Positions 1 through 64,000 of a stretch of DNA of 64,000 bases are shown one piece after another. The stretch is from Natronobiforma cellulositropha (GTDB lineage Archaea; Halobacteriota; Halobacteria; Halobacteriales; Natrialbaceae). The position numbers and the translations under genes were made by a program. Under the pieces are notes generated by a model, which searched no databases, had not been told where the DNA came from, and worked only from the letters and a program-made list of their open reading frames with translations. The stretch lies in contig NZ_JANZXN010000020.1 in assembly GCF_025629245.1 (NCBI RefSeq), forward strand, positions 1,920-65,919, written 5' to 3'. The first letter of the stretch is position 1, and each line of letters starts with the position of its first letter.

Positions 1-1
1 T

Positions 2-3000
2 CGTGTCAACGGTGTCGAGGTCGGCATGGTCGACGTGCGCGACCCCCACGACGTAGTCGAGACGGACATCGCTACCAGCCGGGTGGCCATCGACGACCGG
101 GTCGTCGTCAACGCGACCTTCGAGAACGTGGTCAACGACGCCCGCGGCATTTCGAACGTCGACATCGGGTTGTACGACCTCGAGGGCGACCGGCTGATCG
201 GGGGCGTCGACAACCGATACACGAACCTCGAGGTTGAACCGGGCGAGCGCGAGACCGTCGAGACCGGCTTTACGATCCACGGCGACACCGGCGGTGGCTT
301 CGACGAGCAGGGAATCGTCGAACTACGCGTGCAGGGCGTCCACGCGGGCTACGTGGAACTGCGCGAGCCGTTGGATGTGATCGAGACGGACCTCGAGACC
401 GAGGTGGTCGCACTCGACGGTCGGCTGGACGTCGACGCCACGTTCCAGAACGAGGTTGGCGAGGCGCACAACCTCTCGAACCTCGACGTTGCCCTCTACG
501 ACGACCTCGGCCACCGGGTCATCGGCGGCATCGACAACCGCTACACGAACGAGCAACTCCAGCCCGGGGAACGACAAACGGTTGAGACCGGCATCACCCT
601 CGACCCCGACACCGGCGGCGTCGACCCGGGTACGTACCAGCTTCGGGTCGAAGGTGCTCACGCAGGAATCGTCGACGTCTACGACATGGTAGTCGAGGGT
701 GAGTCGATCCAGGACGCTATCGACGAGGCCAGCGTGGGCGAAACGGTTTACGTCGCCCCCGGGACGTTCGAGGAACCACTCTCGATCGACGTCGAGGGAC
801 TGACGCTCGAGACCGTCGGCGACGGCGAGACGGTACTCGAGGGCAACGATTCGCTCGAGACCGCGATCCACGTCACCGCCGACGACGTGACCGTCGACGG
901 CGTTACCGTCAGCAACTACACCGGGCCGTGGACGGACGCGGCGGTGTACGTCGACGGCGTCGAGCGGTTCGAACTGCGCGACAGCAGGGTCACCGACTCC
1001 AACGCGGCGGTCGCCCTGCGGAGCAATCCCCACGACTCGGTGCTCTTCGGCAACGAGATCGTCGACAACGAGGGGGTTGGCGTCCACGTCCTCAGCGGCG
1101 ACGGGCACACGATCGTGGCGAACGAGATCTCGAGAAACGGCGACCACGCGATCACCGGCGAGCAGCCGAACGCCGAGGACGCCCACATCACCGACAACGT
1201 CATTGCAGACAACGCGGGCGGGGCGATCCTACTCAATCAGATGAACGACGCGACCGTCGCACACAACGTCGTCACTGGAAACGAGGGCGGGATCTATACG
1301 AACCTGCGCAGCACCGTCACCGACAACTACCTCGCGGAGAACAACGCCTCGGTGACCCTGCTACAGGGTGGGATTCGGACCAACCACGACTCGACGATCG
1401 CCCGCAACACGGTCGAGAACGTCGAGGGGTACGGCATCGGGCCGAACGCCCGCTCGTCGGTAGTCGACAACGTCGTGATCAACGGGAGCCAGATCGGGAT
1501 CTCCCTCGACTTCGACGACGTGACCGTCCGAAACAACACCGTCTCCGGGCACGACTCGGATCTGCACATCTTCGACGGCGTCGGTCACACGATCCGGGAC
1601 AACCGCTTCGAGACCGGTATCTCGTTCTACCGCGTGCCGACCGATCTAGACGAGTCGCCCCACACGATGGAGAACAACACCGTCGGCGGTGACGAGCTGT
1701 ACTACGCGACCGGCGTCTCCAATCCGACGATCCCCGAGAACGTCGGACAGGTGATCTTCGTCGACGTCACGGACGCGGAGGTCTCGGGGCTCGATCTCGA
1801 CAGCTCCGTCGCAGGCGTGCAGGTCACCCACAGCGAGGGTGTGATCATCACGGATAACGTGGTCACGACCACGCCCATCGACTACAACTTCTTGAGCGGC
1901 GCGATCGGCGTCTGGCACTCCCCGGACGCAACGGTTTCCGAGAACGAAGTCACGGACGTCGATTCCGCAGGAATTCAGGTGGTCGAGAGCGATCGAGCGA
2001 CGATCTCCGACAACGAGGTTGCGAACGCCTATCGCGCGGCGATCTCGTTCCGCGTCGACATCGGCCACACCTACGAGGGAACGACGACCATCTCGGGTAA
2101 CACGCTCGAGAACGCCGGATTGGGCGTCCACCTCGTCGGCGTCGAACACGTCGACGTCCTCGAGAACGAGATCGCCGACGCCACCAACGGCGTCTACGCC
2201 GACAACGTCGACGGGCTGCTCGTCGACGGAAACACGATCGGCCGCGCGAGCAACCAGGGGATGCGCCTCGGACACGGACCGGCGCTCTTGCGCGTAGACA
2301 ACACCACCGTCACGAACAACACGGTCACCGACAGCGGTGCCAGCGGGATCGAACTCACCAACCGCTTCGGAACGGTCATCGAAGAGAATACCGTGACCGG
2401 CAGCGCCGAGGTCGGAATCGTCGCCGAGATCGACGACGCGGGCGGTTCAGTCACCAACAACACCGTCAGCCACAACGAGGAGGGACTGTCCGTCACCGGC
2501 GTCGGCACGACCGACCTCGTGAATACCTCGATCGTTGCAAACACCATCGAGGACAACCACGAGGTCGGTCTCACCGTCGGCGGCGACCAGAACGTCACCG
2601 TCAGCGAGAATGCCATCGCGGGCAACGGCGAGGGGCTGTTCTACACCGGCGGGGTCGACGTGCTCGACGCGACGAACAACTGGTGGGGCGCGGCCGACGG
2701 ACCGAGCGGCGGCGAGCCAGACCCAGAGACGGGTGCCGTCGCCGACGGCAGGGGAGACTCGCTGGCGACCGAGGGCGACTGGGACGATGGATGGATCGCG
2801 TTCGACCCCTGGGTCGGCAAGCTGGCGTACTTCACGGTCGACTGTGAGGACGAGACCTGCACGTTCGACGCCTCCGCGGGCGAGTACCCCGGCGAGATCG
2901 CCACCCACGACTGGACCTTCGGCGACGGCGCCACCGATACTGGTGAACTCGTCGAGCACACCTACGACGAACCTGGAACCTACACCGTCACGCTGACCGC

Positions 3001-6000
3001 CGAAGCCGAGGACGGGACGACCGGCACACACAGCGAGACGGTCGGCATCGATGGCGACACTACGGGTTGTGACGTCGTGGTGTCTGCCGGCGACTCGATC
3101 CAGACCGGTATCGATGGCGCGGCGGCCGGCGAGACAGTCTGCGTCGAGTACGGCACCTACGACGAATCGGTGACGATCGATTCACCGCTGACGCTAACCG
3201 GTGTCGGGACGTCGCCGGTGCTCGAGGGAATCGGTGACGCCGGAATCACGATCACGGAAACGAACAGCGTCACCCTGTCCGATCTCGAGATTCTCGGGTA
3301 CGATAGCGGTGTGCGCGTCGAAGACGCCGACGGTGTCACCGTCGAACGCCTGGACATCGAACCGGAGACGAGCGGAGTGTACGTCGATGGGGCGACGACC
3401 ACCACGGTGTCGAACGTCACGAGTTCTGGCGGACTGAACGGCGTCTATACCCACATGGGAACGGCCGACGTGACTGTCAGCGAGTCGACGTTCACGAACA
3501 CGCATCGCGGGGTGTACCCGCTCGGCTGGAATCTCACGTTCGAAAACAACACGCTCTCGGGGAACGACTACGGCGTCTACCTCGAGGACCACGGTCTCGA
3601 GTACGACGAACCGTCGGTGACGATCACTGGGAACGTCTTCGAGGACAGTACGGACGCCGCGATGTGGATCTACGAGTACGGATTCGAGGTGGACCAGTCG
3701 GTTCTCGACGCCGTCGAGTTCAGTGACAATTCGCTCGAGGACAACGCGCTCGGCGTCGAGGCGATTCTCAGCGACGGGTTGCAGTTCGACGCCCGAGAGA
3801 ACTGGTGGGGTGCCGAAAGCGGACCGAGCGGGAACGTCGTCGACCCCGAGACCGGCGTCGTCGCCGACGGAGACGGTGACGCGATCGATCACTGGGAGGA
3901 GGCGAACGAGAGTGTTCGCTTCGAGCCGTGGCTCACGGCACTACCGGGACCGACCGGGACGATCACCGGCACTGTCACCGACGCCGAGACCGGCGAGCCA
4001 ATCGAGAACGCGACGGTCAGCGCCGTCGAGCGACCAATCACGCCACTGGAGACGGTAACCGAATCCGACGGCGCGTTCGAACTCGAGGTCCCCCCAGGCA
4101 CCTACGCCGTCGACGTCCTCGCAGACGGCTACGAGACGACGGGTGAGACCGATGTCGGCGTCGACGTCGACGGGACGACGACCCTCGACCTCGAACTCAC
4201 AGAGACGACCGCCTCGCTCACCGGCACCGTCCTCGACGCCGAGACCGGCGAGCCGATCGAGGGCGCGGAACTCGTGATCGTCCAGCAGGAAGGAGTCGGC
4301 TACGGCAACATCGGCGACCTCGAGGGCGGGTTCAACACGACGGCCACGACCGACGCCGACGGCGTCTACGACGTGGCCCTGGTCGAGGGTGTGTTCAAGA
4401 TGGACATCCTGGCGCCGGGCTACGATGACGAGCGTCGGATCAACATCGAAGTCGGCGAGGACGAGCGGGTGCACTACGACCCAATCGACATGGACCCGCT
4501 CCCGACGGTCAACGGGACGGTCACGGACGCGACCACCGGCGAGCCGATCGAGGGCGCGACCGTCACCTCGACCGACCTCGATGGAACGGTCGACACGGCC
4601 ATCACGAACGAGAGCGGCTGGTACGAAGTGAACGTCACCGGCCGCTGGTCGGTCGGCTACGACGCCGACGGCTACGAGTGGCAGTCCCAGATCGTCGATC
4701 CGGATACCACCCAGGACGTCGCGCTCGAGCCGGATATCAGCGCGACCCTCGAGCTCACTGCCGTCGAGGCTCCCGCCGAGATCGACGGCGACGAGAACCT
4801 CACCGTCTCGACGACCGTCGAGAACGTCGGCGACGCGAGCGCCGACACCGAAACGGTCTCACTCGTCTTACTCGAGGACTCGAGCGGGACGACCCCGCAG
4901 CCGCCCGTCGCTCACACCACAGCGCAGGTCAGCCTCGGTCCCGGCGAGAACACTACCGTCACGTTCGATCTCGAGGTCCCACCGCTCGGCGCGGGTGACT
5001 ACGAGTTCCGCATCGAGACCCCCGACGACGTGGTGACACAGCCCGTCGAGGTGACGGGACCAGCGCTCGAGATCGTCGCGTTCGACGCGCCCACCGAAAT
5101 CGCCACCGGCGGAACGACGAGCGCAACGGCGACGGTCGAGAACGTCGGAAGCTCGAGCGTCGACGGCATGCCAGTGGTAGCCCTGCTCGCGGAGGAGCCG
5201 AGCGGGTCGGGATACCAACAGCCGGTCGCGAACACCACCGAGCAGGTAACGCTCGCACCCGGCGAGAACACTACCGTCGAGTTCGAACTCGAGATTCCGA
5301 CCCTCGAGCCAGGTGCATACGAGTTGGTCGTCGCCACACCGACGGACTCGAAGACGCGCACGGTCACCGTCGGGTTGCCCGCACCCGAGGTGACGGTCAC
5401 GTCCGTCACGGGCTCCGAGACAGTCGGGGAGACGGTCTACGCGAACGAGACGGTCACCGTCGAAGGGACCGCCTCGAGCGAGACGACGGTTACGAGCGTA
5501 ACTGTCCTCGCGCTCTCTGAGAACACGACGTTCTCGGCGTCGGTCGCCGCCGACCGCAACGGCGAGGCGTGGATTGCTGACCTGCCGCTCGACGAGCAGG
5601 TCCCCGACGACGGCCACTACACACTCACGGCGGTCGTCACCGACGAGGACGGTGGGACGAACGCCTCGAGTGCGGCTGAGACGGTCGTCGTCGACCGGGA
5701 GCCGCCGTCGCTCGCCGCCGCCATCACCGACGGCAGCGGAGAGAACGCAACGCTCGAGATTCGGAGCGACGAGCGGCTGGCATCACCACCGACGGTGACC
5801 GTCACGAACCCGAACGGAACCAGCGAGGGGCTGACCGTCGCTCCAGTCGGAGAACGCGCCTGGAACGGCACGCTCGAGTTCGACGCCTCGGGCGAGTACG
5901 CGGTCGCCGTCGAGGGCCAGGACCGCGCTGGAAACCCCACCACGGCGACCGCGTCGGTGAGCGTTCGGACGGACTTCGCGACCGAGAACGCCACCGGAAC

Positions 6001-7246
6001 GCTCCTGAACGCCGAAACGGGAACCTTCGTCGAGTTCGACACTGATGGCGACCTCGAAGGACTGTACGCCGCGCTCTCGGAGAACGCCGACGCCTACGAG
6101 GAACTCGACGCTTCGCAGGTCGGCGTCGGCTTCCTCACGGCCGACCTCGACGAGCGTCTCGTGGCGAACCTGACGGGCGCGAGGATTCACGTCCCGGTCG
6201 ACCTCTCCGCGGTCGACGGCGTCGACGAGCCAGCGAACGTCTCGCTCCAGCGCTACAACGCGACGGTCGGGGCGTGGGAACCGGTGGACACGAGCGTCGA
6301 GACAGTCGACCGGCCCGACCTCGGACTCACCGGCGAGTACTGGGTCGCCGCGGTCGAGCGCTTCTCGACCTACGGCGTGCTCGCCGAGGACACCGACGCG
6401 CCCGCGCTCGAGTCGGTCACCCCGGCCGAGGGCGAGACGCTCGAGGCAGGGACCAACGAGACGACGGTCCGGTTCGAGTACGCGGACGAGACCACCGGCA
6501 TCGACGTGAGCGCGATCACGCTCACGGTCGACGGTGTCGACGTGACGGGCGAAGAGGCGACACAGCTCACCTCGAGCTGGGCCGAACACACGCTCACCGT
6601 CGAGGACGGTGTGAGCTACGAGACCGCCGTCACCGTCGTCGACCTCGCCGGAAACGAGGCGCACTTCGAGACGGCCTTCGCGGTCGACGAGGAGAGCGGC
6701 TCCTCCGGCGGCGGCGGAGGAATCGTCCTCCCACCCCCATCGACGCCGGAGCCAACGCCTGTGGCCGACATCTCGGTCACCGACGTCTCGATCAGCGAGA
6801 CGGTGATCGGCGTCGGCGAGGCGCTGACCGTCGAGACCAGACTCGAGAACACCGGCGATGGAGCGGGGAGCGAGTCGATCACGCTCACGGCCGGTGGCGA
6901 GACGCTCGAGAGCCAGTCCGTCTCGCTCGAAGCCGGCGAGTCGGTGCGACTCTCGTTCACCTACGCCTTCGACGAGACGGGTGACTACATCGTGCGCGTC
7001 GGGGGTGAGTCCGGCGGCGTCGTGGCCGTCGTCGACACGGTCGAAGACGACGGCGCGACGGAGACGGACGACGACGAGCGGGCGACCGACCCTGCGGACG
7101 ACGAGCGTGGGGAGGACTCGAGCGACGACGGCGAGCCAGCCGACGCTGACGACGACGAGTCACTCCCCGGGTTCGGCGTCGGGCTCGCCCTCCTCGCCGT
7201 CGCACTCGCACTCGCGGTCGGCGTTCGGCGACAGCCGTCGGAGTAG
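2..7246 (+). CDS. Giant secreted beta-helix/PKD/CARDB surface protein with PGF-CTERM anchor (5' end outside window)
   Basis: Exported cell-surface protein; adhesion or polysaccharide binding is only inferred. The frame is open from base 2, and its first codons (RVNGVEVG) match a module end seen again as RVQGVHAG and RVEGAHAG, so the ATG at 26 is internal and the gene starts upstream. By nucleotide position: two complete ~110-residue repeats to ~700; NosD-like right-handed beta-helix ~700-2690 ending in NNWWGAADGPSGG; PKD domain ~2820-3060; second beta-helix ~3065-3930 ending in ENWWGAESGPSG; three carboxypeptidase-regulatory-like domains ~3950-4735; two CARDB-type domains ~4740-5370; Ig-like and PGF-pre-PGF-like segments to ~6690; Gly/Pro linker; a further CARDB ~6765-7030; acidic linker; then PGFG, a hydrophobic helix and RR at the C terminus. 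In haloarchaea this tail is the signal processed by archaeosortase A. Confidence 0.9.
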   Translation, partial: RVNGVEVGMVDVRDPHDVVETDIATSRVAIDDRVVVNATFENVVNDARGISNVDIGLYDLEGDRLIGGVDNRYTNLEVEPGERETVETGFTIHGDTGGGFDEQGIVELRVQGVHAGYVELREPLDVIETDLETEVVALDGRLDVDATFQNEVGEAHNLSNLDVALYDDLGHRVIGGIDNRYTNEQLQPGERQTVETGITLDPDTGGVDPGTYQLRVEGAHAGIVDVYDMVVEGESIQDAIDEASVGETVYVAPGTFEEPLSIDVEGLTLETVGDGETVLEGNDSLETAIHVTADDVTVDGVTVSNYTGPWTDAAVYVDGVERFELRDSRVTDSNAAVALRSNPHDSVLFGNEIVDNEGVGVHVLSGDGHTIVANEISRNGDHAITGEQPNAEDAHITDNVIADNAGGAILLNQMNDATVAHNVVTGNEGGIYTNLRSTVTDNYLAENNASVTLLQGGIRTNHDSTIARNTVENVEGYGIGPNARSSVVDNVVINGSQIGISLDFDDVTVRNNTVSGHDSDLHIFDGVGHTIRDNRFETGISFYRVPTDLDESPHTMENNTVGGDELYYATGVSNPTIPENVGQVIFVDVTDAEVSGLDLDSSVAGVQVTHSEGVIITDNVVTTTPIDYNFLSGAIGVWHSPDATVSENEVTDVDSAGIQVVESDRATISDNEVANAYRAAISFRVDIGHTYEGTTTISGNTLENAGLGVHLVGVEHVDVLENEIADATNGVYADNVDGLLVDGNTIGRASNQGMRLGHGPALLRVDNTTVTNNTVTDSGASGIELTNRFGTVIEENTVTGSAEVGIVAEIDDAGGSVTNNTVSHNEEGLSVTGVGTTDLVNTSIVANTIEDNHEVGLTVGGDQNVTVSENAIAGNGEGLFYTGGVDVLDATNNWWGAADGPSGGEPDPETGAVADGRGDSLATEGDWDDGWIAFDPWVGKLAYFTVDCEDETCTFDASAGEYPGEIATHDWTFGDGATDTGELVEHTYDEPGTYTVTLTAEAEDGTTGTHSETVGIDGDTTGCDVVVSAGDSIQTGIDGAAAGETVCVEYGTYDESVTIDSPLTLTGVGTSPVLEGIGDAGITITETNSVTLSDLEILGYDSGVRVEDADGVTVERLDIEPETSGVYVDGATTTTVSNVTSSGGLNGVYTHMGTADVTVSESTFTNTHRGVYPLGWNLTFENNTLSGNDYGVYLEDHGLEYDEPSVTITGNVFEDSTDAAMWIYEYGFEVDQSVLDAVEFSDNSLEDNALGVEAILSDGLQFDARENWWGAESGPSGNVVDPETGVVADGDGDAIDHWEEANESVRFEPWLTALPGPTGTITGTVTDAETGEPIENATVSAVERPITPLETVTESDGAFELEVPPGTYAVDVLADGYETTGETDVGVDVDGTTTLDLELTETTASLTGTVLDAETGEPIEGAELVIVQQEGVGYGNIGDLEGGFNTTATTDADGVYDVALVEGVFKMDILAPGYDDERRINIEVGEDERVHYDPIDMDPLPTVNGTVTDATTGEPIEGATVTSTDLDGTVDTAITNESGWYEVNVTGRWSVGYDADGYEWQSQIVDPDTTQDVALEPDISATLELTAVEAPAEIDGDENLTVSTTVENVGDASADTETVSLVLLEDSSGTTPQPPVAHTTAQVSLGPGENTTVTFDLEVPPLGAGDYEFRIETPDDVVTQPVEVTGPALEIVAFDAPTEIATGGTTSATATVENVGSSSVDGMPVVALLAEEPSGSGYQQPVANTTEQVTLAPGENTTVEFELEIPTLEPGAYELVVATPTDSKTRTVTVGLPAPEVTVTSVTGSETVGETVYANETVTVEGTASSETTVTSVTVLALSENTTFSASVAADRNGEAWIADLPLDEQVPDDGHYTLTAVVTDEDGGTNASSAAETVVVDREPPSLAAAITDGSGENATLEIRSDERLASPPTVTVTNPNGTSEGLTVAPVGERAWNGTLEFDASGEYAVAVEGQDRAGNPTTATASVSVRTDFATENATGTLLNAETGTFVEFDTDGDLEGLYAALSENADAYEELDASQVGVGFLTADLDERLVANLTGARIHVPVDLSAVDGVDEPANVSLQRYNATVGAWEPVDTSVETVDRPDLGLTGEYWVAAVERFSTYGVLAEDTDAPALESVTPAEGETLEAGTNETTVRFEYADETTGIDVSAITLTVDGVDVTGEEATQLTSSWAEHTLTVEDGVSYETAVTVVDLAGNEAHFETAFAVDEESGSSGGGGGIVLPPPSTPEPTPVADISVTDVSISETVIGVGEALTVETRLENTGDGAGSESITLTAGGETLESQSVSLEAGESVRLSFTYAFDETGDYIVRVGGESGGVVAVVDTVEDDGATETDDDERATDPADDERGEDSSDDGEPADADDDESLPGFGVGLALLAVALALAVGVRRQPSE

Positions 7247-7282
7247 ACGCGGTGAGTGCAGTCCGTCGTCCACCGCGGGCGC

Positions 7283-7732
7283 TCAGGCGTCCGTCGCGAC
7301 TTCCTTCCGGCCCGTCATCGTCTCTGGCTCGAGCCGAAAGTAGCGAAACGTCACTTCCCGCCGTGGGCGCTCGAAGACGTCGACGGCGGGAATCTCGATC
7401 GCCCACATGCCCTGGATCAGCGCCGACTCCGCCGGCGCTTCGGTGACGTCGGTCAACGAGCCGCTAGCGACGACGCTTCGCCAGCCGTGGTCGGTCTCTC
7501 GGTGGACGACGAACGAGACCGGTTCGTCGACCAGTTCCTGTTTGCGGCCGTCTTTCGGCGTCGAGAGCTGGAAATAAAAGACCGCCTCGTCGGGGTCGAA
7601 GCCGTAGGAGACCGGAATCGAGACCGGTGCTCGGCCGGACTCCGTGGCGAACGAGAGCACACCCGTCCCACCTCGTCCCAGGAACTCGAGTCGTTCGTCG
7701 TCGGGTAGCTGGACCCAGCGTAGCCCTTCCAT
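7283..7732 (-). CDS. Pyridoxamine 5'-phosphate oxidase-like FMN-binding protein
   Basis: 149-residue split-barrel protein of the pyridoxamine-phosphate-oxidase-like superfamily, whose small members bind FMN or F420 and reduce varied substrates or scavenge nitro compounds. Visible features are the N-terminal FLGRGGTGVLSFAT strand pattern, the central PVSIPVSYGFDPDEAVFYF segment and the later VDEPVSFVVHRETDHGWRSVVASG, the usual order in this family. The start at 7732 (MEGLRWVQLPDDE) fits family length; the frame stays open far upstream but there it only shadows the aminotransferase. It lies 80 bases downstream of the class V aminotransferase on the same strand, so co-transcription is possible. 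The specific substrate cannot be told. Confidence 0.8.
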   Translation of the reverse strand: MEGLRWVQLPDDERLEFLGRGGTGVLSFATESGRAPVSIPVSYGFDPDEAVFYFQLSTPKDGRKQELVDEPVSFVVHRETDHGWRSVVASGSLTDVTEAPAESALIQGMWAIEIPAVDVFERPRREVTFRYFRLEPETMTGRKEVATDA

Positions 7733-7812
7733 AGCTCCGGTACGACGGCAGGTATCAAAGAACCCGGCCGTGGCTACCACCAGTCGAGAACCGGCCCAGG
7801 GGTTCTCGGTGC

Positions 7813-8931
7813 TCACCAGTGTCGCTCGAGCGCCTCGGCCGCCGCGTCGACTTCCTGAGGGGAGTTCACGGCGTGAACCGAGAGCCTGACCGCGCTCGGA
7901 GACGGGAGCGACCGGACGACGATCCCCTCCGAGCCGAGCGCCTCGGTGACCGCCTCCGGGTCGTCGACGGCGACGGTGACCAGTCCAGATTCCGGCTCGC
8001 GCGGGCTGAACAGCCGGTCGGCCGGAATCCGTGCGGTGAGCCTGCTCGCGAGCCGCTCGATTCTCGCTTCGACCGTCTCGAGACCGACGTCCTCGAGCGT
8101 GGTGATCGCCGTCTCGAGTGCGACGTGCGGGACCAGGGGTCTGGTACCCACCTCGAAGCGCGCCGCTCCGGGGGCGAGTTCGTACGGCGAGGTGTCGGGG
8201 TCGACGACGCTCGCGTAGCCGATGGCAGGCGGCTGGAGGCGGTCTGCGGCGTCGGCGTCGACGTAGAGGACGCCCGCGCCCCAGGTGCCGAGGAGCCACT
8301 TGTGGCCCGCGAAGGCGACGGCGTCGGCACCCCACGCGCCGACGTCGAGCGGGACCTGGCCCGGCCACTGGACGGCGTCGACGAGGACGAACGCCCCGGT
8401 CTCGTGGGCGATCTCGACCAGGTCGGCGACCGGTAGCCGGGTGCCGAACGTCCAGGAGAGCGCACTGACACAGACCAGTGACGCCCCGGCCACCGCCTCG
8501 CGGTAGGTCTCGAGGTCCAGACGGCCCGCCTCGCTCTCGACGACGCGCACCTCGACGTCGTGGAGGCGCTCGAGGCGCTCCCAGGGGAGTACGCCGGCCG
8601 GGTGCTCGAGGTCGGTCCGGACGACCACGTCGCCCGGTTCCCAGGCGAACGCACCCGCGACGCGGTTGATGCCGTCGGTCGTGCTGGTGGTGAGCGCGAT
8701 GTCCTCGGGGCGCGCTCCGACGAAGCCGGCGACCGTCTCTCGCACCCCCTCGGCGGTGGCAGACGCTGCGGTATACATCCCCTCGTTCGCCGGAGCATCG
8801 AATCCGTGGCGCTCGAGGAACGCCGCCGCGGCATCGACGACCGGCCGCGGTGTCGGCGCGCTCGCGCCGAAGTTGAGGTAGGTGACCGTCTCGAGTGCGG
8901 GAATCGACGCGCGAAGGTCCGCACAGTTCAC
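7813..8931 (-). CDS. Class V aminotransferase (cysteine desulfurase/isopenicillin-N-epimerase-like)
   Basis: PLP-dependent fold type I enzyme of 372 residues. The PLP lysine lies in AFAGHKWLLGTWGAGVLYV, preceded by the conserved Asp in VLVDAVQWPG; TTSTTDGINRVAGA is the phosphate-binding turn. The N terminus (MNCADLRASIPALETVTYLN) matches the SufS/NifS-like and kynureninase-like branch. The conserved C-terminal cysteine loop of true SufS is not obvious and no suf genes are adjacent, so a role in Fe-S assembly should not be assumed; a sulfur-lyase, epimerase or aminotransferase role is equally possible. A 436-base AT-richer gene-free stretch lies upstream. Confidence 0.88.
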   Translation of the reverse strand: MNCADLRASIPALETVTYLNFGASAPTPRPVVDAAAAFLERHGFDAPANEGMYTAASATAEGVRETVAGFVGARPEDIALTTSTTDGINRVAGAFAWEPGDVVVRTDLEHPAGVLPWERLERLHDVEVRVVESEAGRLDLETYREAVAGASLVCVSALSWTFGTRLPVADLVEIAHETGAFVLVDAVQWPGQVPLDVGAWGADAVAFAGHKWLLGTWGAGVLYVDADAADRLQPPAIGYASVVDPDTSPYELAPGAARFEVGTRPLVPHVALETAITTLEDVGLETVEARIERLASRLTARIPADRLFSPREPESGLVTVAVDDPEAVTEALGSEGIVVRSLPSPSAVRLSVHAVNSPQEVDAAAEALERHW

Positions 8932-9367
8932 GCCTGTTCACGCTCCGCACGAATCGCTGCGAGCGAACCGGTGCGAGCCGACACGGAGAGGAGAGCGATC
9001 ATAGTGGCGCTACGGCGGTTCGGTGCTAAAGTATTCGGGAGCGGTCTCACGGGAAGAGACGGGTTCGAGCCGCCACCCCTCCCCCTCCCCAGAAAACCCC
9101 TACCAGAGAGGTATTATAATCTGATTATTGTTTCAGTGAGTGGAGAACAGTATCATCGAGTGTGGAGGGATGCGCTGGTAGGAGTACTCAGACGGAAAAA
9201 TCACTCGAGTACAGACCACATTCACGAGCCTATCCGTCAGTGAGCCGTCCCAGTTCGCTGGCACAGTGAGCCACAGACACGATAGTAACAATTCAGATAG
9301 TTCTACAATCTCACTATACAATGATACTGTGAGGTTCGAACGGGTGGGTTCTGTGTACGGGCGCGAC
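8932..9367. other. Gene-free AT-rich stretch between aminotransferase and aldo/keto reductase
   Basis: No convincing gene. It contains the promoter region of the aminotransferase near its left end and a conspicuously AT-rich segment (about 9100-9340) with runs such as TATTATAATCTGATTATTG. Inside it is a possible small inverted-repeat element (9147-9330, listed separately). The sequence GGGTTCGAGCC near 9060 resembles a tRNA T-arm, but no other tRNA part surrounds it. Confidence 0.6.
9147..9330. repeat. Possible MITE-like element with 10-bp terminal inverted repeats
   Basis: ACAGTATCAT at 9147-9156 and its exact reverse complement ATGATACTGT at 9321-9330 bracket 184 bp that is clearly AT-richer than its surroundings and holds no recognisable gene. 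The short partial flank match (GAG on each side) could be a target duplication but is weak. It could equally be a chance pair of repeats in an AT-rich intergenic region. Confidence 0.3.
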
Positions 9368-10354
9368 TCAGTCGTGGCCGATGACGGCGGTCGGCTCGTA
9401 CGGTTCCTCGAGGTAGGCGAGGTCCGAATCGGAGAGGGAGAGTTCGGTGGCCTCGACGGCCTCTTCGAGGTGGGAGACGCTCGTCGCACCGACGATGGGC
9501 GCGGAGACGCCGTCCTGGTGACAGAGCCACGCCAGCGCGACCTGGGCCATCGAGACGTCCATGTCGGCGGCGAGTTCCTGGAGGCGCTCGTTGATCTCGC
9601 GGCCGCCGTTACCGAGGTAGGTGTCGTGGCGAGCGCTGTGGCGGTCGCGGTCGCTGTGGCCACGCTCCGTCGCGGTCAGCTCCTCGTGCGGTCTGGCCGC
9701 ACAGCCTCGGGCGAGCGGACTCCAGGGGATCATGCCGACGCCCTCGCGACGACACAGCGGGACCACCTCGCGTTCTTCCTCGCGGTACATGACGTTGTAG
9801 TGGTTTTGCATCGTCGCGAAGCGCTCGAGTCCGAGGCGGTCTGCGGTGTGGAGGTAGTCGGCGAGCTCGTGGGCCCACATCGACGACGCGCCGAGGTAGC
9901 GCACCTGTCCCCGCCGAACCGCGTCGTCGAGTGCGCGCATCGTCACCGCGGGCGGCGTCTCCGGACACCGGCGGTGGATCTGGTAGAGGTCGACCGTGTC
10001 GACGCCGAGACGCTCGAGACTCGCCTCGAGGTTCTGTTCGATGGACTTCCGGGAGAGTCCCGAGGCGTTCGGGTAGTCCTCGTCGGTCGGAAAGCGAACC
10101 TTGGTCGCGAGGACGAACTCGTCGCGGTCGTACTCGTCGACGACGGAACCCAGGACGCGCTCAGACTCGCCCGCCGAGTAGACGTTCGCGGTGTCGAAGA
10201 AGTTGACGCCGAGGTCGATAGCCCGCTCGAGGATCGCTCGCGACTCGTCTTCGTCTAGGACCCAGTCGCGCCAGGACGGCGAGCCAAAGCTCATACAGCC
10301 GAGACCGATCTTGCTGACGCTCACGCCAGTCGAGCCGAGTGTCGTATACTCCAT
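9368..10354 (-). CDS. Aldo/keto reductase
   Basis: 328-residue NADPH-dependent TIM-barrel oxidoreductase. The catalytic tetrad is visible: Asp54 and Tyr59 (NFFDTANVYS), Lys85 (VLATKVRF) and His127 (DLYQIHR). The closing segment IVGATSVSHLEEAVEA matches the cofactor-phosphate region of AKRs such as the YajO/Tas-like group. It is a close paralogue of the AKR at 35953-36939 (same length, same opening EYTTLG). The ATG at 10354 is preceded at close range by an AT-rich promoter-like stretch. The substrate is unknown; sugar or aldehyde reduction is the family-level expectation. Confidence 0.9.
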   Translation of the reverse strand: MEYTTLGSTGVSVSKIGLGCMSFGSPSWRDWVLDEDESRAILERAIDLGVNFFDTANVYSAGESERVLGSVVDEYDRDEFVLATKVRFPTDEDYPNASGLSRKSIEQNLEASLERLGVDTVDLYQIHRRCPETPPAVTMRALDDAVRRGQVRYLGASSMWAHELADYLHTADRLGLERFATMQNHYNVMYREEEREVVPLCRREGVGMIPWSPLARGCAARPHEELTATERGHSDRDRHSARHDTYLGNGGREINERLQELAADMDVSMAQVALAWLCHQDGVSAPIVGATSVSHLEEAVEATELSLSDSDLAYLEEPYEPTAVIGHD

Positions 10355-10402
10355 GTGGAATCCTCACACGACGCCACCAAAAGCCTTCGCATGGCAGCGC
10401 GG

Positions 10403-11923
10403 TCAGAACAGGCCGCTCGTGAGTGTCTCGAGGACGGGCCAGTAGAGGAGCCAGCTGAGCGTGGCGACGAGTGTGGCGAAGGCGAGCGTCAGCAGGCCGA
10501 GGAGGGTTACCTCGAGCAGGGAGAGCGGGCCGCGTTCGTAGGCGATGAGGACGGTCGAGAAGTTGAACGGGAAGATGATCGTCGCCGCGAGGACGAGCAG
10601 GAGGGTAAAGGAGAGGAACAGGGCGTTGATCTCGAGGACGGCGGCGAACTCGACGAACACCGGAAAGAGGATCAAGATGGCGGCGGCGATCGAGGAGAAA
10701 GAGCTACGCAGACCGATGGCGAAGAGGAAGAGAATCGCCAGGACGACGGCGGTGTGGCTGTCCGCGGGGACGACCGAGAAGACGACCCCGAGAACGAAAT
10801 CGAAGGCACCGACCGCCTGCATGACCTCGATCAGCGAGAGCATCGTCCCGATGAGAAACAGAAAGCCCCAGCTGAGGGTGCGAAACTCGTCGACAGTGAT
10901 GATCCGATACCAGGGCAGGGAGAAGATTGCGACGACGATCATCGCCGGAAGGATCGTCGGGATGCCGACGAACGAGCCGACGATCCAGAGGGAGATCGCG
11001 AACAGCAAACACGTGACGACGAAGCGCTGGTCGGGAGAGAGTGGCTGGGAGGAGACCGCGTCGGTCTCGAGCGAGTCCCCCGCCGAACCGCCCGCAGCCT
11101 CCCCATCGGTCGCCGCGGTCGCGTCCCGCTCGGGCGTGGGCGTGACCGTCACCGTGTCGCCGATCGAGAAGAGGCGACTCGAGGTGAGGACGATGCCGAC
11201 GTAGAGGGCGACGACCGGCGGAGCCATGAACAGCGCCCACTCGATCCAGGTGATCGGCCGGACCATCGAGTCGATGAGTTCCGCAGTCAGTACCGACATC
11301 CCGCCGCCGGTCATCAACGCCAGCGAGACCATCGGGTTGACGTGGCCGACCAGGAAGTAGCCCACGCGCCTGAACGGACTGTCGTCACCGAGACCGTAGG
11401 TCTCGTTGATCTGGTCGACGACGGGCATGAACGCGACCGCACGGGCCATCCCCGACGGCATGAGAAACGCCAGGAGGAGGATCGCAGACGAGAGCCGCCA
11501 GAACGACGACCGGGGCGTACTCGTCGCGGTCGTGAGCCGGTTGGCGACCCACTCGTCGAGACCGACCTTCGAGACGCTCTTGCCGAGTAGTAACAACAAC
11601 AGGAGGAAGAAGACGAGCGAGTCCGAGAAGCCGGAGGCCGCCTGTGAGAACGACTCTGCAGTTCCGAGGACGTAGAGTAAGACGACACAGAGGACGCTCG
11701 AGATCTCGTAGGGTACCGGTTTCGTGATCCAGAGGACGACCGTCGCGAGGAATACCGCGAGAACGGCCTGAATCTGGGAGTCGAGACCGGACGGGGCGAG
11801 GACGCCGACGACGAGGATGGCAGTGGCTCCGGTGATCCCGAGCGACTGGACCAGGCTCGCTGTGGTACGCCTGAAGAGTGTCACTGTTGGTCGAACGTAC
11901 GCAGAAGGACCAATCTCGAGCAC
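10403..11923 (-). CDS. SLC13/DASS-family anion transporter (sulfate/dicarboxylate type)
   Basis: About 506 residues with some 11-13 hydrophobic segments, a typical DASS (divalent anion:Na+ symporter) size. Recognisable parts are the first helices (ILVVGVLAPSGLDSQIQAVLAVFLATVVLWITKPVPYEI), where the ITKPVPYE motif is characteristic, the FFLLLLLLGKSVSKVGLDEWVANRL segment, and GGGMSVLTAELIDSM. A hydrophilic acidic loop (near 11050-11150) separates two halves. The likely substrates are sulfate, citrate-cycle dicarboxylates or similar, with Na+ coupling. An in-frame GTG at 11887 (VTLFRRT) is an alternative start nearer the first helix. The neighbouring genes do not pin down the substrate. Confidence 0.85.
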   Translation of the reverse strand: MLEIGPSAYVRPTVTLFRRTTASLVQSLGITGATAILVVGVLAPSGLDSQIQAVLAVFLATVVLWITKPVPYEISSVLCVVLLYVLGTAESFSQAASGFSDSLVFFLLLLLLLGKSVSKVGLDEWVANRLTTATSTPRSSFWRLSSAILLLAFLMPSGMARAVAFMPVVDQINETYGLGDDSPFRRVGYFLVGHVNPMVSLALMTGGGMSVLTAELIDSMVRPITWIEWALFMAPPVVALYVGIVLTSSRLFSIGDTVTVTPTPERDATAATDGEAAGGSAGDSLETDAVSSQPLSPDQRFVVTCLLFAISLWIVGSFVGIPTILPAMIVVAIFSLPWYRIITVDEFRTLSWGFLFLIGTMLSLIEVMQAVGAFDFVLGVVFSVVPADSHTAVVLAILFLFAIGLRSSFSSIAAAILILFPVFVEFAAVLEINALFLSFTLLLVLAATIIFPFNFSTVLIAYERGPLSLLEVTLLGLLTLAFATLVATLSWLLYWPVLETLTSGLF

Positions 11924-11984
11924 TTAGCGATTCCGGTTGCGCCGAGGACCGTACAGTTATTCACCGGGAGTGCGAGGAGTGGAC

Positions 11985-12422
11985 ATGCAAGAGGTCGAAG
12001 TCTCGTACGTGATCGAAGGTGCGGTGAGCGACGTCGACGCCGAACTCTCACCGGAACGGATCGTCGAGTACACGGGCGTGTACGAACTCGAGTCGACCGA
12101 ACGAGTGGGCGAAACGACGGTCGCCCGCGTCTGGCTGAACGAGGTGGAGACCGAACTCGAGTTTCGCTGTGACGATCGGTACTACGCGTTCGAGCAGCGT
12201 GGCACCGACGGCGTCTTCTCGGAGATGGGGACCTGGATCACGCTCGAGGAGGTGAGCGAGACCGGAGACGGGGCAGCGACACGCGTCACCGCACGGTCGG
12301 CGTTCACCTTCGGCTCGAGGCTGTCGGTTCTCATCGATCGCCTCGCGATTGGCTCGCGCCGTCGCGAACTCGAGCGTATCCTCGACAACCTCGCCGTCGC
12401 CGTCACCGAAGATGGACAGTGA
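11985..12422 (+). CDS. SRPBCC-family (START-like) conserved haloarchaeal protein
   Basis: 145 residues with the opening pattern MQEVEVSYVIEGAVSDVDAELSPERIVEYTGVYE, typical of the haloarchaeal SRPBCC/polyketide-cyclase-like proteins, a helix-grip fold with a hydrophobic cavity. No catalytic residues can be assigned. The start at 11985 was preferred to an in-frame ATG at 11937 because a TATA-like ACAGTTATT (about 11953-11961) lies roughly 25-30 bases before it, and because the extra N-terminal residues look non-conserved. It is divergent from the SLC13 transporter and convergent with the tct operon. Confidence 0.65.
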   Translation: MQEVEVSYVIEGAVSDVDAELSPERIVEYTGVYELESTERVGETTVARVWLNEVETELEFRCDDRYYAFEQRGTDGVFSEMGTWITLEEVSETGDGAATRVTARSAFTFGSRLSVLIDRLAIGSRRRELERILDNLAVAVTEDGQ

Positions 12423-12477
12423 CAGAGGAGTCAGCGTAGGTTGAAACACCGGTAGCCGGGGTGAGGACTCGAGTGAA

Positions 12478-12671
12478 AGCGGAGGCGGTGAGGAGAGCGG
12501 CGGACGGAAGGGGAGGCGGTGAGGAGAACGGCGGACGGAAGGGGAGGCGGTGAGGAGAACGGCGGACGGAAGGGGAGGCGGTGAGGAGAACGGCGGACGG
12601 AAGCGGAGGCGGTGAGGAGAGCGGCGGACGGAAGCGGAGGCGGTGAGGAGAGCGGCGGACGGAAGCGGAGC
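12478..12671. repeat. 31-bp tandem repeat, about 6 copies
   Basis: The GGAGGCGGTGAGGAG core starts at 12481, 12512, 12543, 12574, 12605 and 12636, an exact 31-bp period, with a partial seventh copy at 12667. Copies vary at two places only: AAGGGG versus AAGCGG, and GAGAAC versus GAGAGC. The variants are grouped rather than mixed, which suggests stepwise duplication. The array has no spacers, so it is not CRISPR. It fills most of the gap between two convergent genes. The strand is purine-rich, and the complementary strand reads through in all frames without stops. Confidence 0.95.
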
Positions 12672-12717
12672 GTGTCACTCGAGTGCACAGCTGACCGCAG
12701 AAAAGCGATGGTCCGCC

Positions 12718-14235
12718 TCAGGAACGGTTGAGGCGGCGCTTCACTGCCGGCACGACGAACGGTAAGAGCAAGATGGCGACGATCATCAACGTCAGCGAGA
12801 GCGAGATCGGGCGTCCGGGGTCGACGAAGATCCACGGTGATCCGCCGGAGATCTGGAACGAGCGGTAGAGGTTCGATTCGACGATCGGTCCCAGGACGAC
12901 GCCGAGGACCAGCGCGATGACCGAGTAGTTGTGCTGGACGATGAAGTAGCCGAGGATGCCGAAGAGGAACACCGTGATGATGTCCATGAAGTTCCCACGG
13001 AGACCGAGACTCCCGAAGATGGCGAGTACCATCACGATCGGCACCAGGTAGTGGGTGTTGATCTTGGTGACGAACTCGATTCTCGTCATGAGCGCCAGGC
13101 CGACGATGACGATGATGACGTTCCCGATCAGGAGCGCGACGAAGAAACTGTAGGTCGTCGCCAGGTGGGCCTCTGGAGAGAACAGGTCCGGGCCAGGCTG
13201 GAGACCGTGCATCAACAACGCACCGAGCAAGAGTGCGGTCACGCCACTGCCGGGAATGCCGAACGAGAGCGTCGGGATGAGCGAGCCAGCACAGGTCGCA
13301 CTGTTCGACGCCTCAGAGGAGATGACACCACGGATGTTCCCCGTTCCGAAGGTGCCTGGGTCCGGGTCGGAACGCATCGCTTCGGCGTAGGCGATGAAGT
13401 TCGAGACGGACGCCCCGGCACCGGGCATTGCGCCGACGGCCATGCCGATGACGGCGGACTTCGCGACCGTGAGCGGTCTGGTGACAGTCTCCTTCGCACC
13501 GTCGAGGATACTGCCGACTTCCGCCGCACCACCATCGGTCGAGGTGTTCTTCGCGATCGATCCACCCTCGCCGGAGAGTTTGATCATCTCGGCGACGGCG
13601 AACAGACCGATGAGGACGGCCGCGAAACTGATGCCGTCGTAGAGGTGCATACTGATCGGATAGCGGAAGTTCGCGGACATCGGCGCGATACCGATGCTGG
13701 TGATCATCAGCCCGAAACTCCCGACGGTGATCCCTTTCACCATCGAGTCGCCGGAGACGACGGTGATCATCGCCAGTCCGAGGACGGCGACCAGGAGGTA
13801 CTCGGGCGTCCCGAACGCCAGCACGATGGTGGTGAGAAACGGCACCAGCAGGAACAAGATTGCGATCGAGATCAGGCCACCGATCGACGAGGAGACCGCA
13901 GAGGATGCGAGTGCCGTCTTCGCGAGCCCTCTGCGTGACATCGGATAGCCATCGAACGTCGTCGCGGCCGCACTCGCCGTCCCGGGTGCGTTGAGCAAGA
14001 TGGCAGCGACGCTCCCCCCGTAGAGCGCGCCGAGATAGATCGAGATGAAGAGGATGATCGCGTTCCCCCCACCCAGCGGTGCGCTGATCGGCAGCAAGAT
14101 GGCGATACCGATGATCGCCCCGAGTCCTGGAATCGCACCCAGCACGATGCCGAGGCAGATGCCGATGAAGACGTACACGAGCGTCGGCCAGCTAAATACG
14201 ATCTCGAATCCCTGGACGAGTTCGGCGAACGTCAT
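12718..14235 (-). CDS. tctA: Tripartite tricarboxylate transporter large membrane subunit (TctA family)
   Basis: 505-residue integral membrane protein forming the translocation channel of a TTT secondary transporter, which takes up carboxylates delivered by a TctC binding protein. The family signature GIVLGAIPGLGAIIGIAI lies at residues ~28-45, followed by GALYGGSVAAILLNAPGTASA; the second repeat contains GMAVGAMPGAGASVSNFIAYA and SNSATCAGSLIPTLSFGIPGSG. Its ATG overlaps the stop of the small subunit gene in an ATGA, so the two are translationally coupled. The order of transcription is tctC-tctB-tctA. The substrate (citrate, tartrate, aromatic acid or other) cannot be read from sequence, but the downstream island suggests an organic acid that is then degraded. 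Confidence 0.93.
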   Translation of the reverse strand: MTFAELVQGFEIVFSWPTLVYVFIGICLGIVLGAIPGLGAIIGIAILLPISAPLGGGNAIILFISIYLGALYGGSVAAILLNAPGTASAAATTFDGYPMSRRGLAKTALASSAVSSSIGGLISIAILFLLVPFLTTIVLAFGTPEYLLVAVLGLAMITVVSGDSMVKGITVGSFGLMITSIGIAPMSANFRYPISMHLYDGISFAAVLIGLFAVAEMIKLSGEGGSIAKNTSTDGGAAEVGSILDGAKETVTRPLTVAKSAVIGMAVGAMPGAGASVSNFIAYAEAMRSDPDPGTFGTGNIRGVISSEASNSATCAGSLIPTLSFGIPGSGVTALLLGALLMHGLQPGPDLFSPEAHLATTYSFFVALLIGNVIIVIVGLALMTRIEFVTKINTHYLVPIVMVLAIFGSLGLRGNFMDIITVFLFGILGYFIVQHNYSVIALVLGVVLGPIVESNLYRSFQISGGSPWIFVDPGRPISLSLTLMIVAILLLPFVVPAVKRRLNRS

Positions 14236-14735
14236 AGCAGGAAGCCTCGATCGATGTTGAAGTTAAACACGTGCAGGAACACCAGCGTGATCACGTAGCT
14301 GAGGGCGGTCAGGAACGCGATCAGGTACCACTTGATCTCGAACCAGAGGAGGTACGCGGCGACGAACAACGGGGTGATCCAGACGAACCCGATCGAGAGA
14401 CCGACCAGGACGTACAGGCCCGTGAGTAACGTGGTGAACAGTTCGTTGCCGATCGGCCTATCGACCGTCTGGTCCTCGAGTTCCGCATCGTCTTCGAGTT
14501 CGTCGTCGAACGAGCCAACGCTGATCGACCCGGTGACGACCGTCTGGAGAGCCGAAGGGAGGTGATGGCGCACGAGCAGGAGGCCCGAACCCACCATCGT
14601 GACCGTCGCAGTGATCTGCGGGAACATCCTCGTGTTCTCCGGATAGTCGTACGAGGTGACGAACATGTACGCTGCGATCACCATCATCCCGATGAGGAGC
14701 GCCTGTTCTGAGTATGCTAGCTTTTTGAAATACAT
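14232..14735 (-). CDS. tctB: Tripartite tricarboxylate transporter small membrane subunit (TctB family)
   Basis: 167 residues with four hydrophobic helices: one near the N terminus (ALLIGMMVIAAYMFVTSYDYP), one at ~40-55, and a pair in the C-terminal third (LLTGLYVLVGLSIGFVWITPLFVAAYLL and YLIAFLTALSYVITLVFLHVF). The layout 1+1+2 helices with a central acidic loop is typical of TctB, which pairs with TctA in the membrane. It sits between tctC (85-base gap) and tctA (ATGA overlap). Sequence conservation in TctB is weak, so the position in the operon carries much of this call. Confidence 0.88.
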   Translation of the reverse strand: MYFKKLAYSEQALLIGMMVIAAYMFVTSYDYPENTRMFPQITATVTMVGSGLLLVRHHLPSALQTVVTGSISVGSFDDELEDDAELEDQTVDRPIGNELFTTLLTGLYVLVGLSIGFVWITPLFVAAYLLWFEIKWYLIAFLTALSYVITLVFLHVFNFNIDRGFLL

Positions 14736-14820
14736 GGATCAGTGATTGTGGTGTACGGTTGATAGTGTGAAACAGTCACCCTCGCACGTGAGTGGTGATA
14801 GCCGTGACGACGGTGCGAGG

Positions 14821-15960
14821 TTAGATTCCCATCTCTTCGCGAAGCATGTCGATGTCGACGGCCTCCGGAATCGCCTCGAGTGCGCCGTGCCAGCTCTCGC
14901 GACACTCCTCGATGCCACCGAAGGTGACGTCGTTGCCCGTGTCCTCTGCCCACTCCGCGGTGGCCTCGGAGTTACACGCCTCTTCGAGTGCTTCGGCGAT
15001 GATCTGCCGGGGTTCCTCGGGAGTTCCCGGTGGTGCGAGCCACGCACGCGAGAGGACGAGGTAGTCCATGTCGTCGAAGCCGTAGTCGGTGACCGAGGGG
15101 AGTTCGGTCGTGATACCACCGTACGAGGAGACGTCGGCGATGATGTCGACGCTGCCGTCTTCCATGAACGGAACGGCCGCCGGCTCGGAGACGAGTCCAA
15201 CCGGAATCTCACCGGAGGCGACCGCCTGTGCGATGTCGCCGGAGCCGTCGTAGGAGACGTACTCCTCCCACGCGAGACCGTGGTTCTCTCGAGCGACGAC
15301 GGAGGCGACGTGGGTCGCCTGGCCGTGCTGGTGTGCGCCGATGGTGGTCAGGTCGCCGGACTGGTACATGTCGACGGCGTCCTGGTAGTCGATGCCGAGG
15401 TCGGGGTTGGCCATGACGACGTTCGTGTTCAGGCCCATGATCCCGACCGGTTCGAAGTTCTCGTACTCGATGTCGAAGTTCTCCGGTGCGGCGACGTAGC
15501 CCAGCATCGAGGTGCCTGGGGGGACACCGAAGCCGAGCGTGTGGCCGTCCGGGTCGGAGTTGTACGCGTCGGTCAGCCCGAGTGCACCACCAGCACCTTC
15601 GATGTTGTCGATAGCGATCGTCGTATCGATGTACTGTGACGTTTCCGGTGCGAAGTGCCTCGCGTAGATGTCGGTCCCACCACCGGGACCGAACGGAACG
15701 ACGAGTCGAATGTTCTCGCTCGGGAAGTCGTCACCGCCGCCGTTTCCGTTGCCGCCGTCGTCACTGCCGCCGGAGTCGTCGTCGCCGTTGCCCGTACAGC
15801 CGGCGAGTCCGAACGCCGAGACGGCACCGACGCTCGCGAGGAACGCTCGGCGGTTCGCGCGTGACGTGACATCCGCTCTACTACTCTCTGCCTGTGGCTT
15901 GTTACGCCCCATAGAGCTATCCATTGCAGTAGCTGTATTTGAACGTTTTGGTTCGATCAT
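14821..15960 (-). CDS. tctC: TTT transporter substrate-binding lipoprotein (TctC family)
   Basis: Extracytoplasmic solute-binding protein of the Bug/TctC type. It has a Tat signal with lipobox: twin Arg in NRRAFLASVGAVSAFGLAGC, then an Asp/Gly-rich linker, so it should be membrane-anchored through the lipid-modified Cys. The Bug fold signatures ENIRLVVPFGPGGGTDIYAR and DNIEGAGGALGLTDAYNSDPDG bind the substrate carboxylate in this family. The first of three possible Met (15960, 15924, 15912) is annotated; a strong TATA (CATATAAAG at 15997-16005, minus strand) is about 40 bases before the first and 75 before the second. It leads the tctCBA operon. Confidence 0.92.
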   Translation of the reverse strand: MIEPKRSNTATAMDSSMGRNKPQAESSRADVTSRANRRAFLASVGAVSAFGLAGCTGNGDDDSGGSDDGGNGNGGGDDFPSENIRLVVPFGPGGGTDIYARHFAPETSQYIDTTIAIDNIEGAGGALGLTDAYNSDPDGHTLGFGVPPGTSMLGYVAAPENFDIEYENFEPVGIMGLNTNVVMANPDLGIDYQDAVDMYQSGDLTTIGAHQHGQATHVASVVARENHGLAWEEYVSYDGSGDIAQAVASGEIPVGLVSEPAAVPFMEDGSVDIIADVSSYGGITTELPSVTDYGFDDMDYLVLSRAWLAPPGTPEEPRQIIAEALEEACNSEATAEWAEDTGNDVTFGGIEECRESWHGALEAIPEAVDIDMLREEMGI

Positions 15961-15996
15961 GAAGGTTTTCGATAGTGGCGTGTTCGAGATGTTTTA

Positions 15997-16005
15997 CTTT
16001 ATATG
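15997..16005 (-). promoter_or_regulatory. TATA box of the tctCBA operon
   Basis: Minus-strand CATATAAAG in a locally AT-rich stretch. Transcription would start near 15975, giving a short leader to the first ATG at 15960. Confidence 0.6.
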
Positions 16006-16184
16006 TTGATTGCGTGTGTGCCCAAATGCAAACGATACCACGACCGAGGATCGGTCGTCGCGAGAGACGAGCCAGGGAGTCCCCCGCGTCGACGACTCGA
16101 GTGAACGGACGACTCCGACGGCGACTCGACGACCTGGCGGCGACTCGAGGGCGAGTGGATCTCAGAGCGGAAGACGGCGAGAAC

Positions 16185-16595
16185 TCACTCTGAAACTGCA
16201 GACCGGACGAGCGACTCGAACTCGTCACCGTCGATCTCGTAGACGGTGTATCCCATGACGGTTCGTTTCTTCAGAATCGGGCCGACCTCCTCGCCGTCGA
16301 CGACGATCTGCCAGTGGCTCCCCTCGGTCACGTTCTTGCCGACGATGCGAACGTCTGTCTCGAGTTCGTCCGCCAGGTCGCGAACCCGCGAGTAGGCGAT
16401 CGATCCGTCGAGAAACCGGGAGGGACGAAACGGTCGGAGACCGTACCGTTCGAACTCCTCGATCGCGTCCTGCCACCACGTCGGCAGTTCGTCAACGTCG
16501 ACCTCCTCGTACGGATCGTCGGCCGTCTCGCCGGCCTCGCGGTGGCGAAGGTCCTCGATACTCGCAGGCTCTGACTCCGGAGGGTCACGTGTCAT
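16185..16595 (-). CDS. Conserved haloarchaeal hypothetical protein
   Basis: 136 residues, acidic N-terminal half (EDLRHREAGETADDPYEEVDVDELPTWW) followed by a compact region (RPFRPSRFLDGSIAYSRVRDL and WQIVVDGEEVGPILKKR). I recognise no enzyme family or motif. The start at 16595 is chosen because upstream the frame only mirrors the NicX-like gene and a TATA-like TATATA lies about 25 bases before (near 16620). It is transcribed towards tctC, 224 bases away, and divergent from the NicX-like gene, so a regulatory or accessory role is possible but unproven. Confidence 0.6.
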   Translation of the reverse strand: MTRDPPESEPASIEDLRHREAGETADDPYEEVDVDELPTWWQDAIEEFERYGLRPFRPSRFLDGSIAYSRVRDLADELETDVRIVGKNVTEGSHWQIVVDGEEVGPILKKRTVMGYTVYEIDGDEFESLVRSAVSE

Positions 16596-16745
16596 AGCTG
16601 GTTGTACTCTCGCCGACGTATATACCTCTAGGGGAGAAACGCCGTGGGCCTGCAAGCCACACCGTCCGACGGCCACCAGTATGCACACCAGGGAGAACGT
16701 GTGAGAGGACACCCGCGGAAAACCACGGGAGATGGCCAAGCGAAG

Positions 16746-16753
16746 TTTATATG
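16746..16753 (+). promoter_or_regulatory. TATA box of the M29/NicX-like gene
   Basis: TTTATATG about 30 bases before the ATG at 16782; it decides this start over the open frame that continues to 16644 and implies a nearly leaderless mRNA. Confidence 0.65.
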
Positions 16754-16781
16754 TGGGTCGGATTCGACGGTACAGACCGCA

Positions 16782-17786
16782 ATGTCCAATCTGTGGAGTC
16801 AGGACGACTTCGTTCGCTACGCCGACGCAGCGTCGAAGCCGGGTCGTCTGCAAGAGATTATCCAGAACACGCACAAGATCCTCGAGTACCGCCTCACCGG
16901 CGAGGAAGAGCGAGCACACATCCTCACCGACACGAACGTCAGCCCGCTCATCTACCACACGGTCGCGGGCATCCTCTCGACGATGGGCGTCGAGCCGACG
17001 ATTTCGATTATTCAGAAACTCGACGCGCCCAACAACGAACCCACGAAGGAGGTCTCGGCGGGTGTGAAAGAGACCGACGTGATCGTCAACCTGATGACGT
17101 TCACCGTCAGCCACGCCGCCGCCGTCGAACACGCACGGTACGACCTCGGCGTCGACTACATTCTCCTCGCCGACCCGACCGAGGACTCCTTCACGCAGGG
17201 AGCGATCACCGCAGACCCCGCCGAAGTCGACGGCTTCACCGACGAGGTCGCCGACATTCTGGAGGAAGCCGACTGGATCGAAGTGACCTCGCCGTACGGC
17301 ACCGACGTCGAGTTCAGTATCGAGGGCCGCCGACAGGTCCGCGCCCGGTTCCCGATGGGTGAGACACCCACCTGTCCGATCGAAGAGACCGTCAACGGCA
17401 CCATCGTCCACGAGAGCTTCATGATGGGCGTCGGCATCCTCGACGACCCCATCATCTGGGAGGTCGAAGAGGGGCGCATCCAGGAGATCCGCGGCGGCAA
17501 AGAGGCGCGCGCACTCGAGCGCTACATCGACCGCCACGGCGACGAGAACTCCTACTGGATCGGCGAGTTCTCCGCGATGACCCAGCCGAACGCCCGCCCG
17601 AACGGCAACTACATCGAACACAAGCAGGTCCGCGGCGGCGTCCACTTCGCCTGCGGGACGGGGACGAACCTCGGCGGTCAGTACCGCAGTTCGCTCCACC
17701 TCGACGGCATCCAACTCGAGCCGACCGTCGTCGTCGACGGCGTGACGCTCATCGAAGACGGCGAGTACCGACTCGAGAACTTCTAA
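16782..17786 (+). CDS. M29 aminopeptidase / NicX (2,5-dihydroxypyridine dioxygenase)-like metalloenzyme
   Basis: 334-residue protein of the COG2309 group, which includes M29 leucyl aminopeptidases and the ring-cleaving Fe(II) enzyme NicX of nicotinate degradation. The C-terminal metal-site region is clear: IGEFSAMTQPNARP, then RGGVHFACGTG, then SSLHLDGI, where the His-x-Asp pair (HLD) corresponds to metal ligands in both branches. Sequence alone does not decide between peptidase and ring-opening oxygenase. Position next to the tct operon and upstream of the amidohydrolase/Rieske pair favours a catabolic role on a small ring or amide compound (inference). The start is set by the TATA at 16746. 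Confidence 0.75.
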   Translation: MSNLWSQDDFVRYADAASKPGRLQEIIQNTHKILEYRLTGEEERAHILTDTNVSPLIYHTVAGILSTMGVEPTISIIQKLDAPNNEPTKEVSAGVKETDVIVNLMTFTVSHAAAVEHARYDLGVDYILLADPTEDSFTQGAITADPAEVDGFTDEVADILEEADWIEVTSPYGTDVEFSIEGRRQVRARFPMGETPTCPIEETVNGTIVHESFMMGVGILDDPIIWEVEEGRIQEIRGGKEARALERYIDRHGDENSYWIGEFSAMTQPNARPNGNYIEHKQVRGGVHFACGTGTNLGGQYRSSLHLDGIQLEPTVVVDGVTLIEDGEYRLENF

Positions 17787-18016
17787 TCCGAACCCACCCA
17801 CACCACCGACCCCCGTCCAACCCTGGACGTGGACATCCACACACCCACCGTCTCCGGACACGCCGGGGACGGCCCACTGTTGCGCTCACAGCCTCGAGCG
17901 ATGGTGCGGCTGGCGAGTTCGGACACACTGGGCCAGCGGCCGCTTTCTGTCTCGAGCGTGACTATCGACACATATAACCTCCGAGCCGAGAAGGTATCGG
18001 AAGGGTTCGAACAACC

Positions 18017-19390
18017 ATGACAATTACGATAGCCCTATCCGGAGACGCGAACGTCAATCGCCGGTTCTCGATGTGTACCGACGAGCAGTTTCTCGACCTC
18101 GTCGAGGTGTTCAGAGACGCCGACGTCGGCATCACCCACCTCGAGACGGTGATCACGGAGTACGACGGCGAAAACGTGTATCCGGCGGCCGAAGCCGGTG
18201 GCACCTGGATGCGAGCGCCGCGGTTCATCGCCGACGAACTCGCCTGGGGCGGGTTCGACGCGATCTCACAGGCGTCGAACCACGCGCTCGACTACAGCTA
18301 CGGCGGTCTCCGAAGCACCTGGGACGCACTCGATGACGCTGGCGTCGCCCACGCGGGCGCGGGTGAGAACCTCGGTGAAGCACGCTCGCCGACGTACGTC
18401 GACACCGAGAACGGCCGGGTCGGTCTCGTCTCGATGACTGCGACGTTCACCCCCTGGAGCCGTGCCGGTGAAGCACGCTCAGACATGCGTGGCCGTCCCG
18501 GCGTCAACCCGGTCAGACTGTACTACGAGGTCGACGCGGAGACGCTCGAGTCGATCAAGACGCTCGCGAAACAGTTCGGCTGGTGGATCACGAAGGAGGG
18601 TGAAGAGATCCTGATCAACAGACACGGACTGCACAACACGGTCCAGCGCTACGTCGAGAACGAGGACGTCGACGGCGCAGAGATGACGCTCAACGCGAAC
18701 GACGTGGCGGGCAACCTGCGAGCGGTCGCCGACGCCGACAACCGCGCCGACGTCGCCATCGCCCACCTCCACACCCACGAGTTCGCCCCCGACGGCGACA
18801 TGACCGTCCCACCGGCGTGCATCGTCGAGTTCGCCCACCAGTGTGCCGACGAGGGTGCAGACGTCGTCGTCTGCCAGGGCAGTCACGCACCGATGCGTGG
18901 CATCGAACTCTACGAGGGCGTCCCCATCTTCTACGATCCCGGCGACTTCTTCTTCCAGAGCGACTCCGTCGAGCGCCTCCCCGCCGAGTTCTACTACCAG
19001 CACCACCACGACCTCGACACCCACCCGCTCGAGGCGACACCCTCCGAAGGCTTCGCCGCGCGTGGACTGGTCTACCCGTGGGGCGAGCCAGCCTCGGACG
19101 CCACCGAGTCGGCGTCGTTCGGGACCGAAGAGACGCTGTTGCACCCGTCTGAGGGAATGTTCGTCGGTCCCGGCTGTACCGTCCCCGTCTGCACCTTCGG
19201 CGAGGACGGCGTCGAGCGCATCGAAATCTACCCGGCGACCTGGCTCTCGAGTCCCGAGTCTTACGTCGGCATCCCGAAGCGGGCGACCGGCGAGCAGGCG
19301 ACGGAGATCCTGACCTACCTCGACGACCTCTCCTCGGCGTTCGGTACCTCCATCGACATCGAGGGCGAAGTCGGCGTCGTCTCGCTCTGA
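18017..19390 (+). CDS. CapA-family metallophosphatase-like protein
   Basis: 457 residues of the CapA/PGA_cap family (calcineurin-like fold). Metal-site motifs in order: SGDANVNRR at the N terminus, ITHLETVI, SQASNHALDYSYGG, AIAHLHTHEFAPDGD and VCQGSHAPMRG, then YDPGDFFFQ. Classical CapA belongs to poly-gamma-glutamate synthesis, but this protein lacks a signal or membrane segment and has no capB/C neighbours. Cytosolic homologues are often beside transport and catabolic genes, so a hydrolase acting in the adjoining pathway is more likely (inference). The promoter is probably ACATATAAC near 17969-17977, leaving a ~20-base leader. Confidence 0.8.
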   Translation: MTITIALSGDANVNRRFSMCTDEQFLDLVEVFRDADVGITHLETVITEYDGENVYPAAEAGGTWMRAPRFIADELAWGGFDAISQASNHALDYSYGGLRSTWDALDDAGVAHAGAGENLGEARSPTYVDTENGRVGLVSMTATFTPWSRAGEARSDMRGRPGVNPVRLYYEVDAETLESIKTLAKQFGWWITKEGEEILINRHGLHNTVQRYVENEDVDGAEMTLNANDVAGNLRAVADADNRADVAIAHLHTHEFAPDGDMTVPPACIVEFAHQCADEGADVVVCQGSHAPMRGIELYEGVPIFYDPGDFFFQSDSVERLPAEFYYQHHHDLDTHPLEATPSEGFAARGLVYPWGEPASDATESASFGTEETLLHPSEGMFVGPGCTVPVCTFGEDGVERIEIYPATWLSSPESYVGIPKRATGEQATEILTYLDDLSSAFGTSIDIEGEVGVVSL

Positions 19391-19495
19391 GCTGAGCGCC
19401 CACACCCGAGAACACTTCTCAGACCTGGTTCAAACGGCCAGACGTCACGTCGACTCGAGAGCAACAGTAAAGTGAGCAGGGTGCTCACTGCGTGC

Positions 19496-19933
19496 ATGGT
19501 ACTCGTTGCAGCAGTGGATAGAACCGAGCGCGCGGCGACCGTCGTCGACGAAGCAGCACGGCTCGCCGACGCCTTCGACGACGAGGTTCACGTCGTCCAC
19601 GTCCTGACGCGATCGGAGTTCGTCGACCTCGAGCGGGCGAGCGTCGACAAGACCGGGAGTCCGACCGAGATCGAACGGGTCCGTGAGATCGCCGCCGAAA
19701 TTGCCGCTGAGGCGGCCGTCGGTCTCGACGTCCCGTACGATGCCGTCGGGTTGGTCGGCAACCCCGCAGAGCGGGTCGTCGACTACATCGACGAGGTCGA
19801 CGCCCGGTACGTCGTGACCGGCAGTCGGAAGCGCTCGCCGGCCGGCAAGGTGTTGTTCGGCAGCGTCGCCCAGTCGATCCTGCTCAACGCGACCTGCCCG
19901 GTCGTGACGACGGTCGACCAGTTACCCGAGTGA
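19496..19933 (+). CDS. Universal stress protein (UspA family)
   Basis: 145-residue Usp domain. The opening MVLVAAVDRTERA gives the first strand with the conserved Asp, and the nucleotide-binding signature is YVVTGSRKRSPAGKVLFGSVAQSIL followed by ATCPVVTT, the usual ATP-binding class pattern. The ATG at 19496 is preferred over an in-frame upstream start because it places the first strand right at the N terminus. It lies between the CapA-like gene and the first amidohydrolase on the same strand; whether it belongs to the pathway or is a bystander is not clear. Confidence 0.85.
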   Translation: MVLVAAVDRTERAATVVDEAARLADAFDDEVHVVHVLTRSEFVDLERASVDKTGSPTEIERVREIAAEIAAEAAVGLDVPYDAVGLVGNPAERVVDYIDEVDARYVVTGSRKRSPAGKVLFGSVAQSILLNATCPVVTTVDQLPE

Positions 19934-20037
19934 ACCGGAGTTCCGCGGAGGGCGTGAGAGTGCGAGACTCGAACCGGGAGTGTTCGAGACCGACGACGCG
20001 AAGCGGGCGTCTCGCTCGCCTCTACACGGACGATACG

Positions 20038-20046
20038 TTTTAATAG
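20038..20046 (+). promoter_or_regulatory. TATA box of the first amidohydrolase/Rieske operon
   Basis: TTTTAATAG 22-30 bases before the ATG at 20068, implying a leaderless or nearly leaderless transcript covering both genes. Confidence 0.6.
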
Positions 20047-20067
20047 GATGGAACGTAGTGTCTATCC

Positions 20068-21201
20068 ATGGCGAAAACCAGTAGCCTGCAATCGATGGAC
20101 GACTTACCAGTCGTCATCGACGCCGACGCACACGTCAGAGAGAGTCAAGAGGACTTCTTCCCGTATCTGGAAGAGCCGTACAACCAGTGGATTCACACCC
20201 GCAACAAGCCGTCCGATCCACGCGAAGAAGAGCGTGTCCGGAGCAAGGTCGTCAAGAGCGTCTACCCCTCGCCCGGCGCGATCCACCCGGACTTCACGGG
20301 GCGGGCTGACCGAGTCATCGTCAACTCGCCCGAGGACGTCAAAGAGGGTCACTTCGAGAAACTCGGCATCAACAAGGTCGTCCTGACCCCCTCACAGAAT
20401 CTCGCGCTCGGGGCCGTCCACCACGACGACCTCGCCGCCGCGATCGCGAGCGCCTACAACGAGTGGATGCTCGATACGATCCTCGACGCCGACCCCGACT
20501 TCTACGGCTCGATCCTGATCGCCCCGCAGAAGCCCGAAGAGGCCGCCGAAGAGATCGACCGACGCGCAGACGAGGAGAAGTTCGTCGCCGTCCAGTTCCC
20601 GAGCGCGGGAGCGAACCCGCTGATGGGCCACGAGCAGTACTACCCGATCTACGAGGCCGCCCAGGACGCCGGACTCGGCATCCACATGCACAGTGCCTCC
20701 CAGATCGACATGATCTCGACCTTCTCGTTCATGGCTCGCGGAACCAGCCGCTACCTCGAGACCCACTCGACGCTCCACTCGGCCGAGCAGATGACCAACC
20801 TCGCGAGTCTCCTGACTCACGGCGTTCCCGAGCGCTACCCCGACGTCCAGTTCCTGATGCAGGAGGCCGGTATCGGCTGGCTGCCCTACTTCATGCGCCG
20901 GTTCGACCACGAGTACACCATCGCTCGAGACGACGCGCCGTGGCTGACGCAGATGCCGAGTGAGTACATCCGCTCGAACTTCCAGATCTCGAGCCAGCCG
21001 ATGGAGGGGATCGAAGAGCCGGAGTACATCCGGAGTATGATCAACCTCCTCGGACCGGAGAACCTCCTGTTCTCCTCTGACTACCCACACCACGACTTCG
21101 ACAACCCGGAGGCGCTGTTCAACGTTCTCCGCGGCAGCCTCGAAGAGGCTGACGTCGAAGCGATCTTCGGCGGCAACGCACAGCAGTTCTACAACCTCTA
21201 A
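20068..21201 (+). CDS. Amidohydrolase-family (ACMSD/Amidohydro_2-like) metalloenzyme, copy 1
   Basis: 377-residue TIM-barrel metal-dependent hydrolase or decarboxylase of the Amidohydro_2 superfamily. The first-strand motif is VIDADAHVRE, where D-x-H stands in for the usual H-x-H; further candidate ligands are His in GLGIHMHSAS, His in SLLTHGVPERYPD and Asp in LLFSSDYPHHDFD. This D-A-H variant is common in 2-amino-3-carboxymuconate-semialdehyde-decarboxylase relatives acting on aromatic-derived acids. It is followed by a Rieske gene after 17 bases, and the pair is paralogous to 31927-33431. Substrate unknown. Confidence 0.88.
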   Translation: MAKTSSLQSMDDLPVVIDADAHVRESQEDFFPYLEEPYNQWIHTRNKPSDPREEERVRSKVVKSVYPSPGAIHPDFTGRADRVIVNSPEDVKEGHFEKLGINKVVLTPSQNLALGAVHHDDLAAAIASAYNEWMLDTILDADPDFYGSILIAPQKPEEAAEEIDRRADEEKFVAVQFPSAGANPLMGHEQYYPIYEAAQDAGLGIHMHSASQIDMISTFSFMARGTSRYLETHSTLHSAEQMTNLASLLTHGVPERYPDVQFLMQEAGIGWLPYFMRRFDHEYTIARDDAPWLTQMPSEYIRSNFQISSQPMEGIEEPEYIRSMINLLGPENLLFSSDYPHHDFDNPEALFNVLRGSLEEADVEAIFGGNAQQFYNL

Positions 21202-21218
21202 CAACACTACAAGAAGTA

Positions 21219-21578
21219 ATGAGCAACAGTACACGACACCTCGTATCCACGGTCGACGACATCGAAGACGGAGAACGGTTCATCACGGAGATCGAAGGCA
21301 GAGAGATCTGTGTGATCAACGCAGACGGCGAGTACTACGCCGTCGCGAACTACTGCATCCACCAGGGCGGTCCCGTCTGTGAAGGCTCGATGGGCGGCTA
21401 CCTCACCGTCGACGAACGGAAAGAACTCGTCTACAAGGACGAAGAGAACATCCTGTGTTGTCCCTGGCACGCCTGGGAGTTCGACGTCAAGACCGGCAAG
21501 CACGTGACGAACGACAACTACCAGATTCCGACCTACGACATCCAGATCGAAGACGACAACATCTACGTCACGGTCTAA
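21219..21578 (+). CDS. Rieske [2Fe-2S] ferredoxin, copy 1
   Basis: 119-residue stand-alone Rieske protein. Cluster ligands are Cys-x-His in NYCIHQGGPVCEG and Cys-x2-His in CPWHAWEFDVKTG. The spacing between the two motifs is longer than in many dioxygenase ferredoxins because of an insert (GYLTVDERKELVYKDEEN). No oxygenase alpha subunit is found anywhere in the window, so its partner is not a normal Rieske dioxygenase nearby. It is separated by 17 bases from the amidohydrolase and shares its transcript. It is similar along its whole length to the Rieske protein at 33069-33431. Confidence 0.92.
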   Translation: MSNSTRHLVSTVDDIEDGERFITEIEGREICVINADGEYYAVANYCIHQGGPVCEGSMGGYLTVDERKELVYKDEENILCCPWHAWEFDVKTGKHVTNDNYQIPTYDIQIEDDNIYVTV

Positions 21579-21694
21579 TCGACGACCGTCGGCGACACCT
21601 CAGCCGTTTCTCACACGAATTGCTCTCCCCGACAGCGAGTGCGACGTATCCACGAGTGGATCCACCCACAGCGCGGCGATGGCTGGCTCACCAA

Positions 21695-21702
21695 GGTATA
21701 AG
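21695..21702 (+). promoter_or_regulatory. TATA box of the MBL hydrolase gene
   Basis: GGTATAAG 25-32 bases before the ATG at 21727; predicts a leaderless transcript. Confidence 0.6.
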
Positions 21703-21726
21703 CCCACCCGGGCGCAGTCCTAGGCC

Positions 21727-22572
21727 ATGAACGCGACGACGGACTGGTTCAGCGTCACGGATCTCGGCGGTGGCTGGTACAGGGTTAGCGAAGCCGAGGG
21801 CCACTTTCCGTGTCACAGCTACGTCCTCGAAGACGGCGACGAAGCACTGGTGGTGGACACGGGACTCGGCGTCGACGACCTCCGGGGCGTCGTCGAAGAC
21901 CTCGTCGGAACCGACGTTCGGGTCCTCCTGACACACGCCCACTGGGACCACATCGGTGCGGCCCACCAGTTCGACGACGTACTGATCGACGAGCGCGAGC
22001 GAACCCCCGACGGGCGCGTCTCCATCGACGGTCTCACCGACGAGTCGGTCGAACGCCCCGCCCAGTTCGTCGCGGGCTGGCTCGAGGCAGGCAACGAGTT
22101 CCCGGAGTCGTTCGACCCCGACAGCTACGAGATCAGGCCCGTCGCCGACGTGGAGGTGGTCACGCCGGGCGAGACGCTCCGCATCGGCGAGCGCGAGCTC
22201 GAACTGGTCGCGACGCCCGGCCACTCGCCCGGACAGCTCGCCGTGCTCGACCGAGAGGCGGGTATCTGCCACGGCGCGGACGTGCTCGAGCCCGGCGGGA
22301 CGCTCTACGCCCACCTCGAGCACTCGGACGTCTCGGCCTACCGCGAGACGGTCGACCGACTCATCGAGTACCGAGAGGCGGGGGCGTTCGACGTACTCAC
22401 CCTGGGACACGGTGAGCCGATTCGCGGGGGGGACCTCGCGATACTCGAGGACGTCGCGACGGCGCTGGCAGCCATCGAGCGTGACGACGCACCGTTCGAG
22501 ACCATCGAGACGCACTGGGGACCGACCCGTCGGTACGACATCGGGGGAATCGAGGTACTCACTCGAGCGTGA
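21727..22572 (+). CDS. MBL-fold metallo-hydrolase
   Basis: 281-residue metallo-beta-lactamase-fold enzyme with the canonical metal motif THAHWDHIGAA, the second-shell TPGHSPGQLAV and the closing LGHGEP. A glyoxalase-II or lactonase/arylsulfatase-like hydrolase activity on an ester, thioester or lactone is the family expectation. It has its own promoter and lies between the first Rieske gene and a convergent SDR gene inside the catabolic island, so it could hydrolyse a pathway intermediate (inference). The N terminus (MNATTDWFSVTDLGGGWYRV) starts directly in the first strand, supporting this start. Confidence 0.9.
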   Translation: MNATTDWFSVTDLGGGWYRVSEAEGHFPCHSYVLEDGDEALVVDTGLGVDDLRGVVEDLVGTDVRVLLTHAHWDHIGAAHQFDDVLIDERERTPDGRVSIDGLTDESVERPAQFVAGWLEAGNEFPESFDPDSYEIRPVADVEVVTPGETLRIGERELELVATPGHSPGQLAVLDREAGICHGADVLEPGGTLYAHLEHSDVSAYRETVDRLIEYREAGAFDVLTLGHGEPIRGGDLAILEDVATALAAIERDDAPFETIETHWGPTRRYDIGGIEVLTRA

Positions 22573-22672
22573 GCGAGGGCGAGGACGAGAATTGGGGGAA
22601 CGAACGATCGGAAAGAGATGGTGGCTGCTCTCGAGGAGGCGTGGGGGTGTCGTTCTGGGGTGCCTCTGTCGG

Positions 22673-23476
22673 CTAGAACGCCTCCGAGTCCAGGTCGAAG
22701 TGGCTCGGACCCTGGACGGTCGGGAACAGGCCACCGTTGACGTGGATGACCTGTCCGGTGATAAAGCTAGCTTCGTCCGTGGCGAGGAAGGCAGCCGCGG
22801 GCGAGAACTCCTCTGGCTGGCCGAGGCGGCCGAGCGGGGCGCGCCCGCGCCAGACCTTGTAGCGGTCCTCGAGTCCGGGGTAGTTCTCGAGGTTGCGGTC
22901 GGTGTCGAAGACGCCGGGGACGAGACAGTTCGAGGTGATGTTGTGTTGGCCGACCTTGCTCGCGAACGCCCGCGTCAGGCCGAACAGGCCCGCTTTCGTC
23001 GAGACACAGTGGATGCGCCCGGTCGTCCCGAAGTAGGCGTCGACGCCGGAGATGAACATGAGCCGCCCCCACTCGTTGTCGATCATCTCGGGGAGGACGT
23101 ACTTCGAACAGAGGTAGCCACCCGTCAGGTTGGTCGCGATGACCCGGTTCCAGTCCTCGAGGGTGATCTCGTCGTAGTCCTCGTGCGGGCGGATACCGAC
23201 GTTGTTCACGAGGATGTCCGGTGCGGAGAACTCCCGGTTGATCTCGTTGACCGCGTCGATGACGGAGTCCTCGTCGCTGACGTCGAGTTGGACGCCGTAG
23301 GCGTCGACGCCGTACTCGGCTTCGACCTCGTCGACCGCCTGATCGAGCACCGAGCGGTCGCGTCGGTTGCTGATGACGACGTCTGCGCCGAGTTCTGCGA
23401 AGTCTTCGATCATCTCGCGGCCGAGGTTCTGGGTCGAGCCCGTCACCCAGGCGGTTTTACCGTCTAGTTCGAACAT
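22673..23476 (-). CDS. Short-chain dehydrogenase/reductase-like protein lacking the catalytic Tyr
   Basis: 267-residue Rossmann-fold SDR. The cofactor motif VTGSTQNLGREM and the NNVGIR motif are present, and the acidic C-terminal GQVIHVNGG is typical. The active-site YxxxK motif is altered: the segment reads GRIHCVSTKAGLFGL, so the Tyr four residues before the Lys is a Cys. The protein may therefore be inactive as a classical dehydrogenase, may have a different reaction, or may act in binding. It is convergent with the MBL gene and divergent from the DapA-like gene. Confidence 0.85.
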   Translation of the reverse strand: MFELDGKTAWVTGSTQNLGREMIEDFAELGADVVISNRRDRSVLDQAVDEVEAEYGVDAYGVQLDVSDEDSVIDAVNEINREFSAPDILVNNVGIRPHEDYDEITLEDWNRVIATNLTGGYLCSKYVLPEMIDNEWGRLMFISGVDAYFGTTGRIHCVSTKAGLFGLTRAFASKVGQHNITSNCLVPGVFDTDRNLENYPGLEDRYKVWRGRAPLGRLGQPEEFSPAAAFLATDEASFITGQVIHVNGGLFPTVQGPSHFDLDSEAF

Positions 23477-23644
23477 CAGCTAAGAGAGGCGCGGGAGCGA
23501 CCAAAACGTTTGTGGAAGGCGAACGCCCGACGCTGAAGGGCAGAGCGGCGACTGTGAAAGCTAGCGGGAGACGGACAGAGCGCGTGACGGCCGCTCGAGT
23601 AATGGGTAGATTTACGGTCCCCCGCTGGATAGCTACGTTCGATC

Positions 23645-24538
23645 ATGTCCGGAGAGATCACGGGGATCGTTTCACCAGTACTGACACCGTTCGACGAGGA
23701 GGGGAACCTCGTCGCCGAGCACATCGAAGCCAGCGTCGACTACGCACTCGAGTGTGGCTGTCACGCCATCGTGGCGGCAGGCACCGGCGTCCAGGAGACC
23801 GCAGCGCTCACCGTCGAGGAGCGAAAGACCGTCATCACCGAAACCATCGACGCCGTCGACGGCGCACGGCCGGTACTCGCCGGCGTCTCGTATCCGGCAC
23901 AGCCTGTTACCGACGACCTCGCCGCACACGCCGAAGCGGCCGGTGCCGACGGCGTACTCGCGATGCCGCCGTGGGGCGTCGCCCCGAGCGAGGACGCCAT
24001 CGTTCGCTACTTCCAGGGAATCGCTGAGGCGACCGACCTGCCGATGCTCGTCTACAACAACCCCGGCGTCACCATCGACATGTCGAAGGAGACGATGGCC
24101 CGCGTCGCCGAGGAGGTCGAGACCGTCGAGTACGTCAAGGAGAGCCTGCGCGACTGGCAGAAGATCGCCTGGCTCTTCGAACGCATCCACCACGAGGGCC
24201 ACGCGGAGGTCTTCACGACGATGGACGTCCTCCTGCCGACGCTCCAGGCGGTCGACACCGGCGTCGTCACCCCCGCACCGCTCTCGACACCCGCAATGGG
24301 CATCTACGAGGCGGTTCAGGAAGGCGACCTCGAGCGCGCCCAGCAGCTCCAGCGGCTCTTCGGTGACTTCCCACCCGAGGCCGCACAGAACGGACTCACA
24401 GCAGTGTGTAAAGCAGCGGCACAGATCGCTGGCGTTCCCGTCGGTGATCCCCGGGTCCCGTACGACGCCGTCGACGCTGCGGGTCGCGACGCCATCGAGG
24501 CGTGGATGGCCGACGCGGACGTGCCGACCGTCGACTGA
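23645..24538 (+). CDS. Dihydrodipicolinate synthase (DapA)-family aldolase/lyase
   Basis: 297-residue class I aldolase of the DapA/NAL superfamily. The opening GIVSPVLTPFDEEGN, the Tyr of MLVYNNPGV and the Schiff-base Lys in VEYVKESLRD are all present; AAGTGVQETAALTVEERK is the pyruvate carboxylate-binding loop region. True lysine-pathway DapA is usually near dap/lys genes; here neighbours are catabolic, so a pyruvate-releasing aldolase or a hydratase/dehydratase acting on a sugar acid or ring-cleavage product is more likely (inference). TTTACGG about 30 bases upstream is a possible TATA. An IclR regulator follows on the same strand. Confidence 0.87.
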   Translation: MSGEITGIVSPVLTPFDEEGNLVAEHIEASVDYALECGCHAIVAAGTGVQETAALTVEERKTVITETIDAVDGARPVLAGVSYPAQPVTDDLAAHAEAAGADGVLAMPPWGVAPSEDAIVRYFQGIAEATDLPMLVYNNPGVTIDMSKETMARVAEEVETVEYVKESLRDWQKIAWLFERIHHEGHAEVFTTMDVLLPTLQAVDTGVVTPAPLSTPAMGIYEAVQEGDLERAQQLQRLFGDFPPEAAQNGLTAVCKAAAQIAGVPVGDPRVPYDAVDAAGRDAIEAWMADADVPTVD

Positions 24539-24725
24539 GCGGACACACCGCCACATCGGCCGTCCGTTCGGACCGACGATTGTTCTGCTGATACGAGTGT
24601 GAGAGCGAGCGCGCTGGAGCACTCCGCCGAGTCGACGCCACTACCGGACAGCCAACCAGCACCTGCCGAGTACTCGAGTAGCTCCGGGCACGGGTGGCCG
24701 ACGCAGGCTGTTCGACAATGAGAAA

Positions 24726-24734
24726 CATTATATT
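24726..24734 (+). promoter_or_regulatory. TATA box of the first IclR gene
   Basis: CATTATATT 23-31 bases before the ATG at 24757; leaderless start expected. Confidence 0.6.
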
Positions 24735-24756
24735 CCCTCGCGAGAACTGGTAGCCA

Positions 24757-25530
24757 ATGGCACAACCGACCATCGACAGCGAAAACACGGTGAAATCGGT
24801 CGAAACGTCGTTCCACATCGTGGAATACCTCAAGGACGTCGACGGTGCTCGCGTGACGGAGGTCGCAGACGCACTCGGCATCGCGAAGAGCACCGTCCAC
24901 CGCCACCTGGTCACCCTCGTCGAGATCGGCTGCGTCGTGAAAGAGGGCGATATCTACGACGTCGGCTTCAGGTTCCTCGAGTTCGGCGAGTACGCCAAGA
25001 CGAGAAAGGCGGCCTACGCGATGGCCGAGGAGAAGGTCAAAGAGCTCGCCGCGAAGACCGAAGAGCGCGCCCAGTTTCTCGTCGAAGAACACGGCCAGTC
25101 CGTGTTCGTCTACCGCGAGACCGGACGAAACGCCGTCCAGACCGATCCGGGAATCGGCAAACGGGTGCCGATTCACGCCTCCGCCGCGGGCAAAGCGATT
25201 CTCGCACACCTCCCCACAGAGGAGGTGCGAGAGATCATCGACCAGCACGGACTGGTCGCACTGACCGAACACACGATCACCGATCCTGACGCCCTCTTCG
25301 CCGAACTCGAGGAGATCAGAGAGCGAGGCTACGCGCTGAACAACCAGGAGAACATCGACAGCCTGCGGGCCGTCGGCGTGCCCGTCCTCGGAAACAACGA
25401 CCAGGTCATCGGGAGTCTGAGCGTCTCCGGCCCGACGCATCGCTTCAAGGGCCAGTACGTCGAGCGAGAGATTCCCGACCTCTTACTCGGCACGGCGAAC
25501 GAACTCGAACTCAACATCAAGTACTCGTAA
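24757..25530 (+). CDS. IclR-family transcriptional regulator, copy 1
   Basis: 257 residues: winged helix-turn-helix at ~10-75 (VTEVADALGIAKSTVHRHLVTLVEIGC) and an IclR effector-binding GAF-like domain to the end, with IHASAAGKAILAHLP and the C-terminal IGSLSVSGPTHR typical of the family. Haloarchaeal IclR proteins commonly bind short palindromes and control sugar or aromatic catabolism. This one sits in the island immediately before a 669-base gene-free region containing three copies of a 20-bp palindrome (25602-25823), which are candidate binding sites. Paralogue at 44439-45200. Confidence 0.92.
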   Translation: MAQPTIDSENTVKSVETSFHIVEYLKDVDGARVTEVADALGIAKSTVHRHLVTLVEIGCVVKEGDIYDVGFRFLEFGEYAKTRKAAYAMAEEKVKELAAKTEERAQFLVEEHGQSVFVYRETGRNAVQTDPGIGKRVPIHASAAGKAILAHLPTEEVREIIDQHGLVALTEHTITDPDALFAELEEIRERGYALNNQENIDSLRAVGVPVLGNNDQVIGSLSVSGPTHRFKGQYVEREIPDLLLGTANELELNIKYS

Positions 25531-25601
25531 TCGCCGTCGCGACGACGGGCCGCTCGAGCGAGCATCACCGTGTGGATCGTACTCGCTCGAGACGAGTTCG
25601 A

Positions 25602-25621
25602 TGACAACCATAGGATTGTAA
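25602..25621. promoter_or_regulatory. Palindromic operator candidate, copy 1
   Basis: TGACAACCATAGGATTGTAA, 7 of 10 positions symmetric; same consensus as copies 2-4 (TTACAAYCnTAnGRTTGTAA). Confidence 0.5.
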
Positions 25622-25736
25622 TGCACCGGAAAAGCGGGCGGGCGTAACCGATCGTGCGATCGAACACCCGTTCAGGTTCGGTCGTCGGGAGATATCGATA
25701 CCGGGAGTGGCTAGCAGCCCAGTCGACGGAGGGTAC

Positions 25737-25756
25737 TTACAATCCTACGGTTGTAA
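25737..25756. promoter_or_regulatory. Palindromic operator candidate, copy 2
   Basis: TTACAATCCTACGGTTGTAA, 8 of 10 positions symmetric. Followed by TG, as in copies 1 and 3. Confidence 0.6.
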
Positions 25757-25803
25757 TGAATAAATTCGTCAGACCAGGCGATGGCCCACCAGCCAGTTCC
25801 GTG

Positions 25804-25823
25804 TTACAATCGTATGATTGTAA
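25804..25823. promoter_or_regulatory. Palindromic operator candidate, copy 3
   Basis: TTACAATCGTATGATTGTAA, 9 of 10 positions symmetric; the best copy. Its centre is 67 bp from that of copy 2. Confidence 0.65.
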
Positions 25824-26127
25824 TGTCTTCCGACGAGAGACGTACGTCGTTTCGCTGTGCGGAACCGGTTGGGACGGGGCGGGTCGGGATAACGCACCAC
25901 TTCACTGGAAGAGAGACGAAACAAACCGTGTGACAACAGCACACGCCATCTCGAGCGACTGCCCCGGGAACGTGAACGTTACGGTTCGTTCTGCAAGCTC
26001 GAACCTTATATAGGGGTGCCGGCAGCCGCACCGAAATCACCGGCCGACACTTCGTACCCAGTAGCGACGGCAGTGAAACCACTGGGGTAGTTGCGACCTG
26101 TACGAGTGGATGAGCGTCCGTGGGTGC

Positions 26128-26153
26128 CTCACACAGCGCGCACGCTGTGTGAG
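26128..26153 (-). terminator. Hairpin downstream of the hydroxyacid dehydrogenase gene
   Basis: Perfect 11-bp stem CTCACACAGCG / CGCTGTGTGAG around a 4-base loop, 46 bases after the stop of the minus-strand gene ending at 26200. There is no T-run after it on the minus strand, so it may define an RNA 3' end by processing rather than by intrinsic termination. Confidence 0.5.
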
Positions 26154-26199
26154 AGATATCGATAGCTGAGGAGCGTGCGTCTCGAGTGGCGTCTCGCGA

Positions 26200-27087
26200 T
26201 TACTGGCGGCGTTCGGCGTCGCCCATCGTCCGCTTGAAGTGTTCGTACATCTCGGTGTAGTCGCCGTCGGGACCGATGTCGCCTCTGATCTGGGCGATCA
26301 CTTGTCGAATCGTCCCGCCGACGGTGAACGGCGTCTCGGTCCCCTCGGCGACGGACATCAGCAGTCCCATGTCCTTCTCGACGAGGCTCATCTCGTACTC
26401 CATGTCGTAGCGGCCGGTGACGACGTACTCGGGGAATTTGAACGAGGTCGCCGTGTTTCGGCCGCTGCTCGTGTTGAAGACATCGAGCATCGTCTCGAGT
26501 TCGAGACCGACCTGCTGGCCGATCATCGTCGCCTCGGAGGTACAGATCATCGCGACGAACGAGAGGTAGTTGTTCACCAGTTTCATCCCGTGGCCGTGAC
26601 CCGGTTCGTCGCCGACGTGGAAGACGTTCGCGGCGATAGATTCGAACAGCGGCTCGCAGGTCTCGAACGCCGCACGCTCCCCGCCGACCATGACGGCGAG
26701 CGTCCCGTCTTCGGCACCCGCACGGCCGCCGCTGATCGGCGCGCCGAGGACGTCGACCGACCGCTCGGTGAGTTCCTCGGCAACCGCGTTCGTCGTCTCC
26801 GGCGTCGACGTCGTGAGGTCGACCAGGATGGTTCCCTCCTCGAGATGTGGCTCGAGCTCGTCGACGACGGCGAGAACGTGGTCGGGACCGGGGAGACACA
26901 TCATGACGACGTCCGACGCGTCTGCGAGCGCTGAAACGTCCGCAGCGGGCTTCGCCCCCTCTGCGACGAGTTCGTCGATGGCCTCCTGACGGAGGTCGAA
27001 CACGGTGAGGTCGTGTCCGTCCGCGACGATGTTTCGAGCCATGCGGCTACCCATAGTACCGAGTCCAAGGAATCCTATACGATCCAT
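26200..27087 (-). CDS. Beta-hydroxyacid dehydrogenase (3-hydroxyisobutyrate / tartronate-semialdehyde reductase family)
   Basis: 295 residues of the 6-phosphogluconate-dehydrogenase-like superfamily. N-terminal Rossmann motif IGFLGLGTMGSRMARNI, substrate-binding APISGGRAGAEDGTLAVMVGG (signature with GG), and the catalytic Lys in GHGMKLVNNYLSF, all in the right order. It would interconvert a beta-hydroxy acid and its semialdehyde with NAD(P). An adjacent perfect palindrome (27087-27110) lies between the TATA and its ATG, so it is probably under tight local repression. It may act on a product of the DapA-like lyase, but no direct evidence links them. Confidence 0.92.
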   Translation of the reverse strand: MDRIGFLGLGTMGSRMARNIVADGHDLTVFDLRQEAIDELVAEGAKPAADVSALADASDVVMMCLPGPDHVLAVVDELEPHLEEGTILVDLTTSTPETTNAVAEELTERSVDVLGAPISGGRAGAEDGTLAVMVGGERAAFETCEPLFESIAANVFHVGDEPGHGHGMKLVNNYLSFVAMICTSEATMIGQQVGLELETMLDVFNTSSGRNTATSFKFPEYVVTGRYDMEYEMSLVEKDMGLLMSVAEGTETPFTVGGTIRQVIAQIRGDIGPDGDYTEMYEHFKRTMGDAERRQ

Positions 27088-27110
27088 GCACCCCCCTTAC
27101 TCGGGGTGCA
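27087..27110. promoter_or_regulatory. Perfect 8+8 palindrome overlapping the start of the hydroxyacid dehydrogenase gene
   Basis: TGCACCCC (27087-27094), 8-base spacer, GGGGTGCA (27103-27110). On the minus strand a TATA-like AGTTATGG (about 27111-27118) lies just before it and the ATG (27087-27085) begins at its inner edge. A bound dimer here would cover the transcription start; alternatively it forms an RNA hairpin that masks the start codon. Confidence 0.65.
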
Positions 27111-27305
27111 CCATAACTGTTGATATCCGATAGTGATTGTATCTGACACGACTTGTTCGATGCTAGACGAGTACCGATTACGTCGCCAGAAGGAGGTATC
27201 TCGTCGCCTGGAGAATCGGTCAGGTATCGTACCTATCGAGTGACAGCCGCCGGGAACGACGGTCGAGCTCGCTCACCCACGGTCCCGAAACGGCCGTTCG
27301 GGCGC

Positions 27306-28391
27306 TCAGGAGCGCTCGAGCGTGACGTGCGTCTCGGAGACCTCGCTCACAGTGCCGTCGATCGAGGCGTGCTGGGTGTTGCTGATCGAATCGGGAGCCG
27401 GGGTAGCGACGACGTCGCCAGCCGACACCGTATCGCCAGGGTCGACACACGGGACGCTCGGTTCGACGAAGCCGGTGTAGGCGGCGTTCGTGATGAGCGG
27501 AATCCGAACCCGGTCCGGTTCGAGACGAGTGGGTTCGGTCTCGTGGTCGCGGTCCCACTCGTGGGCGGTCAGGACGTCGATCTGGCCATCGTCCTGCAGA
27601 TTGTCGCGCGCGAGGTCCTCGTCGAGAACGAGCACCGCGTTGGTGCGCTTTCTGACGCCGAAGGCATCCGGTTCCGCCTCGATCTCGTAACACCAGCCCG
27701 GTCCGCCGTCGGCGAGAATCTCGTTCTCGGCGATCGCACCGTCGTCGACTCCAGCCGCCTCGAGCAGGTCGCTCGCCGGCGTACCGATCGGCACGTCGAG
27801 ACAGCGGTGACGTGGCGTGTTGCCGTCGACCTGGACGAGTTTTCGGGTCACGGGCGTCCCGTCGCGGAGGGCACGGGCGACGTTGAAAATGCTCTCGGTG
27901 TTGTGGACGAGCCAGCCGTGATCGGTCGGGAGACCGTCACCGAGCTGGACGCCCGCGGTCACCATCAACAACACCGACTCCTCGCTGTAGGTGTAGACGT
28001 TGGGGGTGTAGACGAGCGCGAGACCCGTCTGTTCGGCGAAGTCGGCTGGCAAGTCCTCGGGCGTGTACACCGCCTCGCCCGCCGCCTCCTCGAGCGGTCC
28101 CAGCCACTCCTCGCGGTAGCCCACTTTGGTGCCGACGACGACGCGCTCGAGGGTGTCCTCGAGGAGCGTCTCGAAGAACGCGACGAGGTCGGCGGCGTGC
28201 TCGCGGCCGAGCCACTTATCGGCGTAGTAGTTCGGCTCGCTCTCCTGGTGGTTGACCAGCAGTGAGTCGACGTTCGCGAGCGCCTGCCACTTGACGTACG
28301 AGGGGAAGCCAGCACCGCCAGCACCGGCGACGCCGGCGGCCTGGAGACGGTCGGGAATCTCGTCGGGTCGAATCGGAGCGTCTGTGTCCAT
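27306..28391 (-). CDS. PduS/RnfC/Nqo1-like SLBB flavoprotein
   Basis: 361 residues. The FMN/NADH-binding start AAGVAGAGGAGFPSYVKW and VNHQESEPNYYADKWL resemble the RnfC/PduS GGAGFP motif; an SLBB-like segment follows (KLVQVDGNTPRHRCLDVPIGTPASDLL), then a lipoyl-like barrel at the C terminus (VDPGDTVSAGDVVATPAPDSI). It lacks the 4Fe-4S cysteine motifs of full RnfC and PduS. It may pass electrons between NAD(P)H and the small ferredoxin encoded 6 bases upstream on the same strand. This reaction is inferred from family and neighbour; cofactors are not proven. Confidence 0.8.
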   Translation of the reverse strand: MDTDAPIRPDEIPDRLQAAGVAGAGGAGFPSYVKWQALANVDSLLVNHQESEPNYYADKWLGREHAADLVAFFETLLEDTLERVVVGTKVGYREEWLGPLEEAAGEAVYTPEDLPADFAEQTGLALVYTPNVYTYSEESVLLMVTAGVQLGDGLPTDHGWLVHNTESIFNVARALRDGTPVTRKLVQVDGNTPRHRCLDVPIGTPASDLLEAAGVDDGAIAENEILADGGPGWCYEIEAEPDAFGVRKRTNAVLVLDEDLARDNLQDDGQIDVLTAHEWDRDHETEPTRLEPDRVRIPLITNAAYTGFVEPSVPCVDPGDTVSAGDVVATPAPDSISNTQHASIDGTVSEVSETHVTLERS

Positions 28392-28397
28392 GGCAGG

Positions 28398-28649
28398 TCA
28401 GGGTTCGGGGGCGACCTGGGTGCCGTCGTCGTCGTAGACGATGATCGCGTCGATGGGACAGGAGTGCGCCGCGTCGATGGCCTTCTGTTCGGCGTCTTCG
28501 GGAACCTCACGCTCGAAGATGCCGTCGTCGGTCTCTTCGGCCCCGTTCAGGTCGGCCTTTCCGGCGCCCATGTTCATATCGAATTCGTCCCACTTCTGGA
28601 TGCACTGAAACCACGCAGCACAGGCCATGCGGTTGTACTCGACTCGCAT
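28398..28649 (-). CDS. Small ferredoxin with a 3-Cys cluster site ([3Fe-4S]-like)
   Basis: 83 residues. Only three cysteines are present: Cys10 and Cys16 in ACAAWFQCIQKWDEF and Cys64 in HSCPIDAI. The pattern C-x5-C ... CP, with a non-Cys residue at the central position, matches single-cluster [3Fe-4S] ferredoxins such as those serving P450s. The start at 28649 is fixed by a TATA (CTATATACC, minus strand 28672-28680) about 25 bases upstream; an in-frame upstream Met would lie before the promoter. It forms an operon with the PduS-like flavoprotein downstream. Confidence 0.85.
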   Translation of the reverse strand: MRVEYNRMACAAWFQCIQKWDEFDMNMGAGKADLNGAEETDDGIFEREVPEDAEQKAIDAAHSCPIDAIIVYDDDGTQVAPEP

Positions 28650-28670
28650 TATAGGAGGGGATATGCCCGC

Positions 28671-28680
28671 AGGTATATAG
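28671..28680 (-). promoter_or_regulatory. TATA box of the ferredoxin/PduS-like operon
   Basis: Minus-strand CTATATACCT 22-31 bases before the ATG at 28649; leaderless start expected. Confidence 0.65.
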
Positions 28681-28702
28681 GTGATGTGGTAGCGTGAACG
28701 GC

Positions 28703-30064
28703 TCACCGCATCGAACGACGGTCGACGACGAACCCGAACGAGTCAACCGTTCTGAGATCCTCGAGACGGTCGAACACCGCGAGCGCCGCCGCCTCGTCGA
28801 CGACAGAGCGTGTACACTCGAGGAACTTCGCACGCAACCGGTCGTCGTCGACGGCGAGGTCGTGACCCCCGCCGGAGCGTCCGTAGGAGTCGGTGACGGT
28901 TCGTTCGAATTCGCCGTCGTCGGTACGGATGCGGACGGTCGCATCCTGGGAGTTGTACGGCAGGTCGGGGTCGACGTGGAAGGTGACGCGCTCGCGGAGG
29001 GTCTCGAGCGCCGGATCGCCAACCCGCTCGTCGTCGAACGCCGAGAGACCGACGTCGCCGTCGGCCAGCGCGTGGGCGACCGTGTAGGGAAGCGAGAACT
29101 TCGCCTCGAGTCCGGTCTGCGGGTTCGGGTGTTTGAGAATCTGGGCGGCGTTCTTCGAGCCGAAGACGTCGACCGAGCGGACGTCGTCTGGCTCGAGGTC
29201 GTACTCGTCGACGAGCGCGAGCGTCGCGTCGAGGCTGGTCTGGGTGGCCCGACAGCAGGGGTACTTCTTGAGGTAGATGCGGTCCTCGACGAGGTGCCAG
29301 CGGTCGACGGCCGGGTCGTGCTCGACCTCGCCGCCGTAGAGCGCCCAGAAGCCCTGCTCGCCGCTGATAGCCGTCGAGTCTGCGGTGACGCCGACGAGTG
29401 CGAGTTCGGCGGCGGTCAGCCCCGAGCGGGCGGCGAGACCGACCTGTATCGGCTTCATCATCGAGCCGAAGTTCTCCTTCACGCCGGCGGCAGTCGAGGC
29501 AGCGACGGTCAGCGTCGTCTCGAGTTCGTCCGCGGTAGCCCCACGCAGTACGGCCGCGGCGACGGCCGACCCGAAGACGCCGAACGTCGCCGTCGCGTGC
29601 CAGCCGCGTTTGTAGTGGTCGGTGACGATCGGTCTGGCGATGGCTGCGGCCGCCTCGAAGCCCGCGACGTAGGCGGTGAGCACGTCCTCGCCGTCGACGC
29701 CGGGCGTATCCGAGAGCGCACAGAGCGCTGGCACGAGCGTCGCGCTCGGGTGGCCGCGGATGGCGTGGGTCGTATCGTCGTAGTCGAGGGCGTGTATCGC
29801 CGCGCCGATGGCGAGTGCAGCGTCGAACGGGGAGTCGTAGGTCCCGGGAGCCAGGCCGTCGAACCCCCGCACACTGTCGTCCTCGACACCGACGAACGTT
29901 CTGGCGCGCTCACCAACCTCGGTCTCGAGGCCGGCGACGGCGACGCCAACCGTGTCGGTGATCGACCGCTCGGCCGCCCTGACTGCGGCTTCCGGTAGCT
30001 CGTCGTACTCGAGTCGAGCGAGTCGGTTCGCGAGCGCTCGCTCGAAGTGGTCGGATCGGTCCAT
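28703..30064 (-). CDS. MmgE/PrpD-family protein (2-methylcitrate dehydratase-like)
   Basis: 453 residues. Family signatures are AAIHALDYDDTTHAIRGHPS near residue ~95, where the DYDD and H are active-site region residues, and KKYPCCRATQTSLDATLAL in the C-terminal domain. MmgE/PrpD enzymes include 2-methylcitrate dehydratase, aconitate-like dehydratases and cis-aconitate decarboxylase. No prpB/prpC partners are in the window, so the propionate pathway should not be assumed; a dehydratase or decarboxylase step on a tricarboxylic intermediate fits the island (inference). The start at 30064 has a TATA (AACTATAACT, minus, ~30094-30103) upstream and removes an unconserved N-terminal extension. Confidence 0.9.
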   Translation of the reverse strand: MDRSDHFERALANRLARLEYDELPEAAVRAAERSITDTVGVAVAGLETEVGERARTFVGVEDDSVRGFDGLAPGTYDSPFDAALAIGAAIHALDYDDTTHAIRGHPSATLVPALCALSDTPGVDGEDVLTAYVAGFEAAAAIARPIVTDHYKRGWHATATFGVFGSAVAAAVLRGATADELETTLTVAASTAAGVKENFGSMMKPIQVGLAARSGLTAAELALVGVTADSTAISGEQGFWALYGGEVEHDPAVDRWHLVEDRIYLKKYPCCRATQTSLDATLALVDEYDLEPDDVRSVDVFGSKNAAQILKHPNPQTGLEAKFSLPYTVAHALADGDVGLSAFDDERVGDPALETLRERVTFHVDPDLPYNSQDATVRIRTDDGEFERTVTDSYGRSGGGHDLAVDDDRLRAKFLECTRSVVDEAAALAVFDRLEDLRTVDSFGFVVDRRSMR

Positions 30065-30093
30065 GCGTGTGCCACCGTCTCGGTGGCCGACCC

Positions 30094-30103
30094 AGTTATA
30101 GTT
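30094..30103 (-). promoter_or_regulatory. TATA box of the MmgE/PrpD gene
   Basis: Minus-strand AACTATAACT about 30 bases before the ATG at 30064. Confidence 0.6.
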
Positions 30104-30183
30104 GCCTCCGAGGATCGACAGCGGACGTGAATGCGCTCGCGTACGCGAGGGATACGTCGCCCCACCGTGAGAACCCAATAGAG

Positions 30184-30193
30184 CCAAATAATG
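30184..30193 (+). promoter_or_regulatory. TATA box of the FAD oxidoreductase gene
   Basis: CCAAATAATG about 20-29 bases before the ATG at 30213. It is divergent from the MmgE/PrpD promoter 80-90 bases away, so one regulator could serve both. Confidence 0.5.
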
Positions 30194-30212
30194 AGGGTGC
30201 TATCTACGGCCC

Positions 30213-31832
30213 ATGGTCAGGTACGAATCTCTCGAGTGCGACCCGTGGGACTACGAGACCGACGTGCTGGTCGTCGGCTTCGGCGGGGCGGGTGGCTGTG
30301 CAGCGATCGAAGCCGTCGACGCGGGCGCCGACGTGCTGGTGATCGAGAAACAACACGAAGACACCTACTACTCGAACACGCGCATCTCCGGTGGCGGCTA
30401 TCACAGCCCCGACCCGGACGGCGACCGGGAGGCGCTCGTGGCGTACGCGACGGCGATGTTCAGCGGGCACAACCTCCCGTGGAAACTCGAAGGCGAACTC
30501 CCGGAAGACCTCGCAGAAGACCTCGCCGAGGCGTGGGCGACCTACGCGCCGGAGAACGAAGCCTGGATGCGGTCGCTCGACCCCGACTACGAGACGGTAC
30601 TCGAGGGAACCGCGGCGTTTCCGGACTTTCCGGGCGCGGACGCGTGTGCCTACCGCGTCGTGCGCAGTACCTACTCCGGCGGTGCCGAGAACAAGGAGGT
30701 GTGTCAGAAGGACGCGCCGAAGGCGGAGAAAGAGGCCGGCGAGGCGTTCTACGCGTGTCTGCGTCACGGCGTCGACGAGCGCGGCATCGACGTCCACTGG
30801 GGGGCACCTGCGGAGGAGTTCGTCGTCGACGAGACCGGTGCGGTTCGCGGGGTCGCCGTCGCGCACGACGGCGAGACGGTCTACTACGGCGCGGGTGCGA
30901 CGGTGTTGACCACCGGCGGCTTCGAGTACAACCGCGACCTCCGGCTGAACTTCCTCGAGGGGGCGGGCGTCGAGGGCTGGGCGTTCTACAGCAACCCGGC
31001 GAACACCGGCGACGGCATCGTCATGTCGATGGAAATCGGTGCGTCGCTCTCGAAGGTGGGCAAGAGCGCCTCCCGGATGATCACCGCGATTCCGGTCCGC
31101 AAACACGGGCTGAAGATGGGGCTGCGGACGCCTGTCGTCGGCCGGCCGAACGCCATCGTCGTCGACAACGCGGGGCGGCGCTACGCCTCTGAACGGACGA
31201 TCACGAAGGATCCGAGCAGGTACTTCTTCTACAAGAAGGGCGTCGTCTTCGACATCGAGGCGCTCGTCTACCCGCGCATCCCCTCCTGGCTGATCTTCGA
31301 CGAGACGCTCCGAAGTCAGCGCTCGGTCGTCGGCACGCGCGAACTCGGCTACCACGGCATCGAGTGGGGCGAGCGCAACGAGACGGCCATCGAGAAGGGG
31401 TGGATACTCGAGGCCCCGACGGTCGAGGCGCTCGCCGAGCAAATCGCCGCCCACCCGGACAACCGCGAAGCGATGGACCCGGAGACGCTCGCGACGACCG
31501 TCGCCACGTACAACGGCTACTGTGAGGCGGGCGTCGACGAGGCATTCGGCAACGCACCCGAGAACATGGCACCGCTGCGGACGCCGCCGTTCTACGCCGT
31601 CCCGCTCTATCCGGGCGGGCCGAACACGAAAGGGGGACTGATGGCGAACGCCGAGCGGGAGGTCCTCGACGCCGACGGTGAGGCGATCACGAACCTCTAC
31701 TCCGCGGGCGAGATCTCTTCGGCGTTCAAGTTCGTCTACCAGGGCGGCGGGAACCTCGCCGAGTGCATCGCTTTCGGCCGCATCGCCGGGCTGAACGCGG
31801 CCGCGGCCGCCTCGAGCGGAGACCGGTCCTGA
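30213..31832 (+). CDS. FAD-dependent oxidoreductase (fumarate reductase/flavocytochrome c, 3-ketosteroid dehydrogenase-like)
   Basis: 539 residues. The FAD Rossmann motif DVLVVGFGGAGGCAAIEAVDAGADVLVIEKQ lies at residues ~15-45, followed by TRISGGGYHSPDP. The C terminus GGNLAECIAFGRIAGLNAAAAA is the second FAD-binding strand of this family. Members reduce or dehydrogenate activated C-C bonds (fumarate, urocanate, 3-ketosteroids). No heme motif or Tat signal is visible, so it is cytosolic. Lying between a PrpD-like gene and an amidohydrolase/Rieske pair, it could reduce an unsaturated ring-derived acid (inference). Confidence 0.9.
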   Translation: MVRYESLECDPWDYETDVLVVGFGGAGGCAAIEAVDAGADVLVIEKQHEDTYYSNTRISGGGYHSPDPDGDREALVAYATAMFSGHNLPWKLEGELPEDLAEDLAEAWATYAPENEAWMRSLDPDYETVLEGTAAFPDFPGADACAYRVVRSTYSGGAENKEVCQKDAPKAEKEAGEAFYACLRHGVDERGIDVHWGAPAEEFVVDETGAVRGVAVAHDGETVYYGAGATVLTTGGFEYNRDLRLNFLEGAGVEGWAFYSNPANTGDGIVMSMEIGASLSKVGKSASRMITAIPVRKHGLKMGLRTPVVGRPNAIVVDNAGRRYASERTITKDPSRYFFYKKGVVFDIEALVYPRIPSWLIFDETLRSQRSVVGTRELGYHGIEWGERNETAIEKGWILEAPTVEALAEQIAAHPDNREAMDPETLATTVATYNGYCEAGVDEAFGNAPENMAPLRTPPFYAVPLYPGGPNTKGGLMANAEREVLDADGEAITNLYSAGEISSAFKFVYQGGGNLAECIAFGRIAGLNAAAAASSGDRS

Positions 31833-31926
31833 CCGTCTCGGAGCGCCGCGAACGCCCGCAACTCACCCGTCATCCACACGGAAGATGATGTTAATGTTTA
31901 TGTCTCCCTGTGCCATACGGTGGGCC

Positions 31927-33066
31927 ATGGCACCAACGCAGTCGGGAGGAGAGCTTTCGGTAGACTCGATGCTCGTCGTCGACGCCGACGCGCACCTGCT
32001 CGAGAAGGACGAGGACCTGCTACCGTACATGGACGAGTATCCGGGGATGAAACGCTACATCGAGGGGGCGTCGGATCCCTCGGTCCAGATCCGCACACAG
32101 ATCTACTCGGGACCGAACACCGTCGGCATCTACGACACGGACGCACGCGACCTGACCTCCTCGGTCTACGACAAACTCAAAGACGACGACGAGTCGGCGC
32201 ACGTCGACACGAAACTCGAGGAGATGAACGACTTCGGCATCGACGTCGGCGTCGTCACCGGGACGACGATGCTCCACATCAACACGGTGAACTACCCACA
32301 GGCCGCACTCGCCTACGCGAACGCCTACAACAAGTTCCTCCGACACGAGATCCTCGACGCCCACGAGGGGATCAAAGCCGCCGCACTCGTCTCGCAGTTC
32401 GAACCCGAGAAGGGAGCCGAAGAGATCGACGAGATGGGCAGCGAAGAGGACATCGTCGCCGTCGCGATGCCCAACGGCGGGCTGAGACCGCCGTTCGGCT
32501 CGAAGGAGTTCGATCCGATCTACCAGGCGGCCGTCGACAACGACCTGCCGATCTTGCTCCACCCAACGACGAGCCTCGGCTTCGACTATCCGGCGACCTA
32601 CCGCGACTCACACACCTACGCCGAGTCGCGCGTCGTCTCCCAGCCCTGGCGCTGTATGTGGGATCTGACCACCTCGTTGACCCGCGGGCTTCCCGAACGC
32701 TTCCCCGACCTGCAGATCGTCTTCCAGGAAGCCGGCATCGCCTGGGTGCCGTACACGCTCTGGCGCCTCGACGACACCTACATGGAACACCCCGACCAGG
32801 TGCCGCTGCTCGAGCAGCTCCCGAGTGAGTACGTCGAAGACCGCTACTACTTCACAACCCAGCCGCTCGGGCACACGAGCGGGGCGAACCTGGCGTCGGC
32901 GTTCGACCTCCTCGGGCCGGAGTCGATCATGTTCTCCTCCGACCTTCCCCACGGAGCGTTCGACTCGGCCCCGGAGATCCTCAGACAGCTCACCCCCCAC
33001 TTCGACGAGGAGACGATCCGTGCGATCATGGGCGAAACGGCGGCGTCGGTCTTCGGGCTCGAGTGA
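31927..33066 (+). CDS. Amidohydrolase-family (ACMSD/Amidohydro_2-like) metalloenzyme, copy 2
   Basis: 379 residues, paralogous to 20068-21201. The first-strand motif is again D-A-H (VVDADAHLLEKDEDLLPY), with later His in PILLHPTTSLG, SLTRGLPERFPDLQIVFQEAG and Asp in MFSSDLPHGAFDSA. The start at 31927 (MAPTQSGGE) is chosen because of an AT-rich promoter-like stretch (GTTAATGTTTATG, ~31893-31905) before it; the frame is open further up but without promoter. The following Rieske gene begins 3 bases after the stop, so the two are cotranscribed and perhaps translationally coupled. Confidence 0.9.
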   Translation: MAPTQSGGELSVDSMLVVDADAHLLEKDEDLLPYMDEYPGMKRYIEGASDPSVQIRTQIYSGPNTVGIYDTDARDLTSSVYDKLKDDDESAHVDTKLEEMNDFGIDVGVVTGTTMLHINTVNYPQAALAYANAYNKFLRHEILDAHEGIKAAALVSQFEPEKGAEEIDEMGSEEDIVAVAMPNGGLRPPFGSKEFDPIYQAAVDNDLPILLHPTTSLGFDYPATYRDSHTYAESRVVSQPWRCMWDLTTSLTRGLPERFPDLQIVFQEAGIAWVPYTLWRLDDTYMEHPDQVPLLEQLPSEYVEDRYYFTTQPLGHTSGANLASAFDLLGPESIMFSSDLPHGAFDSAPEILRQLTPHFDEETIRAIMGETAASVFGLE

Positions 33067-33068
33067 CG

Positions 33069-33431
33069 ATGGCGAACAGAACACTCATCGCGACGGTTGC
33101 GGACCTGCCGGACCACGGCGACCGGATCATTCAGGAAGTTGGCGGCGTCGAAATCTGCGTCTTCAACATCGACGGCGAGTACAGAGCCATCGCGAACTAC
33201 TGCGTCCACGAGGCAGGGCCGCTCTGTGAGGGGAGCCTGACGGGCCAGATGTGCACCAGCGACGAGGACGAGTGGCACTGGGAGTACGAGCGAGACGGCG
33301 AACTCATCGAGTGTCCCTGGCACAGCTGGACGTTCGACGTGAAGACTGGCGACAACGTCAAAGACGACCGCTACTCGGTGCCGACCTACGACGTGGACGT
33401 GGAGGACGGAGAGATATTCGTTCTGCTCTGA
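33069..33431 (+). CDS. Rieske [2Fe-2S] ferredoxin, copy 2
   Basis: 120 residues, with Rieske ligands NYCVHEAGPLCEG and CPWHSWTFDVKTG, as in copy 1, and the same elongated spacing between motifs (insert around TGQMCTSDEDEWHW). It starts at ATG 33069, 3 bases after the amidohydrolase stop; a GTG at 33063 overlapping that stop is possible. No oxygenase subunit is nearby. The order amidohydrolase then Rieske is the same in both copies, which argues for a conserved functional pair in which the Rieske protein serves the adjacent enzyme or a shared redox partner. Confidence 0.92.
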   Translation: MANRTLIATVADLPDHGDRIIQEVGGVEICVFNIDGEYRAIANYCVHEAGPLCEGSLTGQMCTSDEDEWHWEYERDGELIECPWHSWTFDVKTGDNVKDDRYSVPTYDVDVEDGEIFVLL

Positions 33432-34651
33432 GCCGCGTCGAGCCAGTCGCTCGTCTCAAACGCGGTGTCGCCGACCTCTCGAGCGACGGCCGTGGGCGCG
33501 TCCTCCTCGTCATCGCCGCAGGCTGGTTCCTCTCGATCGGCGTCCGGATGGTCTACCCGGCGCTGTTGCCCTACGTACGCGAGACGTACGGACTCACGCT
33601 GACGACATCGGGGCTGCTCCTGACCGTGCTGTGGACGGCCTACGCGCTCGGGCAGTTGCCCGGTGGTATCCTCGCAGACCGCCTCGGCGAGGGGCGGATC
33701 ATGGTCCTGAGTTCAGTGATCGCGGCACTGACGCTCGCGGTCGTCGTCCTCGCCGGGTCACCGACGGTGTTGTTCGCCGCCACGGCGCTGTTCGGCTTCG
33801 GAACGGCGCTCTACGGCATCGCCCGCTTCACCGCCCTCGCCGACATCTACCCGGAGCAGGTCGGTGCAGCGACCGGCGTGACGATGGCGGCCGGCGACGC
33901 CGGAAACTCGCTGTTGCCGCCGCTGGCGGTACTGTTCGCGGTCAGCCTCGGCTGGCAGTTCGGCTTCGGCGTGACGATTCCGCTGTTCGTCCTCATCGCC
34001 GTCGGTCTCTGGGTCGTCGTCCCCGCGCGAACGTCCGATCCGAACCGGGCCGTCGAGACGGTCTCGCTCGAGAGCGGACGGCTGGTGCTCACCGAGGTGC
34101 GTCGGTCGCCGATCGTACTGGCGACGACGATACTGGTCATCGGCAGCTGTATCTGGCAGGCGGTCACCGGCTTCTACCCGACGTACCTCATCGAGATGAA
34201 AGGCGTCTCACCGACGGTTGCCGCCGGTCTCTTCGGGCTGTTCTTCGCCGTCGGCATCGCCATCAAACCGCTCGCCGGAGGCACCTACGACCGGGTCGGC
34301 GCACGCCGCTCGCTCGTCACCATCATCGCCGTCATCGCCGTCGCGCTGGCGCTCGTCCCCTTCGTCCAGGGGTTCTGGCCGCTCGTCGGCGCGACGGTTC
34401 TCTTGAGCAGCCTCCTCGGCTACGCGACGATCGCGCTCTCGTATCTGACCGCGACCCTCTCCGAGGAGGTCCGCGGGACCAGCCTGGGCACCCTGCGAAC
34501 CGTCTACACGCTCATCGCCGCGACGAGTCCAGCCGCGTTCGGCGCGGTCGCCGACGCCGGCTTCTTCGACGAGGGGTTCTTCGTGCTCGCCGCGATGGCC
34601 GGTGTGATGGTGCTGGTCGCGCTCCGGTTACCCGAGCGGTCCGGGGCGTGA
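33428..34651 (+). CDS. Major facilitator superfamily transporter
   Basis: About 407 residues, 12 predicted helices. The MFS motif A loop is visible as GGILADRLGEGRIMV between helices 2 and 3, and the second half repeats it (GGTYDRVGARRSLVTI). The start is uncertain: no ATG, GTG or TTG occurs in frame before ATG 33548, which would cut off the first helix (LLVIAAGWFLSIGVRMVYPALLPYV). A CTG at 33428 overlaps the stop of the Rieske gene (CTGA) and would keep all helices. The protein probably imports a pathway substrate, but MFS specificity cannot be read here. Confidence 0.82.
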   Translation: MSRVEPVARLKRGVADLSSDGRGRVLLVIAAGWFLSIGVRMVYPALLPYVRETYGLTLTTSGLLLTVLWTAYALGQLPGGILADRLGEGRIMVLSSVIAALTLAVVVLAGSPTVLFAATALFGFGTALYGIARFTALADIYPEQVGAATGVTMAAGDAGNSLLPPLAVLFAVSLGWQFGFGVTIPLFVLIAVGLWVVVPARTSDPNRAVETVSLESGRLVLTEVRRSPIVLATTILVIGSCIWQAVTGFYPTYLIEMKGVSPTVAAGLFGLFFAVGIAIKPLAGGTYDRVGARRSLVTIIAVIAVALALVPFVQGFWPLVGATVLLSSLLGYATIALSYLTATLSEEVRGTSLGTLRTVYTLIAATSPAAFGAVADAGFFDEGFFVLAAMAGVMVLVALRLPERSGA

Positions 34652-34687
34652 CACAAGGGTTATCCGCGCGATATGCGAACGGTCCCC

Positions 34688-35875
34688 ATGGAGTCGATCA
34701 GCGAGGCGTTCACCGCCGACTATCACGGCTGTGACCTCGTCTACGGCAGCGGGTGCATCGAGCGACTGGGCGCGTACCTCGAGCGGAACGGACTCGAGCG
34801 CGCCCTCGTGATCTGTGGATCGAACGTCGGCGCGAACGAGGCGGTGATCGGTCCGCTCCGGCGCGGACTCGGCGAGCGGCTCGTCGGTATCTTCGACGAG
34901 ACGACGCCGGCGAAGGTCGCGCAGACCGTCTACGACGGCGTGGCGGCCGTCGAAGAGTTCGAACCCGACGTGCTGATCGGTGTCGGTGGCGGGAGCAGTC
35001 TGGACGTCGCCCGGCAGGTGAGCGTCTTCGCCGTCGACGGGCGCGCTCGAGCGACCTTCGACGACGCACTCCTCGCCGGTGAGGAGGTCTCACCGGACCC
35101 GGACGAGACACAGCGGCCGGTGATCGTCGTCCCCACGACGTTCGCCGGAGCGGACATCTCAGCCGGTGGCTCTATCGAGTTCGTCGACGCGGCCGACTCG
35201 CCGTCCGGCCAGCCGCTGTTTCTCAGCGGCGAGGCGATGCCGATCGCGGCGGTCTACGACCCCGTCCTGTTCGAGGCGACGCCGAGCGGAGCGATCGCTG
35301 GCTCGGTGATGAACGGCTTCAACAAGGGAATCGAGACGATCTACGGCCGGGACGCGAATCCACTCGCCGACGCGAACGCGATCCACAGCCTGCGGATACT
35401 GCGCGAGGCACTCCCGAAGGTCGCAGACGGCGACCGAGCGGGGATGGAGCGTGCGGTCGTCGGGCTGTTGCTCGCCCAGCTCGAGCGCCAGACCTCGGTT
35501 ATCCACGCCTTCGCCCACGGCCTCTCTCGCAACTACCCCGTCCAGCAGGGAACGATTCACGCCGTGCTCGCCCCGCACGTCCTGCGCTACGTCTTCGAGC
35601 GCGTCGACGCCCGCCGGGACGTCCTCGCTCAGGGGTTCGGTCTCGACCCGGACACCCCTGCCGACGAACTGGCCGACTGCATCGTCGCCGAGGTGGTCGC
35701 GGTTCGAGACGCCTTCGACCTGCCGACGCGCCTGCGAGAGATCGGGGCCGTCGATCGAGGGGACGTCCCGGAAATCGCGGCGTTCATCCGTGACGACCCG
35801 CCGATGGCGCGCGGGCCGACGGAACTCGAGGTGAGCGCCGACGAGATCGAGGCGGTGTTACGCGAGGCGTGGTGA
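34688..35875 (+). CDS. Iron-containing-alcohol-dehydrogenase family, maleylacetate-reductase-like
   Basis: 395 residues. The NAD-binding loop GVGGGSSLDVAR and the region IVVPTTFAGADIS are clear. In metal-dependent members the ligands are Asp and His in an DALTHAIE-type stretch and two later His. Here the first stretch reads MNGFNKGIETIYG, so Asp is Asn and His is Lys, while the later HAFAHGL and GTIHAVLAP His are kept. Maleylacetate reductases of aromatic degradation also have Asn at the first site. The enzyme may work without metal. A TATA-like GGGTTATCC lies 24-32 bases before ATG 34688. Confidence 0.82.
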   Translation: MESISEAFTADYHGCDLVYGSGCIERLGAYLERNGLERALVICGSNVGANEAVIGPLRRGLGERLVGIFDETTPAKVAQTVYDGVAAVEEFEPDVLIGVGGGSSLDVARQVSVFAVDGRARATFDDALLAGEEVSPDPDETQRPVIVVPTTFAGADISAGGSIEFVDAADSPSGQPLFLSGEAMPIAAVYDPVLFEATPSGAIAGSVMNGFNKGIETIYGRDANPLADANAIHSLRILREALPKVADGDRAGMERAVVGLLLAQLERQTSVIHAFAHGLSRNYPVQQGTIHAVLAPHVLRYVFERVDARRDVLAQGFGLDPDTPADELADCIVAEVVAVRDAFDLPTRLREIGAVDRGDVPEIAAFIRDDPPMARGPTELEVSADEIEAVLREAW

Positions 35876-35952
35876 GCACGATCGTGAGCGTGGTGAAGTG
35901 GTGATCACGAACGCGACGAACCGGTCCGTGCGACCTCGAGACGGCCGGCCGC

Positions 35953-36939
35953 TCACTCGTGGCCGGTGATCGGAATCGGCTCGTAGGGTTCTTCGAGGTA
36001 GGCGAGGTCGTCACTCGAGAGGTCGATCTCGAGCGCTTCCACCGCGTCGTCTAAGTGGTCGGTGCTGGTGGTGCCGACGATGGGGACGGTGACGCAGTCG
36101 GTGTGCAAGAGCCAGGCGATAGCGATCTGGGCCATCGAGACGCCGTGTCGGTCGGCCAGTTCCTCGACGCGCTCGTTGATCTCGATGTTCCCCCCGGCGT
36201 CGTAGGGGCGCTCGTGTAAGAGCGAGTCCGTCTCGCCGCGGCTCGTGGCCCTCGTCTCCCGGTGAGGGCGAGCGAGAAAGCCCTTCGCGAGCGGACTCCA
36301 GGCCATGACGCCGACGCCCTCGTTCGCACAGAGCGGGAGCATCTCGCGTTCTTCCTCGCGGTAGACGAGGCTGTAGTGATTCTGCATCGTCGCGAAGCGC
36401 TCGAGACCCGCCCGGTCGGCGGTGGTGAGCGCCCGCTGGAACTGGTGGGCCCACATGGAGGAGGCACCGACGTAGCGCACCTTGTTGCGCCGCACCAGGT
36501 CGTCGAGGGCGCGTACGGTCTCCTCGATGGGGGTGTCGTAGTCCCAGCGGTGGATCTGATAGAGGTCGATGGTGTCCATCCCGAGGCGCTCGAGGCTGGC
36601 TTCGACCTCCTGTTCGATCGTCTTCCGCGAGAGACCGCTCGCGTTCGGGTGAGCGTCCTTTGCGGGGTCGTTGTAGACCTTCGTGGCGACGACCATCTCG
36701 TCGCGGTCGTACTCCGAGAGGACGGAGCCGAGGACGCGCTCTGAGTCGCCCCACGAGTAGGAGTTCGAGGTGTCGAAGAAGGTGATCCCCAGGTCGATGG
36801 CGTGTTCGAGAATCTCGATGCTCTCTGCCTCGCTGAGCGTCCACTCGTACTTCTCGCTCGAGTCGAGACCGAAGGTCATACAGCCCAGACAGATGCGACT
36901 CACCTGCATGCCTGTGTTGCCGAGGGTAGTGTACTCCAC
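35953..36939 (-). CDS. Aldo/keto reductase, paralogue of 9368-10354
   Basis: 328 residues starting at a GTG (36939), chosen because VEYTTLGNTG aligns exactly with the N terminus of the other AKR (MEYTTLGSTG). The catalytic tetrad is Asp56 and Tyr61 (TFFDTSNSYS), Lys87 (VVATKVYND) and His130 (DLYQIHR). The gene lies 70 bases downstream of the AOR gene on the same strand, so the two may be cotranscribed, coupling aldehyde oxidation with aldehyde or ketone reduction. Substrate unknown. The end EEPYEPIPITGHE mirrors EEPYEPTAVIGHD in the paralogue. Confidence 0.9.
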   Translation of the reverse strand: MEYTTLGNTGMQVSRICLGCMTFGLDSSEKYEWTLSEAESIEILEHAIDLGITFFDTSNSYSWGDSERVLGSVLSEYDRDEMVVATKVYNDPAKDAHPNASGLSRKTIEQEVEASLERLGMDTIDLYQIHRWDYDTPIEETVRALDDLVRRNKVRYVGASSMWAHQFQRALTTADRAGLERFATMQNHYSLVYREEEREMLPLCANEGVGVMAWSPLAKGFLARPHRETRATSRGETDSLLHERPYDAGGNIEINERVEELADRHGVSMAQIAIAWLLHTDCVTVPIVGTTSTDHLDDAVEALEIDLSSDDLAYLEEPYEPIPITGHE

Positions 36940-37009
36940 GCAGGGCCATTCGCGCCGAGGACGAAAAACTAGCCGGTGAGAACACGCGGTGTGGGGTCGG
37001 TCTCGGTGG

Positions 37010-38695
37010 TCAGTCGTCTGCCGGGGCACCGCCCTCGAGCGCCGCCTCAGGGACCGTTCCGTCGTCGTTCCAGCCGCGAGCCTCGTAGTAGGCCGTCAGC
37101 GCCTCCTCGAAGCCGGGGAGGTCCTCGGCGTAGGGTAGCGTGTCGTCGGCGCGGTCGAAGCCGCGTTCGTTGTTGAAGCGCCGCTCCATGTCGACGACGC
37201 GGCCGCCGATCTCGAGGAGGTCTTCGAACGCGGCGTCGAGCAGCGTCGAGAGACGCTCGGGCGAGACGAAGTTCCGGGAGAACTTACAGAGGACGGCGCT
37301 GTCTTTGATCGCGTTCTCGTTTTCCTTCTCGACGACCTTCGGGGGTTTGCCCTCGAGTCCCGCGGGTTCGAGCATCTGGTCCTCGTCGACGAGCGGGTAC
37401 TCGAGCGGGTAGAACTCGGCGTACATGTGGTCTGCACCGCGGTTCGAGGTGGCGAAGGCGAGACCCTGGCCGTTGAGTTTGCGGCCGTCGTGGGCGGGGA
37501 ACTCCATGCCCTTGACCGTCCAGTTCTCGACGCCGAGCTCCGTGTGACAGCGGGCGACGCCCTCGGCGAGCGTATCGCCGATGCCCTCGCGGTGGGCGAT
37601 CTTCTCGACGGTCTCGTGGATCAACGCGGCGTTGCCGAACTCGTCTTCGGCGGCGAGGTAGGCGGCGACGGTGTCGCCACAGGAGATGGTGTCGAGACCG
37701 AGTTCGTCACACAGTTTGTTCGACTGCATCACGTCGACGATGTCGTCGATACCCGAGTTCGACCCGAAGGCCATCACCGTCTCGTACTCCGGTCCCTCCG
37801 TCACGAGGTCGCGCTCTTCGTCTTTCGTCGGGAGTTTACAGGCGAAGGCACACGCAGAACAGGTTCCCTTGCGGTACTTCTTCTCCTCGACACGGTCGCC
37901 GCTGATGCCCTCAGCGCCGTCGAACGACAGTTCCGAGAAGTAGTGCGTCGGCAGCGCCTCGACCTCGTTGGCGAACTCCGTCATCGAGGAGGTGCCCTGG
38001 CGACGCATGATGTGGTCGGAGGTCGCCGCCTCGCGGTGGACGTCCATCTGGAGCGCCGGGAGGTCGACCGTCCGCGTCGAGTCACCGTCGAAGGTGATCG
38101 CCTTCACGTTCTTCGAACCCAGGACCGCGCCGAGACCACCACGGCCGAAGGCACGTTCTCTCGAGGTCATCAGCGAGGCGAAGCGCACGAGATTCTCGCC
38201 CCCGGGACCGATACAGACGTTGTGGTCCTCGGCGAGACCGTACTCCTCCTCGAGATAAGCGCAGGTCGCTGAGGTCTCTGCGCCCTCGAGTTCGGGGACG
38301 GGGTGGAACTCGACGCCCTCGTCGGTGACGGAGACGACGAGGAGGTCGTCGCTCGCGCCGGTGATTTCGACGGCTCCGTAGCCGGTCGCGGTGAAGTTCC
38401 GCGAGAGAAAGCCCCCAGCGTTCGAAGAGAGCAGGCCGTTCGTCAGCGGCGAGACGCTGGTGGCGGACATCCGCCCGGTGAAACTCATCGTCGCGTGCTG
38501 GAACGGTCCCGTCGCGAAGACGACCCGGTTCTCCGGTCCCAGCGGGTCGACGTCGAACGGCGTTCTGTCGTAGACGAGTTTCGTTCCGACTCCCCGGCCA
38601 CCGATGTAGTTCTCGAGAACGTCGTCGATCTCTTCTGTGTGGTACTCGCGCGACCCGACGTCGATAGACAGGAGTGGTCCCGCCGTGTGTTTCAT
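37010..38695 (-). CDS. Aldehyde ferredoxin oxidoreductase family (tungsten/molybdopterin enzyme)
   Basis: 561 residues. N-terminal domain with LENYIGGRGVGTKLVYDRTP and FTGRMSATSVSPLTNGLLSSNAGG; the 4Fe-4S binding segment is CSACAFACKLP, with a later conserved Cys in LGLDTISCGDTVAAYL. These are hallmarks of AOR-type enzymes that oxidise aldehydes (or related groups) with ferredoxin as acceptor, using a bis-pterin tungsten cofactor. No cofactor-insertion genes or dedicated ferredoxin are adjacent, but a 3-Cys ferredoxin is 8 kb away. The start at 38695 (MKHTAGPLLSIDV) is standard; an upstream Met adds unconserved residues. A 515-base gene-free divergent region lies upstream. Confidence 0.93.
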   Translation of the reverse strand: MKHTAGPLLSIDVGSREYHTEEIDDVLENYIGGRGVGTKLVYDRTPFDVDPLGPENRVVFATGPFQHATMSFTGRMSATSVSPLTNGLLSSNAGGFLSRNFTATGYGAVEITGASDDLLVVSVTDEGVEFHPVPELEGAETSATCAYLEEEYGLAEDHNVCIGPGGENLVRFASLMTSRERAFGRGGLGAVLGSKNVKAITFDGDSTRTVDLPALQMDVHREAATSDHIMRRQGTSSMTEFANEVEALPTHYFSELSFDGAEGISGDRVEEKKYRKGTCSACAFACKLPTKDEERDLVTEGPEYETVMAFGSNSGIDDIVDVMQSNKLCDELGLDTISCGDTVAAYLAAEDEFGNAALIHETVEKIAHREGIGDTLAEGVARCHTELGVENWTVKGMEFPAHDGRKLNGQGLAFATSNRGADHMYAEFYPLEYPLVDEDQMLEPAGLEGKPPKVVEKENENAIKDSAVLCKFSRNFVSPERLSTLLDAAFEDLLEIGGRVVDMERRFNNERGFDRADDTLPYAEDLPGFEEALTAYYEARGWNDDGTVPEAALEGGAPADD

Positions 38696-39210
38696 GGACG
38701 GTGTATCCACCCGAACCCGCAAAACGATACCGGTTCCGAGAGTGTCCGGTCGGGGCGAGACGACCGCATGACAGATGGTTCACAACGAAGACAAGTCTAT
38801 TATAAATGATGAAATAGTATCTGATAGGTTTTGGCTGATCCACTCGCGATCGACGTACACGAATCGCCCAGACAGGTTCGAGAAACGGGCCGAAAAAACC
38901 TCGATCGAGGGCATCACGAGGGAGCACCCTCGAGCACCGGCACCGGGGTGTTGTGCGGTAAAGTGTGGGTTCACGAGCAGACAGTCCTTCGTGTCCGACC
39001 GGAGCCAGGGGTGAGGATACGACGAGAGGTCCAGCCGAATTGTCCAATAGTTCGTAGTTATTCTATAAATAGACATTTTCACAATATATGCGTATTATCG
39101 ATACTATCCGCCGGGCCAGTGCGGTGTCGGCTCCGAATGCAGCGCACTCGAGCCGAACCTGACAACGAACCTGACACAACGACCATGTATGGCCCGCTCG
39201 AGCGTCCGGT
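38696..39210. other. 515-base divergent gene-free region with two AT-rich patches
   Basis: Lies between two divergent genes. Two AT-rich patches (about 38782-38830, CTATTATAAATGATG; and 39045-39105, TCTATAAATAGACATTTTCAC) could be promoters for the flanking genes or for an RNA. A palindrome CCTCGATCGAGG (38899-38910) and a small hairpin CGAGGG-AGCA-CCCTCG follow. Short open frames here have no recognisable motif and an untypical composition. Confidence 0.6.
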
Positions 39211-40287
39211 ATGAAGCGCCACCTCGCACTCGTGCTCGTCGCGGTGTTGCTCGTCCTCGCAGGCTGTGCGGAGGGCGTCGAGACGGGCGGGGACGACCTC
39301 GGAGGGGGAGTCGACGTGCCGGGTGACGAACCGGCGGCCGACGCCGAGAGGGCGGAAGGCGACGGCGGCGAATCTGAGGAGACCGCGGCCGTCGACGGCG
39401 AACTCGAGATTCACCACATCGACGTCGGCCAGGCCGACGCGACACTGTTCGTCGCGCCCTCCGGCGAGACGATGCTCGTCGACTCCGGCGACTGGCGCAA
39501 CGGCGGCGCCGACGTGATCGCCTATCTCGAGGCGCGCGGAATCGAGCGTCTCGACCACCTCGTCGCGACGCACGGCCACGCCGACCACATCGGCGGCCAC
39601 GACGCGGTGATCGAACACTTCGAGACCGAGGGCGAGGGCATCGGGCGGGCCTACGATTCGGGCGTCGCGGCCACCAGCCAGACCTACGAGCGCTACCTCG
39701 ACGCGGTCGAAGCGCACGACGTAGACCTGGTACTCGTCGAGGAGGGCGACCAGTTCACCCTCGGCGAGGCGACCGTCGAGGTGTTCAACCCGCCCGCCGG
39801 TGACAGCGGGACGGACCTCCACTACAACAGCGTGACGCTCGCGGTGCACTTCGGCAGCGTCACCTACCTCACGACGGGCGACGCAGAAGACGACGCCGAA
39901 GCGCGGATGGCTGAGTCGGTCGGCGGCGGCCTGGCGGCAGACGTCTACCACGCTGGCCACCACGGCTCGTCGACCTCCTCGACGCCGCCGTTTCTCGAGC
40001 ACGTCGTCCCCGAAGTGGCAATCATCTCGAGTGCGTTCGACTCACAGTACGGCCACCCACACGACGAGGTGCTCGAGGCGTTCGCCGAGCGGGGCGTCGA
40101 GACCTACTGGACCGGTGTCCACGGCGATATCGTCCTGCGGACCGACGGTGAGAGCTACGAGGTAGAGACCGAACACGCGTTCTCGAGCGATGCAGGGGAC
40201 CTCTTAGCCGAGAAGCCTCGAGACGACGCGCAGGCGTCGCTCGGGCCAGTCGGTGGCGTCGCTGCGACGCCGGTGGTGAGCCGATGA
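39211..40287 (+). CDS. ComEC/Rec2-like MBL-fold lipoprotein
   Basis: 358 residues: a Sec-type lipoprotein signal (MKRHLALVLVAVLLVLAGC, lipobox LAGC), an acidic linker, then the MBL domain of the ComEC/Rec2 C-terminal kind, with IHHIDVGQADATLF, the metal motif THGHADHIGGHDAV, LTTGDAEDDAE and YHAGHHGSSTSS. Lipid anchoring puts it outside the membrane. Family members hydrolyse phosphodiester or nucleic-acid-like substrates; no DNA-uptake channel is encoded beside it. The stop overlaps the start of the DUF3006 gene (ATGA), a pairing commonly seen in haloarchaea. Confidence 0.9.
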   Translation: MKRHLALVLVAVLLVLAGCAEGVETGGDDLGGGVDVPGDEPAADAERAEGDGGESEETAAVDGELEIHHIDVGQADATLFVAPSGETMLVDSGDWRNGGADVIAYLEARGIERLDHLVATHGHADHIGGHDAVIEHFETEGEGIGRAYDSGVAATSQTYERYLDAVEAHDVDLVLVEEGDQFTLGEATVEVFNPPAGDSGTDLHYNSVTLAVHFGSVTYLTTGDAEDDAEARMAESVGGGLAADVYHAGHHGSSTSSTPPFLEHVVPEVAIISSAFDSQYGHPHDEVLEAFAERGVETYWTGVHGDIVLRTDGESYEVETEHAFSSDAGDLLAEKPRDDAQASLGPVGGVAATPVVSR

Positions 40288-40562
40288 GCGAGACCTACAC
40301 GGCGACGCTGGATCGGATCGTCGACGGCGAGTGGGCCGTGCTGTTGCTCGAGGACGAGGGTGAGACGGTCGACCAGCTCGACGTCCCCCTCGAGCGGCTA
40401 CCCGCGGAGGGGCGAGACGAGGGAGCGGTGTTCGAGGTGCAACTCGAGGCGGGTAACCTCCGTGAGCTTCGGTACCGGGACGAGGAGACACACTCGCGCC
40501 GGGCGCGCGCCCAGGAGCGTCTCGAGCGACTCTCGGAACGGCTCTCTGAGCGAGACTCCTAA
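40284..40562 (+). CDS. DUF3006-family protein
   Basis: 92 residues, opening YTATLDRIVDGEWAVLLLEDEGETVDQ, the typical DUF3006 start (small beta-barrel-like domain), and ending in a basic/acidic helix (RARAQERLERLSERLSER). It overlaps the MBL lipoprotein gene by 4 bases (ATGA), so it is translationally coupled. Its 3' end overlaps the stop of the convergent methyltransferase gene by 3 bases. Function is unknown; the recurring partnership with ComEC-like MBL proteins suggests it helps or regulates them. Confidence 0.85.
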   Translation: MSETYTATLDRIVDGEWAVLLLEDEGETVDQLDVPLERLPAEGRDEGAVFEVQLEAGNLRELRYRDEETHSRRARAQERLERLSERLSERDS

Positions 40563-41047
40563 CTGAGCCGCGGCAGCCACCGGGGAACGCGCTCACAGTA
40601 GCGCTCGAAGGTCTCGCCGTGTTTCTCCCGCAGGTGCGGCTCTTCGTAGCCGACGACGCGGTTGTGAAAGCCGAGCGCGCAGCCAGCGGCCCACCAGCAG
40701 ACGAACAGGGAGCGATACAACAACGCTTGGCCGACGACACAGAGGACGACCGCGACGTACATCGGATTGCGAACGTGGGCGTACACCCCGCCAGCGACGA
40801 GTTCCTCGGGTTCGTCGACCGGGGCTGGCGTCCCCTCGCCCTCGTCGGCGAAGCGCCAGGCGGTGTGCGCGTACAGCACGAGTCCGCTGACGAGCGAGAC
40901 GACGCCGAGTACGTCACTGAGACGGCTCTCGAGCGGAAACTCGAGGCTGTCCGCTCGAGCGAGCACCCAGGGGATCAGTCCGGCGACGACGCCGGGGACG
41001 GTCAGTGAGAACAGCACTGTCTTCAGGAGCTGGAACGGTGTCGGCAT
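40559..41047 (-). CDS. Isoprenylcysteine carboxyl methyltransferase-like membrane protein
   Basis: 162 residues with about four hydrophobic helices and the family's C-terminal signature: AHVRNPMYVAVVLCVVGQALLY, then HLREKHGETFERYCERVPRW. This signature marks the ICMT/PEMT-like methyltransferases (SAM-dependent, integral membrane, small). Prokaryotic members are largely uncharacterised; lipid or small-molecule methylation is the expectation. It is convergent with, and overlaps the end of, the DUF3006 gene. Confidence 0.85.
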   Translation of the reverse strand: MPTPFQLLKTVLFSLTVPGVVAGLIPWVLARADSLEFPLESRLSDVLGVVSLVSGLVLYAHTAWRFADEGEGTPAPVDEPEELVAGGVYAHVRNPMYVAVVLCVVGQALLYRSLFVCWWAAGCALGFHNRVVGYEEPHLREKHGETFERYCERVPRWLPRLS

Positions 41048-41158
41048 GGACGAGCGTACGACGGCGCTACCAAGGAAGGTTGCGGCCCCTGCAGGCTCGC
41101 CCGAGACCGGTCGGTAGGGAAGGAGAAGCCAGAGAGTGCAGACAGCCCTTCCGTGTTA

Positions 41159-41169
41159 AATTATATATA
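41159..41169 (+). promoter_or_regulatory. TATA region of the cohesin/dockerin-type protein gene
   Basis: AATTATATATA 29-39 bases before ATG 41198; a second AT-rich AAATATAAG lies at 41179-41187, nearer the start. Confidence 0.6.
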
Positions 41170-41197
41170 GCATTGGTAAAATATAAGTAAAATAGTC

Positions 41198-43120
41198 ATG
41201 GGATTCGACACGATGGGCGACGGCGAGCCGGACCGGGACGGGCGGCCGCAGCAGGGCGAACACACGGACTCGAGGTCTCGAGAGAGTGTGACGTCCCGGC
41301 GGGCCGTTCTGAACGCACTCGGGGTGAGTACGGCCGTCGCAGTGGGGGCAGGCACCGTCCAGGGAGTAACGGCGGAACCGACGGCCGCCGGGAGTGAGAC
41401 GGCCGGGCCGACACCACCGACGAACCTCGAAGCGAGTCCGCCGCCGGCGGGAGAGGGTATCGAACTCTCGTGGGATGGAGTCGACGAGCCGTGTCGCGAC
41501 TCGCTCTCACACTACGTGATCACGCGAACAGGTGACGCGGTGGAGACCGTCCCCGCGGGAGTCACCCGGGCGCGAGTCGACGCGTCGGCCAGCGACGGGC
41601 AGACCGTCTACGGCGTGAGCGCGGTCGACGAGTACGGACTCGAGTCGGAAGCGGCGACGGTCGAGGCGACGGCCGCGGCCACGACGCCCGACGCACGGGT
41701 GAGTCTGGTTCCGGGAACCGACATGCTCGATGTCGATGAGATCGACGTCGGCGACTCGGTCCCCGCCGAACTCGTCCTCCGTCCGAGAGCGGGCGAGACG
41801 GTCGACCTCGAGGGGTTCAGCGCGGACGTGTGGGCGTCGACGCCGTGTGCGGTGGCGTTCACGTCGATGGGGTACGGCGACGGGTTCACCTCGGTCGAAC
41901 CGCCGGCGTACTCGAGCGACAACGATGGGGTCGTACTCACCGCTGGCGGCTTCACCGGCGAGGTCGACGACGAGGTGGTGCTCGCGACGATCCTGGTCGA
42001 GGGACGGGGCGTCGCAGCGACGGAACTGTACGTCGAGAATCTCGAGGTCACAGCCGACGGTGGAGAGTCCATCGACGCGGCAAACGACTGGACGACGCTC
42101 CCCGTCGAAGCGCCGGCAGAGGAGGTTCCCGACGCGCCGTCGAACCTCGAAATTCGGCAGGGCATCAGTACCAGAGCCGACGTGTTCTGGGACGGCGTCG
42201 ACGACCCCTGTGACCCCTCGCTCTCACACTACTCGATAACCATCGACGGCGTCGAAGCGAAGACGGTCCCAATCGGCACCGAGTCGGCGACGATCAGGCT
42301 CCAGGCAGACACCTTCACCGTCGGTGTCGAGACCGTCGACGGAGACGGCAGGACGTCGGTCGCGGCGACCGATACGTTCGGAGGTCTCGCCGTCGCAGAT
42401 CCGGGAACACTCCTCCGGGTCGAACTCCCCCGCGAGCGGATCGAACCCGGCGAGACCATCGAGGCACCGATCGTCCTCAGCGAACTGATCGGAACGATCC
42501 CACCCCACTTCGGGTTCGAGATCGACGTCAGCGTGAGCGCACCCTGTGCGGCGACGATCACGGATGCGTCGTACCCGCGTGCGTACCCGATCCCGGACGA
42601 TCTCGACCTGCCGGAGGACCCCCTCGAGTACCCGGAACTGCTCCCGTACGACGACGATCCGTACGTCGTCGAACCGACGCCGCCAGCGGTCGCCGACGAC
42701 GGGTCGTCGGTAACGCTCGCCGTCGACCTGTTCAGCCGCGGGCTCGAGACGGCCGATCTCGTGATCGCGACCGTCGAACTGACCGGCCAGGCCGACGGCC
42801 ACACGGAGATCGAAACCAGCGTGAGAGCGCTCGACGCCGACGCACCGATGAACGTACTGCCCCGCTGGGAGACGCTCGAGGTCGACGACAGCCCGACACC
42901 TCCACCGATCGGCGACAACGAGAATCCCCCGCAGGACCTCGACGGTGACGGACGCTACCGCGACGTCAACGGCAACGGCAGGCTCGACTTCGACGACGTC
43001 GTCACGTTCTACCAGCACATCGACGAGCCAGCGGTGACGGCGTACCCCGACGCCTACGACTTCGACGGCAGCGGCGAACTCAGTTTCAAGGATGTGATTG
43101 CGTTGGTCGAACGGGTGTAA
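41198..43120 (+). CDS. Secreted protein with fibronectin-III-like, cohesin-like and dockerin-type domains
   Basis: 640 residues. Tat signal: twin Arg in SRRAVLNALGVSTAVAVGAG, near residue 32. Then, by rough position: FnIII-like 65-155 (LSWDGVDEPCRDSLSHYVI), a cohesin-like beta-sandwich 165-305 with VSLVPGTDMLDVDEIDVGD, FnIII-like 308-398 (FWDGVDDPCDPSLSHYSI), a second cohesin-like domain 400-560, and a C-terminal dockerin type I (DVNGNGRLDFDDVVTFY and YDFDGSGELSFKDVIALV) with two calcium loops. The two FnIII/cohesin pairs are a tandem duplication. Cohesin-like plus dockerin in one chain suggests self-assembly, which is inference. No catalytic domain is seen. Confidence 0.85.
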   Translation: MGFDTMGDGEPDRDGRPQQGEHTDSRSRESVTSRRAVLNALGVSTAVAVGAGTVQGVTAEPTAAGSETAGPTPPTNLEASPPPAGEGIELSWDGVDEPCRDSLSHYVITRTGDAVETVPAGVTRARVDASASDGQTVYGVSAVDEYGLESEAATVEATAAATTPDARVSLVPGTDMLDVDEIDVGDSVPAELVLRPRAGETVDLEGFSADVWASTPCAVAFTSMGYGDGFTSVEPPAYSSDNDGVVLTAGGFTGEVDDEVVLATILVEGRGVAATELYVENLEVTADGGESIDAANDWTTLPVEAPAEEVPDAPSNLEIRQGISTRADVFWDGVDDPCDPSLSHYSITIDGVEAKTVPIGTESATIRLQADTFTVGVETVDGDGRTSVAATDTFGGLAVADPGTLLRVELPRERIEPGETIEAPIVLSELIGTIPPHFGFEIDVSVSAPCAATITDASYPRAYPIPDDLDLPEDPLEYPELLPYDDDPYVVEPTPPAVADDGSSVTLAVDLFSRGLETADLVIATVELTGQADGHTEIETSVRALDADAPMNVLPRWETLEVDDSPTPPPIGDNENPPQDLDGDGRYRDVNGNGRLDFDDVVTFYQHIDEPAVTAYPDAYDFDGSGELSFKDVIALVERV

Positions 43121-43249
43121 GCCGTTCGTGCTCACTGAGCACCGCTCAGTGGTGTTCGAGCGCGTGTAGCGCTCGAGCTAACGAGACGGCAGTCTCGTTG
43201 TGTTCGAACGGGTGTAGCGTTCGAGTCGGGAAACACCGGTCGGTCCCGA
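43108..43249. repeat. Array of six alternating hairpins (three A, three B) with ~48-bp period
   Basis: A hairpins: 43108-43128 (CGAACGG / CCGTTCG, spanning the stop codon of the preceding gene), 43157-43175 (CGAGCGC / GCGCTCG), 43205-43223 (CGAACG / CGTTCG), all with a GTGTA loop. B hairpins between them: 43133-43151 (CACTGAGC / GCTCAGTG), 43180-43199 (AACGAGAC / GTCTCGTT), 43226-43249 (TCGGGA / TCCCGA). Stem changes between A copies are compensated on the other arm. They lie between convergent genes, so they may act as bidirectional terminators or RNA processing sites. Confidence 0.8.
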
Positions 43250-43261
43250 GGAGGAGGTGGC

Positions 43262-43927
43262 CTACCCCTCGAGCGTCCAGCGCAACAACACCCCCTCGTC
43301 GAGACGCTCGACGCCAGCCAACTCGAGATCCGGAAAGTCGGTGACGAAGCCGTCGCCGTCGGCGAGCGTGGGGGCGTCACGGCCGCCGATCAGCGTCGGG
43401 CCGACGAACACCGAAAGCTCGTCGACCAGACCGCACTCGAGCAGCGAGAAGATGAGTTCGCCGCCGCCTTCGACCATCACGGTCTCGATACCTGCGTCCG
43501 CGAGGGCGACGAACGCGGGCAGGAGGTCGACGCGTTCCTCCCCGGCGGTGACGAACTCGACGTGGTCGGCCGCGAGCGCCGCCCGCCGCTCGAGGTCGGC
43601 GCGCTCCGTGACCAGCAGGTAGGTGGTCGCCGCCTCGTCGAGAATCCGTGCGTCGGGCGGGGTGCGGGCGCTCGAGTCGACGACGACGCGTGCCGGGTGC
43701 GGTGGCCGTCCCGCCTCGCGTCGTCGCTCGATCAGCGCCGGATCGTCGAGCGTCAGGTGGGGGTCGTCGGCGAGGACGGTGCCGACACCAACGACGACGG
43801 CGTCGCTCTCGGCGCGCAGGCGGTCGACGCGGGCGAAGTCCTCGGGACCGCTGATACGGATCTGCTCGCGGCGTCTCGAGGAGAGTTTCCCGTCGGCGCT
43901 CATCGCGGCGTTGACGACGATGTGCAT
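43262..43927 (-). CDS. arfC: 2,5-diamino-6-(ribosylamino)-4(3H)-pyrimidinone 5'-phosphate reductase
   Basis: 221-residue RibD C-terminal (RibD_C/DHFR-like) reductase. The archaeal version opens with MHIVVNAAMSADGKLSSRRRE and contains DRLRAESDAVVVGVGTVLADDPHLT and the later MVEGGGELIFSLLECGLVDE with the GGG NADPH loop. It catalyses the reductive step of the riboflavin and F420 precursor pathway in archaea. Length and motifs match the archaeal enzyme well. It is monocistronic here with no other rib/arf genes adjacent. Its 3' end is 13 bases from the last hairpin of the array in the convergent gap. Confidence 0.9.
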   Translation of the reverse strand: MHIVVNAAMSADGKLSSRRREQIRISGPEDFARVDRLRAESDAVVVGVGTVLADDPHLTLDDPALIERRREAGRPPHPARVVVDSSARTPPDARILDEAATTYLLVTERADLERRAALAADHVEFVTAGEERVDLLPAFVALADAGIETVMVEGGGELIFSLLECGLVDELSVFVGPTLIGGRDAPTLADGDGFVTDFPDLELAGVERLDEGVLLRWTLEG

Positions 43928-44088
43928 GGGCGTCGTTCGCGCCTCCGGGATAACGGTGTTGCCGTTCGAGTCGACGGGCGACCGCGAGATGACTCGAGCG
44001 ACTCACCCGAAACCACCCTCGAGCACCCGGCCGGGCGGAAAGGGCGGCCGAGTGAAAGCGTTAGGTCGAGTCGGAGATCAGTAGCAGT

Positions 44089-44331
44089 ATGGAACCGGAG
44101 GATACAGAGCGGGACGAGCCACCGTCGGTCCGATCACAGCTACTGAACGCCCCCTCACTGTTACGTTTCGCCGCGTTCGCGCTCGTCATCGGCGGCTTCC
44201 TGGGCGCACTCGAGACGGGTGCGTCGCCGATTGCCGGTGACTCGGCCTTCAGCCTCCTCTTCTACGCGGGTATCGCCTGTGCAGTCGGCTCGATCTACCT
44301 GGGAATCTTCCAGCACGACCTGAATTCGTAG
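44089..44331 (+). CDS. Small two-helix membrane protein, conserved haloarchaeal hypothetical
   Basis: 80 residues: an acidic N terminus (MEPEDTERDEPPSVRSQ), then two hydrophobic helices (FAAFALVIGGFLGAL and AFSLLFYAGIACAVGSIYLGIF) separated by a short turn. Start at ATG 44089. No known domain; function cannot be assigned. It is a monocistronic gene between arfC (divergent) and an IclR gene. Confidence 0.6.
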   Translation: MEPEDTERDEPPSVRSQLLNAPSLLRFAAFALVIGGFLGALETGASPIAGDSAFSLLFYAGIACAVGSIYLGIFQHDLNS

Positions 44332-44405
44332 CGTCGGGTACCAGCGGGTGCTGATAGCCACATCCGTGCGTCGAATCAGGGAACCTCATTCGCTATCACA
44401 GAACA

Positions 44406-44413
44406 AGTTATTT
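44406..44413 (+). promoter_or_regulatory. TATA box of the second IclR gene
   Basis: AGTTATTT 26-33 bases before ATG 44439; supports this start over an in-frame one at 44412, which would overlap the promoter. Confidence 0.55.
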
Positions 44414-44438
44414 GAGGACTCGAGTCCAATCGGTGGCT

Positions 44439-45200
44439 ATGGCAGAGCCCAAACACCCGGTCCAGACGGTCGACAGGATGCTCGACATCGTCGAGATCAT
44501 CCACGAGCAGGACGGCGCGGGTGTCTCCGAAATCGCAGAACAGGTCGAACTCGGCAAGAGCGCGGTCCACAACCACCTGACGACGCTCGCAAACCGCGAG
44601 TACGTCGACAAAGACGGCGATCAGTACCACATCGGTCTCTCGTTTCTCAGCCTCGGGGCGTACGCGCGTAACAGAACACCGATCTACGAGACCGGACGAT
44701 CCCAGGTCGACACGCTGGCCGACCGGACGGGCGAACTCGTGAACTTACTGGTCGAGAAGAACGGCATGGGCGTCTACCTCTACCAGGCTAAAGGCGAGAA
44801 CGCCGTCGAACTCGACACCCACGAGGGCAAACGCGTCCCGCTCCACTGCACCGCCGTCGGCAAGGCGATGCTCGCCTTCCGCCCGACCGAGGAGGTCGAC
44901 GAGATCCTCGACACTCACGGGATGGAGCCGGTGACCGCCCACACCATCACCGACCGTGAGGAGTTCCACGCCCAGCTCGAGGAGATCCGCGAACGCCGCT
45001 ACGCGATCGACAACGAGGAACGACTCAACGGCCTGCGCTGTATCGCCGCCCCCATCACCGACGACCAGGACCGCAGCGTCGCCGCCGTCAGCGTCTCCTG
45101 TCCCGTCCACCGCGTCGGCGACGCCCGCTTCTACGAGGACCTCCCGGACGCCGTCCTCGGCACCGCGAACGTGATCGAACTCGAGCACAACTACTCCTGA
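44439..45200 (+). CDS. IclR-family transcriptional regulator, copy 2
   Basis: 253 residues: N-terminal wHTH (VSEIAEQVELGKSAVHNHLTTLANREYV) and the C-terminal IclR effector domain (LHCTAVGKAMLAF, and AAPITDDQDRSVAAVSVSCPVH). It is paralogous to 24757-25530, sharing for example the DTHGMEPVTAHTITD segment. It is followed by SDR (gap 60 bases) and SMP-30 lactonase genes on the same strand, so it probably controls them. Effector unknown; a sugar acid or lactone is plausible given the lactonase. Confidence 0.92.
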   Translation: MAEPKHPVQTVDRMLDIVEIIHEQDGAGVSEIAEQVELGKSAVHNHLTTLANREYVDKDGDQYHIGLSFLSLGAYARNRTPIYETGRSQVDTLADRTGELVNLLVEKNGMGVYLYQAKGENAVELDTHEGKRVPLHCTAVGKAMLAFRPTEEVDEILDTHGMEPVTAHTITDREEFHAQLEEIRERRYAIDNEERLNGLRCIAAPITDDQDRSVAAVSVSCPVHRVGDARFYEDLPDAVLGTANVIELEHNYS

Positions 45201-45260
45201 GCCGGTCGGACAGGTTCCGGGATACGAACGCTCATGACGCCGGGTGCGCTGGCTCAGCGT

Positions 45261-46031
45261 ATGGAGTATGCACACACGCCAGTGACGGTCGCGGGCAAAC
45301 GCGCGGTCGTCGTCGGCGGCACCAGCGGCATCGGCCAGGCGATCGCGTGCGGCTTCGCCGCCGACGGCGCGGACGTCATCGCGACCAGTCGCCGTGAGAC
45401 ACCAGTCGAGGAGACCGCGAACGCACTCGAGGAACTCGGCGCGACCACCGCGCGCGTCACCTGCGACGTCACCGACCGGGACTCACTCGAGGAGGTGCGC
45501 TCGGTCGCCGAATCGACGCTCGGCGGCGTCGACATCGTCGTCGCCTCGCAGGGAGCCATCTCGCGCGAGACGGTGTGCGGGATCGGTGACGAGGAGTGGA
45601 ACCGGGTGCTCGAGGTCGCACTCACCGGCGTCCGCAAGGTGACGCAGGCGTTCGCGCCAGCGATGGAGGAGGACGCGAGTTTCGTCTTCATCTCCTCGCT
45701 CGCCGCCAGGCTCTCGATGGCGAACCTGCCGGCGTATTCGGCGGCGAAAGGCGGCGTCGAGGCATTCACCCGTGCCGCCGCGAAGGAACTCGCCCCCGAG
45801 ATTCGCGTCAACGCCATCGCGCCGGGGTTCGTCCTCACGCCACAGAACGCGGAGGTCTACGCCGAGGGAACCGCGAAGCGAAAAGCGATCGACGAGCGAG
45901 CGCCGCTCGAGCGCGTCGGTGAACGCGAGGAGATGGTCGGTGCGGCCGTCTTCCTCGCGAGCGACGCCGCCTCGTACGTCACTGGCGAGACGCTCACCGT
46001 CGACGGCGGCTTCGCCGATAGCGCGCTCTAA
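45261..46031 (+). CDS. Short-chain dehydrogenase/reductase (FabG-like)
   Basis: 256 residues from ATG 45261; an in-frame ATG at 45234 adds nine residues. Motifs: VVVGGTSGIGQAIA (TGxxxGxG type), NAG-equivalent ASQGAISRE, catalytic Ser in FISSLAARL, YSAAK at the active site, and the terminal TGETLTVDGGF. A functional NAD(P)-dependent oxidoreductase is expected. Next to an SMP-30 lactonase, it may be the sugar dehydrogenase whose lactone product the lactonase opens, which would parallel the oxidative xylose pathway (inference). Confidence 0.9.
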   Translation: MEYAHTPVTVAGKRAVVVGGTSGIGQAIACGFAADGADVIATSRRETPVEETANALEELGATTARVTCDVTDRDSLEEVRSVAESTLGGVDIVVASQGAISRETVCGIGDEEWNRVLEVALTGVRKVTQAFAPAMEEDASFVFISSLAARLSMANLPAYSAAKGGVEAFTRAAAKELAPEIRVNAIAPGFVLTPQNAEVYAEGTAKRKAIDERAPLERVGEREEMVGAAVFLASDAASYVTGETLTVDGGFADSAL

Positions 46032-46097
46032 GTGACCGCGGGCGCTCGAAACACGCGAGGAGATAGCTTGATGTAGCAACCACTGAAACTCAGGGTC

Positions 46098-46970
46098 ATG
46101 GCACTCGAGAAGATCGCCGACACCCACAACGCGACGGGCGAAGGACCGATGTGGCACCCCGACGAGGAGTGTGTCTTCTGGGTCGACATCCCGCCAGGAC
46201 ACCTCTACCGCTACGACCCCGAGACCGACGACCACGAGCGCGTCTACGAGACGCCCGACGGCGCACCGCTCGGCGGCTACACCATCGAAGCCGACGGCGC
46301 GCTGTTACTTTTCACCGACGACGGCCGCGTCAGCCGCCTCGAGATCGGTGCCGAGACGGCCGACCTCGTCACCCGGGTCGACGGCCCGACGACCCGGTTC
46401 AACGACGTCATCGCCGACCCCGAAGGGCGCGTCTTCTGCGGGACGATGCCCGGCGAGGACGGTCTCGGCGACCTCTACCGCCTCGAGATCGACGGCACCG
46501 CAGAGCGCGTCGTCGAGGGCGTCGACATCGCCAACGGCATGGGCTTTACGAGCGACCTCGAGTCGTTCTACTTCACCGAGTCCGAGGCGAGTCAGATCTA
46601 CGTCTTCGACTACGACCGCGAGAGCGGCGGCCTCTCGAACCAGCGCACCTTCGTCGAGACACCCGAAGGCGACGGCGTCCCCGACGGGATGACCGTCGAC
46701 GCGGAGGATCACGTCTGGTCGGCGCGCTGGGACGGCGGCCGTGCGGTCCGCTACGACCCCGAGGGCACCCCGGGCGAGGAGATCGAACTCCCCGCGAAGA
46801 AGGTCTCCTCGGTGACCCTCGGCGGGCCCGACTACGACGAACTCTACTTCACGACCGCCCTCGACGGCGGCGACCGTGAGGAAGAAGGTGACGGTGCGGG
46901 CGCACTCTTCCGCTACACCGGCGTCGACGTTCCCGGCGTGCCGGAGTTCCGCTCGGGCGTCAGCCTGTGA
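46098..46970 (+). CDS. SMP-30/gluconolactonase/LRE-family lactonase
   Basis: 290-residue six-bladed beta-propeller lactonase. Signature segments are GEGPMWHPDEECVFWVDIPPG at the N terminus (Glu ligand), the Asn ligands in TRFNDVIADPEGRVFCGTM and GVDIANGMGFT, and Asp near PDGMTVDAEDHVW, which together make the metal site. It opens sugar lactones such as glucono- or xylono-lactone. It lies 66 bases after the SDR, in line with a dehydrogenase-lactonase pair regulated by the IclR gene upstream. The exact sugar is unknown. Confidence 0.92.
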   Translation: MALEKIADTHNATGEGPMWHPDEECVFWVDIPPGHLYRYDPETDDHERVYETPDGAPLGGYTIEADGALLLFTDDGRVSRLEIGAETADLVTRVDGPTTRFNDVIADPEGRVFCGTMPGEDGLGDLYRLEIDGTAERVVEGVDIANGMGFTSDLESFYFTESEASQIYVFDYDRESGGLSNQRTFVETPEGDGVPDGMTVDAEDHVWSARWDGGRAVRYDPEGTPGEEIELPAKKVSSVTLGGPDYDELYFTTALDGGDREEEGDGAGALFRYTGVDVPGVPEFRSGVSL

Positions 46971-47194
46971 GGGTCTCGCCGATCTGACCGGTTCGAACAG
47001 GGAACTCGCAACCGCGTCGTCTATAGTAGCCACTGCAAGTCAGTGCACACCTGATCGCCAGACGGGGGCGGCGATCAGTGGGTAAATCGTCGCAGTCGTT
47101 ACTATACCTCTGGAAAACTCACGACCCGATCGGGAGCTGTGGCCGGGCGCAAACAAGCATTACACCGGTTTTTCGTTTCACGGGGATCGCCCGC

Positions 47195-47203
47195 AGTTAT
47201 ACC
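47195..47203 (+). promoter_or_regulatory. TATA box of the P-type ATPase gene
   Basis: AGTTATACC 26-34 bases before GTG 47229; this fixes the start against an in-frame GTG at 47139. Confidence 0.6.
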
Positions 47204-47228
47204 CTCCCGCGCGTCGAACGAGGGCACA

Positions 47229-50012
47229 GTGGCACACTCCACCGACCCCGCTGTCTCCTCGAAACCCGCCAGCGGGGACCCGAACACCGACTGGCACTCG
47301 AGACCGCTCGAGGAGGTCTACGAGGAACTCGGGTCGTCGGCGGCGGGGCTAGAGCCGAGCGAAGCGCGGGATCGACTGGCGCGTGTCGGACCGAACGAGA
47401 TCGAAGGGGAAGAGGGGACCTCCCCGCTCCGAATTCTCGCAGAACAGTACTCCTCGGCGCTGATCTGGGTGCTGATCGTCGCCGCTGGCGTGATGGCCGC
47501 CGTCGGTCACACGATCGACGCCGCCGTCATCGCCGGCATCGTCGTCTTCATCACCCTGTTCGGGTTCGCTCAGGACTACCGGGCCGAGCGGAGCATCGCG
47601 GCGCTACAGGAGCTCTCGACGACATACGCCCTGGTCAGACGCGGCGGTGAGAAAGTCGAACTCGACGCCACGAAACTCGTCCCCGGCGACGTGGTCTTCG
47701 TCGAATCGGGCGACATCGTGCCGGCAGACGCGCGGGTCGTCTCCGAGTCGAACCTCAGCGTCGACGAGGCGGCTCTCACCGGCGAGAGCGTCGGCGTCTC
47801 GAAGGAGGCTGGCGTCGTCGAGCGCGAGGTTGCACTCGCCGAGCGCGAGAACATGCTCTACAAGAACACCGTCATCGCACGTGGGTCCGCGAGCGCCGTC
47901 GTCGTCGAGACCGGGTCGGCGTCCGAGGTCGGACAGATCGCGACCGCGCTCGAGAGCGCCGAAGAGCGGGACACACCCTTCCAGACCGAGATGGACCGCC
48001 TCGGCAAGATCATCGCCGTCGGAGTCATCGCGGTGGTCGCGATCATCGCACTCGCCGAACTCGTCGTCGGTGACACCGAGCCGTTGCAGGTGTTCTTGAC
48101 GGCAGTTGGTATCGCGGTGTCAGCCGTCCCGGAGGGGCTGCCCGCAGTCGTGACGCTCTCGCTGGCGCTCGGCGCGAGGCGGATGGCCGAGAAGAACGCA
48201 CTGGTTCGGCGACTCCCGATCGTCGAAGCGCTGGGATCGGTCGACGTCATCTGTACCGACAAGACCGGGACGCTCACCGAAGAGGAGATGACGGTAACCA
48301 GGATCGCCGCCAACGGCGAGCAGTACGAGGTGAGCGGCACCGGCTACGACATCGAGGGTGCGTTTCGGCGGGATGGCAGTCCAGTCGACAGCTCACGCGT
48401 TGCGGAGGTGCTCCGCTGTGGCATGCTCTGTAACAACGCCGACATCGGGACCCGCGAAGCCGACGCCGAACGGACCTACCTGGGCGATCCCACCGAAATC
48501 GCGCTGTTCGTCGCCGCACAGAAGGGCGGGTTCGACCACCGCGAACTCACCGACGAGTACCCCCGGCTGGGGGAGGTCGACTTCACCTCCGCCCGAAAAC
48601 GGATGACGACGGTCCACCGGACGCCCGACGGCGACACGGTCGCGTACACGAAGGGGGCTCCCGAGACCGTCCTCGAGCGGTGTGACCGCGAACTGGTCGA
48701 CGGCCGCATCGTCGACCTCACCGACGAGCGCCGGGCGGAGATCAACGCACAGAACGAGGCGTTCGCCGAAGACGCACTCCGCGTGATGGGGTTCGCGTTC
48801 CGTCCTAACGTTCCCGACAGTCAGGTCGAAGCCCCCGACGAGGACCTCGAGCGAGGGCTGGTCTTTCTCGGTCTCCAGGGGATGCTCGACCCGCCGCGTC
48901 CGGAAGTTCCGGGTGCGATCGCCGGCTGTCTCGACGCCGGCATCGACGTCGTGATGATCACCGGTGACAACGCGGTGACCGCACGGGCCGTCGGGACGGA
49001 GGTCGGTCTCCGGTCGGCGCAGGTGATCACGGGACCGGAACTCGAAGCGATGGACGACGAGGAACTCGCGGCAGTCGTCGAAGACGTCGACATCTTCGCC
49101 CGGACGTCGCCCGAGCACAAGACGCGGATTCTTCAGACGCTCCAGGAGAAGGGGCACACGGTGGCGATGACCGGTGACGGCGTCAACGACGCACCGGCGG
49201 TCAAGAACGCCGACGTCGGCGTCGCGATGGGGATTCGCGGCACCGACGTCACCGAGCAGGCGTCGGACATCGTCCTGCTGGACGACAACTTCGCGACCAT
49301 CCGCGACGCCGTCCAGGGTGGCCGACGAATCTTCGACAACGTCCGGAAGTTCGTCAACTACCTGCTGTCGGGCAACGGCGGTGAGGTGACGATGATCTTC
49401 ACCGGGTCGATGGCTGGACTCGGTCTCGTCATCACCCCGATTCAGATCCTCTGGATCAACGTCGTCACCGACGGCATTCCGGCGGTCACGATGGGCGTCG
49501 ACCCGGCCGCAGACGACATTATGGAACGGAGACCACGGCCACCGGAGGAGGGCGTCATCACGAGACGGATCGTGGCTTCGATCGTCGGTATCGCGCTGTT
49601 CATGACGGTCTGTCTCCTCCCACTGTTCACGCTCAATTACTACGGAGAACTGATTCCCGGATACGACGTCACGGGCGCCCTACTGGGGTGGTCGCCAGGG
49701 TACGAGGTGAGCAGGGAACTGGCCCAGACGATGGTGTTCACCGGCTTCGTCGTCTTCGAAATCGTCCGCATTCAGGCGATCAGGTTCCGCTACGGTCTCG
49801 GCATCCTCTCGAACGGCTGGCTCGTCCTGGCCGTACTCGTAGCGCTGACCCTCCAGCTGCTGGTCCTGTACACGTCGGCCGGCCAACTGCTGTTCGGCGT
49901 CGAGCCGCTGGCGCTCGTCCACTGGGCTCAGATCGCCGTCGCGGCAGCACTCTTCACCCTGTTGATGGCCGTCTTCGTGAACGTACAAGACCGGTACTTC
50001 GATCGGTACTAG
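47229..50012 (+). CDS. P-type cation ATPase, Ca2+-like (P2 subfamily)
   Basis: 927 residues starting at GTG 47229. The phosphorylation motif [10 protein letters not shown], the actuator [17 protein letters not shown], the hinge [22 protein letters not shown] and about ten helices are all present. The Ca2+ site residues of SERCA-type pumps are kept: PEGLPAVVT (M4), [10 protein letters not shown] (M5) and [13 protein letters not shown] (M6). It should export Ca2+ (possibly Mn2+) from the cell using ATP. No adjacent regulator is evident. The N terminus shows the usual cation-ATPase start pattern [17 protein letters not shown]. Confidence 0.93.
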
Positions 50013-50325
50013 CTCGCCCCCACGGACCACTCGAGTCTCACACCCATCGCGAGGACCACGGCGTTCCTCGAGCGGGTCGACGACCGGTCTAGCCGAGGCG
50101 TCGAACGGCCACAGGCAGGTATCGAGGAGACCAGCCTCCCACCCCCTTCACCGCGATAGATGTCTCGAGAAAACGCCTCGCGAGACGGGGAGGCTGGCGA
50201 TGCCGTCAGTTCGCCCACTGACCACGGAGACGACCCAACAGATTCACCCGGGACCCGCTCGCCCGGTTGCGAGAGCGATACCGAGACGCTACCAGAGGTC
50301 CCACTGGCGGCGGATCGTGCTGTGC
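50013..50325. other. 313-base gap between ATPase and SDR genes
   Basis: I see no gene, repeat or strong structure. Both flanking genes end here, so it is a convergent untranslated gap. Confidence 0.5.
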
Positions 50326-51060
50326 TCAAAAGGCAGTCCAGCCACCGTCGACCGGGATGTTTGCACCGGTGATGTAGGAGGCACCGTCGGAGGCGAGAAA
50401 CGCCGCCAACGGCGCGATTTCCTCGGGTTCAGCCGCTCGGTTCATCGGTGTTCGAGTCCTGACGAAGTCGTAGAAGCTGTCGTCCTCGAGGATGTCCTCG
50501 GTCATCGGCGTCCGGACGAAGCCCGGACAGATGCCGTTGACACGGACGCCCTCGGCGGCGTAATCGACTGCAACCTGCTGGGTGAAGTTGACGGTTCCAC
50601 CTTTCGCCGCGGAGTAGGCTGCTGCTCCTTTGCCACCGCGAAGCCCGTAGATCGACTCGATGTTGATGATACACCCCTCGGACTCGAGGAGGTGTGGCAG
50701 CGCCGCTTTCGAGCCGTGCATGACGCCATCGAGATTCGTCGAGATGACGTCGCGCCACTCCGAAATCGGCATCTCTCCGAGACCGGTTGTGCTCCCGATC
50801 CCTGCACCGTTGACGATGACGTCGAGCGTGCCGTACGCGTCGGCCACTCCATCGACGAGCGCCTCCACCTGTTCGTACTCAGATACGTCACACGGTTCGA
50901 ACTCACAGTCGAGTTCCGCCGCTGTTTCCATCCCCCGTTCCTCGCCACGGCTCGCGATGACGACTTCGGCGCCATCGTCGAGGTACTCCGCTGCAATTGC
51001 CTTACCGATGCCGGTCGACCCGCCCACGACGATCGCAATCTTTCCGTCGAGCATATCCAT
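50326..51060 (-). CDS. Short-chain dehydrogenase/reductase (FabG-like), copy 3
   Basis: 244 residues from ATG 51060; a second Met at 51054 (MLDGK) is equally possible. Cofactor motif IVVGGSTGIGKAIA, NGAGIGST, catalytic Ser/Tyr region IINIESIYGLRGGKGAAAYSAAKGG with an intact YSAAK, and the closing TGANIPVDGGWTAF. NAD(P)-dependent alcohol or hydroxyacid dehydrogenase of unknown substrate. It is monocistronic, convergent with the ATPase gene, and downstream of the Tat lipoprotein gene on the same strand. Confidence 0.9.
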   Translation of the reverse strand: MDMLDGKIAIVVGGSTGIGKAIAAEYLDDGAEVVIASRGEERGMETAAELDCEFEPCDVSEYEQVEALVDGVADAYGTLDVIVNGAGIGSTTGLGEMPISEWRDVISTNLDGVMHGSKAALPHLLESEGCIINIESIYGLRGGKGAAAYSAAKGGTVNFTQQVAVDYAAEGVRVNGICPGFVRTPMTEDILEDDSFYDFVRTRTPMNRAAEPEEIAPLAAFLASDGASYITGANIPVDGGWTAF

Positions 51061-51168
51061 GCCACACGTCGGACTGTGATAGCTCTGTGGATCAGTCTCT
51101 GTCGTTGACAACAGTGTCCGGACGGCTCGAGCGAGTAGGCCGCCTCGCACGATCTCGGCGGTGGGCTG

Positions 51169-53184
51169 TTAGTCGCGTGGCTGCCAGGCGTGGCCGACCA
51201 CGTGGCCGTCGTACGTGAGCGTCACGTGCTCGACCTCGTCGGCATCGAGAGTAATCGTCTCACCCTCGGAGAACGCCTCACCCGGGTCTTCGACCGAGAC
51301 GGTCTCGAGGTCGTCGGCGGTCCGAACCCGCAGTTCGAGCCGTTCGACCGGGAGGGCGGGCCCGCCGACGTGTGCGAGTTCGGAGCCGCCCTCACGGAGC
51401 TCGAGGTCGACTGACGGGGAGGCGCTGAACCCGGTGACGCGCACCTCGTCGTCACCCCAGACGACGACGCCGTTCGTGCCGACGTCGACGTCCTCGAGCG
51501 TGACCGTCGCCCCGTCTTCGACGGTGGTCCCCTCGTCGGCCCACTGGCGAGCGGCCGGTTCGTCCTCGACGAGGAGGGTGAACTCACTCGCCGGGCGCGA
51601 CTCCTCGAGTTCGAGGGAGACCGAGAGCGTCTGCGCCTCGTAGTCGTAGTCGGCCGTCGCGAAGCCCGGCGGACGGGGCTGGTGGGAGAAAATCGAGTCA
51701 CCGCGTTCGTCTCCCTTCCAGCCGACGATGGCCCGCTGGCCGGGGGAGACCCCCTCGAGTGAGGCGCTAGCGCCTTCGGCGAGGACCTCGCCAGCCCAGG
51801 GTTGGCTCGACTCGAGGGGCGGGTCACGGAAGTCGGCGTCGGCGCCGAAGACGGCGAGGTGGAGGTGGTCGCCGTCGAGCGGGTGGTCGTCCTCGTAGGT
51901 GAGTTCGAGCGTCTCGCTCTCGAGGTCGTAGGCGGTGTCGAAACGGAAGGTCGAGAGGAGAGTCGTCCCACTCGAGCTCCCGCCGTACTCGAACTCGTGT
52001 CTGAGCCGCAGGCTCAGGTTTGGTTCGACCTCCTCCATCGCGATCCGGATCGTATCACCTTCCGCGATGGTATCTTGCCCGTCGGTCCAGATGTCGGGGT
52101 CGTACGCCTCGTCACCCACCTCGAGTGTGAGTTCCTCGACGGGGGTCGGGTCACCCTGGGTGATCTCGAGTTCGACGTAGTCGGCGTCGAAGTCTATCTC
52201 ACGCGGCGACCGGAACCGTGGGCTGTCGGTCTCCTGGCGGCGTTCCTCGGCCTCGCGCATCGCGACGAGGTCGAGCGTCGTCGAGGCGACGACGAACGCG
52301 TCGTCGACGGTCACCGTCGGTTCGTCGTGTCCGGGCTGGCCAGCCAGGTCGTCCTCGAGACGCTCGAGGACGTCGTCGGTGACGTCGTCCGCGTCGTCGA
52401 ACTCGACGGCGAGAGTGATCTCCATCGTGTCCGGGTCGACGACGGTGATCGCGTGCGTGGCGAAGCGAACGGCCGCAGGGTCGAGCACGTCGTCGGGTTC
52501 GTCGTCCGGGCCGGGGAGGAAGACGTGCTGGCGGTCGGCGTCGGGGACCGCCTCGAGTGCGTCCGCGAAGACGGGTTCGGCGTCGGCGAGGTGAACACCA
52601 GCGCCGCTGCCAGCCTCGAGTGACTCCTCGAGGCGTGTTTCTGACTCCGCGATGACGAGCGCATCCTCGAGCGCACCGGCGACCCGCTCGTCGCCCTCGT
52701 AGAACTCGTAGGTGACGCCCGCCGACGTCTCGCGAGCGTCGCCGTCGTCCTCGAGCGTGACGTTGCCGCCGAGGACGGTGATCGGATTCGAGTACTCCGC
52801 CTGGTTCTCGACGGCGACCATGGTCGTGATCGACGATTCGTCGACCGCGAAGTCGCCCACGATCGAGGGCGTTCCGCCCATGTACGGGTCGTCAACCTCA
52901 CTGAGTGTCGATACGTCGAGGGCGAACAGCACGATCTCGTCGCCGAGTGAGGCGGGGAGGTACTCGAGCAACGGCGTGAACTGGTCGTCGTCGGTCTCAG
53001 AGGCGGCTGCATCGCCGTCGTCAGCGTCGTCTTCGGCAGCGTCGTCTTCGGCGTCGGACTGACTCGAGTCGTTTCCGGGGGCGGTCGATGCACCGTCGTC
53101 CGGTCTCGAGAGACAGCCAGCGACACCGAGGGTGATCGTCGTACCGATACCACCGAGGAGGGAGCGGCGGGGACACTTGTCCAT
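51169..53184 (-). CDS. Secreted Tat lipoprotein, haloarchaeal hypothetical
   Basis: 671 residues. Tat lipoprotein signal MDKCPRRSLLGGIGTTITLGVAGC: twin Arg, hydrophobic stretch and lipobox Cys, followed by an Asp-rich linker. The remainder consists of beta-strand-rich segments with recurring PVEELTLEVGDEAYDP / PVERLELRVRTADDLE / ASEFTLLVEDEPAARQWA-type units, which looks like repeated beta-sandwich modules. No catalytic motif is recognisable. The start at 53184 is fixed by the signal; the frame upstream is open but unlike a signal. Role unknown; surface lipoprotein. Confidence 0.75.
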   Translation of the reverse strand: MDKCPRRSLLGGIGTTITLGVAGCLSRPDDGASTAPGNDSSQSDAEDDAAEDDADDGDAAASETDDDQFTPLLEYLPASLGDEIVLFALDVSTLSEVDDPYMGGTPSIVGDFAVDESSITTMVAVENQAEYSNPITVLGGNVTLEDDGDARETSAGVTYEFYEGDERVAGALEDALVIAESETRLEESLEAGSGAGVHLADAEPVFADALEAVPDADRQHVFLPGPDDEPDDVLDPAAVRFATHAITVVDPDTMEITLAVEFDDADDVTDDVLERLEDDLAGQPGHDEPTVTVDDAFVVASTTLDLVAMREAEERRQETDSPRFRSPREIDFDADYVELEITQGDPTPVEELTLEVGDEAYDPDIWTDGQDTIAEGDTIRIAMEEVEPNLSLRLRHEFEYGGSSSGTTLLSTFRFDTAYDLESETLELTYEDDHPLDGDHLHLAVFGADADFRDPPLESSQPWAGEVLAEGASASLEGVSPGQRAIVGWKGDERGDSIFSHQPRPPGFATADYDYEAQTLSVSLELEESRPASEFTLLVEDEPAARQWADEGTTVEDGATVTLEDVDVGTNGVVVWGDDEVRVTGFSASPSVDLELREGGSELAHVGGPALPVERLELRVRTADDLETVSVEDPGEAFSEGETITLDADEVEHVTLTYDGHVVGHAWQPRD

Positions 53185-53271
53185 GCGTGATAGTTCAACC
53201 GTCCGACTATTAATCCGTCGATCCACTGGCAACACGGTGTGGAAAGTGAGAGACGGGACGGACAGAACGGA

Positions 53272-54795
53272 TCAGTCGTCGGCGGAGAGGTCCGGGCGGT
53301 AGGCCCGACTGATCGCCTTCCACTTGCCGGTCGCGAAGCGGTGGTAGTTGATCGCCGCGGGCACCGCGGTCTCGGCGACGAACGCCAGGTAGAGACCGGT
53401 GATGCCGAGTGCTGGAATCGAGAACCCGCCGACGAGCGGGACCGCGACACCGCCGAGGTACGGCAGGGATACGGAGACCGGAATCGAGAGACCGACCGCG
53501 CCGAGGTACGCGATGGGAATCGAACAGCCGAACATGCCGAGCGCCTGGCTGTAGAAGATCCAGTTGGTGTCGCCACTGGCCTCGAGTGCGCCCCCTGCTG
53601 CGGCGTCGACGCCCTTGAAGACGACGGCGAAACAGGCCGCCCAGACGAGCGAGACGGCGATGGGAATCGACGGGTCGCTGGGATCGCCGACGAAGCCGCT
53701 CACGATCTGTTCGGCGAAGACGAAGACGATGATCGCCGAGACGAGGTAGGTCACCGCCGCGAAGCGGATGATCTCGCGCGCGTAGCGTTCGGCGTTCGCC
53801 TCCGCACCGCTGCCGAGTTCCTGGCCGACGAGGCTCGCGGTCGCGATGCCGAAGCCCCAGCCAGGGACGTTCATCAGTCCCCAGATGCGCCGGGCGATGA
53901 CGTACGCCGCGACGGTGTTCTGTCCGAAGACGTCCACGATGGCGAGCATCGGGAACTCGGCCATCGTCCAGACGAGGTTTCTCGCCATGACCGGCGTCCC
54001 GATACGGATCAGGTCGCGGATGGTCTCGCCGTGGAGGTAGGTTCCCGTCGGATCGATCCGTGCGGGAAAGCTGCCGACGACCGGCAGTCGCCCGGTGACG
54101 AGCGCGATGGCGAACGTCGTCGAGACGACCGCGTTCGCGAGCACCGTTCCGAGCGCCGCCCCGACGACACCCATGTCGAGACCGAAGATCAGGACGGCGT
54201 TGAGCACGATGTTCGCGACCGCACCGCCCGCACGGAGCACCATCGGCGTCCAGGCGTCGTCGATGCCGACGAAGACGCGGCTCCCGATGAGGTTGAGTCC
54301 GGCGAACGGGATACCGAGACCGACGATCCGCAGGTAGTCGGCACCGTACTCGATCGCCTGCTGGTCGTTACTGATCAGCGAGACCAGTTCCTCGGGATAG
54401 TGCCAGAACAGCGCCACGACCGGCAGCGAGGCGATCACGACCAGCGCCGTACTCGAGCGCACCGCCTGGGCGAGTTCGCCGAACGCACCCGCGCCGTAGC
54501 GCTGGGAGACGAGCGCGATGGTCCCCCCGGCGACACCGCCGCCGATAGCGAACGCCAGACCCCAGAACGGCGAGGCGAAGCCGACGCCAGCGATGGCGGC
54601 CGGGCCCAGCGCGATACCGACCATCGCGACGTCGACGGCGTTCTTCGACATCCGGGCGAGACCGGTGACGATCCGCGGCCAGGCGAGGTCCGTCGTCCGG
54701 CGCGCCCGCTCGCGGTCGATCAGACCGAGGCGGGCGAGACCCAGTCCGATGTAGAGGATCGTCAGGCGGATCGGATTGGGAAACCGGTCGAACAC
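53272..54795 (-). CDS. MATE-family efflux transporter
   Basis: 507 residues with about 12 helices. The NorM/DinF-like pattern is visible: SKNAVDVAMVGIALGPAAIAGVGFASPFW near helix 1-2, QRYGAGAFGELAQAVRSS, and a central segment FPMLAIVDVFGQNTVAAYVIARR in the second half, the symmetric repeat of MATE. It exports drugs or metabolites, coupled to Na+ or H+. The start at 54795 (MFDRFPNPIRLTIL) is natural. It is not part of a clear operon; a MazG-like gene is 101 bases away. Confidence 0.92.
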   Translation of the reverse strand: MFDRFPNPIRLTILYIGLGLARLGLIDRERARRTTDLAWPRIVTGLARMSKNAVDVAMVGIALGPAAIAGVGFASPFWGLAFAIGGGVAGGTIALVSQRYGAGAFGELAQAVRSSTALVVIASLPVVALFWHYPEELVSLISNDQQAIEYGADYLRIVGLGIPFAGLNLIGSRVFVGIDDAWTPMVLRAGGAVANIVLNAVLIFGLDMGVVGAALGTVLANAVVSTTFAIALVTGRLPVVGSFPARIDPTGTYLHGETIRDLIRIGTPVMARNLVWTMAEFPMLAIVDVFGQNTVAAYVIARRIWGLMNVPGWGFGIATASLVGQELGSGAEANAERYAREIIRFAAVTYLVSAIIVFVFAEQIVSGFVGDPSDPSIPIAVSLVWAACFAVVFKGVDAAAGGALEASGDTNWIFYSQALGMFGCSIPIAYLGAVGLSIPVSVSLPYLGGVAVPLVGGFSIPALGITGLYLAFVAETAVPAAINYHRFATGKWKAISRAYRPDLSADD

Positions 54796-54896
54796 AGGTT
54801 ACCCGGCCTTGTCCACCGGTGCTAAAAGTCCTTCCAGACGCGGCAGGGACGACCGGTTTCGATTCGATATACGCTACCGGCACCCACAGTGTGAGA

Positions 54897-55202
54897 CTAC
54901 GCGCCAGAACCGGGGCTGCCGGTCGCTTCGAGCCGTTCTCGGTACTTCTCGAGCGAACACTCGAGCGCCTCGCTCGCGTCGATGTCGAGGGCGTTCGCGA
55001 CCGACAGCAGCGAGAAGAGCGCGTCGCCCAACTCGTCGGTCGCGATCTCGAGGTGCTCCGGTTCGGTGCCGTACGCCGTCGACTCGGTGACTTCCTTCGC
55101 GAGTTCGCCGACCTCCGAGGCGAGGTCGAGCACGCGGTAGGCTGGCTCACTCTCGAGGTCGTACTCGGCGAAGAAGTCGGCGACTGCATCCTGTTCGTCC
55201 AT
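54897..55202 (-). CDS. MazG-like nucleoside triphosphate pyrophosphohydrolase
   Basis: 101 residues of the MazG-like all-alpha NTP pyrophosphohydrolase fold, with the metal motif E-x2-E (SEVGELAKEVTE) and E-x2-D (DELGDALFSLLSVAN). This short form usually cleaves non-canonical or dUTP-like nucleotides to NMP and PPi. The start at 55202 (MDEQDAVADFF) is fixed by family length. Single gene, no clear functional link to neighbours. Confidence 0.88.
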   Translation of the reverse strand: MDEQDAVADFFAEYDLESEPAYRVLDLASEVGELAKEVTESTAYGTEPEHLEIATDELGDALFSLLSVANALDIDASEALECSLEKYRERLEATGSPGSGA

Positions 55203-55271
55203 AGGCGATACGAGTCGGCCGTGTGAGAAAAATCGTCCGCTACACGAGCGCACTCCTGCCGACGACCGGCG

Positions 55272-55670
55272 TCACTCGACGACGAGGACGGGCACCGAGG
55301 CGGCGTCCGAGACGCGCTCTGAGACCCGGCCACGGAGGAAGCGCTCGAGACCCCGGTTGCGGCCCATGACGATGAGGTCGACGTCGTGGTCCGTAGCGTA
55401 GGTCAGGATCGCCCGGGTACGGAGCCCGTGAGTGACGCTCGTCTCGGTGGCGACGCCAGCGGCGCTCGCCCGGTCGGCGACGTGAGAGACGGCCCGCTCA
55501 CCGATCGACTCGAGGTCTTCGAAGTCGATACCCGGAGCCAACGCCGCCGAGTTGATCACGTAGAGGACGTAGAGCGTCGCGTCGTGGACGTTCGCGAGAC
55601 CGATCGCCTCTTCGATGGCCCGTTCGGTGTGCTCGCGGCCGTCGGTCGGGACGAGAATCCGATCGTACAT
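55272..55670 (-). CDS. Universal stress protein (UspA family)
   Basis: 132-residue single Usp domain, opening MYDRILVPTDGREHTERAI and with the nucleotide signature LIVMGRNRGLERFLRGRVSERVS followed by ASVPVLVVE. The loop residues GRNRGLERFLRGRV fit the ATP-binding class with a small substitution. The start at 55670 gives a standard Usp N terminus. It is divergent from the Usp gene at 55759, with an 88-base shared control region. Confidence 0.9.
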   Translation of the reverse strand: MYDRILVPTDGREHTERAIEEAIGLANVHDATLYVLYVINSAALAPGIDFEDLESIGERAVSHVADRASAAGVATETSVTHGLRTRAILTYATDHDVDLIVMGRNRGLERFLRGRVSERVSDAASVPVLVVE

Positions 55671-55727
55671 ACGCCACGGTTCGGGGGCGCAACACAAAGA
55701 TGTGTTCCGAGCGGCCGCGTGGGATAC

Positions 55728-55735
55728 TGTTATTT
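55728..55735 (+). promoter_or_regulatory. TATA box of the plus-strand Usp gene
   Basis: TGTTATTT 24-31 bases before ATG 55759. Confidence 0.5.
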
Positions 55736-55758
55736 CGCCCTCGTTCGAACGGTGGTGT

Positions 55759-56175
55759 ATGACCATGCGCGTGCTAGTTCCGATCGACGGCTCACCGCAG
55801 GCGGGCAACGCGCTCGCGGAGGCGCTCGAGCTCTTTCCCGACGCGACGATCACGCTGTTACACGTCGTCGACCCGATCGACGGTGACGGCGACGAGAACG
55901 CTTCGGTGGCCGCTCACCACGAGTCACAACGCGAACGGGCAGAACGGCTCTTCGACGCCGCGAAGAGCCGGGCCGATAGCCGGGAGGCGACACTCGAGAC
56001 GGCCGTCGTCGCCGGGTCCCCGTGGCGGGAGATCGTCACCTACGCCGACGACCACGACATCGACCACGTCGTCATGGGGAGCCACGGCCGAGGCGGTGCG
56101 GCGCGGTTCCTCCTCGGGAGCGTCGCCGAACTCGTCGTCCGGCGCGCCTCAGTGCCGGTGACCGTCATCAAGTGA
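55759..56175 (+). CDS. Universal stress protein (UspA family)
   Basis: 138-residue Usp domain with MTMRVLVPIDGSPQAGNAL at the N terminus and the ATP-binding signature VVMGSHGRGGAARFLLGSVAEL before ASVPVTVIK. It is divergent from the other Usp gene. Its stop codon overlaps the GTG start of the next gene, giving a two-gene operon. Usp proteins bind ATP or AMP and are stress-linked; the precise role is unknown. Confidence 0.92.
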   Translation: MTMRVLVPIDGSPQAGNALAEALELFPDATITLLHVVDPIDGDGDENASVAAHHESQRERAERLFDAAKSRADSREATLETAVVAGSPWREIVTYADDHDIDHVVMGSHGRGGAARFLLGSVAELVVRRASVPVTVIK

Positions 56176-56468
56176 TCGAGACCAGGACCGAGACCGAAAC
56201 CGAGACCGTGGACCCCACCGACGAGATCGAAGCCGCCCGCGCGAGGGCTCGAGGGAGCGACCAGCGGCTCGTGCGCATCAGCCTCGTACTCTGCGGAGTC
56301 TCGCTCGCCTTCGTCGGCGTCGCCATCGGGTCGTTCGTCGTCGCGACCACGGGAGACACAGCCGGGAGCGCAGGGAGCGTCTACGCCGCCCTCGGCGCGC
56401 TGTTCGGCGCCGTCGGCGTCGTCGGAACGGTGCTGTTCGGGGGTCTCGTCCTCCTCCGGCGAGACTAG
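56172..56468 (+). CDS. Small two-helix membrane protein downstream of Usp
   Basis: 98 residues starting at GTG 56172, which overlaps the Usp stop (GTGA). An N-terminal charged helix (ETRTETETETVDPTDEIEAARARARG) is followed by two hydrophobic helices (RISLVLCGVSLAFVGVAIGSFVV and LGALFGAVGVVGTVLFGGLVLL). Overlap and composition indicate a real, translationally coupled gene; I recognise no domain. It could act as a membrane partner for the Usp protein (inference). Confidence 0.6.
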   Translation: MIETRTETETETVDPTDEIEAARARARGSDQRLVRISLVLCGVSLAFVGVAIGSFVVATTGDTAGSAGSVYAALGALFGAVGVVGTVLFGGLVLLRRD

Positions 56469-56548
56469 TGGCGTTCCAAACCTAAACTGATGGGTGAAAC
56501 CGATGGTGGTCGTCCGGTTTCACTCATCAGTCGACGTTTGGGATGGTA

Positions 56549-58309
56549 CTAGCCGAGCGCCTCCGGGTCGTCGATCCCGTCGGTCTCGAGCAGGGCCAGA
56601 ATGTCGGCTTCGCAGGCTTGCTGGTTCGGGTTCGTCTCGAGCGTATCGCCGAAGCCGGGCGTCGCGACCTCGATGTCCTCGAACAGTTCGACGCTGGTCA
56701 CGATGGGACCGTAGGTGAACTGACCGAACTCCTCGGTGGCCGAGATGGTCCGCTCGCCCGAGACGGGACCGACCGGTTCGGTGATCGTCCCGAGCTGACC
56801 CGCCTCGCTCCACCAGATCAGATCGAGGATGACGTCGTCGAACTCGCCGACGACGCGGACGGTCTCGCAGTCGAGAAACTCGACCGTCGGGTCCGGGTCT
56901 GGGTCGGGGTCGTCAGGGTCCGGCTCTGGCTCGTCTGGCTCGTCTGGCTCGTCTGGCTCGGGGTCCGGGTCGGGGTCGTCGGCCCGTTCTCGTTTCTCCG
57001 TCGGCACTTCGTCGGTCGGCTCCTCGTCGTCAGTCTCGAGCGCGCTCACCAGGCGTGCGAACGCCTCCGTCCGCTCGTCGTCAGTTCGCCGTCCCGCCGC
57101 GAGGAGGTCGCCCGCAGCCGTCTCACAGACGCTGGTGACGACGCTCGAGCGGTCGTCCTCGAAGAACGTGCGCTCGGCCGTCCCGACCCAGCCGCGGTTC
57201 TCGCGGGCACCGCCCGCAACGAGGTCGTCACCGTACTCGAGCGCGTCGAACAGCGGCGTCTCGGGGAGGGTCTCGAGTGCCGTCTGCTCACCGGCGTCGG
57301 TGTAGGAAGCCAGGAAGCCGTCGCCGTCGATGACCGGGTCGAACGGCTGGCCGAACAGCCGCTGGCCGCGTGGGACGTTCGGGCCGGCCGCACCGACGAC
57401 GGCGAGTTCGCTCTCGCCGCAGTCGCCGCGGACCAGCACGTCGTAGGCGCGCGTCGACCCCGGCGTCTCGAGGGCGAAGCGGTCGTCCCAGTGGACGTCT
57501 CCGTCCTCGTCGATGCCGACCACCCAGGCCCGTTCGGCGGTGCCAGGACTCTCGTCTTCGGGGTCGAAGTGGCCCGCGAGAGCGTAGCCGCCCGGCGTCT
57601 CTGTGATCGCGCGAAAGACGTCCTGTCTGGAGGTCTCCTCGAGGTTCCGGTCGGTCGCCGGATAGCGTCGGTGCCAGTCGACGTCGCCGTCCTCGTCGAC
57701 GGAGACGACCCAGCCGGCACCACCCAGCATGATGCCGGGCGACTCGATTCCACAGAGCAGGTAGCCGTCGTCGGTCCGGACGCCGTTGGCCAGGAAGCTG
57801 TACGCCGAGGCGTCCTCGAGGTCGGCGAACGAGCGCTCCCAGAGCACCGCACCGGCCGGATCGATTCGCACGAGACGCGCGATGTAGACCGCGGTGTTGT
57901 CGAAGTAGGTCCAGCCGACGAGCAGGTAGCCGTCCTCGGGACCGCCGGAGCCAGCCTCGAGCGCGAACGCGAGACCGTCCTGTGGGATGGGACCGATGAC
58001 CTCCTGCTCGAGCGCATCCTGCTGGTCGGGTGAAACGTAGCGTCTCGACCACTCGAGGTTCCCCTCGGAGTCGAGTTTCAGGGCGAATCCCTGGCTCTCG
58101 CCGCTCTCGTCTCGGGCGGTGCCGACGAGCAGCGAGCCGTCGTCGACGCAGCGTGCGCTCGTGACGGAACTGAACGCGCTGTCGTCGTCGGTCCACTCCC
58201 AGGCGGCGTCGGGAAGCGTCCGCCGGTGGGCAGTGACACCGGCTACAGATCCGAGCGCCGCGACGGTGGCTGCCGAACAGAGAAAGTGTCGCCGGTCGAG
58301 TCTCGACAT
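56549..58309 (-). CDS. Secreted Tat protein, beta-propeller-like haloarchaeal hypothetical
   Basis: 586 residues. Tat signal MSRLDRRHFLCSAATVAALGSVAG. The body has repeated segments like DGSLLVGTARDESGESQGFALKLD, EDGYLLVGWTYFDNTAVYIARLV, and DDGYLLCGIESPGIMLGGAGWV, each with a Gly-rich turn, which suggests a beta-propeller. Near 56880-56990 lies a Pro/Asp/Glu-rich linker made of 9-base direct repeats (DEP units), followed by a C-terminal module of ~120 residues. The start at 58309 is set by the signal. Function unknown. Confidence 0.75.
   Translation of the reverse strand: MSRLDRRHFLCSAATVAALGSVAGVTAHRRTLPDAAWEWTDDDSAFSSVTSARCVDDGSLLVGTARDESGESQGFALKLDSEGNLEWSRRYVSPDQQDALEQEVIGPIPQDGLAFALEAGSGGPEDGYLLVGWTYFDNTAVYIARLVRIDPAGAVLWERSFADLEDASAYSFLANGVRTDDGYLLCGIESPGIMLGGAGWVVSVDEDGDVDWHRRYPATDRNLEETSRQDVFRAITETPGGYALAGHFDPEDESPGTAERAWVVGIDEDGDVHWDDRFALETPGSTRAYDVLVRGDCGESELAVVGAAGPNVPRGQRLFGQPFDPVIDGDGFLASYTDAGEQTALETLPETPLFDALEYGDDLVAGGARENRGWVGTAERTFFEDDRSSVVTSVCETAAGDLLAAGRRTDDERTEAFARLVSALETDDEEPTDEVPTEKRERADDPDPDPEPDEPDEPDEPEPDPDDPDPDPDPTVEFLDCETVRVVGEFDDVILDLIWWSEAGQLGTITEPVGPVSGERTISATEEFGQFTYGPIVTSVELFEDIEVATPGFGDTLETNPNQQACEADILALLETDGIDDPEALG
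56928..56966. repeat. 9-bp direct repeats coding a DEP-rich linker
   Basis: TGGCTCGTC units repeat three to four times in the minus-strand protein gene, encoding the Asp-Glu-Pro linker; likely replication slippage within a flexible linker. Confidence 0.8.
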
Positions 58310-58953
58310 GGCCCGGCGTTCGACAACCCTCGGTAAGAACATTGTTTTCGTATGCCTGAGCGTCAGGCGTTTCGAGGGGAGTAGCCGCCGACTACCGCGC
58401 GCGTCAGCTACGACCACAGCGTCCGTGACGGAGACGGCTACGGGACGGTGTGAGCGTCAGCCACCCGGTGTAGGCCGCCCATTCGATCCGAGAAACCGTC
58501 TGCCCGGGACGGGCCAGCGCTCGAAGCGGACTCGAGACGTGGCACGGAACACCGGTCGGTGACGGGTCTCGAGCGGGTACCGTCTTCTCGAAGGAGAGCC
58601 GATAGTACAGTAGTGACAGGGTACAGCATCGAACCGGCAGACAATATCAATTTTCAATACATATTAGTTCCCAGATTTTTCTCCGAGGCTGCCAGGCGGA
58701 CAAAGCCCGTCACAGACCAACACAGGCCGCAGGAGCAGCGCCACACCGGCCGAGCCGGGAGGTCTCGAGGGCGGGACCGGAGACGGGACGGACACCAGTC
58801 TCGAAAGTCGGGAGTGCCCTCGAGTGGCGGACTCGGCGGTGAACAGTCACTGGAGGCGTACCGAGACAGTGATCGTGGCAGAAAGTGAATTTAGTCTGAT
58901 TGGTGGTAGAAAAGAACAGTGTTCGTATGTGACCGTCGGAACCTGAGCGGCCG
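58310..58953. other. 644-base gene-free stretch before the xylan genes
   Basis: I find no convincing gene. One AT-rich patch (about 58645-58690, ATATCAATTTTCAATACATATTAG) and another near 58880-58920 stand out in otherwise GC-rich sequence. The region holds the control sequences of the minus-strand Tat protein and the 3' flank of the GH43 gene. Confidence 0.55.
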
Positions 58954-60453
58954 TCAGTCGGCGAGCGGACGGTATTCGAACGCCGTGAACCGTGCGGGTT
59001 CCTCACAGTCGCTCCCGTGACCGGTCGCGTAGAGACCGACGTAGACGCCGGTGAACCCGCCAGCGACCTCCGTAGAGAGGTAGCGCGTCGACGCGCTCGC
59101 GAGGGACGTCCGCGAGCCGTTCGCTTCGAACCCGAACCGGTACGTCTCGGGCGTTCCCTCGACGGTCAGGTCGACCGCCCCCGCCGGGCAGTCGCGGTCG
59201 GCGACGACCGCCGTCGCGTCGCCGATGCGCAGGCGGACGACGACCCGGCGCTCGCCCTCGCGGCGAGTCAGCGCGAGCGCGTAGTGGTGGCGCTCGTCGT
59301 AGAAGAGGGTCAGGCCCGCCTCCTCACCCGCCCGTGGGTCGAACTCGAGACGCGCCCGGGCGGTACACTCGAGGTGTTGCTGGCGGCGGCCGACGAACGT
59401 GACGCCGCGCTCCTCGAGCGTCTCCGGCCCGCCCTCGAGCGAGAGGACTCCGTCGCCGACGGTGTAGCGCTCGCGGGCGTAGCGGCCGTTCCACTCGGGA
59501 CCGAGGTCGGTGCCAGCGAAGGGGTCGGTCGTCGTCCAGTCGGCCCTCGGCGCACGCTCGAGGTCGGTGTCGGGCACCGATAGCTCCGGCGTGATGCGCT
59601 CGCCACCGTTGACGACGGGCCAGCCGTCGACCCACTCGACGGGTGCGAGGAACGTCTCCCGGCCGAGGTGGTGCCAGCCGGGGTAGCCGCCGAACTGACG
59701 GATGCCGAGGAAGACGAGCCACCAGGTGCCGTCGTGAGCCTCGATCAGGTCGCCGTGGCCGGTCGCCTGAATCGGCGTGTACATCTCGCTCACGCCGCGG
59801 TGGCTCAGAACTGGGTTGTCCGGGCAGGGTTCGAACGGCCCGTCCGGCCGGTCCGAACGGGCGACACAGACCATGTGTCCGGTGTGGGTCCCGCCCTCGG
59901 CGACCACGAGGTAGTAGGTGCCGTCGATTTCGTAGAGGTGCGGCGCCTCGGTGTAGTCACCCGCCAGTCGGTCGGCGATGACGCGCGACTCGCCGAGCGC
60001 CCCCGTCTCGAGGTCGAGTTCAGCCTGGGCGATGCCCGCCTCGCCCTCGCGGTAGGTGACGTAGACGGTGTCGTCGTCCCAGAACAGGTCCGGGTCGATT
60101 CCCGGGGCGTCGATCCAGGTCGGTTCCGACCACTCCCCGCGCGGGTCCGTCGCGCTGACGACGAAGTGGCCGCCGTCTGAGACGTTCGTCGAGATGACGT
60201 AGTAGGTTCCGTCGTGGTACCGGAGCGTCGGTGCGAAGATGCCCTCGGAAGCGCTCGCGTTCTCGAGCGGAAGCTGTGAGGGCCGTGTGAGACAGTGACC
60301 GATCGGTTCCCAGTCGGCGAGGTTGTGGCTGTGATACAGCGGAATTCCGGGGGTGTACTCGAAGGAACTCGTCGCGAGGTAGTAGTCCTCGCCGACGCGA
60401 CAGACGCTCGGGTCGGGGTGAAATCCGGGCACGACCGGATTGGAAAACTGCAT
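58954..60453 (-). CDS. GH43-family beta-xylosidase/alpha-L-arabinofuranosidase
   Basis: 499 residues: N-terminal five-bladed GH43 catalytic domain opening NPVVPGFHPDPSVCRVGEDY, where the Asp of HPDPS is the catalytic base, and further TEAPHLYEIDGTYYLVVAEGG and RVYTPIQATGHG-like segments (here MYTPIQATGHGDLIEAHDGTWWLV); C-terminal beta-sandwich domain of the GH43 subfamily seen in xylosidases (VGRRQQHLECTARARLEFD). No signal peptide, so it acts in the cytoplasm on short xylo- or arabino-oligosaccharides. The start at 60453 is set by a TATA about 25-30 bases upstream. Confidence 0.9.
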   Translation of the reverse strand: MQFSNPVVPGFHPDPSVCRVGEDYYLATSSFEYTPGIPLYHSHNLADWEPIGHCLTRPSQLPLENASASEGIFAPTLRYHDGTYYVISTNVSDGGHFVVSATDPRGEWSEPTWIDAPGIDPDLFWDDDTVYVTYREGEAGIAQAELDLETGALGESRVIADRLAGDYTEAPHLYEIDGTYYLVVAEGGTHTGHMVCVARSDRPDGPFEPCPDNPVLSHRGVSEMYTPIQATGHGDLIEAHDGTWWLVFLGIRQFGGYPGWHHLGRETFLAPVEWVDGWPVVNGGERITPELSVPDTDLERAPRADWTTTDPFAGTDLGPEWNGRYARERYTVGDGVLSLEGGPETLEERGVTFVGRRQQHLECTARARLEFDPRAGEEAGLTLFYDERHHYALALTRREGERRVVVRLRIGDATAVVADRDCPAGAVDLTVEGTPETYRFGFEANGSRTSLASASTRYLSTEVAGGFTGVYVGLYATGHGSDCEEPARFTAFEYRPLAD

Positions 60454-60474
60454 ACCACTGCCTTCACCGCCACC

Positions 60475-60483
60475 CGTATAACT
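60475..60483 (-). promoter_or_regulatory. TATA box of the GH43 gene
   Basis: Minus-strand GTTATACGG 22-30 bases before the ATG at 60453; fixes this start over the one at 60525. Confidence 0.65.
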
Positions 60484-60618
60484 GTCCCCGAGGCGGCAGT
60501 CAACGACGCTCGAGGAGACACTCACGGGTTCCGCACGACGCAGTATTCTCCAGGACAGAACGTTAGACCCCTACGGCACCTGGTCGAAGCGCCGACAGTG
60601 GACTCAGCAGGGACGCGA

Positions 60619-60638
60619 TTACAACCGTACGAGTGTAA
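60619..60638. promoter_or_regulatory. Palindromic operator candidate, copy 4
   Basis: TTACAACCGTACGAGTGTAA, 8 of 10 positions symmetric, matching the island copies at 25602, 25737 and 25804. It lies 166 bases before the GH43 start. Confidence 0.55.
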
Positions 60639-60735
60639 TCCACGTCCGTACCGCCGGCACACACGAGGTGAAGGCACGTAGCCCAACGGGTACCGGGTCG
60701 GCTGTAAATCAGTAATGGGGCATGTATGTTTTCTA

Positions 60736-60756
60736 ATACAGAATTCGATTCTGTAT
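60736..60756. promoter_or_regulatory. Perfect 9+9 inverted repeat near the xylan genes
   Basis: ATACAGAAT and ATTCTGTAT around a TCG centre. It lies just downstream of the FAH gene and 280 bases before the GH43 start. Different sequence from the TTACAA palindrome; could be a separate operator or terminator. Confidence 0.45.
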
Positions 60757-60843
60757 AGGGGTATACCCGTGGTGTGATGCAGATGGAGGGAGTCAGCGAC
60801 GGCAGGGTCGCACCCAGGGGGTGGAGTAGTTGATGTTGGCCGT

Positions 60844-61713
60844 TCAGACTTCGACGACCGGGTTCGAGAGCGTCCCGATTTCCTCGATGGTGATGTCGAC
60901 GACGTCGCCTTCCTCGAGCGTAAAGCCCTCGTCAGGCACCAGCGAGGTGCCCGTGAGCAACACCGAGACGTCGGGAACGCGGTTGTGTCGGACGAAGTAC
61001 TCGACGAGTTCGTCGACGGTGCGGACCATCTCGCCGGTCGAGGTCGAGTCCTCGTAGAGGACCTCGTCGCCACGGGTGATCGTCATCGACATCTCGAGGT
61101 CGTGGGGGTCGTCGATGGCCGACGCGGAGGTGATACAGGGACCGAGCGAGCAACAGCGGTCGTACACCTTCGCCTGTGGGAGGTAGAGCGGATTTTCGCC
61201 TTCGATCGAGCGACTGCTCATGTCGTTGCCGATGGTGTAGCCGACGATCTCCCCCTGGTAGAGGACGATGCCGAGTTCGGGTTCGGGCACGTCCCACTCG
61301 GAGTCGGCGCGGATGCCGACGCCGTCGTTCGGCCCGACGGTCCGCTCGGGCGTCGACTTGAAGAACACCTCCGGACGCTCGCTCTCGTAGACGTTCATGT
61401 ACATCTCCGGCATCGTACTCTCGGCCTCGCGCGCCTCCTCGCTGATCTTGTAGGTGACGCCCGCCGCCCAGACTTCGCGCGCCTCGAGCGGCGGTGGAGA
61501 GGCGCTCGTATCGGCGTCGGCGTCGGCGACCGGTGCCTCCTCGAGGAGGTCTGCGGTCAGGTCGTCGATCGGTCGGTCAGCCGCCGAGGAGGCCTCGAGC
61601 AGGTCCTCGAACGTCTCGAAGTCGGCGTTCGCTGCGGTGAGATCGTAGACAGCCCCGTCGGTCTCGGCTGCGAGTCGGAGGGAGTCCCCCCCGTTACGTT
61701 GGTAGTAACGCAT
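60844..61713 (-). CDS. Fumarylacetoacetate-hydrolase-family sugar-acid dehydratase (probable 2-keto-3-deoxyxylonate dehydratase)
   Basis: 289 residues of the FAH fold, with EVWAAGVTYKISEEAREAE, the metal-site Glu and Asp in PEPELGIVLYQGEIVGYTIGNDMSSRSIEG, and GEMVRTVDELVEYFVRHN. In haloarchaeal pentose catabolism, FAH-family enzymes of this type (the XacE/KdaD group) dehydrate 2-keto-3-deoxypentonate to alpha-ketoglutarate semialdehyde. The presence of GH10, GH67 and GH43 genes around it supports that role; I have not confirmed orthology. No signal peptide. AACTAATACTC on the minus strand is its likely TATA. Confidence 0.8.
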   Translation of the reverse strand: MRYYQRNGGDSLRLAAETDGAVYDLTAANADFETFEDLLEASSAADRPIDDLTADLLEEAPVADADADTSASPPPLEAREVWAAGVTYKISEEAREAESTMPEMYMNVYESERPEVFFKSTPERTVGPNDGVGIRADSEWDVPEPELGIVLYQGEIVGYTIGNDMSSRSIEGENPLYLPQAKVYDRCCSLGPCITSASAIDDPHDLEMSMTITRGDEVLYEDSTSTGEMVRTVDELVEYFVRHNRVPDVSVLLTGTSLVPDEGFTLEEGDVVDITIEEIGTLSNPVVEV

Positions 61714-61808
61714 GTGAGTACTGGTAGTTCCGAGCCGAGAGTATTAGTTCTACTGTCTCGGCTCCACGGCGGTCGGCGAAGGCAGGTGGAGACGAGACGG
61801 CCGGGCGG

Positions 61809-62051
61809 TCACCGGAAGCGGTCGCGGCGTTCGAACGGATCTTCGTCTTCGCTGATGGTGTCGATCGCCTCCAGGTCTTTGAGCCGTCGTTTGTACTCGA
61901 AGTAGCCGCCGCCGCCGAGCAGTGCGAAGACGACGAAGCCGGTCACCGGCTCGCCGCGACTCGTGAAGAACCAGAGCGCGAGGAGACCGAGCAGTAACGA
62001 CACCCACATCGCCCGCCGGGCGAGTTTCCGTTGCGGTTCTGCGGTGGCCAT
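61809..62051 (-). CDS. Small membrane protein, haloarchaeal hypothetical
   Basis: 80 residues: a basic N terminus (MATAEPQRKLARRAM), two hydrophobic helices (VSLLLGLLALWFFTS and VTGFVVFALLGGGGYF) and an acidic tail (EYKRRLKDLEAIDTISEDEDPFE). The start at 62051 places the first helix next to the start. It is divergent from the GH10 gene. No domain recognised; function unknown. Confidence 0.55.
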   Translation of the reverse strand: MATAEPQRKLARRAMWVSLLLGLLALWFFTSRGEPVTGFVVFALLGGGGYFEYKRRLKDLEAIDTISEDEDPFERRDRFR

Positions 62052-62125
62052 AGCCGCAGTTGGGAGACGAGCTATACAATCGTTACGCACCGTCGAAGCC
62101 GGTCAACCGCTCCGGGTATCCTCAG

Positions 62126-62133
62126 CTTTTATG
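62126..62133 (+). promoter_or_regulatory. TATA-like box of the GH10 gene
   Basis: CTTTTATG about 25-32 bases before ATG 62158; the earlier in-frame ATG at 62131 lies inside it, which favours 62158. Confidence 0.5.
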
Positions 62134-62157
62134 AGCCTCGACGCGTGGAGTCGGGTG

Positions 62158-63132
62158 ATGTCTGACGAACCAACACTCCGTACAGCGGCCGACGAGCGTG
62201 GCTTCAACCTGGGCGCTGCGGTCGACCCGAACGCACTCCGAAACGACCCGAGCTACTGGAAGACGCTTCGCTCGTCGTTCAACGCGGTGACGCCGGAGAA
62301 CGCCCTGAAGATGGGACCGCTCCGGCCCAGCCCGAACACCTACGACTTCACCGACGCCGACGCCGTCGTCAACTTCGGCGTCGCGAACGACATGTACGTC
62401 CGCGGGCACACCCTCGTCTGGCACAACCAGACGCCCCACTGGTTCCAGGCCTGGGACTACACCGACGACCAGCTCCGGGAGTTCCTGCGCGATCACATCC
62501 ACACCGTCGCCGGCCGCTACCGCGCGAAGATCGACACCTGGGACGTCGTCAACGAGGCCGTCGCCGACGACGGCACGATGCGCGAGACCGTCTGGTACGA
62601 CGCACTCGGCGAGGAGTACCTCGACCTCGCCTTCCAGTGGGCGAGCGAGGTCGCCCCCGACGCCGACCTCTACTACAACGACTACGGCGCGGACGCCATC
62701 AACGAGAAATCCGACGCCATCTACGACCTGCTCGAGCGCCTCCTCGAGCGCGGCGTCCCCGTCGACGGCGTCGGTCTCCAGCTACACGCCCTCGGTGACC
62801 ACCCCGACCCGGAGTCTGTCGCCGCCAACATCGAGCGCTTCCAGGCGCTCGGACTCGAGGTCGAGATCACCGAGATGGACGTCTCCTTCCCGGCCGACGA
62901 CGTGCCCGACGACCCACTCGAGGTCCAGGCCGACTACTACCGGTCGATCGTCGAGACCTGTCTCGAGGTCGGCTGTGAGACCGTCGTCACCTGGGGCGTC
63001 AACGACGCGAACTCGTGGGTCGCGAACTTCAAGGACTTCCCGGAGCGCTTCACCACCGAACCGTTGCTCTTCGGCGGGCGCTACGAGGAGAAACCGGCCT
63101 ACCACGCCGTCAGAGACGCACTCGAGAACTGA
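62158..63132 (+). CDS. GH10-family endo-1,4-beta-xylanase
   Basis: 324 residues, a complete GH10 TIM barrel. The acid/base Glu lies in TWDVVNEAVADDG, the nucleophile Glu in EVEITEMDVSFP. Substrate-binding elements NAVTPENALKMGPLRP and GHTLVWHNQTPHWF are conserved. No signal peptide or carbohydrate-binding module is seen, so it is predicted to work inside the cell on imported xylo-oligosaccharides. It is followed by the GH67 gene after 118 bases, on the same strand. Confidence 0.94.
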   Translation: MSDEPTLRTAADERGFNLGAAVDPNALRNDPSYWKTLRSSFNAVTPENALKMGPLRPSPNTYDFTDADAVVNFGVANDMYVRGHTLVWHNQTPHWFQAWDYTDDQLREFLRDHIHTVAGRYRAKIDTWDVVNEAVADDGTMRETVWYDALGEEYLDLAFQWASEVAPDADLYYNDYGADAINEKSDAIYDLLERLLERGVPVDGVGLQLHALGDHPDPESVAANIERFQALGLEVEITEMDVSFPADDVPDDPLEVQADYYRSIVETCLEVGCETVVTWGVNDANSWVANFKDFPERFTTEPLLFGGRYEEKPAYHAVRDALEN

Positions 63133-63250
63133 CCGCCGGCGCGGTCTGCCCCCGAGTACTGACCGACAGCGCGGCGCTCCTGCGAGCGCGCGCCACTTAC
63201 CACCACACCAACCGTCAGGACTTTCGTGATCGGTGTGAAACCCCTCGGCA

Positions 63251-64000
63251 ATGGCATCTGAAAGATACGATTCGTGCTGGCTGCGCTACGAGGCGTCGAT
63301 CGACGACGAGCGCCTCGAGTCCTACCGGCGGCGCTGTCTGCACGTCTACGCCTCCGACGGCGCACCCGAACTCGGCGTCGTCCGCGAGGAACTCAGACGC
63401 GGACTCGAGGGAGTCTTCGGGCGCGAGCCACACCTCTGGCACCACCCACCGCGGTCGGCCGACGGCTTCCTCGCGGTCGGTCTTCCCGACGAGATGCGTC
63501 CGATCACAGAGAGCGTCGACGTCGAGTTCGTCCGCTCGCTCGACGACGACGGCTACCTCATCCGGGCCGTCGAGTGGGAGGAGTCCGACTGTCTCGTCCT
63601 CACCGCCCCCACGGACACCGGTCTCGTCTACGGTACCTTCCACCTGCTGCGCCTGCTCGCGACCGGCGAACCGATCGACGACCTCGAGATCGTCGAGGAG
63701 CCTGCCAACGCCGAACGGATCGTCAACCACTGGGACAACCCGTTCCGTGGCCTGGTAGAGCGCGGCTACGCCGGCCAGTCGATCTTCGACTGGGAACGGC
63801 TGCCCCAGCTCGACGAGCGCTACGCCGACTACGCGCGCTTGCTCGCCTCCGTCGGTCTCAACGGTCTCTGCGTCAACAACGTCAACACGAAGATTCCGGG
63901 CCGTGAGGGGGCCAACGAGGTCGTCTCCCAGCAGGCGGGCTGGCAGCTGCTCGAGTCGGCGAACCTCGAGAAAGTCGCCGCGCTCGCCGCCCTCTTCCGC
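63251..64000 (+). CDS. GH67-family alpha-glucuronidase (3' end outside window)
   Basis: Partial, about 250 residues visible, starting at ATG 63251 (MASERYDSCWLRYEASIDD). N-terminal domain followed by the GH67 signature RIVNHWDNPFRGLVERGYAGQ and SIFDWERLPQLDERYADYARLLASVGLNGLCVNNVN, which begins the catalytic barrel. GH67 removes methyl-glucuronic acid side groups from xylo-oligosaccharides. No signal peptide; acts with the GH10 and GH43 enzymes. The gene continues beyond 64000. Confidence 0.93.
   Translation, partial: MASERYDSCWLRYEASIDDERLESYRRRCLHVYASDGAPELGVVREELRRGLEGVFGREPHLWHHPPRSADGFLAVGLPDEMRPITESVDVEFVRSLDDDGYLIRAVEWEESDCLVLTAPTDTGLVYGTFHLLRLLATGEPIDDLEIVEEPANAERIVNHWDNPFRGLVERGYAGQSIFDWERLPQLDERYADYARLLASVGLNGLCVNNVNTKIPGREGANEVVSQQAGWQLLESANLEKVAALAALFR

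Follow-up and report, generated by a model that had tools for sequence, protein, structure and literature searches.

Each of the two amidohydrolase-Rieske gene pairs found in the window, the whole 64,000-nucleotide stretch of Natronobiforma cellulositropha DNA analyzed here, very probably encodes the oxygenase and the ferredoxin of an amidohydrolase-related dinuclear oxygenase (ARO). This assignment is based on gene order, homology, metal ligands, co-inheritance and the lack of competing systems. We infer the metal content, electron flow, O2 chemistry, substrate class and role of a small third protein that are proposed below. AROs belong to PF04909, contain a dinuclear site of the Fe2 or Mn/Fe type and catalyse C-H hydroxylation; their genes usually adjoin a small Rieske gene (PMC10811679, PMC7782822, PMC10401708, PMC12141560).

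The gene pairs and their neighbourhood

Both pairs are present where a first-pass annotation of the sequence had located them, with all four genes on the plus strand. The features relevant to the system are:

16185-16595, minus strand: small protein of 136 aa from an uncurated family, inside a long spurious frame and upstream of tctC
20068-21201, plus strand: putative oxygenase component of pair A, Amidohydro_2 fold, 377 aa, with six AibH2-type ligands and the second-sphere Asp
21219-21578, plus strand: Rieske ferredoxin of pair A, 119 aa, 32 residues from CxH to CxxH
24757-25530, plus strand: IclR-type regulator between pairs A and B
26200-27087, strand opposite to the pairs: 3-hydroxyisobutyrate-dehydrogenase-like gene
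27306-28391, minus strand: RnfC/Nuo51-like FMN protein, a weak local candidate for the electron donor
28398-28706, minus strand: Fer4_15 single-cluster ferredoxin beside the RnfC-like protein, a weak local candidate for a carrier
30213-31832, plus strand: FAD_binding_2 flavoprotein directly upstream of pair B
31927-33066, plus strand: putative oxygenase component of pair B, with six first-sphere ligands and Ala at the AibH2 Asp342 position
33069-33431, plus strand: Rieske ferredoxin of pair B, 34 residues from CxH to CxxH

The order and close spacing that had been described were borne out. In pair A the two genes are separated by 17 bases, as stated, but the 3 bases given for pair B need correction: the genes are 2 bases apart if the Rieske gene starts at the inferred ATG at 33069, and overlap by 4 bases if it starts at a possible GTG at 33063. 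The amidohydrolase frame of pair B is open from 31885, and its inferred start at 31927 is probable. Amidohydro_2 (PF04909) was matched with 122 bits in pair A and 85 bits in pair B (cut-off 26.4), and the Rieske model with 53 and 52 bits, respectively. The pairs share only 36% identity between the amidohydrolases and 48% between the ferredoxins, and they belong to different subclades of the tree, which rules out a recent tandem duplication. The statement that the pair is present twice holds for the window but understates the genome (assembly of 3.76 Mb in 60 contigs, 96.5% complete), which contains four directly linked pairs, the two in the window and those at C7:318702-320097 and C24:42673-43769, as well as a looser fifth ARO/Rieske place at C24:243-249 kb. 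The fourth linked pair (region C24:33501-53500) is of a type with Thr in place of the second-sphere Asp, and two ABC-type ATPase genes are located upstream of it. At the fifth place (region C24:236001-256000, L019) a Rieske protein with a 24-residue segment has a non-ARO amidohydrolase (HGGYN) nearby on the opposite strand, and its own strand carries an ARO at a distance of about 3.3 kb; this arrangement reads as a loosened or rearranged fifth system.

The base composition of the window, its acidic proteins and named relatives indicate a haloarchaeal origin. The pairs of the window are surrounded by a catabolic island. Its genes encode a TctABC transporter, an MBL-fold protein, an SDR, a DHDPS-family lyase and the IclR regulator. 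These are accompanied by genes for the 3-hydroxyisobutyrate-dehydrogenase-like protein, the RnfC-like flavoprotein with the Fer4_15 ferredoxin, MmgE/PrpD and the FAD_binding_2 flavoprotein, and further by MFS, iron alcohol dehydrogenase, aldo/keto reductase and aldehyde:ferredoxin oxidoreductase genes. The FAD_binding_2 flavoprotein is a putative pathway dehydrogenase that is possibly co-transcribed with pair B; a homolog occurs in just one of 98 other loci. The 3-hydroxyisobutyrate-dehydrogenase-like gene recalls aibD1 of the Aib pathway (PMC7782822), although here it is located on the other strand. A CapA-like neighbour (18017-19390) was rejected as part of the system, as it is present in 14 of 242 genomes, shares only four with the ferredoxin and shows no enrichment. 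Positions 16732-17786 on the plus strand probably hold a real gene, which faces a long spurious minus-strand frame; the frame at 16644-17786 has no Pfam match.

A search for the pair across genomes, which had been proposed as a check, was run over 242 genomes of the class, and a profile of the Rieske protein found similar proteins in 61 of them. About 12 kb were read around the listed Rieske places, giving 99 sequences with 101 Rieske ORFs. An amidohydrolase was located within 300 nt of 91 of these 101 ORFs, nearly always directly upstream and on the same strand. The ARO and Rieske trees agree with r = 0.84 (90 pairs; none of 1000 permutations exceeded 0.075), an agreement that is expected anyway for genes that stay linked. 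When the neighbours of the 85 haloarchaeal paired loci were clustered, the largest groups after the ARO and Rieske proteins themselves were IclR regulators (37 loci), ABC ATPases (28) and an unknown small protein (24), followed by ABC permeases (19), aldehyde dehydrogenases (12) and OpuAC-type binding proteins (9). The loci L076, L077, L085, L086, L094 and L105 are among those that combine an ARO-Rieske pair with an OpuAC-type (glycine-betaine-like) ABC transporter. The presence of this transporter suggests quaternary amines or similar compounds as substrates of the corresponding ARO subclade.

Metal ligands and the ferredoxin segment

The best solved-structure matches of both amidohydrolases are the ARO chains 8SM7, 8SM6, 8SM8 and 8SM9 and the chains of AibH1H2. 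For pair A these were led by 8SM7 (4e-55) and 8SM6 (6e-45), with AibH1H2 chains at about 1e-37 to 3e-34, and for pair B by 8SM7 (3e-44), whereas decarboxylases of the same family, e.g. 4ICM, scored far weaker against both proteins. The metal ligands of AibH2 are D25, H27, H211, E265, D337 and H340 (numbering from PMC7782822). All six are found in the pair A protein as D20, H22, H208, E266, D338 and H341, and all six first-sphere ligands are kept in the pair B protein as well. Asp342 of AibH2, a residue of the second sphere, corresponds to Asp in pair A (D343) and to Ala in pair B. Among 102 amidohydrolase ORFs this position is occupied by Asp in 73 and by Thr in 22, the latter representing one Rieske-linked clade, and by Ala in pair B alone; two have Val or Ile in a degenerate ligand set and four show non-ARO patterns. 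For 42 of the 102 proteins the profile alignments end early and leave out the DxH ligand pair, but a motif search on whole frames found it in 84 of the 90 paired proteins. The remaining six comprise some near misses (e.g. L059 and L079) and some partial or misjoined frames.

The Asp342-type acidic residue has been called conserved only in binuclear enzymes (Hibi 2021, PMC7782822), and the D342A substitution lowered the activity of AibH2 (Powell 2023, PMC10401708). As this residue is missing in the pair B protein, the latter may be altered or poorly active, judging from its sequence. In a stronger form of this reading, the protein at 31927-33066 would not be catalytic by itself but an AibH1-like structural partner that joins the pair A enzyme in a heteromeric complex. 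AibH1 also lacks the Asp342-type residue (PMC7782822), the Ala is unique among the 102 ORFs, and a second amidohydrolase with degenerate ligands occurs beside the pair at two other loci, L055 and L056. However, the pair B protein retains six first-sphere ligands and a Rieske gene of its own, it is located 11 kb from pair A in a different neighbourhood, and a Rieske-linked clade of about 21 proteins has Thr at this position. A partner role of this kind is therefore unlikely. The additional amidohydrolases at L055 (6361-7578) and L056 (4718-6190) show a DQKGDHV/I pattern and are possible haloarchaeal counterparts of the non-catalytic AibH1 subunit.

It is still less probable that the amidohydrolases are ordinary members of PF04909 with a single metal, acting as hydrolases or decarboxylases, and that the Rieske proteins serve something else and are neighbours by chance. 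The family does hold many non-redox enzymes, and these also match the window proteins, but more weakly than the AROs, and such a reading is at odds with the six-ligand set, the ARO chains as nearest structures, the near-invariant adjacency, the agreement of the trees and the lack of any other Rieske-dependent oxygenase of the PF00848 type in the genome. The same evidence lends good support to the earlier suggestion that the Rieske proteins serve the amidohydrolase-fold enzymes.

The first-pass annotation had also pointed out an unusual insert between the ligand motifs of both Rieske proteins, and this proved to be more widespread. The segment between CxH and CxxH comprises 32 residues in pair A and 34 in pair B, versus 14-20 in 40 control Rieske proteins of haloarchaea. 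The controls were small Rieske frames that match the general Pfam model but had not been found by the first class-wide profile search; they were taken in list order, with the small frame G039:C4 passed over and later rows left out. None of the 40 has an ARO-like ORF within 2.5 kb. An ARO adjoins 88 of 92 Rieske proteins with a long segment (at least 24 residues) but only four of 49 with a short one (20 or fewer; Fisher p ~2e-27, a descriptive value, like the other Fisher value given here, as kin sequences are treated as independent). The exceptions are L078, L118, L019 and L138, with a long segment but no counted ARO, and L120, L136, L141 and L144, with a short segment and an ARO nearby. L118 has only a partial ARO frame and the neighbour in L019 is without the ligands, so both were scored as lacking an ARO. 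Long segments also occur on bacterial plasmids: seven Rieske proteins from ARO clusters (L148, L149, L196, L197, L198, L199 and L205) have 32 or 37 residues, and so does that of L200, a matching bacterial plasmid cluster whose ARO lies outside the sequence fetched. Four bacterial Rieske proteins used for comparison, two ferredoxins of naphthalene/salicylate oxygenases, NirD and one long Rieske protein, have 16 residues each. On these counts and plasmid examples, the long segment is, at the level of sequence, a general mark of ARO-linked ferredoxins in both haloarchaea and bacteria. It is probably located at the docking face. AlphaFold2 modelled the pair A Rieske protein from four sequences with a mean pLDDT of 78.7, but residues 51-70 of the long segment reached only about 57-58, so that the predicted shape of this segment is of low confidence.

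The absence of an oxygenase alpha subunit from the window was confirmed: Ring_hydroxyl_A (PF00848) has no match in the window or in the whole 3.76 Mb, 96.5%-complete assembly, while the Haloferax control was positive. Small Rieske ferredoxins of bacteria typically serve Rieske oxygenases, but the other option raised at first, that the window ferredoxins serve such an enzyme encoded elsewhere in the genome, is very unlikely, since no PF00848 gene was found in the assembly and the long segments are absent from the 40 other small haloarchaeal Rieske proteins and the four bacterial ones.

Electron supply, a small candidate third protein and the proposed reaction

No reductase of the AibF/PDR type (PF00175) and none of the BphA4 type (PF14759) was matched in the genome, which leaves the electron chain incomplete. 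The PF00848, PF00175 and PF14759 searches were each positive in several control genomes. Haloferax volcanii was positive only for PF00848, and haloarchaea may thus commonly be without the two reductase families. PDR/VanB reductases are encoded in some bacterial ARO clusters (L148, L149 and L200), and the PDR proteins of L148 and L149 have no homologs in the other loci, haloarchaeal ones included, of the assembled set of locus ORFs. In Halobaculum halophilum an ARO-Rieske pair has an annotated 'NADH dehydrogenase subunit' and a 'ferredoxin' no farther than about 3 kb away. The RnfC/Nuo51-like protein of the window was rejected as a general ARO reductase, since 12 of the 35 genomes in which it occurs also have the ferredoxin, compared with 61 of all 242 genomes, which is no enrichment (p = 0.21).

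The small protein encoded at 16185-16595 belongs to a family of about 105-140 aa with a WW motif, a variable N-terminus and an alpha/beta core predicted at low confidence. Its profile was found in 30 of the 85 paired loci in addition to the window. Members have no Pfam or NCBIfam match and no convincing match in the PDB (best E 0.19), and structure prediction from the single sequence was poor (mean pLDDT 56). The family is present in 35 of 242 genomes, and 33 of these 35 also contain the ferredoxin (61 of 242 overall; Fisher p ~2e-21, descriptive). Of the 38 places with a small gene, 35 have such a Rieske gene within 10 kb, measured start to start; the distance is at most 5.5 kb for 32 of them, 2.5 kb for 29 and 1 kb for 19. 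In G174 it is 16 kb, and the two places without such a Rieske gene are G185 (partial) and G119 (fragments). In a sample of 294 genomes of the phylum the family occurs in nine, all members of the order to which the window belongs. Among 72,556 plasmid records it was found in 16, all haloarchaeal; in 14 of these an ARO or its Rieske gene is no more than 5 kb away, in one (L193) a long-segment Rieske gene follows at 6 kb, and on a Salinigranum plasmid (L192) no ARO or Rieske gene is annotated within 7 kb. The tree of the small protein agrees with those of the ARO (r 0.74) and the ferredoxin (r 0.73; n = 31), the permutation maxima being 0.23 and 0.24. The family is lineage-specific, as it was not found in the loci of the Thr clade or in many loci with betaine-type transporters. 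In the window the gene is located 3.5 kb from pair A on the opposite strand and outside its operon, and the other pairs of the genome have no copy of their own. These patterns of co-occurrence suggest that the small protein is likely a further component of the haloarchaeal ARO system; a function as chaperone or regulator would be a guess. A different protein of 93-99 aa is encoded between ARO and Rieske genes on alphaproteobacterial plasmids (L196:3344-3643, L197:3359-3640 and L199:2648-2947). The two members tried (L196 and L199) have no Pfam match, and no homology to the haloarchaeal small family was found (E at least 0.5).

In the proposed ARO reaction, electrons would pass from a donor to the Rieske [2Fe-2S] protein, which would dock on the adjoining TIM-barrel protein, probably via the enlarged inter-ligand segment, and reduce its two-metal site (Fe2 or Mn/Fe). 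O2 activated at this site would hydroxylate a small catabolic substrate at a C-H bond, and the hydroxylated product would be oxidized by dehydrogenases encoded nearby. The small accessory protein, encoded in this island at 16185-16595, perhaps regulates or assembles the oxygenase. We tentatively consider, as a possibility short of even odds, that haloarchaeal AROs form a distinct multicomponent type, consisting of an oxygenase, a ferredoxin with an ARO-specific docking segment, a small regulating or metallating protein and an electron donor outside the usual flavin reductases. The assignment would place widely annotated haloarchaeal 'amidohydrolases' among the O2-activating C-H hydroxylases, offers the long CxH...CxxH segment as a simple sequence mark to tell ARO ferredoxins from other Rieske proteins, and names a small protein family as candidate third component.

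Comparison with known systems

The first-pass annotation took redox activity of an Amidohydro_2 enzyme to be a novelty, which is wrong, since AibH1H2 (2021, 2023), PtmU3 and SfbO (2024) are established PF04909 oxygenases (PMC7782822, PMC10401708, PMC10811679). Adjacency to a small Rieske gene ('guilt by association') is what led to SfbO, and redox-active metal pairs are bound by this protein as well as by three further candidates (Liu 2024, PMC10811679). SfbO and the candidate AROs 8SM7, 8SM8 and 8SM9 of that study are the closest solved relatives of the window proteins and follow the same logic of Rieske adjacency. Unlike the proteins described here, however, the AROs named there are bacterial, and the text of that paper, as far as available, is silent on archaea, on a loop or insert and on an effector. 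In the tree of 555 proteins of Powell 2023 (PMC10401708), 90% have an adjacent small Rieske gene, and an AibH2-like branch is haloarchaeal. This branch represents the same class and host group as the window pairs and is uncharacterized there. Mn/Fe AROs were predicted in the same study to be common in Mn-rich organisms, halophiles among them, which makes haloarchaea suited to testing Mn/Fe AROs. Section 7 of that paper reports few other co-occurring proteins and, in the text available, no small accessory protein, and the haloarchaeal small family differs in this respect. No biochemistry of haloarchaeal members was found in the accessible parts of the ARO literature (PMC10811679, PMC7782822, PMC10401708, PMC12141560). 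A study of riboflavin catabolism (PMC12746152) concerns a classical Rieske dioxygenase and has no bearing here, and in the accessible text of PMC13274452, which cites Powell 2023, no ARO content was found.

Small accessory proteins are also encoded with bacterial multicomponent diiron monooxygenases, where they are known as effectors of the MmoB/DmpM type. The likeness of the haloarchaeal small protein to these effectors is an analogy only, as members of its family match no Pfam or NCBIfam model.

The window pairs resemble AibH1H2-AibG-AibF, the 2-aminoisobutyric acid monooxygenase of Rhodococcus wratislaviensis, in the amidohydrolase fold, the six-ligand site, the adjoining Rieske gene and the location in a catabolic cluster. 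AibH1H2GF needs both the Rieske protein AibG and the reductase AibF in cells (PMC7782822, PMC10401708). In contrast, the system described here has one amidohydrolase per Rieske protein, no PF00175 reductase gene in the genome and an extra small protein, and pair B is without the Asp342 equivalent. A second, mononuclear amidohydrolase of the AibH1H2 type is not encoded beside the window pairs, and a degenerate-ligand neighbour was seen at L055 and L056 only. The pair itself thus belongs to a published class, and haloarchaeal sequences were already included in the 2023 tree. Compared with the open-licence literature, supplements aside, the long-segment mark, the small protein family and the lack of the usual reductases are new as far as found.

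Follow-up and report, generated by a model that had tools for sequence, protein, structure and literature searches.

In the gene cassettes of integrons, a folded element at the gene end, the attC site with the core GTTRRRY, marks the junction between exchangeable units. Bacteria have REP, BIME, and REPIN elements, short and imperfect palindromes some 20-40 bp long which are clustered near gene ends. An ORF flanked by a GTAG-tagged REP often takes its stop codon from the repeat (PMC3733652), and E. coli REPs located at most 15 nt from a stop reduce translation (cited in PMC12306157). Clustered-hairpin intrinsic terminators have been described in bacteria and consist of at least two hairpins, at most 15 nt apart, just past the stop codon (PMC8355165). 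In Haloferax volcanii, hairpins are reported upstream of 3' ends, one of them terminating 59% of transcripts (PMC7237163). Hairpins are known to arise and persist through template switching between their arms. Quasipalindromes are hotspots of this process: a short inverted repeat shows compensatory changes there, and its arms are nearly perfect (PMC8794818).

We analysed a stretch of 64,000 nucleotides from Natronobiforma cellulositropha (the window), which carries an array of hairpins at the end of a gene for a dockerin-type secreted protein. The features of the array and its surroundings are the following.

41198-43120, plus strand: host gene, dockerin-type secreted protein of 640 aa, an ORF with the C-terminus ...FKDVIALVERV*
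43106-43154, plus strand: unit 1, 49 bp, A1 and B1, with the end GTG
43108-43128: hairpin A1, 7 bp stem, loop GTGTAAG
43133-43151: hairpin B1, 8 bp stem
43155-43202, plus strand: unit 2, 48 bp, A2 and B2
43156-43176: hairpin A2, 8 bp stem
43180-43199: hairpin B2, 8 bp stem
43203-43225, plus strand: terminal copy, A3, TTC GAA CGG GTG TAG
43204-43224: hairpin A3, 7 bp stem
43226-43249, plus strand: sixth hairpin, weak, 6 bp stem and 12-nt loop
43262-43927, minus strand: RibD_C-family reductase gene (Pfam RibD_C, E 2.9e-51), outside the array

The C-terminus of the host protein matches the consensus of the 47 dockerin-type C-termini which a protein search found in this genome (E 1.8e-15); its Pfam Dockerin_1 match (residues 587-636, E 0.0028) stays under the curated cut-off. 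Six alternating hairpins between convergent genes had been reported in the first-pass annotation. The convergent setting is correct, and from position 43108 onwards five of the hairpins are strong (A-B-A-B-A). The sixth is not followed by any further TTCGA copy, and because it is weak and unlike every recurring B family, the firm count is five. The regular period holds up, with the A copies 49 and 48 bp apart, as does the placement of the first hairpin over the end of the dockerin gene: A1 starts within the gene and has the stop codon TAA (43118-43120) in its loop.

A1 consists of the coding codons GTC GAA CGG GTG TAA and their complement downstream, while A2 repeats the gene end outside the translated sequence (TTC GAG CGC GTG TAG). 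The paired stem changes from CGAACGG/CCGTTCG to CGAGCGC/GCGCTCG are exactly as annotated. The codons of the three copies read VERV*, FERV*, and FERV*, and the conserved GTGTA of the A loops is therefore the last codon plus stop. The array folds more strongly than every one of 200 shuffled versions, with z -4.4 on one strand and -5.3 on the other. The curated covariance models of Rfam gave no match in the array and only sub-threshold chance matches outside it; a terminator scan of 43000-43400 gave neither a T-tract nor a terminator-like site, and plasmids had no BLAST match to the array.

The idea of a duplicated 3' end motif is borne out by the other dockerin-type genes of this genome, since every A copy repeats the last codons and the stop. 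When the genome was searched at the DNA level, the next best matches were immediately behind the stop codons of further dockerin-type genes. Gene-end copies at a spacing of 41-62 bp are present in 17 of the 47, six of which have three copies. The common 3' flank reads ...LFERL*, encoded as TTC GAR CGN CTG TAA, followed by the complement of these codons, by hairpin B, and then by GTG and a second, untranslated TTC GAG ... TAA. In the gene at 30610 of contig 23, copies of 50 bp follow one another in exact tandem. A genome-wide search with a unit model (R1) found strong matches essentially only at dockerin-type gene ends. As R1 includes the window units, a covariance model devoid of window sequence (R2, which contains two other dockerin units) served as an independent check. 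It recovered unit 1 (43106-43159, E=4.6e-10), the runner-up within the 64 kb window having E=0.26.

Similar arrays are found on other genes in other haloarchaea. In a sample of 392 genomes of the order, R2 matches 137 with an E-value no higher than 1e-7. Outside the genome of the window, the best model matches are mainly on an enolase-superfamily sugar-acid dehydratase which ends ...LFDEA* and is annotated as a member of the mandelate racemase/muconate lactonizing enzyme family. Its A arms are its own codons (TTCGACGAAGC-GTGA-GCTTCGTCGGGC), and its B hairpins CTGAGC/GCTCAG and CAAATC/GATTTG occur exactly or near-exactly in dockerin arrays, too. Of 60 further loci from the 392-genome list, an automatic filter assigned 50 to the dehydratases; several of the other 10 are dehydratases, too, which it had overlooked. 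When plasmids were searched by BLAST with a composite dehydratase array, four from haloarchaea matched, and in three of these the match was at a mandelate racemase-type gene. Candidate matches which were due to chance or had no assignment were excluded from the host list, which holds at least three unrelated non-dockerin hosts from other haloarchaea: the dehydratase, the beta subunit of a DMSO-reductase-II-type enzyme, and a bat/HTH_10 regulator. In each case the A arms match the host gene's own codons, and the B hairpin families are common to all. The dockerin genes of another genus (L127, L128) likewise have arrays fitted to their own codons (FESL). As R2 finds A, B, and the TTYGA junction together, the window array and the dehydratase gene-end arrays appear, at the level of sequence, to belong to the same element family.

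At the DMSO-reductase-type locus, the array is located between the genes for the beta and the gamma subunit, the latter being of the ethylbenzene-dehydrogenase type. At two such loci, L181 and L183, the final copy of the array extends over the start codon of the subunit gene behind it (TTTGACGATGACTGA in L181), and a displaced gene end appears to have been reused there as a start region. The gene for the bat/HTH_10 regulator (L353, 7303-8319, minus strand) carries a five-copy array with dehydratase-like internal copies, FDEA* or FDES*. No dehydratase is encoded within the 8 kb fetched around it, and a transfer between genes is possible.

The closest relatives in kind are the REP/BIME elements, with which the arrays share the supply of a stop codon. 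Unlike these, however, the units are arranged head to tail as direct repeats of 47-50 bp, with no alternating inverted orientation, and each unit holds two different hairpins together with the last codons of its own host gene. Only a few gene families carry the arrays, and the model search of the genome of the window was strong only at dockerin-type ends. The units inspected have no constant GTAG or CGTC tag (GTAG is present in some A loops only because TAG follows the last codon), and no transposase was seen linked to them. Free dispersal of the B hairpins was considered and dropped, because the exact pattern, with 13 occurrences in 125 genomes, is nearly always at a dehydratase gene. With integron cassettes the arrays have in common a folded gene-end element at the junction of exchangeable units, but a unit carries only the gene end and not the gene, and the TTYGA junction does not follow the attC core. 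Clustered-hairpin terminators resemble the arrays in the close spacing of hairpins past a stop codon; they differ in that the arrays are tandem copies of a gene end. A terminator role is possible, but is not favoured because the window has no T-tract and because one family's array is located between two subunit genes of one enzyme. Hairpins at gene ends are what an ordinary terminator cluster or REP/BIME elements would provide; given the direct arrangement, the lack of a T-tract and of dispersed copies, and the presence of host codons in the units, we consider such an assignment highly improbable.

The dehydratase was used to compare gene ends with and without an array. For 80 named loci the 3' ends were retrieved and read, and the set of distinct loci comprises 174. 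An array of 2 to 7 copies is present at 127 of these and missing at 47; complete units mostly have 49-51 bp (186 of 261). Arrays were found in 24 of 36 genera, seven of which show both states. Haloferax mucosum and H. elongans have one extra unit, beyond which the sequence corresponds to that directly following the gene end of H. larsenii, which has no array. This fits an insertion and a later precise deletion alike. A simple target-site duplication was rejected, as the unit inserted in Haloferax reads FDEE* and the end it displaced FDEA*. H. gibbonsii and H. massiliensis have arrays as well.

Hairpin A, counted when it has 7 bp or more, is present in 72% of the first copies, 52% of the internal copies, and 18% of the last copies, compared to 21% of array-less genes and under 1% of shuffled sequences. 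The fact that the last copy resembles the array-less gene end rather than the first copy indicates that it looks like the original end. Judged from these sequences, the units thus seem to lie between the gene body and the original end, which is the last and usually hairpin-less copy. An in-frame stop is kept in 109 of 136 untranslated internal copies (17 expected), 71 of which read exactly FDEA*. Exact tandem units exist in one dockerin gene and in Haloprofundus and attest to local duplication. A unit which is near-identical (96%) in Haloferax and Halogranum suggests exchange between genera.

The covariation which the first-pass annotation had proposed to look for in relatives was found, and it extends far beyond the gene in the window. 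Of the two arms in a first copy, only the 5' one is coding. The third base of the dehydratase Phe codon (TTC or TTT) matches its partner in the 3' arm in 104 of 114 first-copy units (Fisher p 2e-14, uncorrected for phylogeny). The corresponding value for the Asp codon is p 3e-16, and internal copies give p 4e-10 (Phe) and 6e-10 (Asp), all uncorrected for relatedness; because the loci are related, these p-values overstate independence. With one unit per genus, 17.9 of 20 are matched compared to about 65% expected. Pair counts on hand-fitted alignments agree, although such alignments lean towards structure.

The annotation had taken covariation to imply selection for structure. The covariation is real, but selection does not follow from it alone, because template switching yields the same pattern and close relatives gain or lose units. 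Selection on RNA would be expected if the arrays were functional 3'-UTR elements, in which the stop-codon hairpin and the cluster govern how stable the mRNA is, how its 3' end forms, or how translation terminates, tuned by copy number. Strong pairing and covariation in both coding and non-coding copies fit this, and so do the loops of first-copy A hairpins, which are often CGTAAG or CGTGAG and thus GNRA tetraloops in RNA; the effect of E. coli REPs near stops and the hairpins of H. volcanii cited above provide parallels. On the other hand, 47 of the 174 dehydratase loci manage without an array, with genera mixing both states, and G-T is not clearly favoured over A-C among mismatches (29 to 18, p 0.14; 15 to 5 in B hairpins and 14 to 13 in hairpin A). 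The array between the beta and gamma subunit genes and the lack of a T-tract terminator in the window also argue against an RNA element, which we regard as somewhat unlikely to be the main explanation.

Template switching could also act without any selection. Gene-end hairpins would then be made and perfected by template switching during replication, and repeats by slippage, with neither function nor mobility. Perfect arms with paired changes of several bases (e.g., TTTGATGAATC/GATTCATCAAA) and the exact tandem duplicates are what such a process would leave behind. Alone, however, it leaves the repeat unit of 47-50 bp and the B hairpins shared by unrelated genes unexplained: B hairpin families recur in different families of the order, for which local copying is no explanation, and the arrays are limited to a few gene families rather than being found at any TTCGA gene end. 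We thus consider a pure by-product of mutation unlikely.

The sequence comparison brings out a unit structure, precise presence and absence between relatives, exact tandem duplications, four unrelated host gene families, and covariation of the arms. We consider it reasonably probable that these are arrays of gene-end hairpin cassettes. Each unit would be a complete substitute gene end, in which the last codons from TTYGA onwards and the stop form the 5' arm and loop of hairpin A and are followed by the complementary 3' arm, hairpin B, and an end which is GTG or similar. The first unit would provide the translated C-terminus, with older ends persisting downstream as untranslated copies. Units may be gained, lost, and passed on through recombination or slippage at the repeated TTYGA and hairpin sequences; as every unit carries an acceptable end and a stop, gain and loss would be nearly neutral for the protein. 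The hairpins might act at the transcript 3' end or, as DNA hairpins, drive their own exchange, and the pairing of the arms might be kept by templated correction, by selection on RNA or DNA hairpins, or by both. The copies in the window have in common a GTG codon specific to this locus, as local duplication would produce, and this counts against cassettes. No transposase or recombinase linked to the units was seen, nor did free copies turn up elsewhere; the case for mobility comes from their distribution. It is conceivable, though we would not yet call it probable, that they represent a new class of small mobile archaeal DNA: hairpin cassettes which enter certain genes at their 3' ends, bring a replacement C-terminus and stop, and stack into arrays recording earlier ends.

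The open-access literature covered by our search (subscription journals being outside its coverage) held no description of such arrays, and they seem to be an undescribed, widespread family of small haloarchaeal gene-end repeats. Because only one of two paired arms codes for protein, they offer a natural test of selection against template switching as the source of compensatory changes. Haloferax, the genus of the model organism H. volcanii, provides natural pairs of species with and without a unit, in which the effects of stop-codon hairpins in archaea can be measured.

The three dehydratase homologues encoded in the genome of the window (L269, L270, L271) have no array of repeated gene-end copies. 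Many of its 47 dockerin-type C-termini are 85-96% identical to the query consensus and clustered, on contig C23 at about 3.9-38 kb and on contig C54 at about 23-42 kb, which suggests strong homogenisation of the dockerin module. At one further locus (L326, G307:C1:1235500-1237100), a short ORF fuses the N-terminal part of the dehydratase to the end VDGEELFDER, as if the middle had been deleted.
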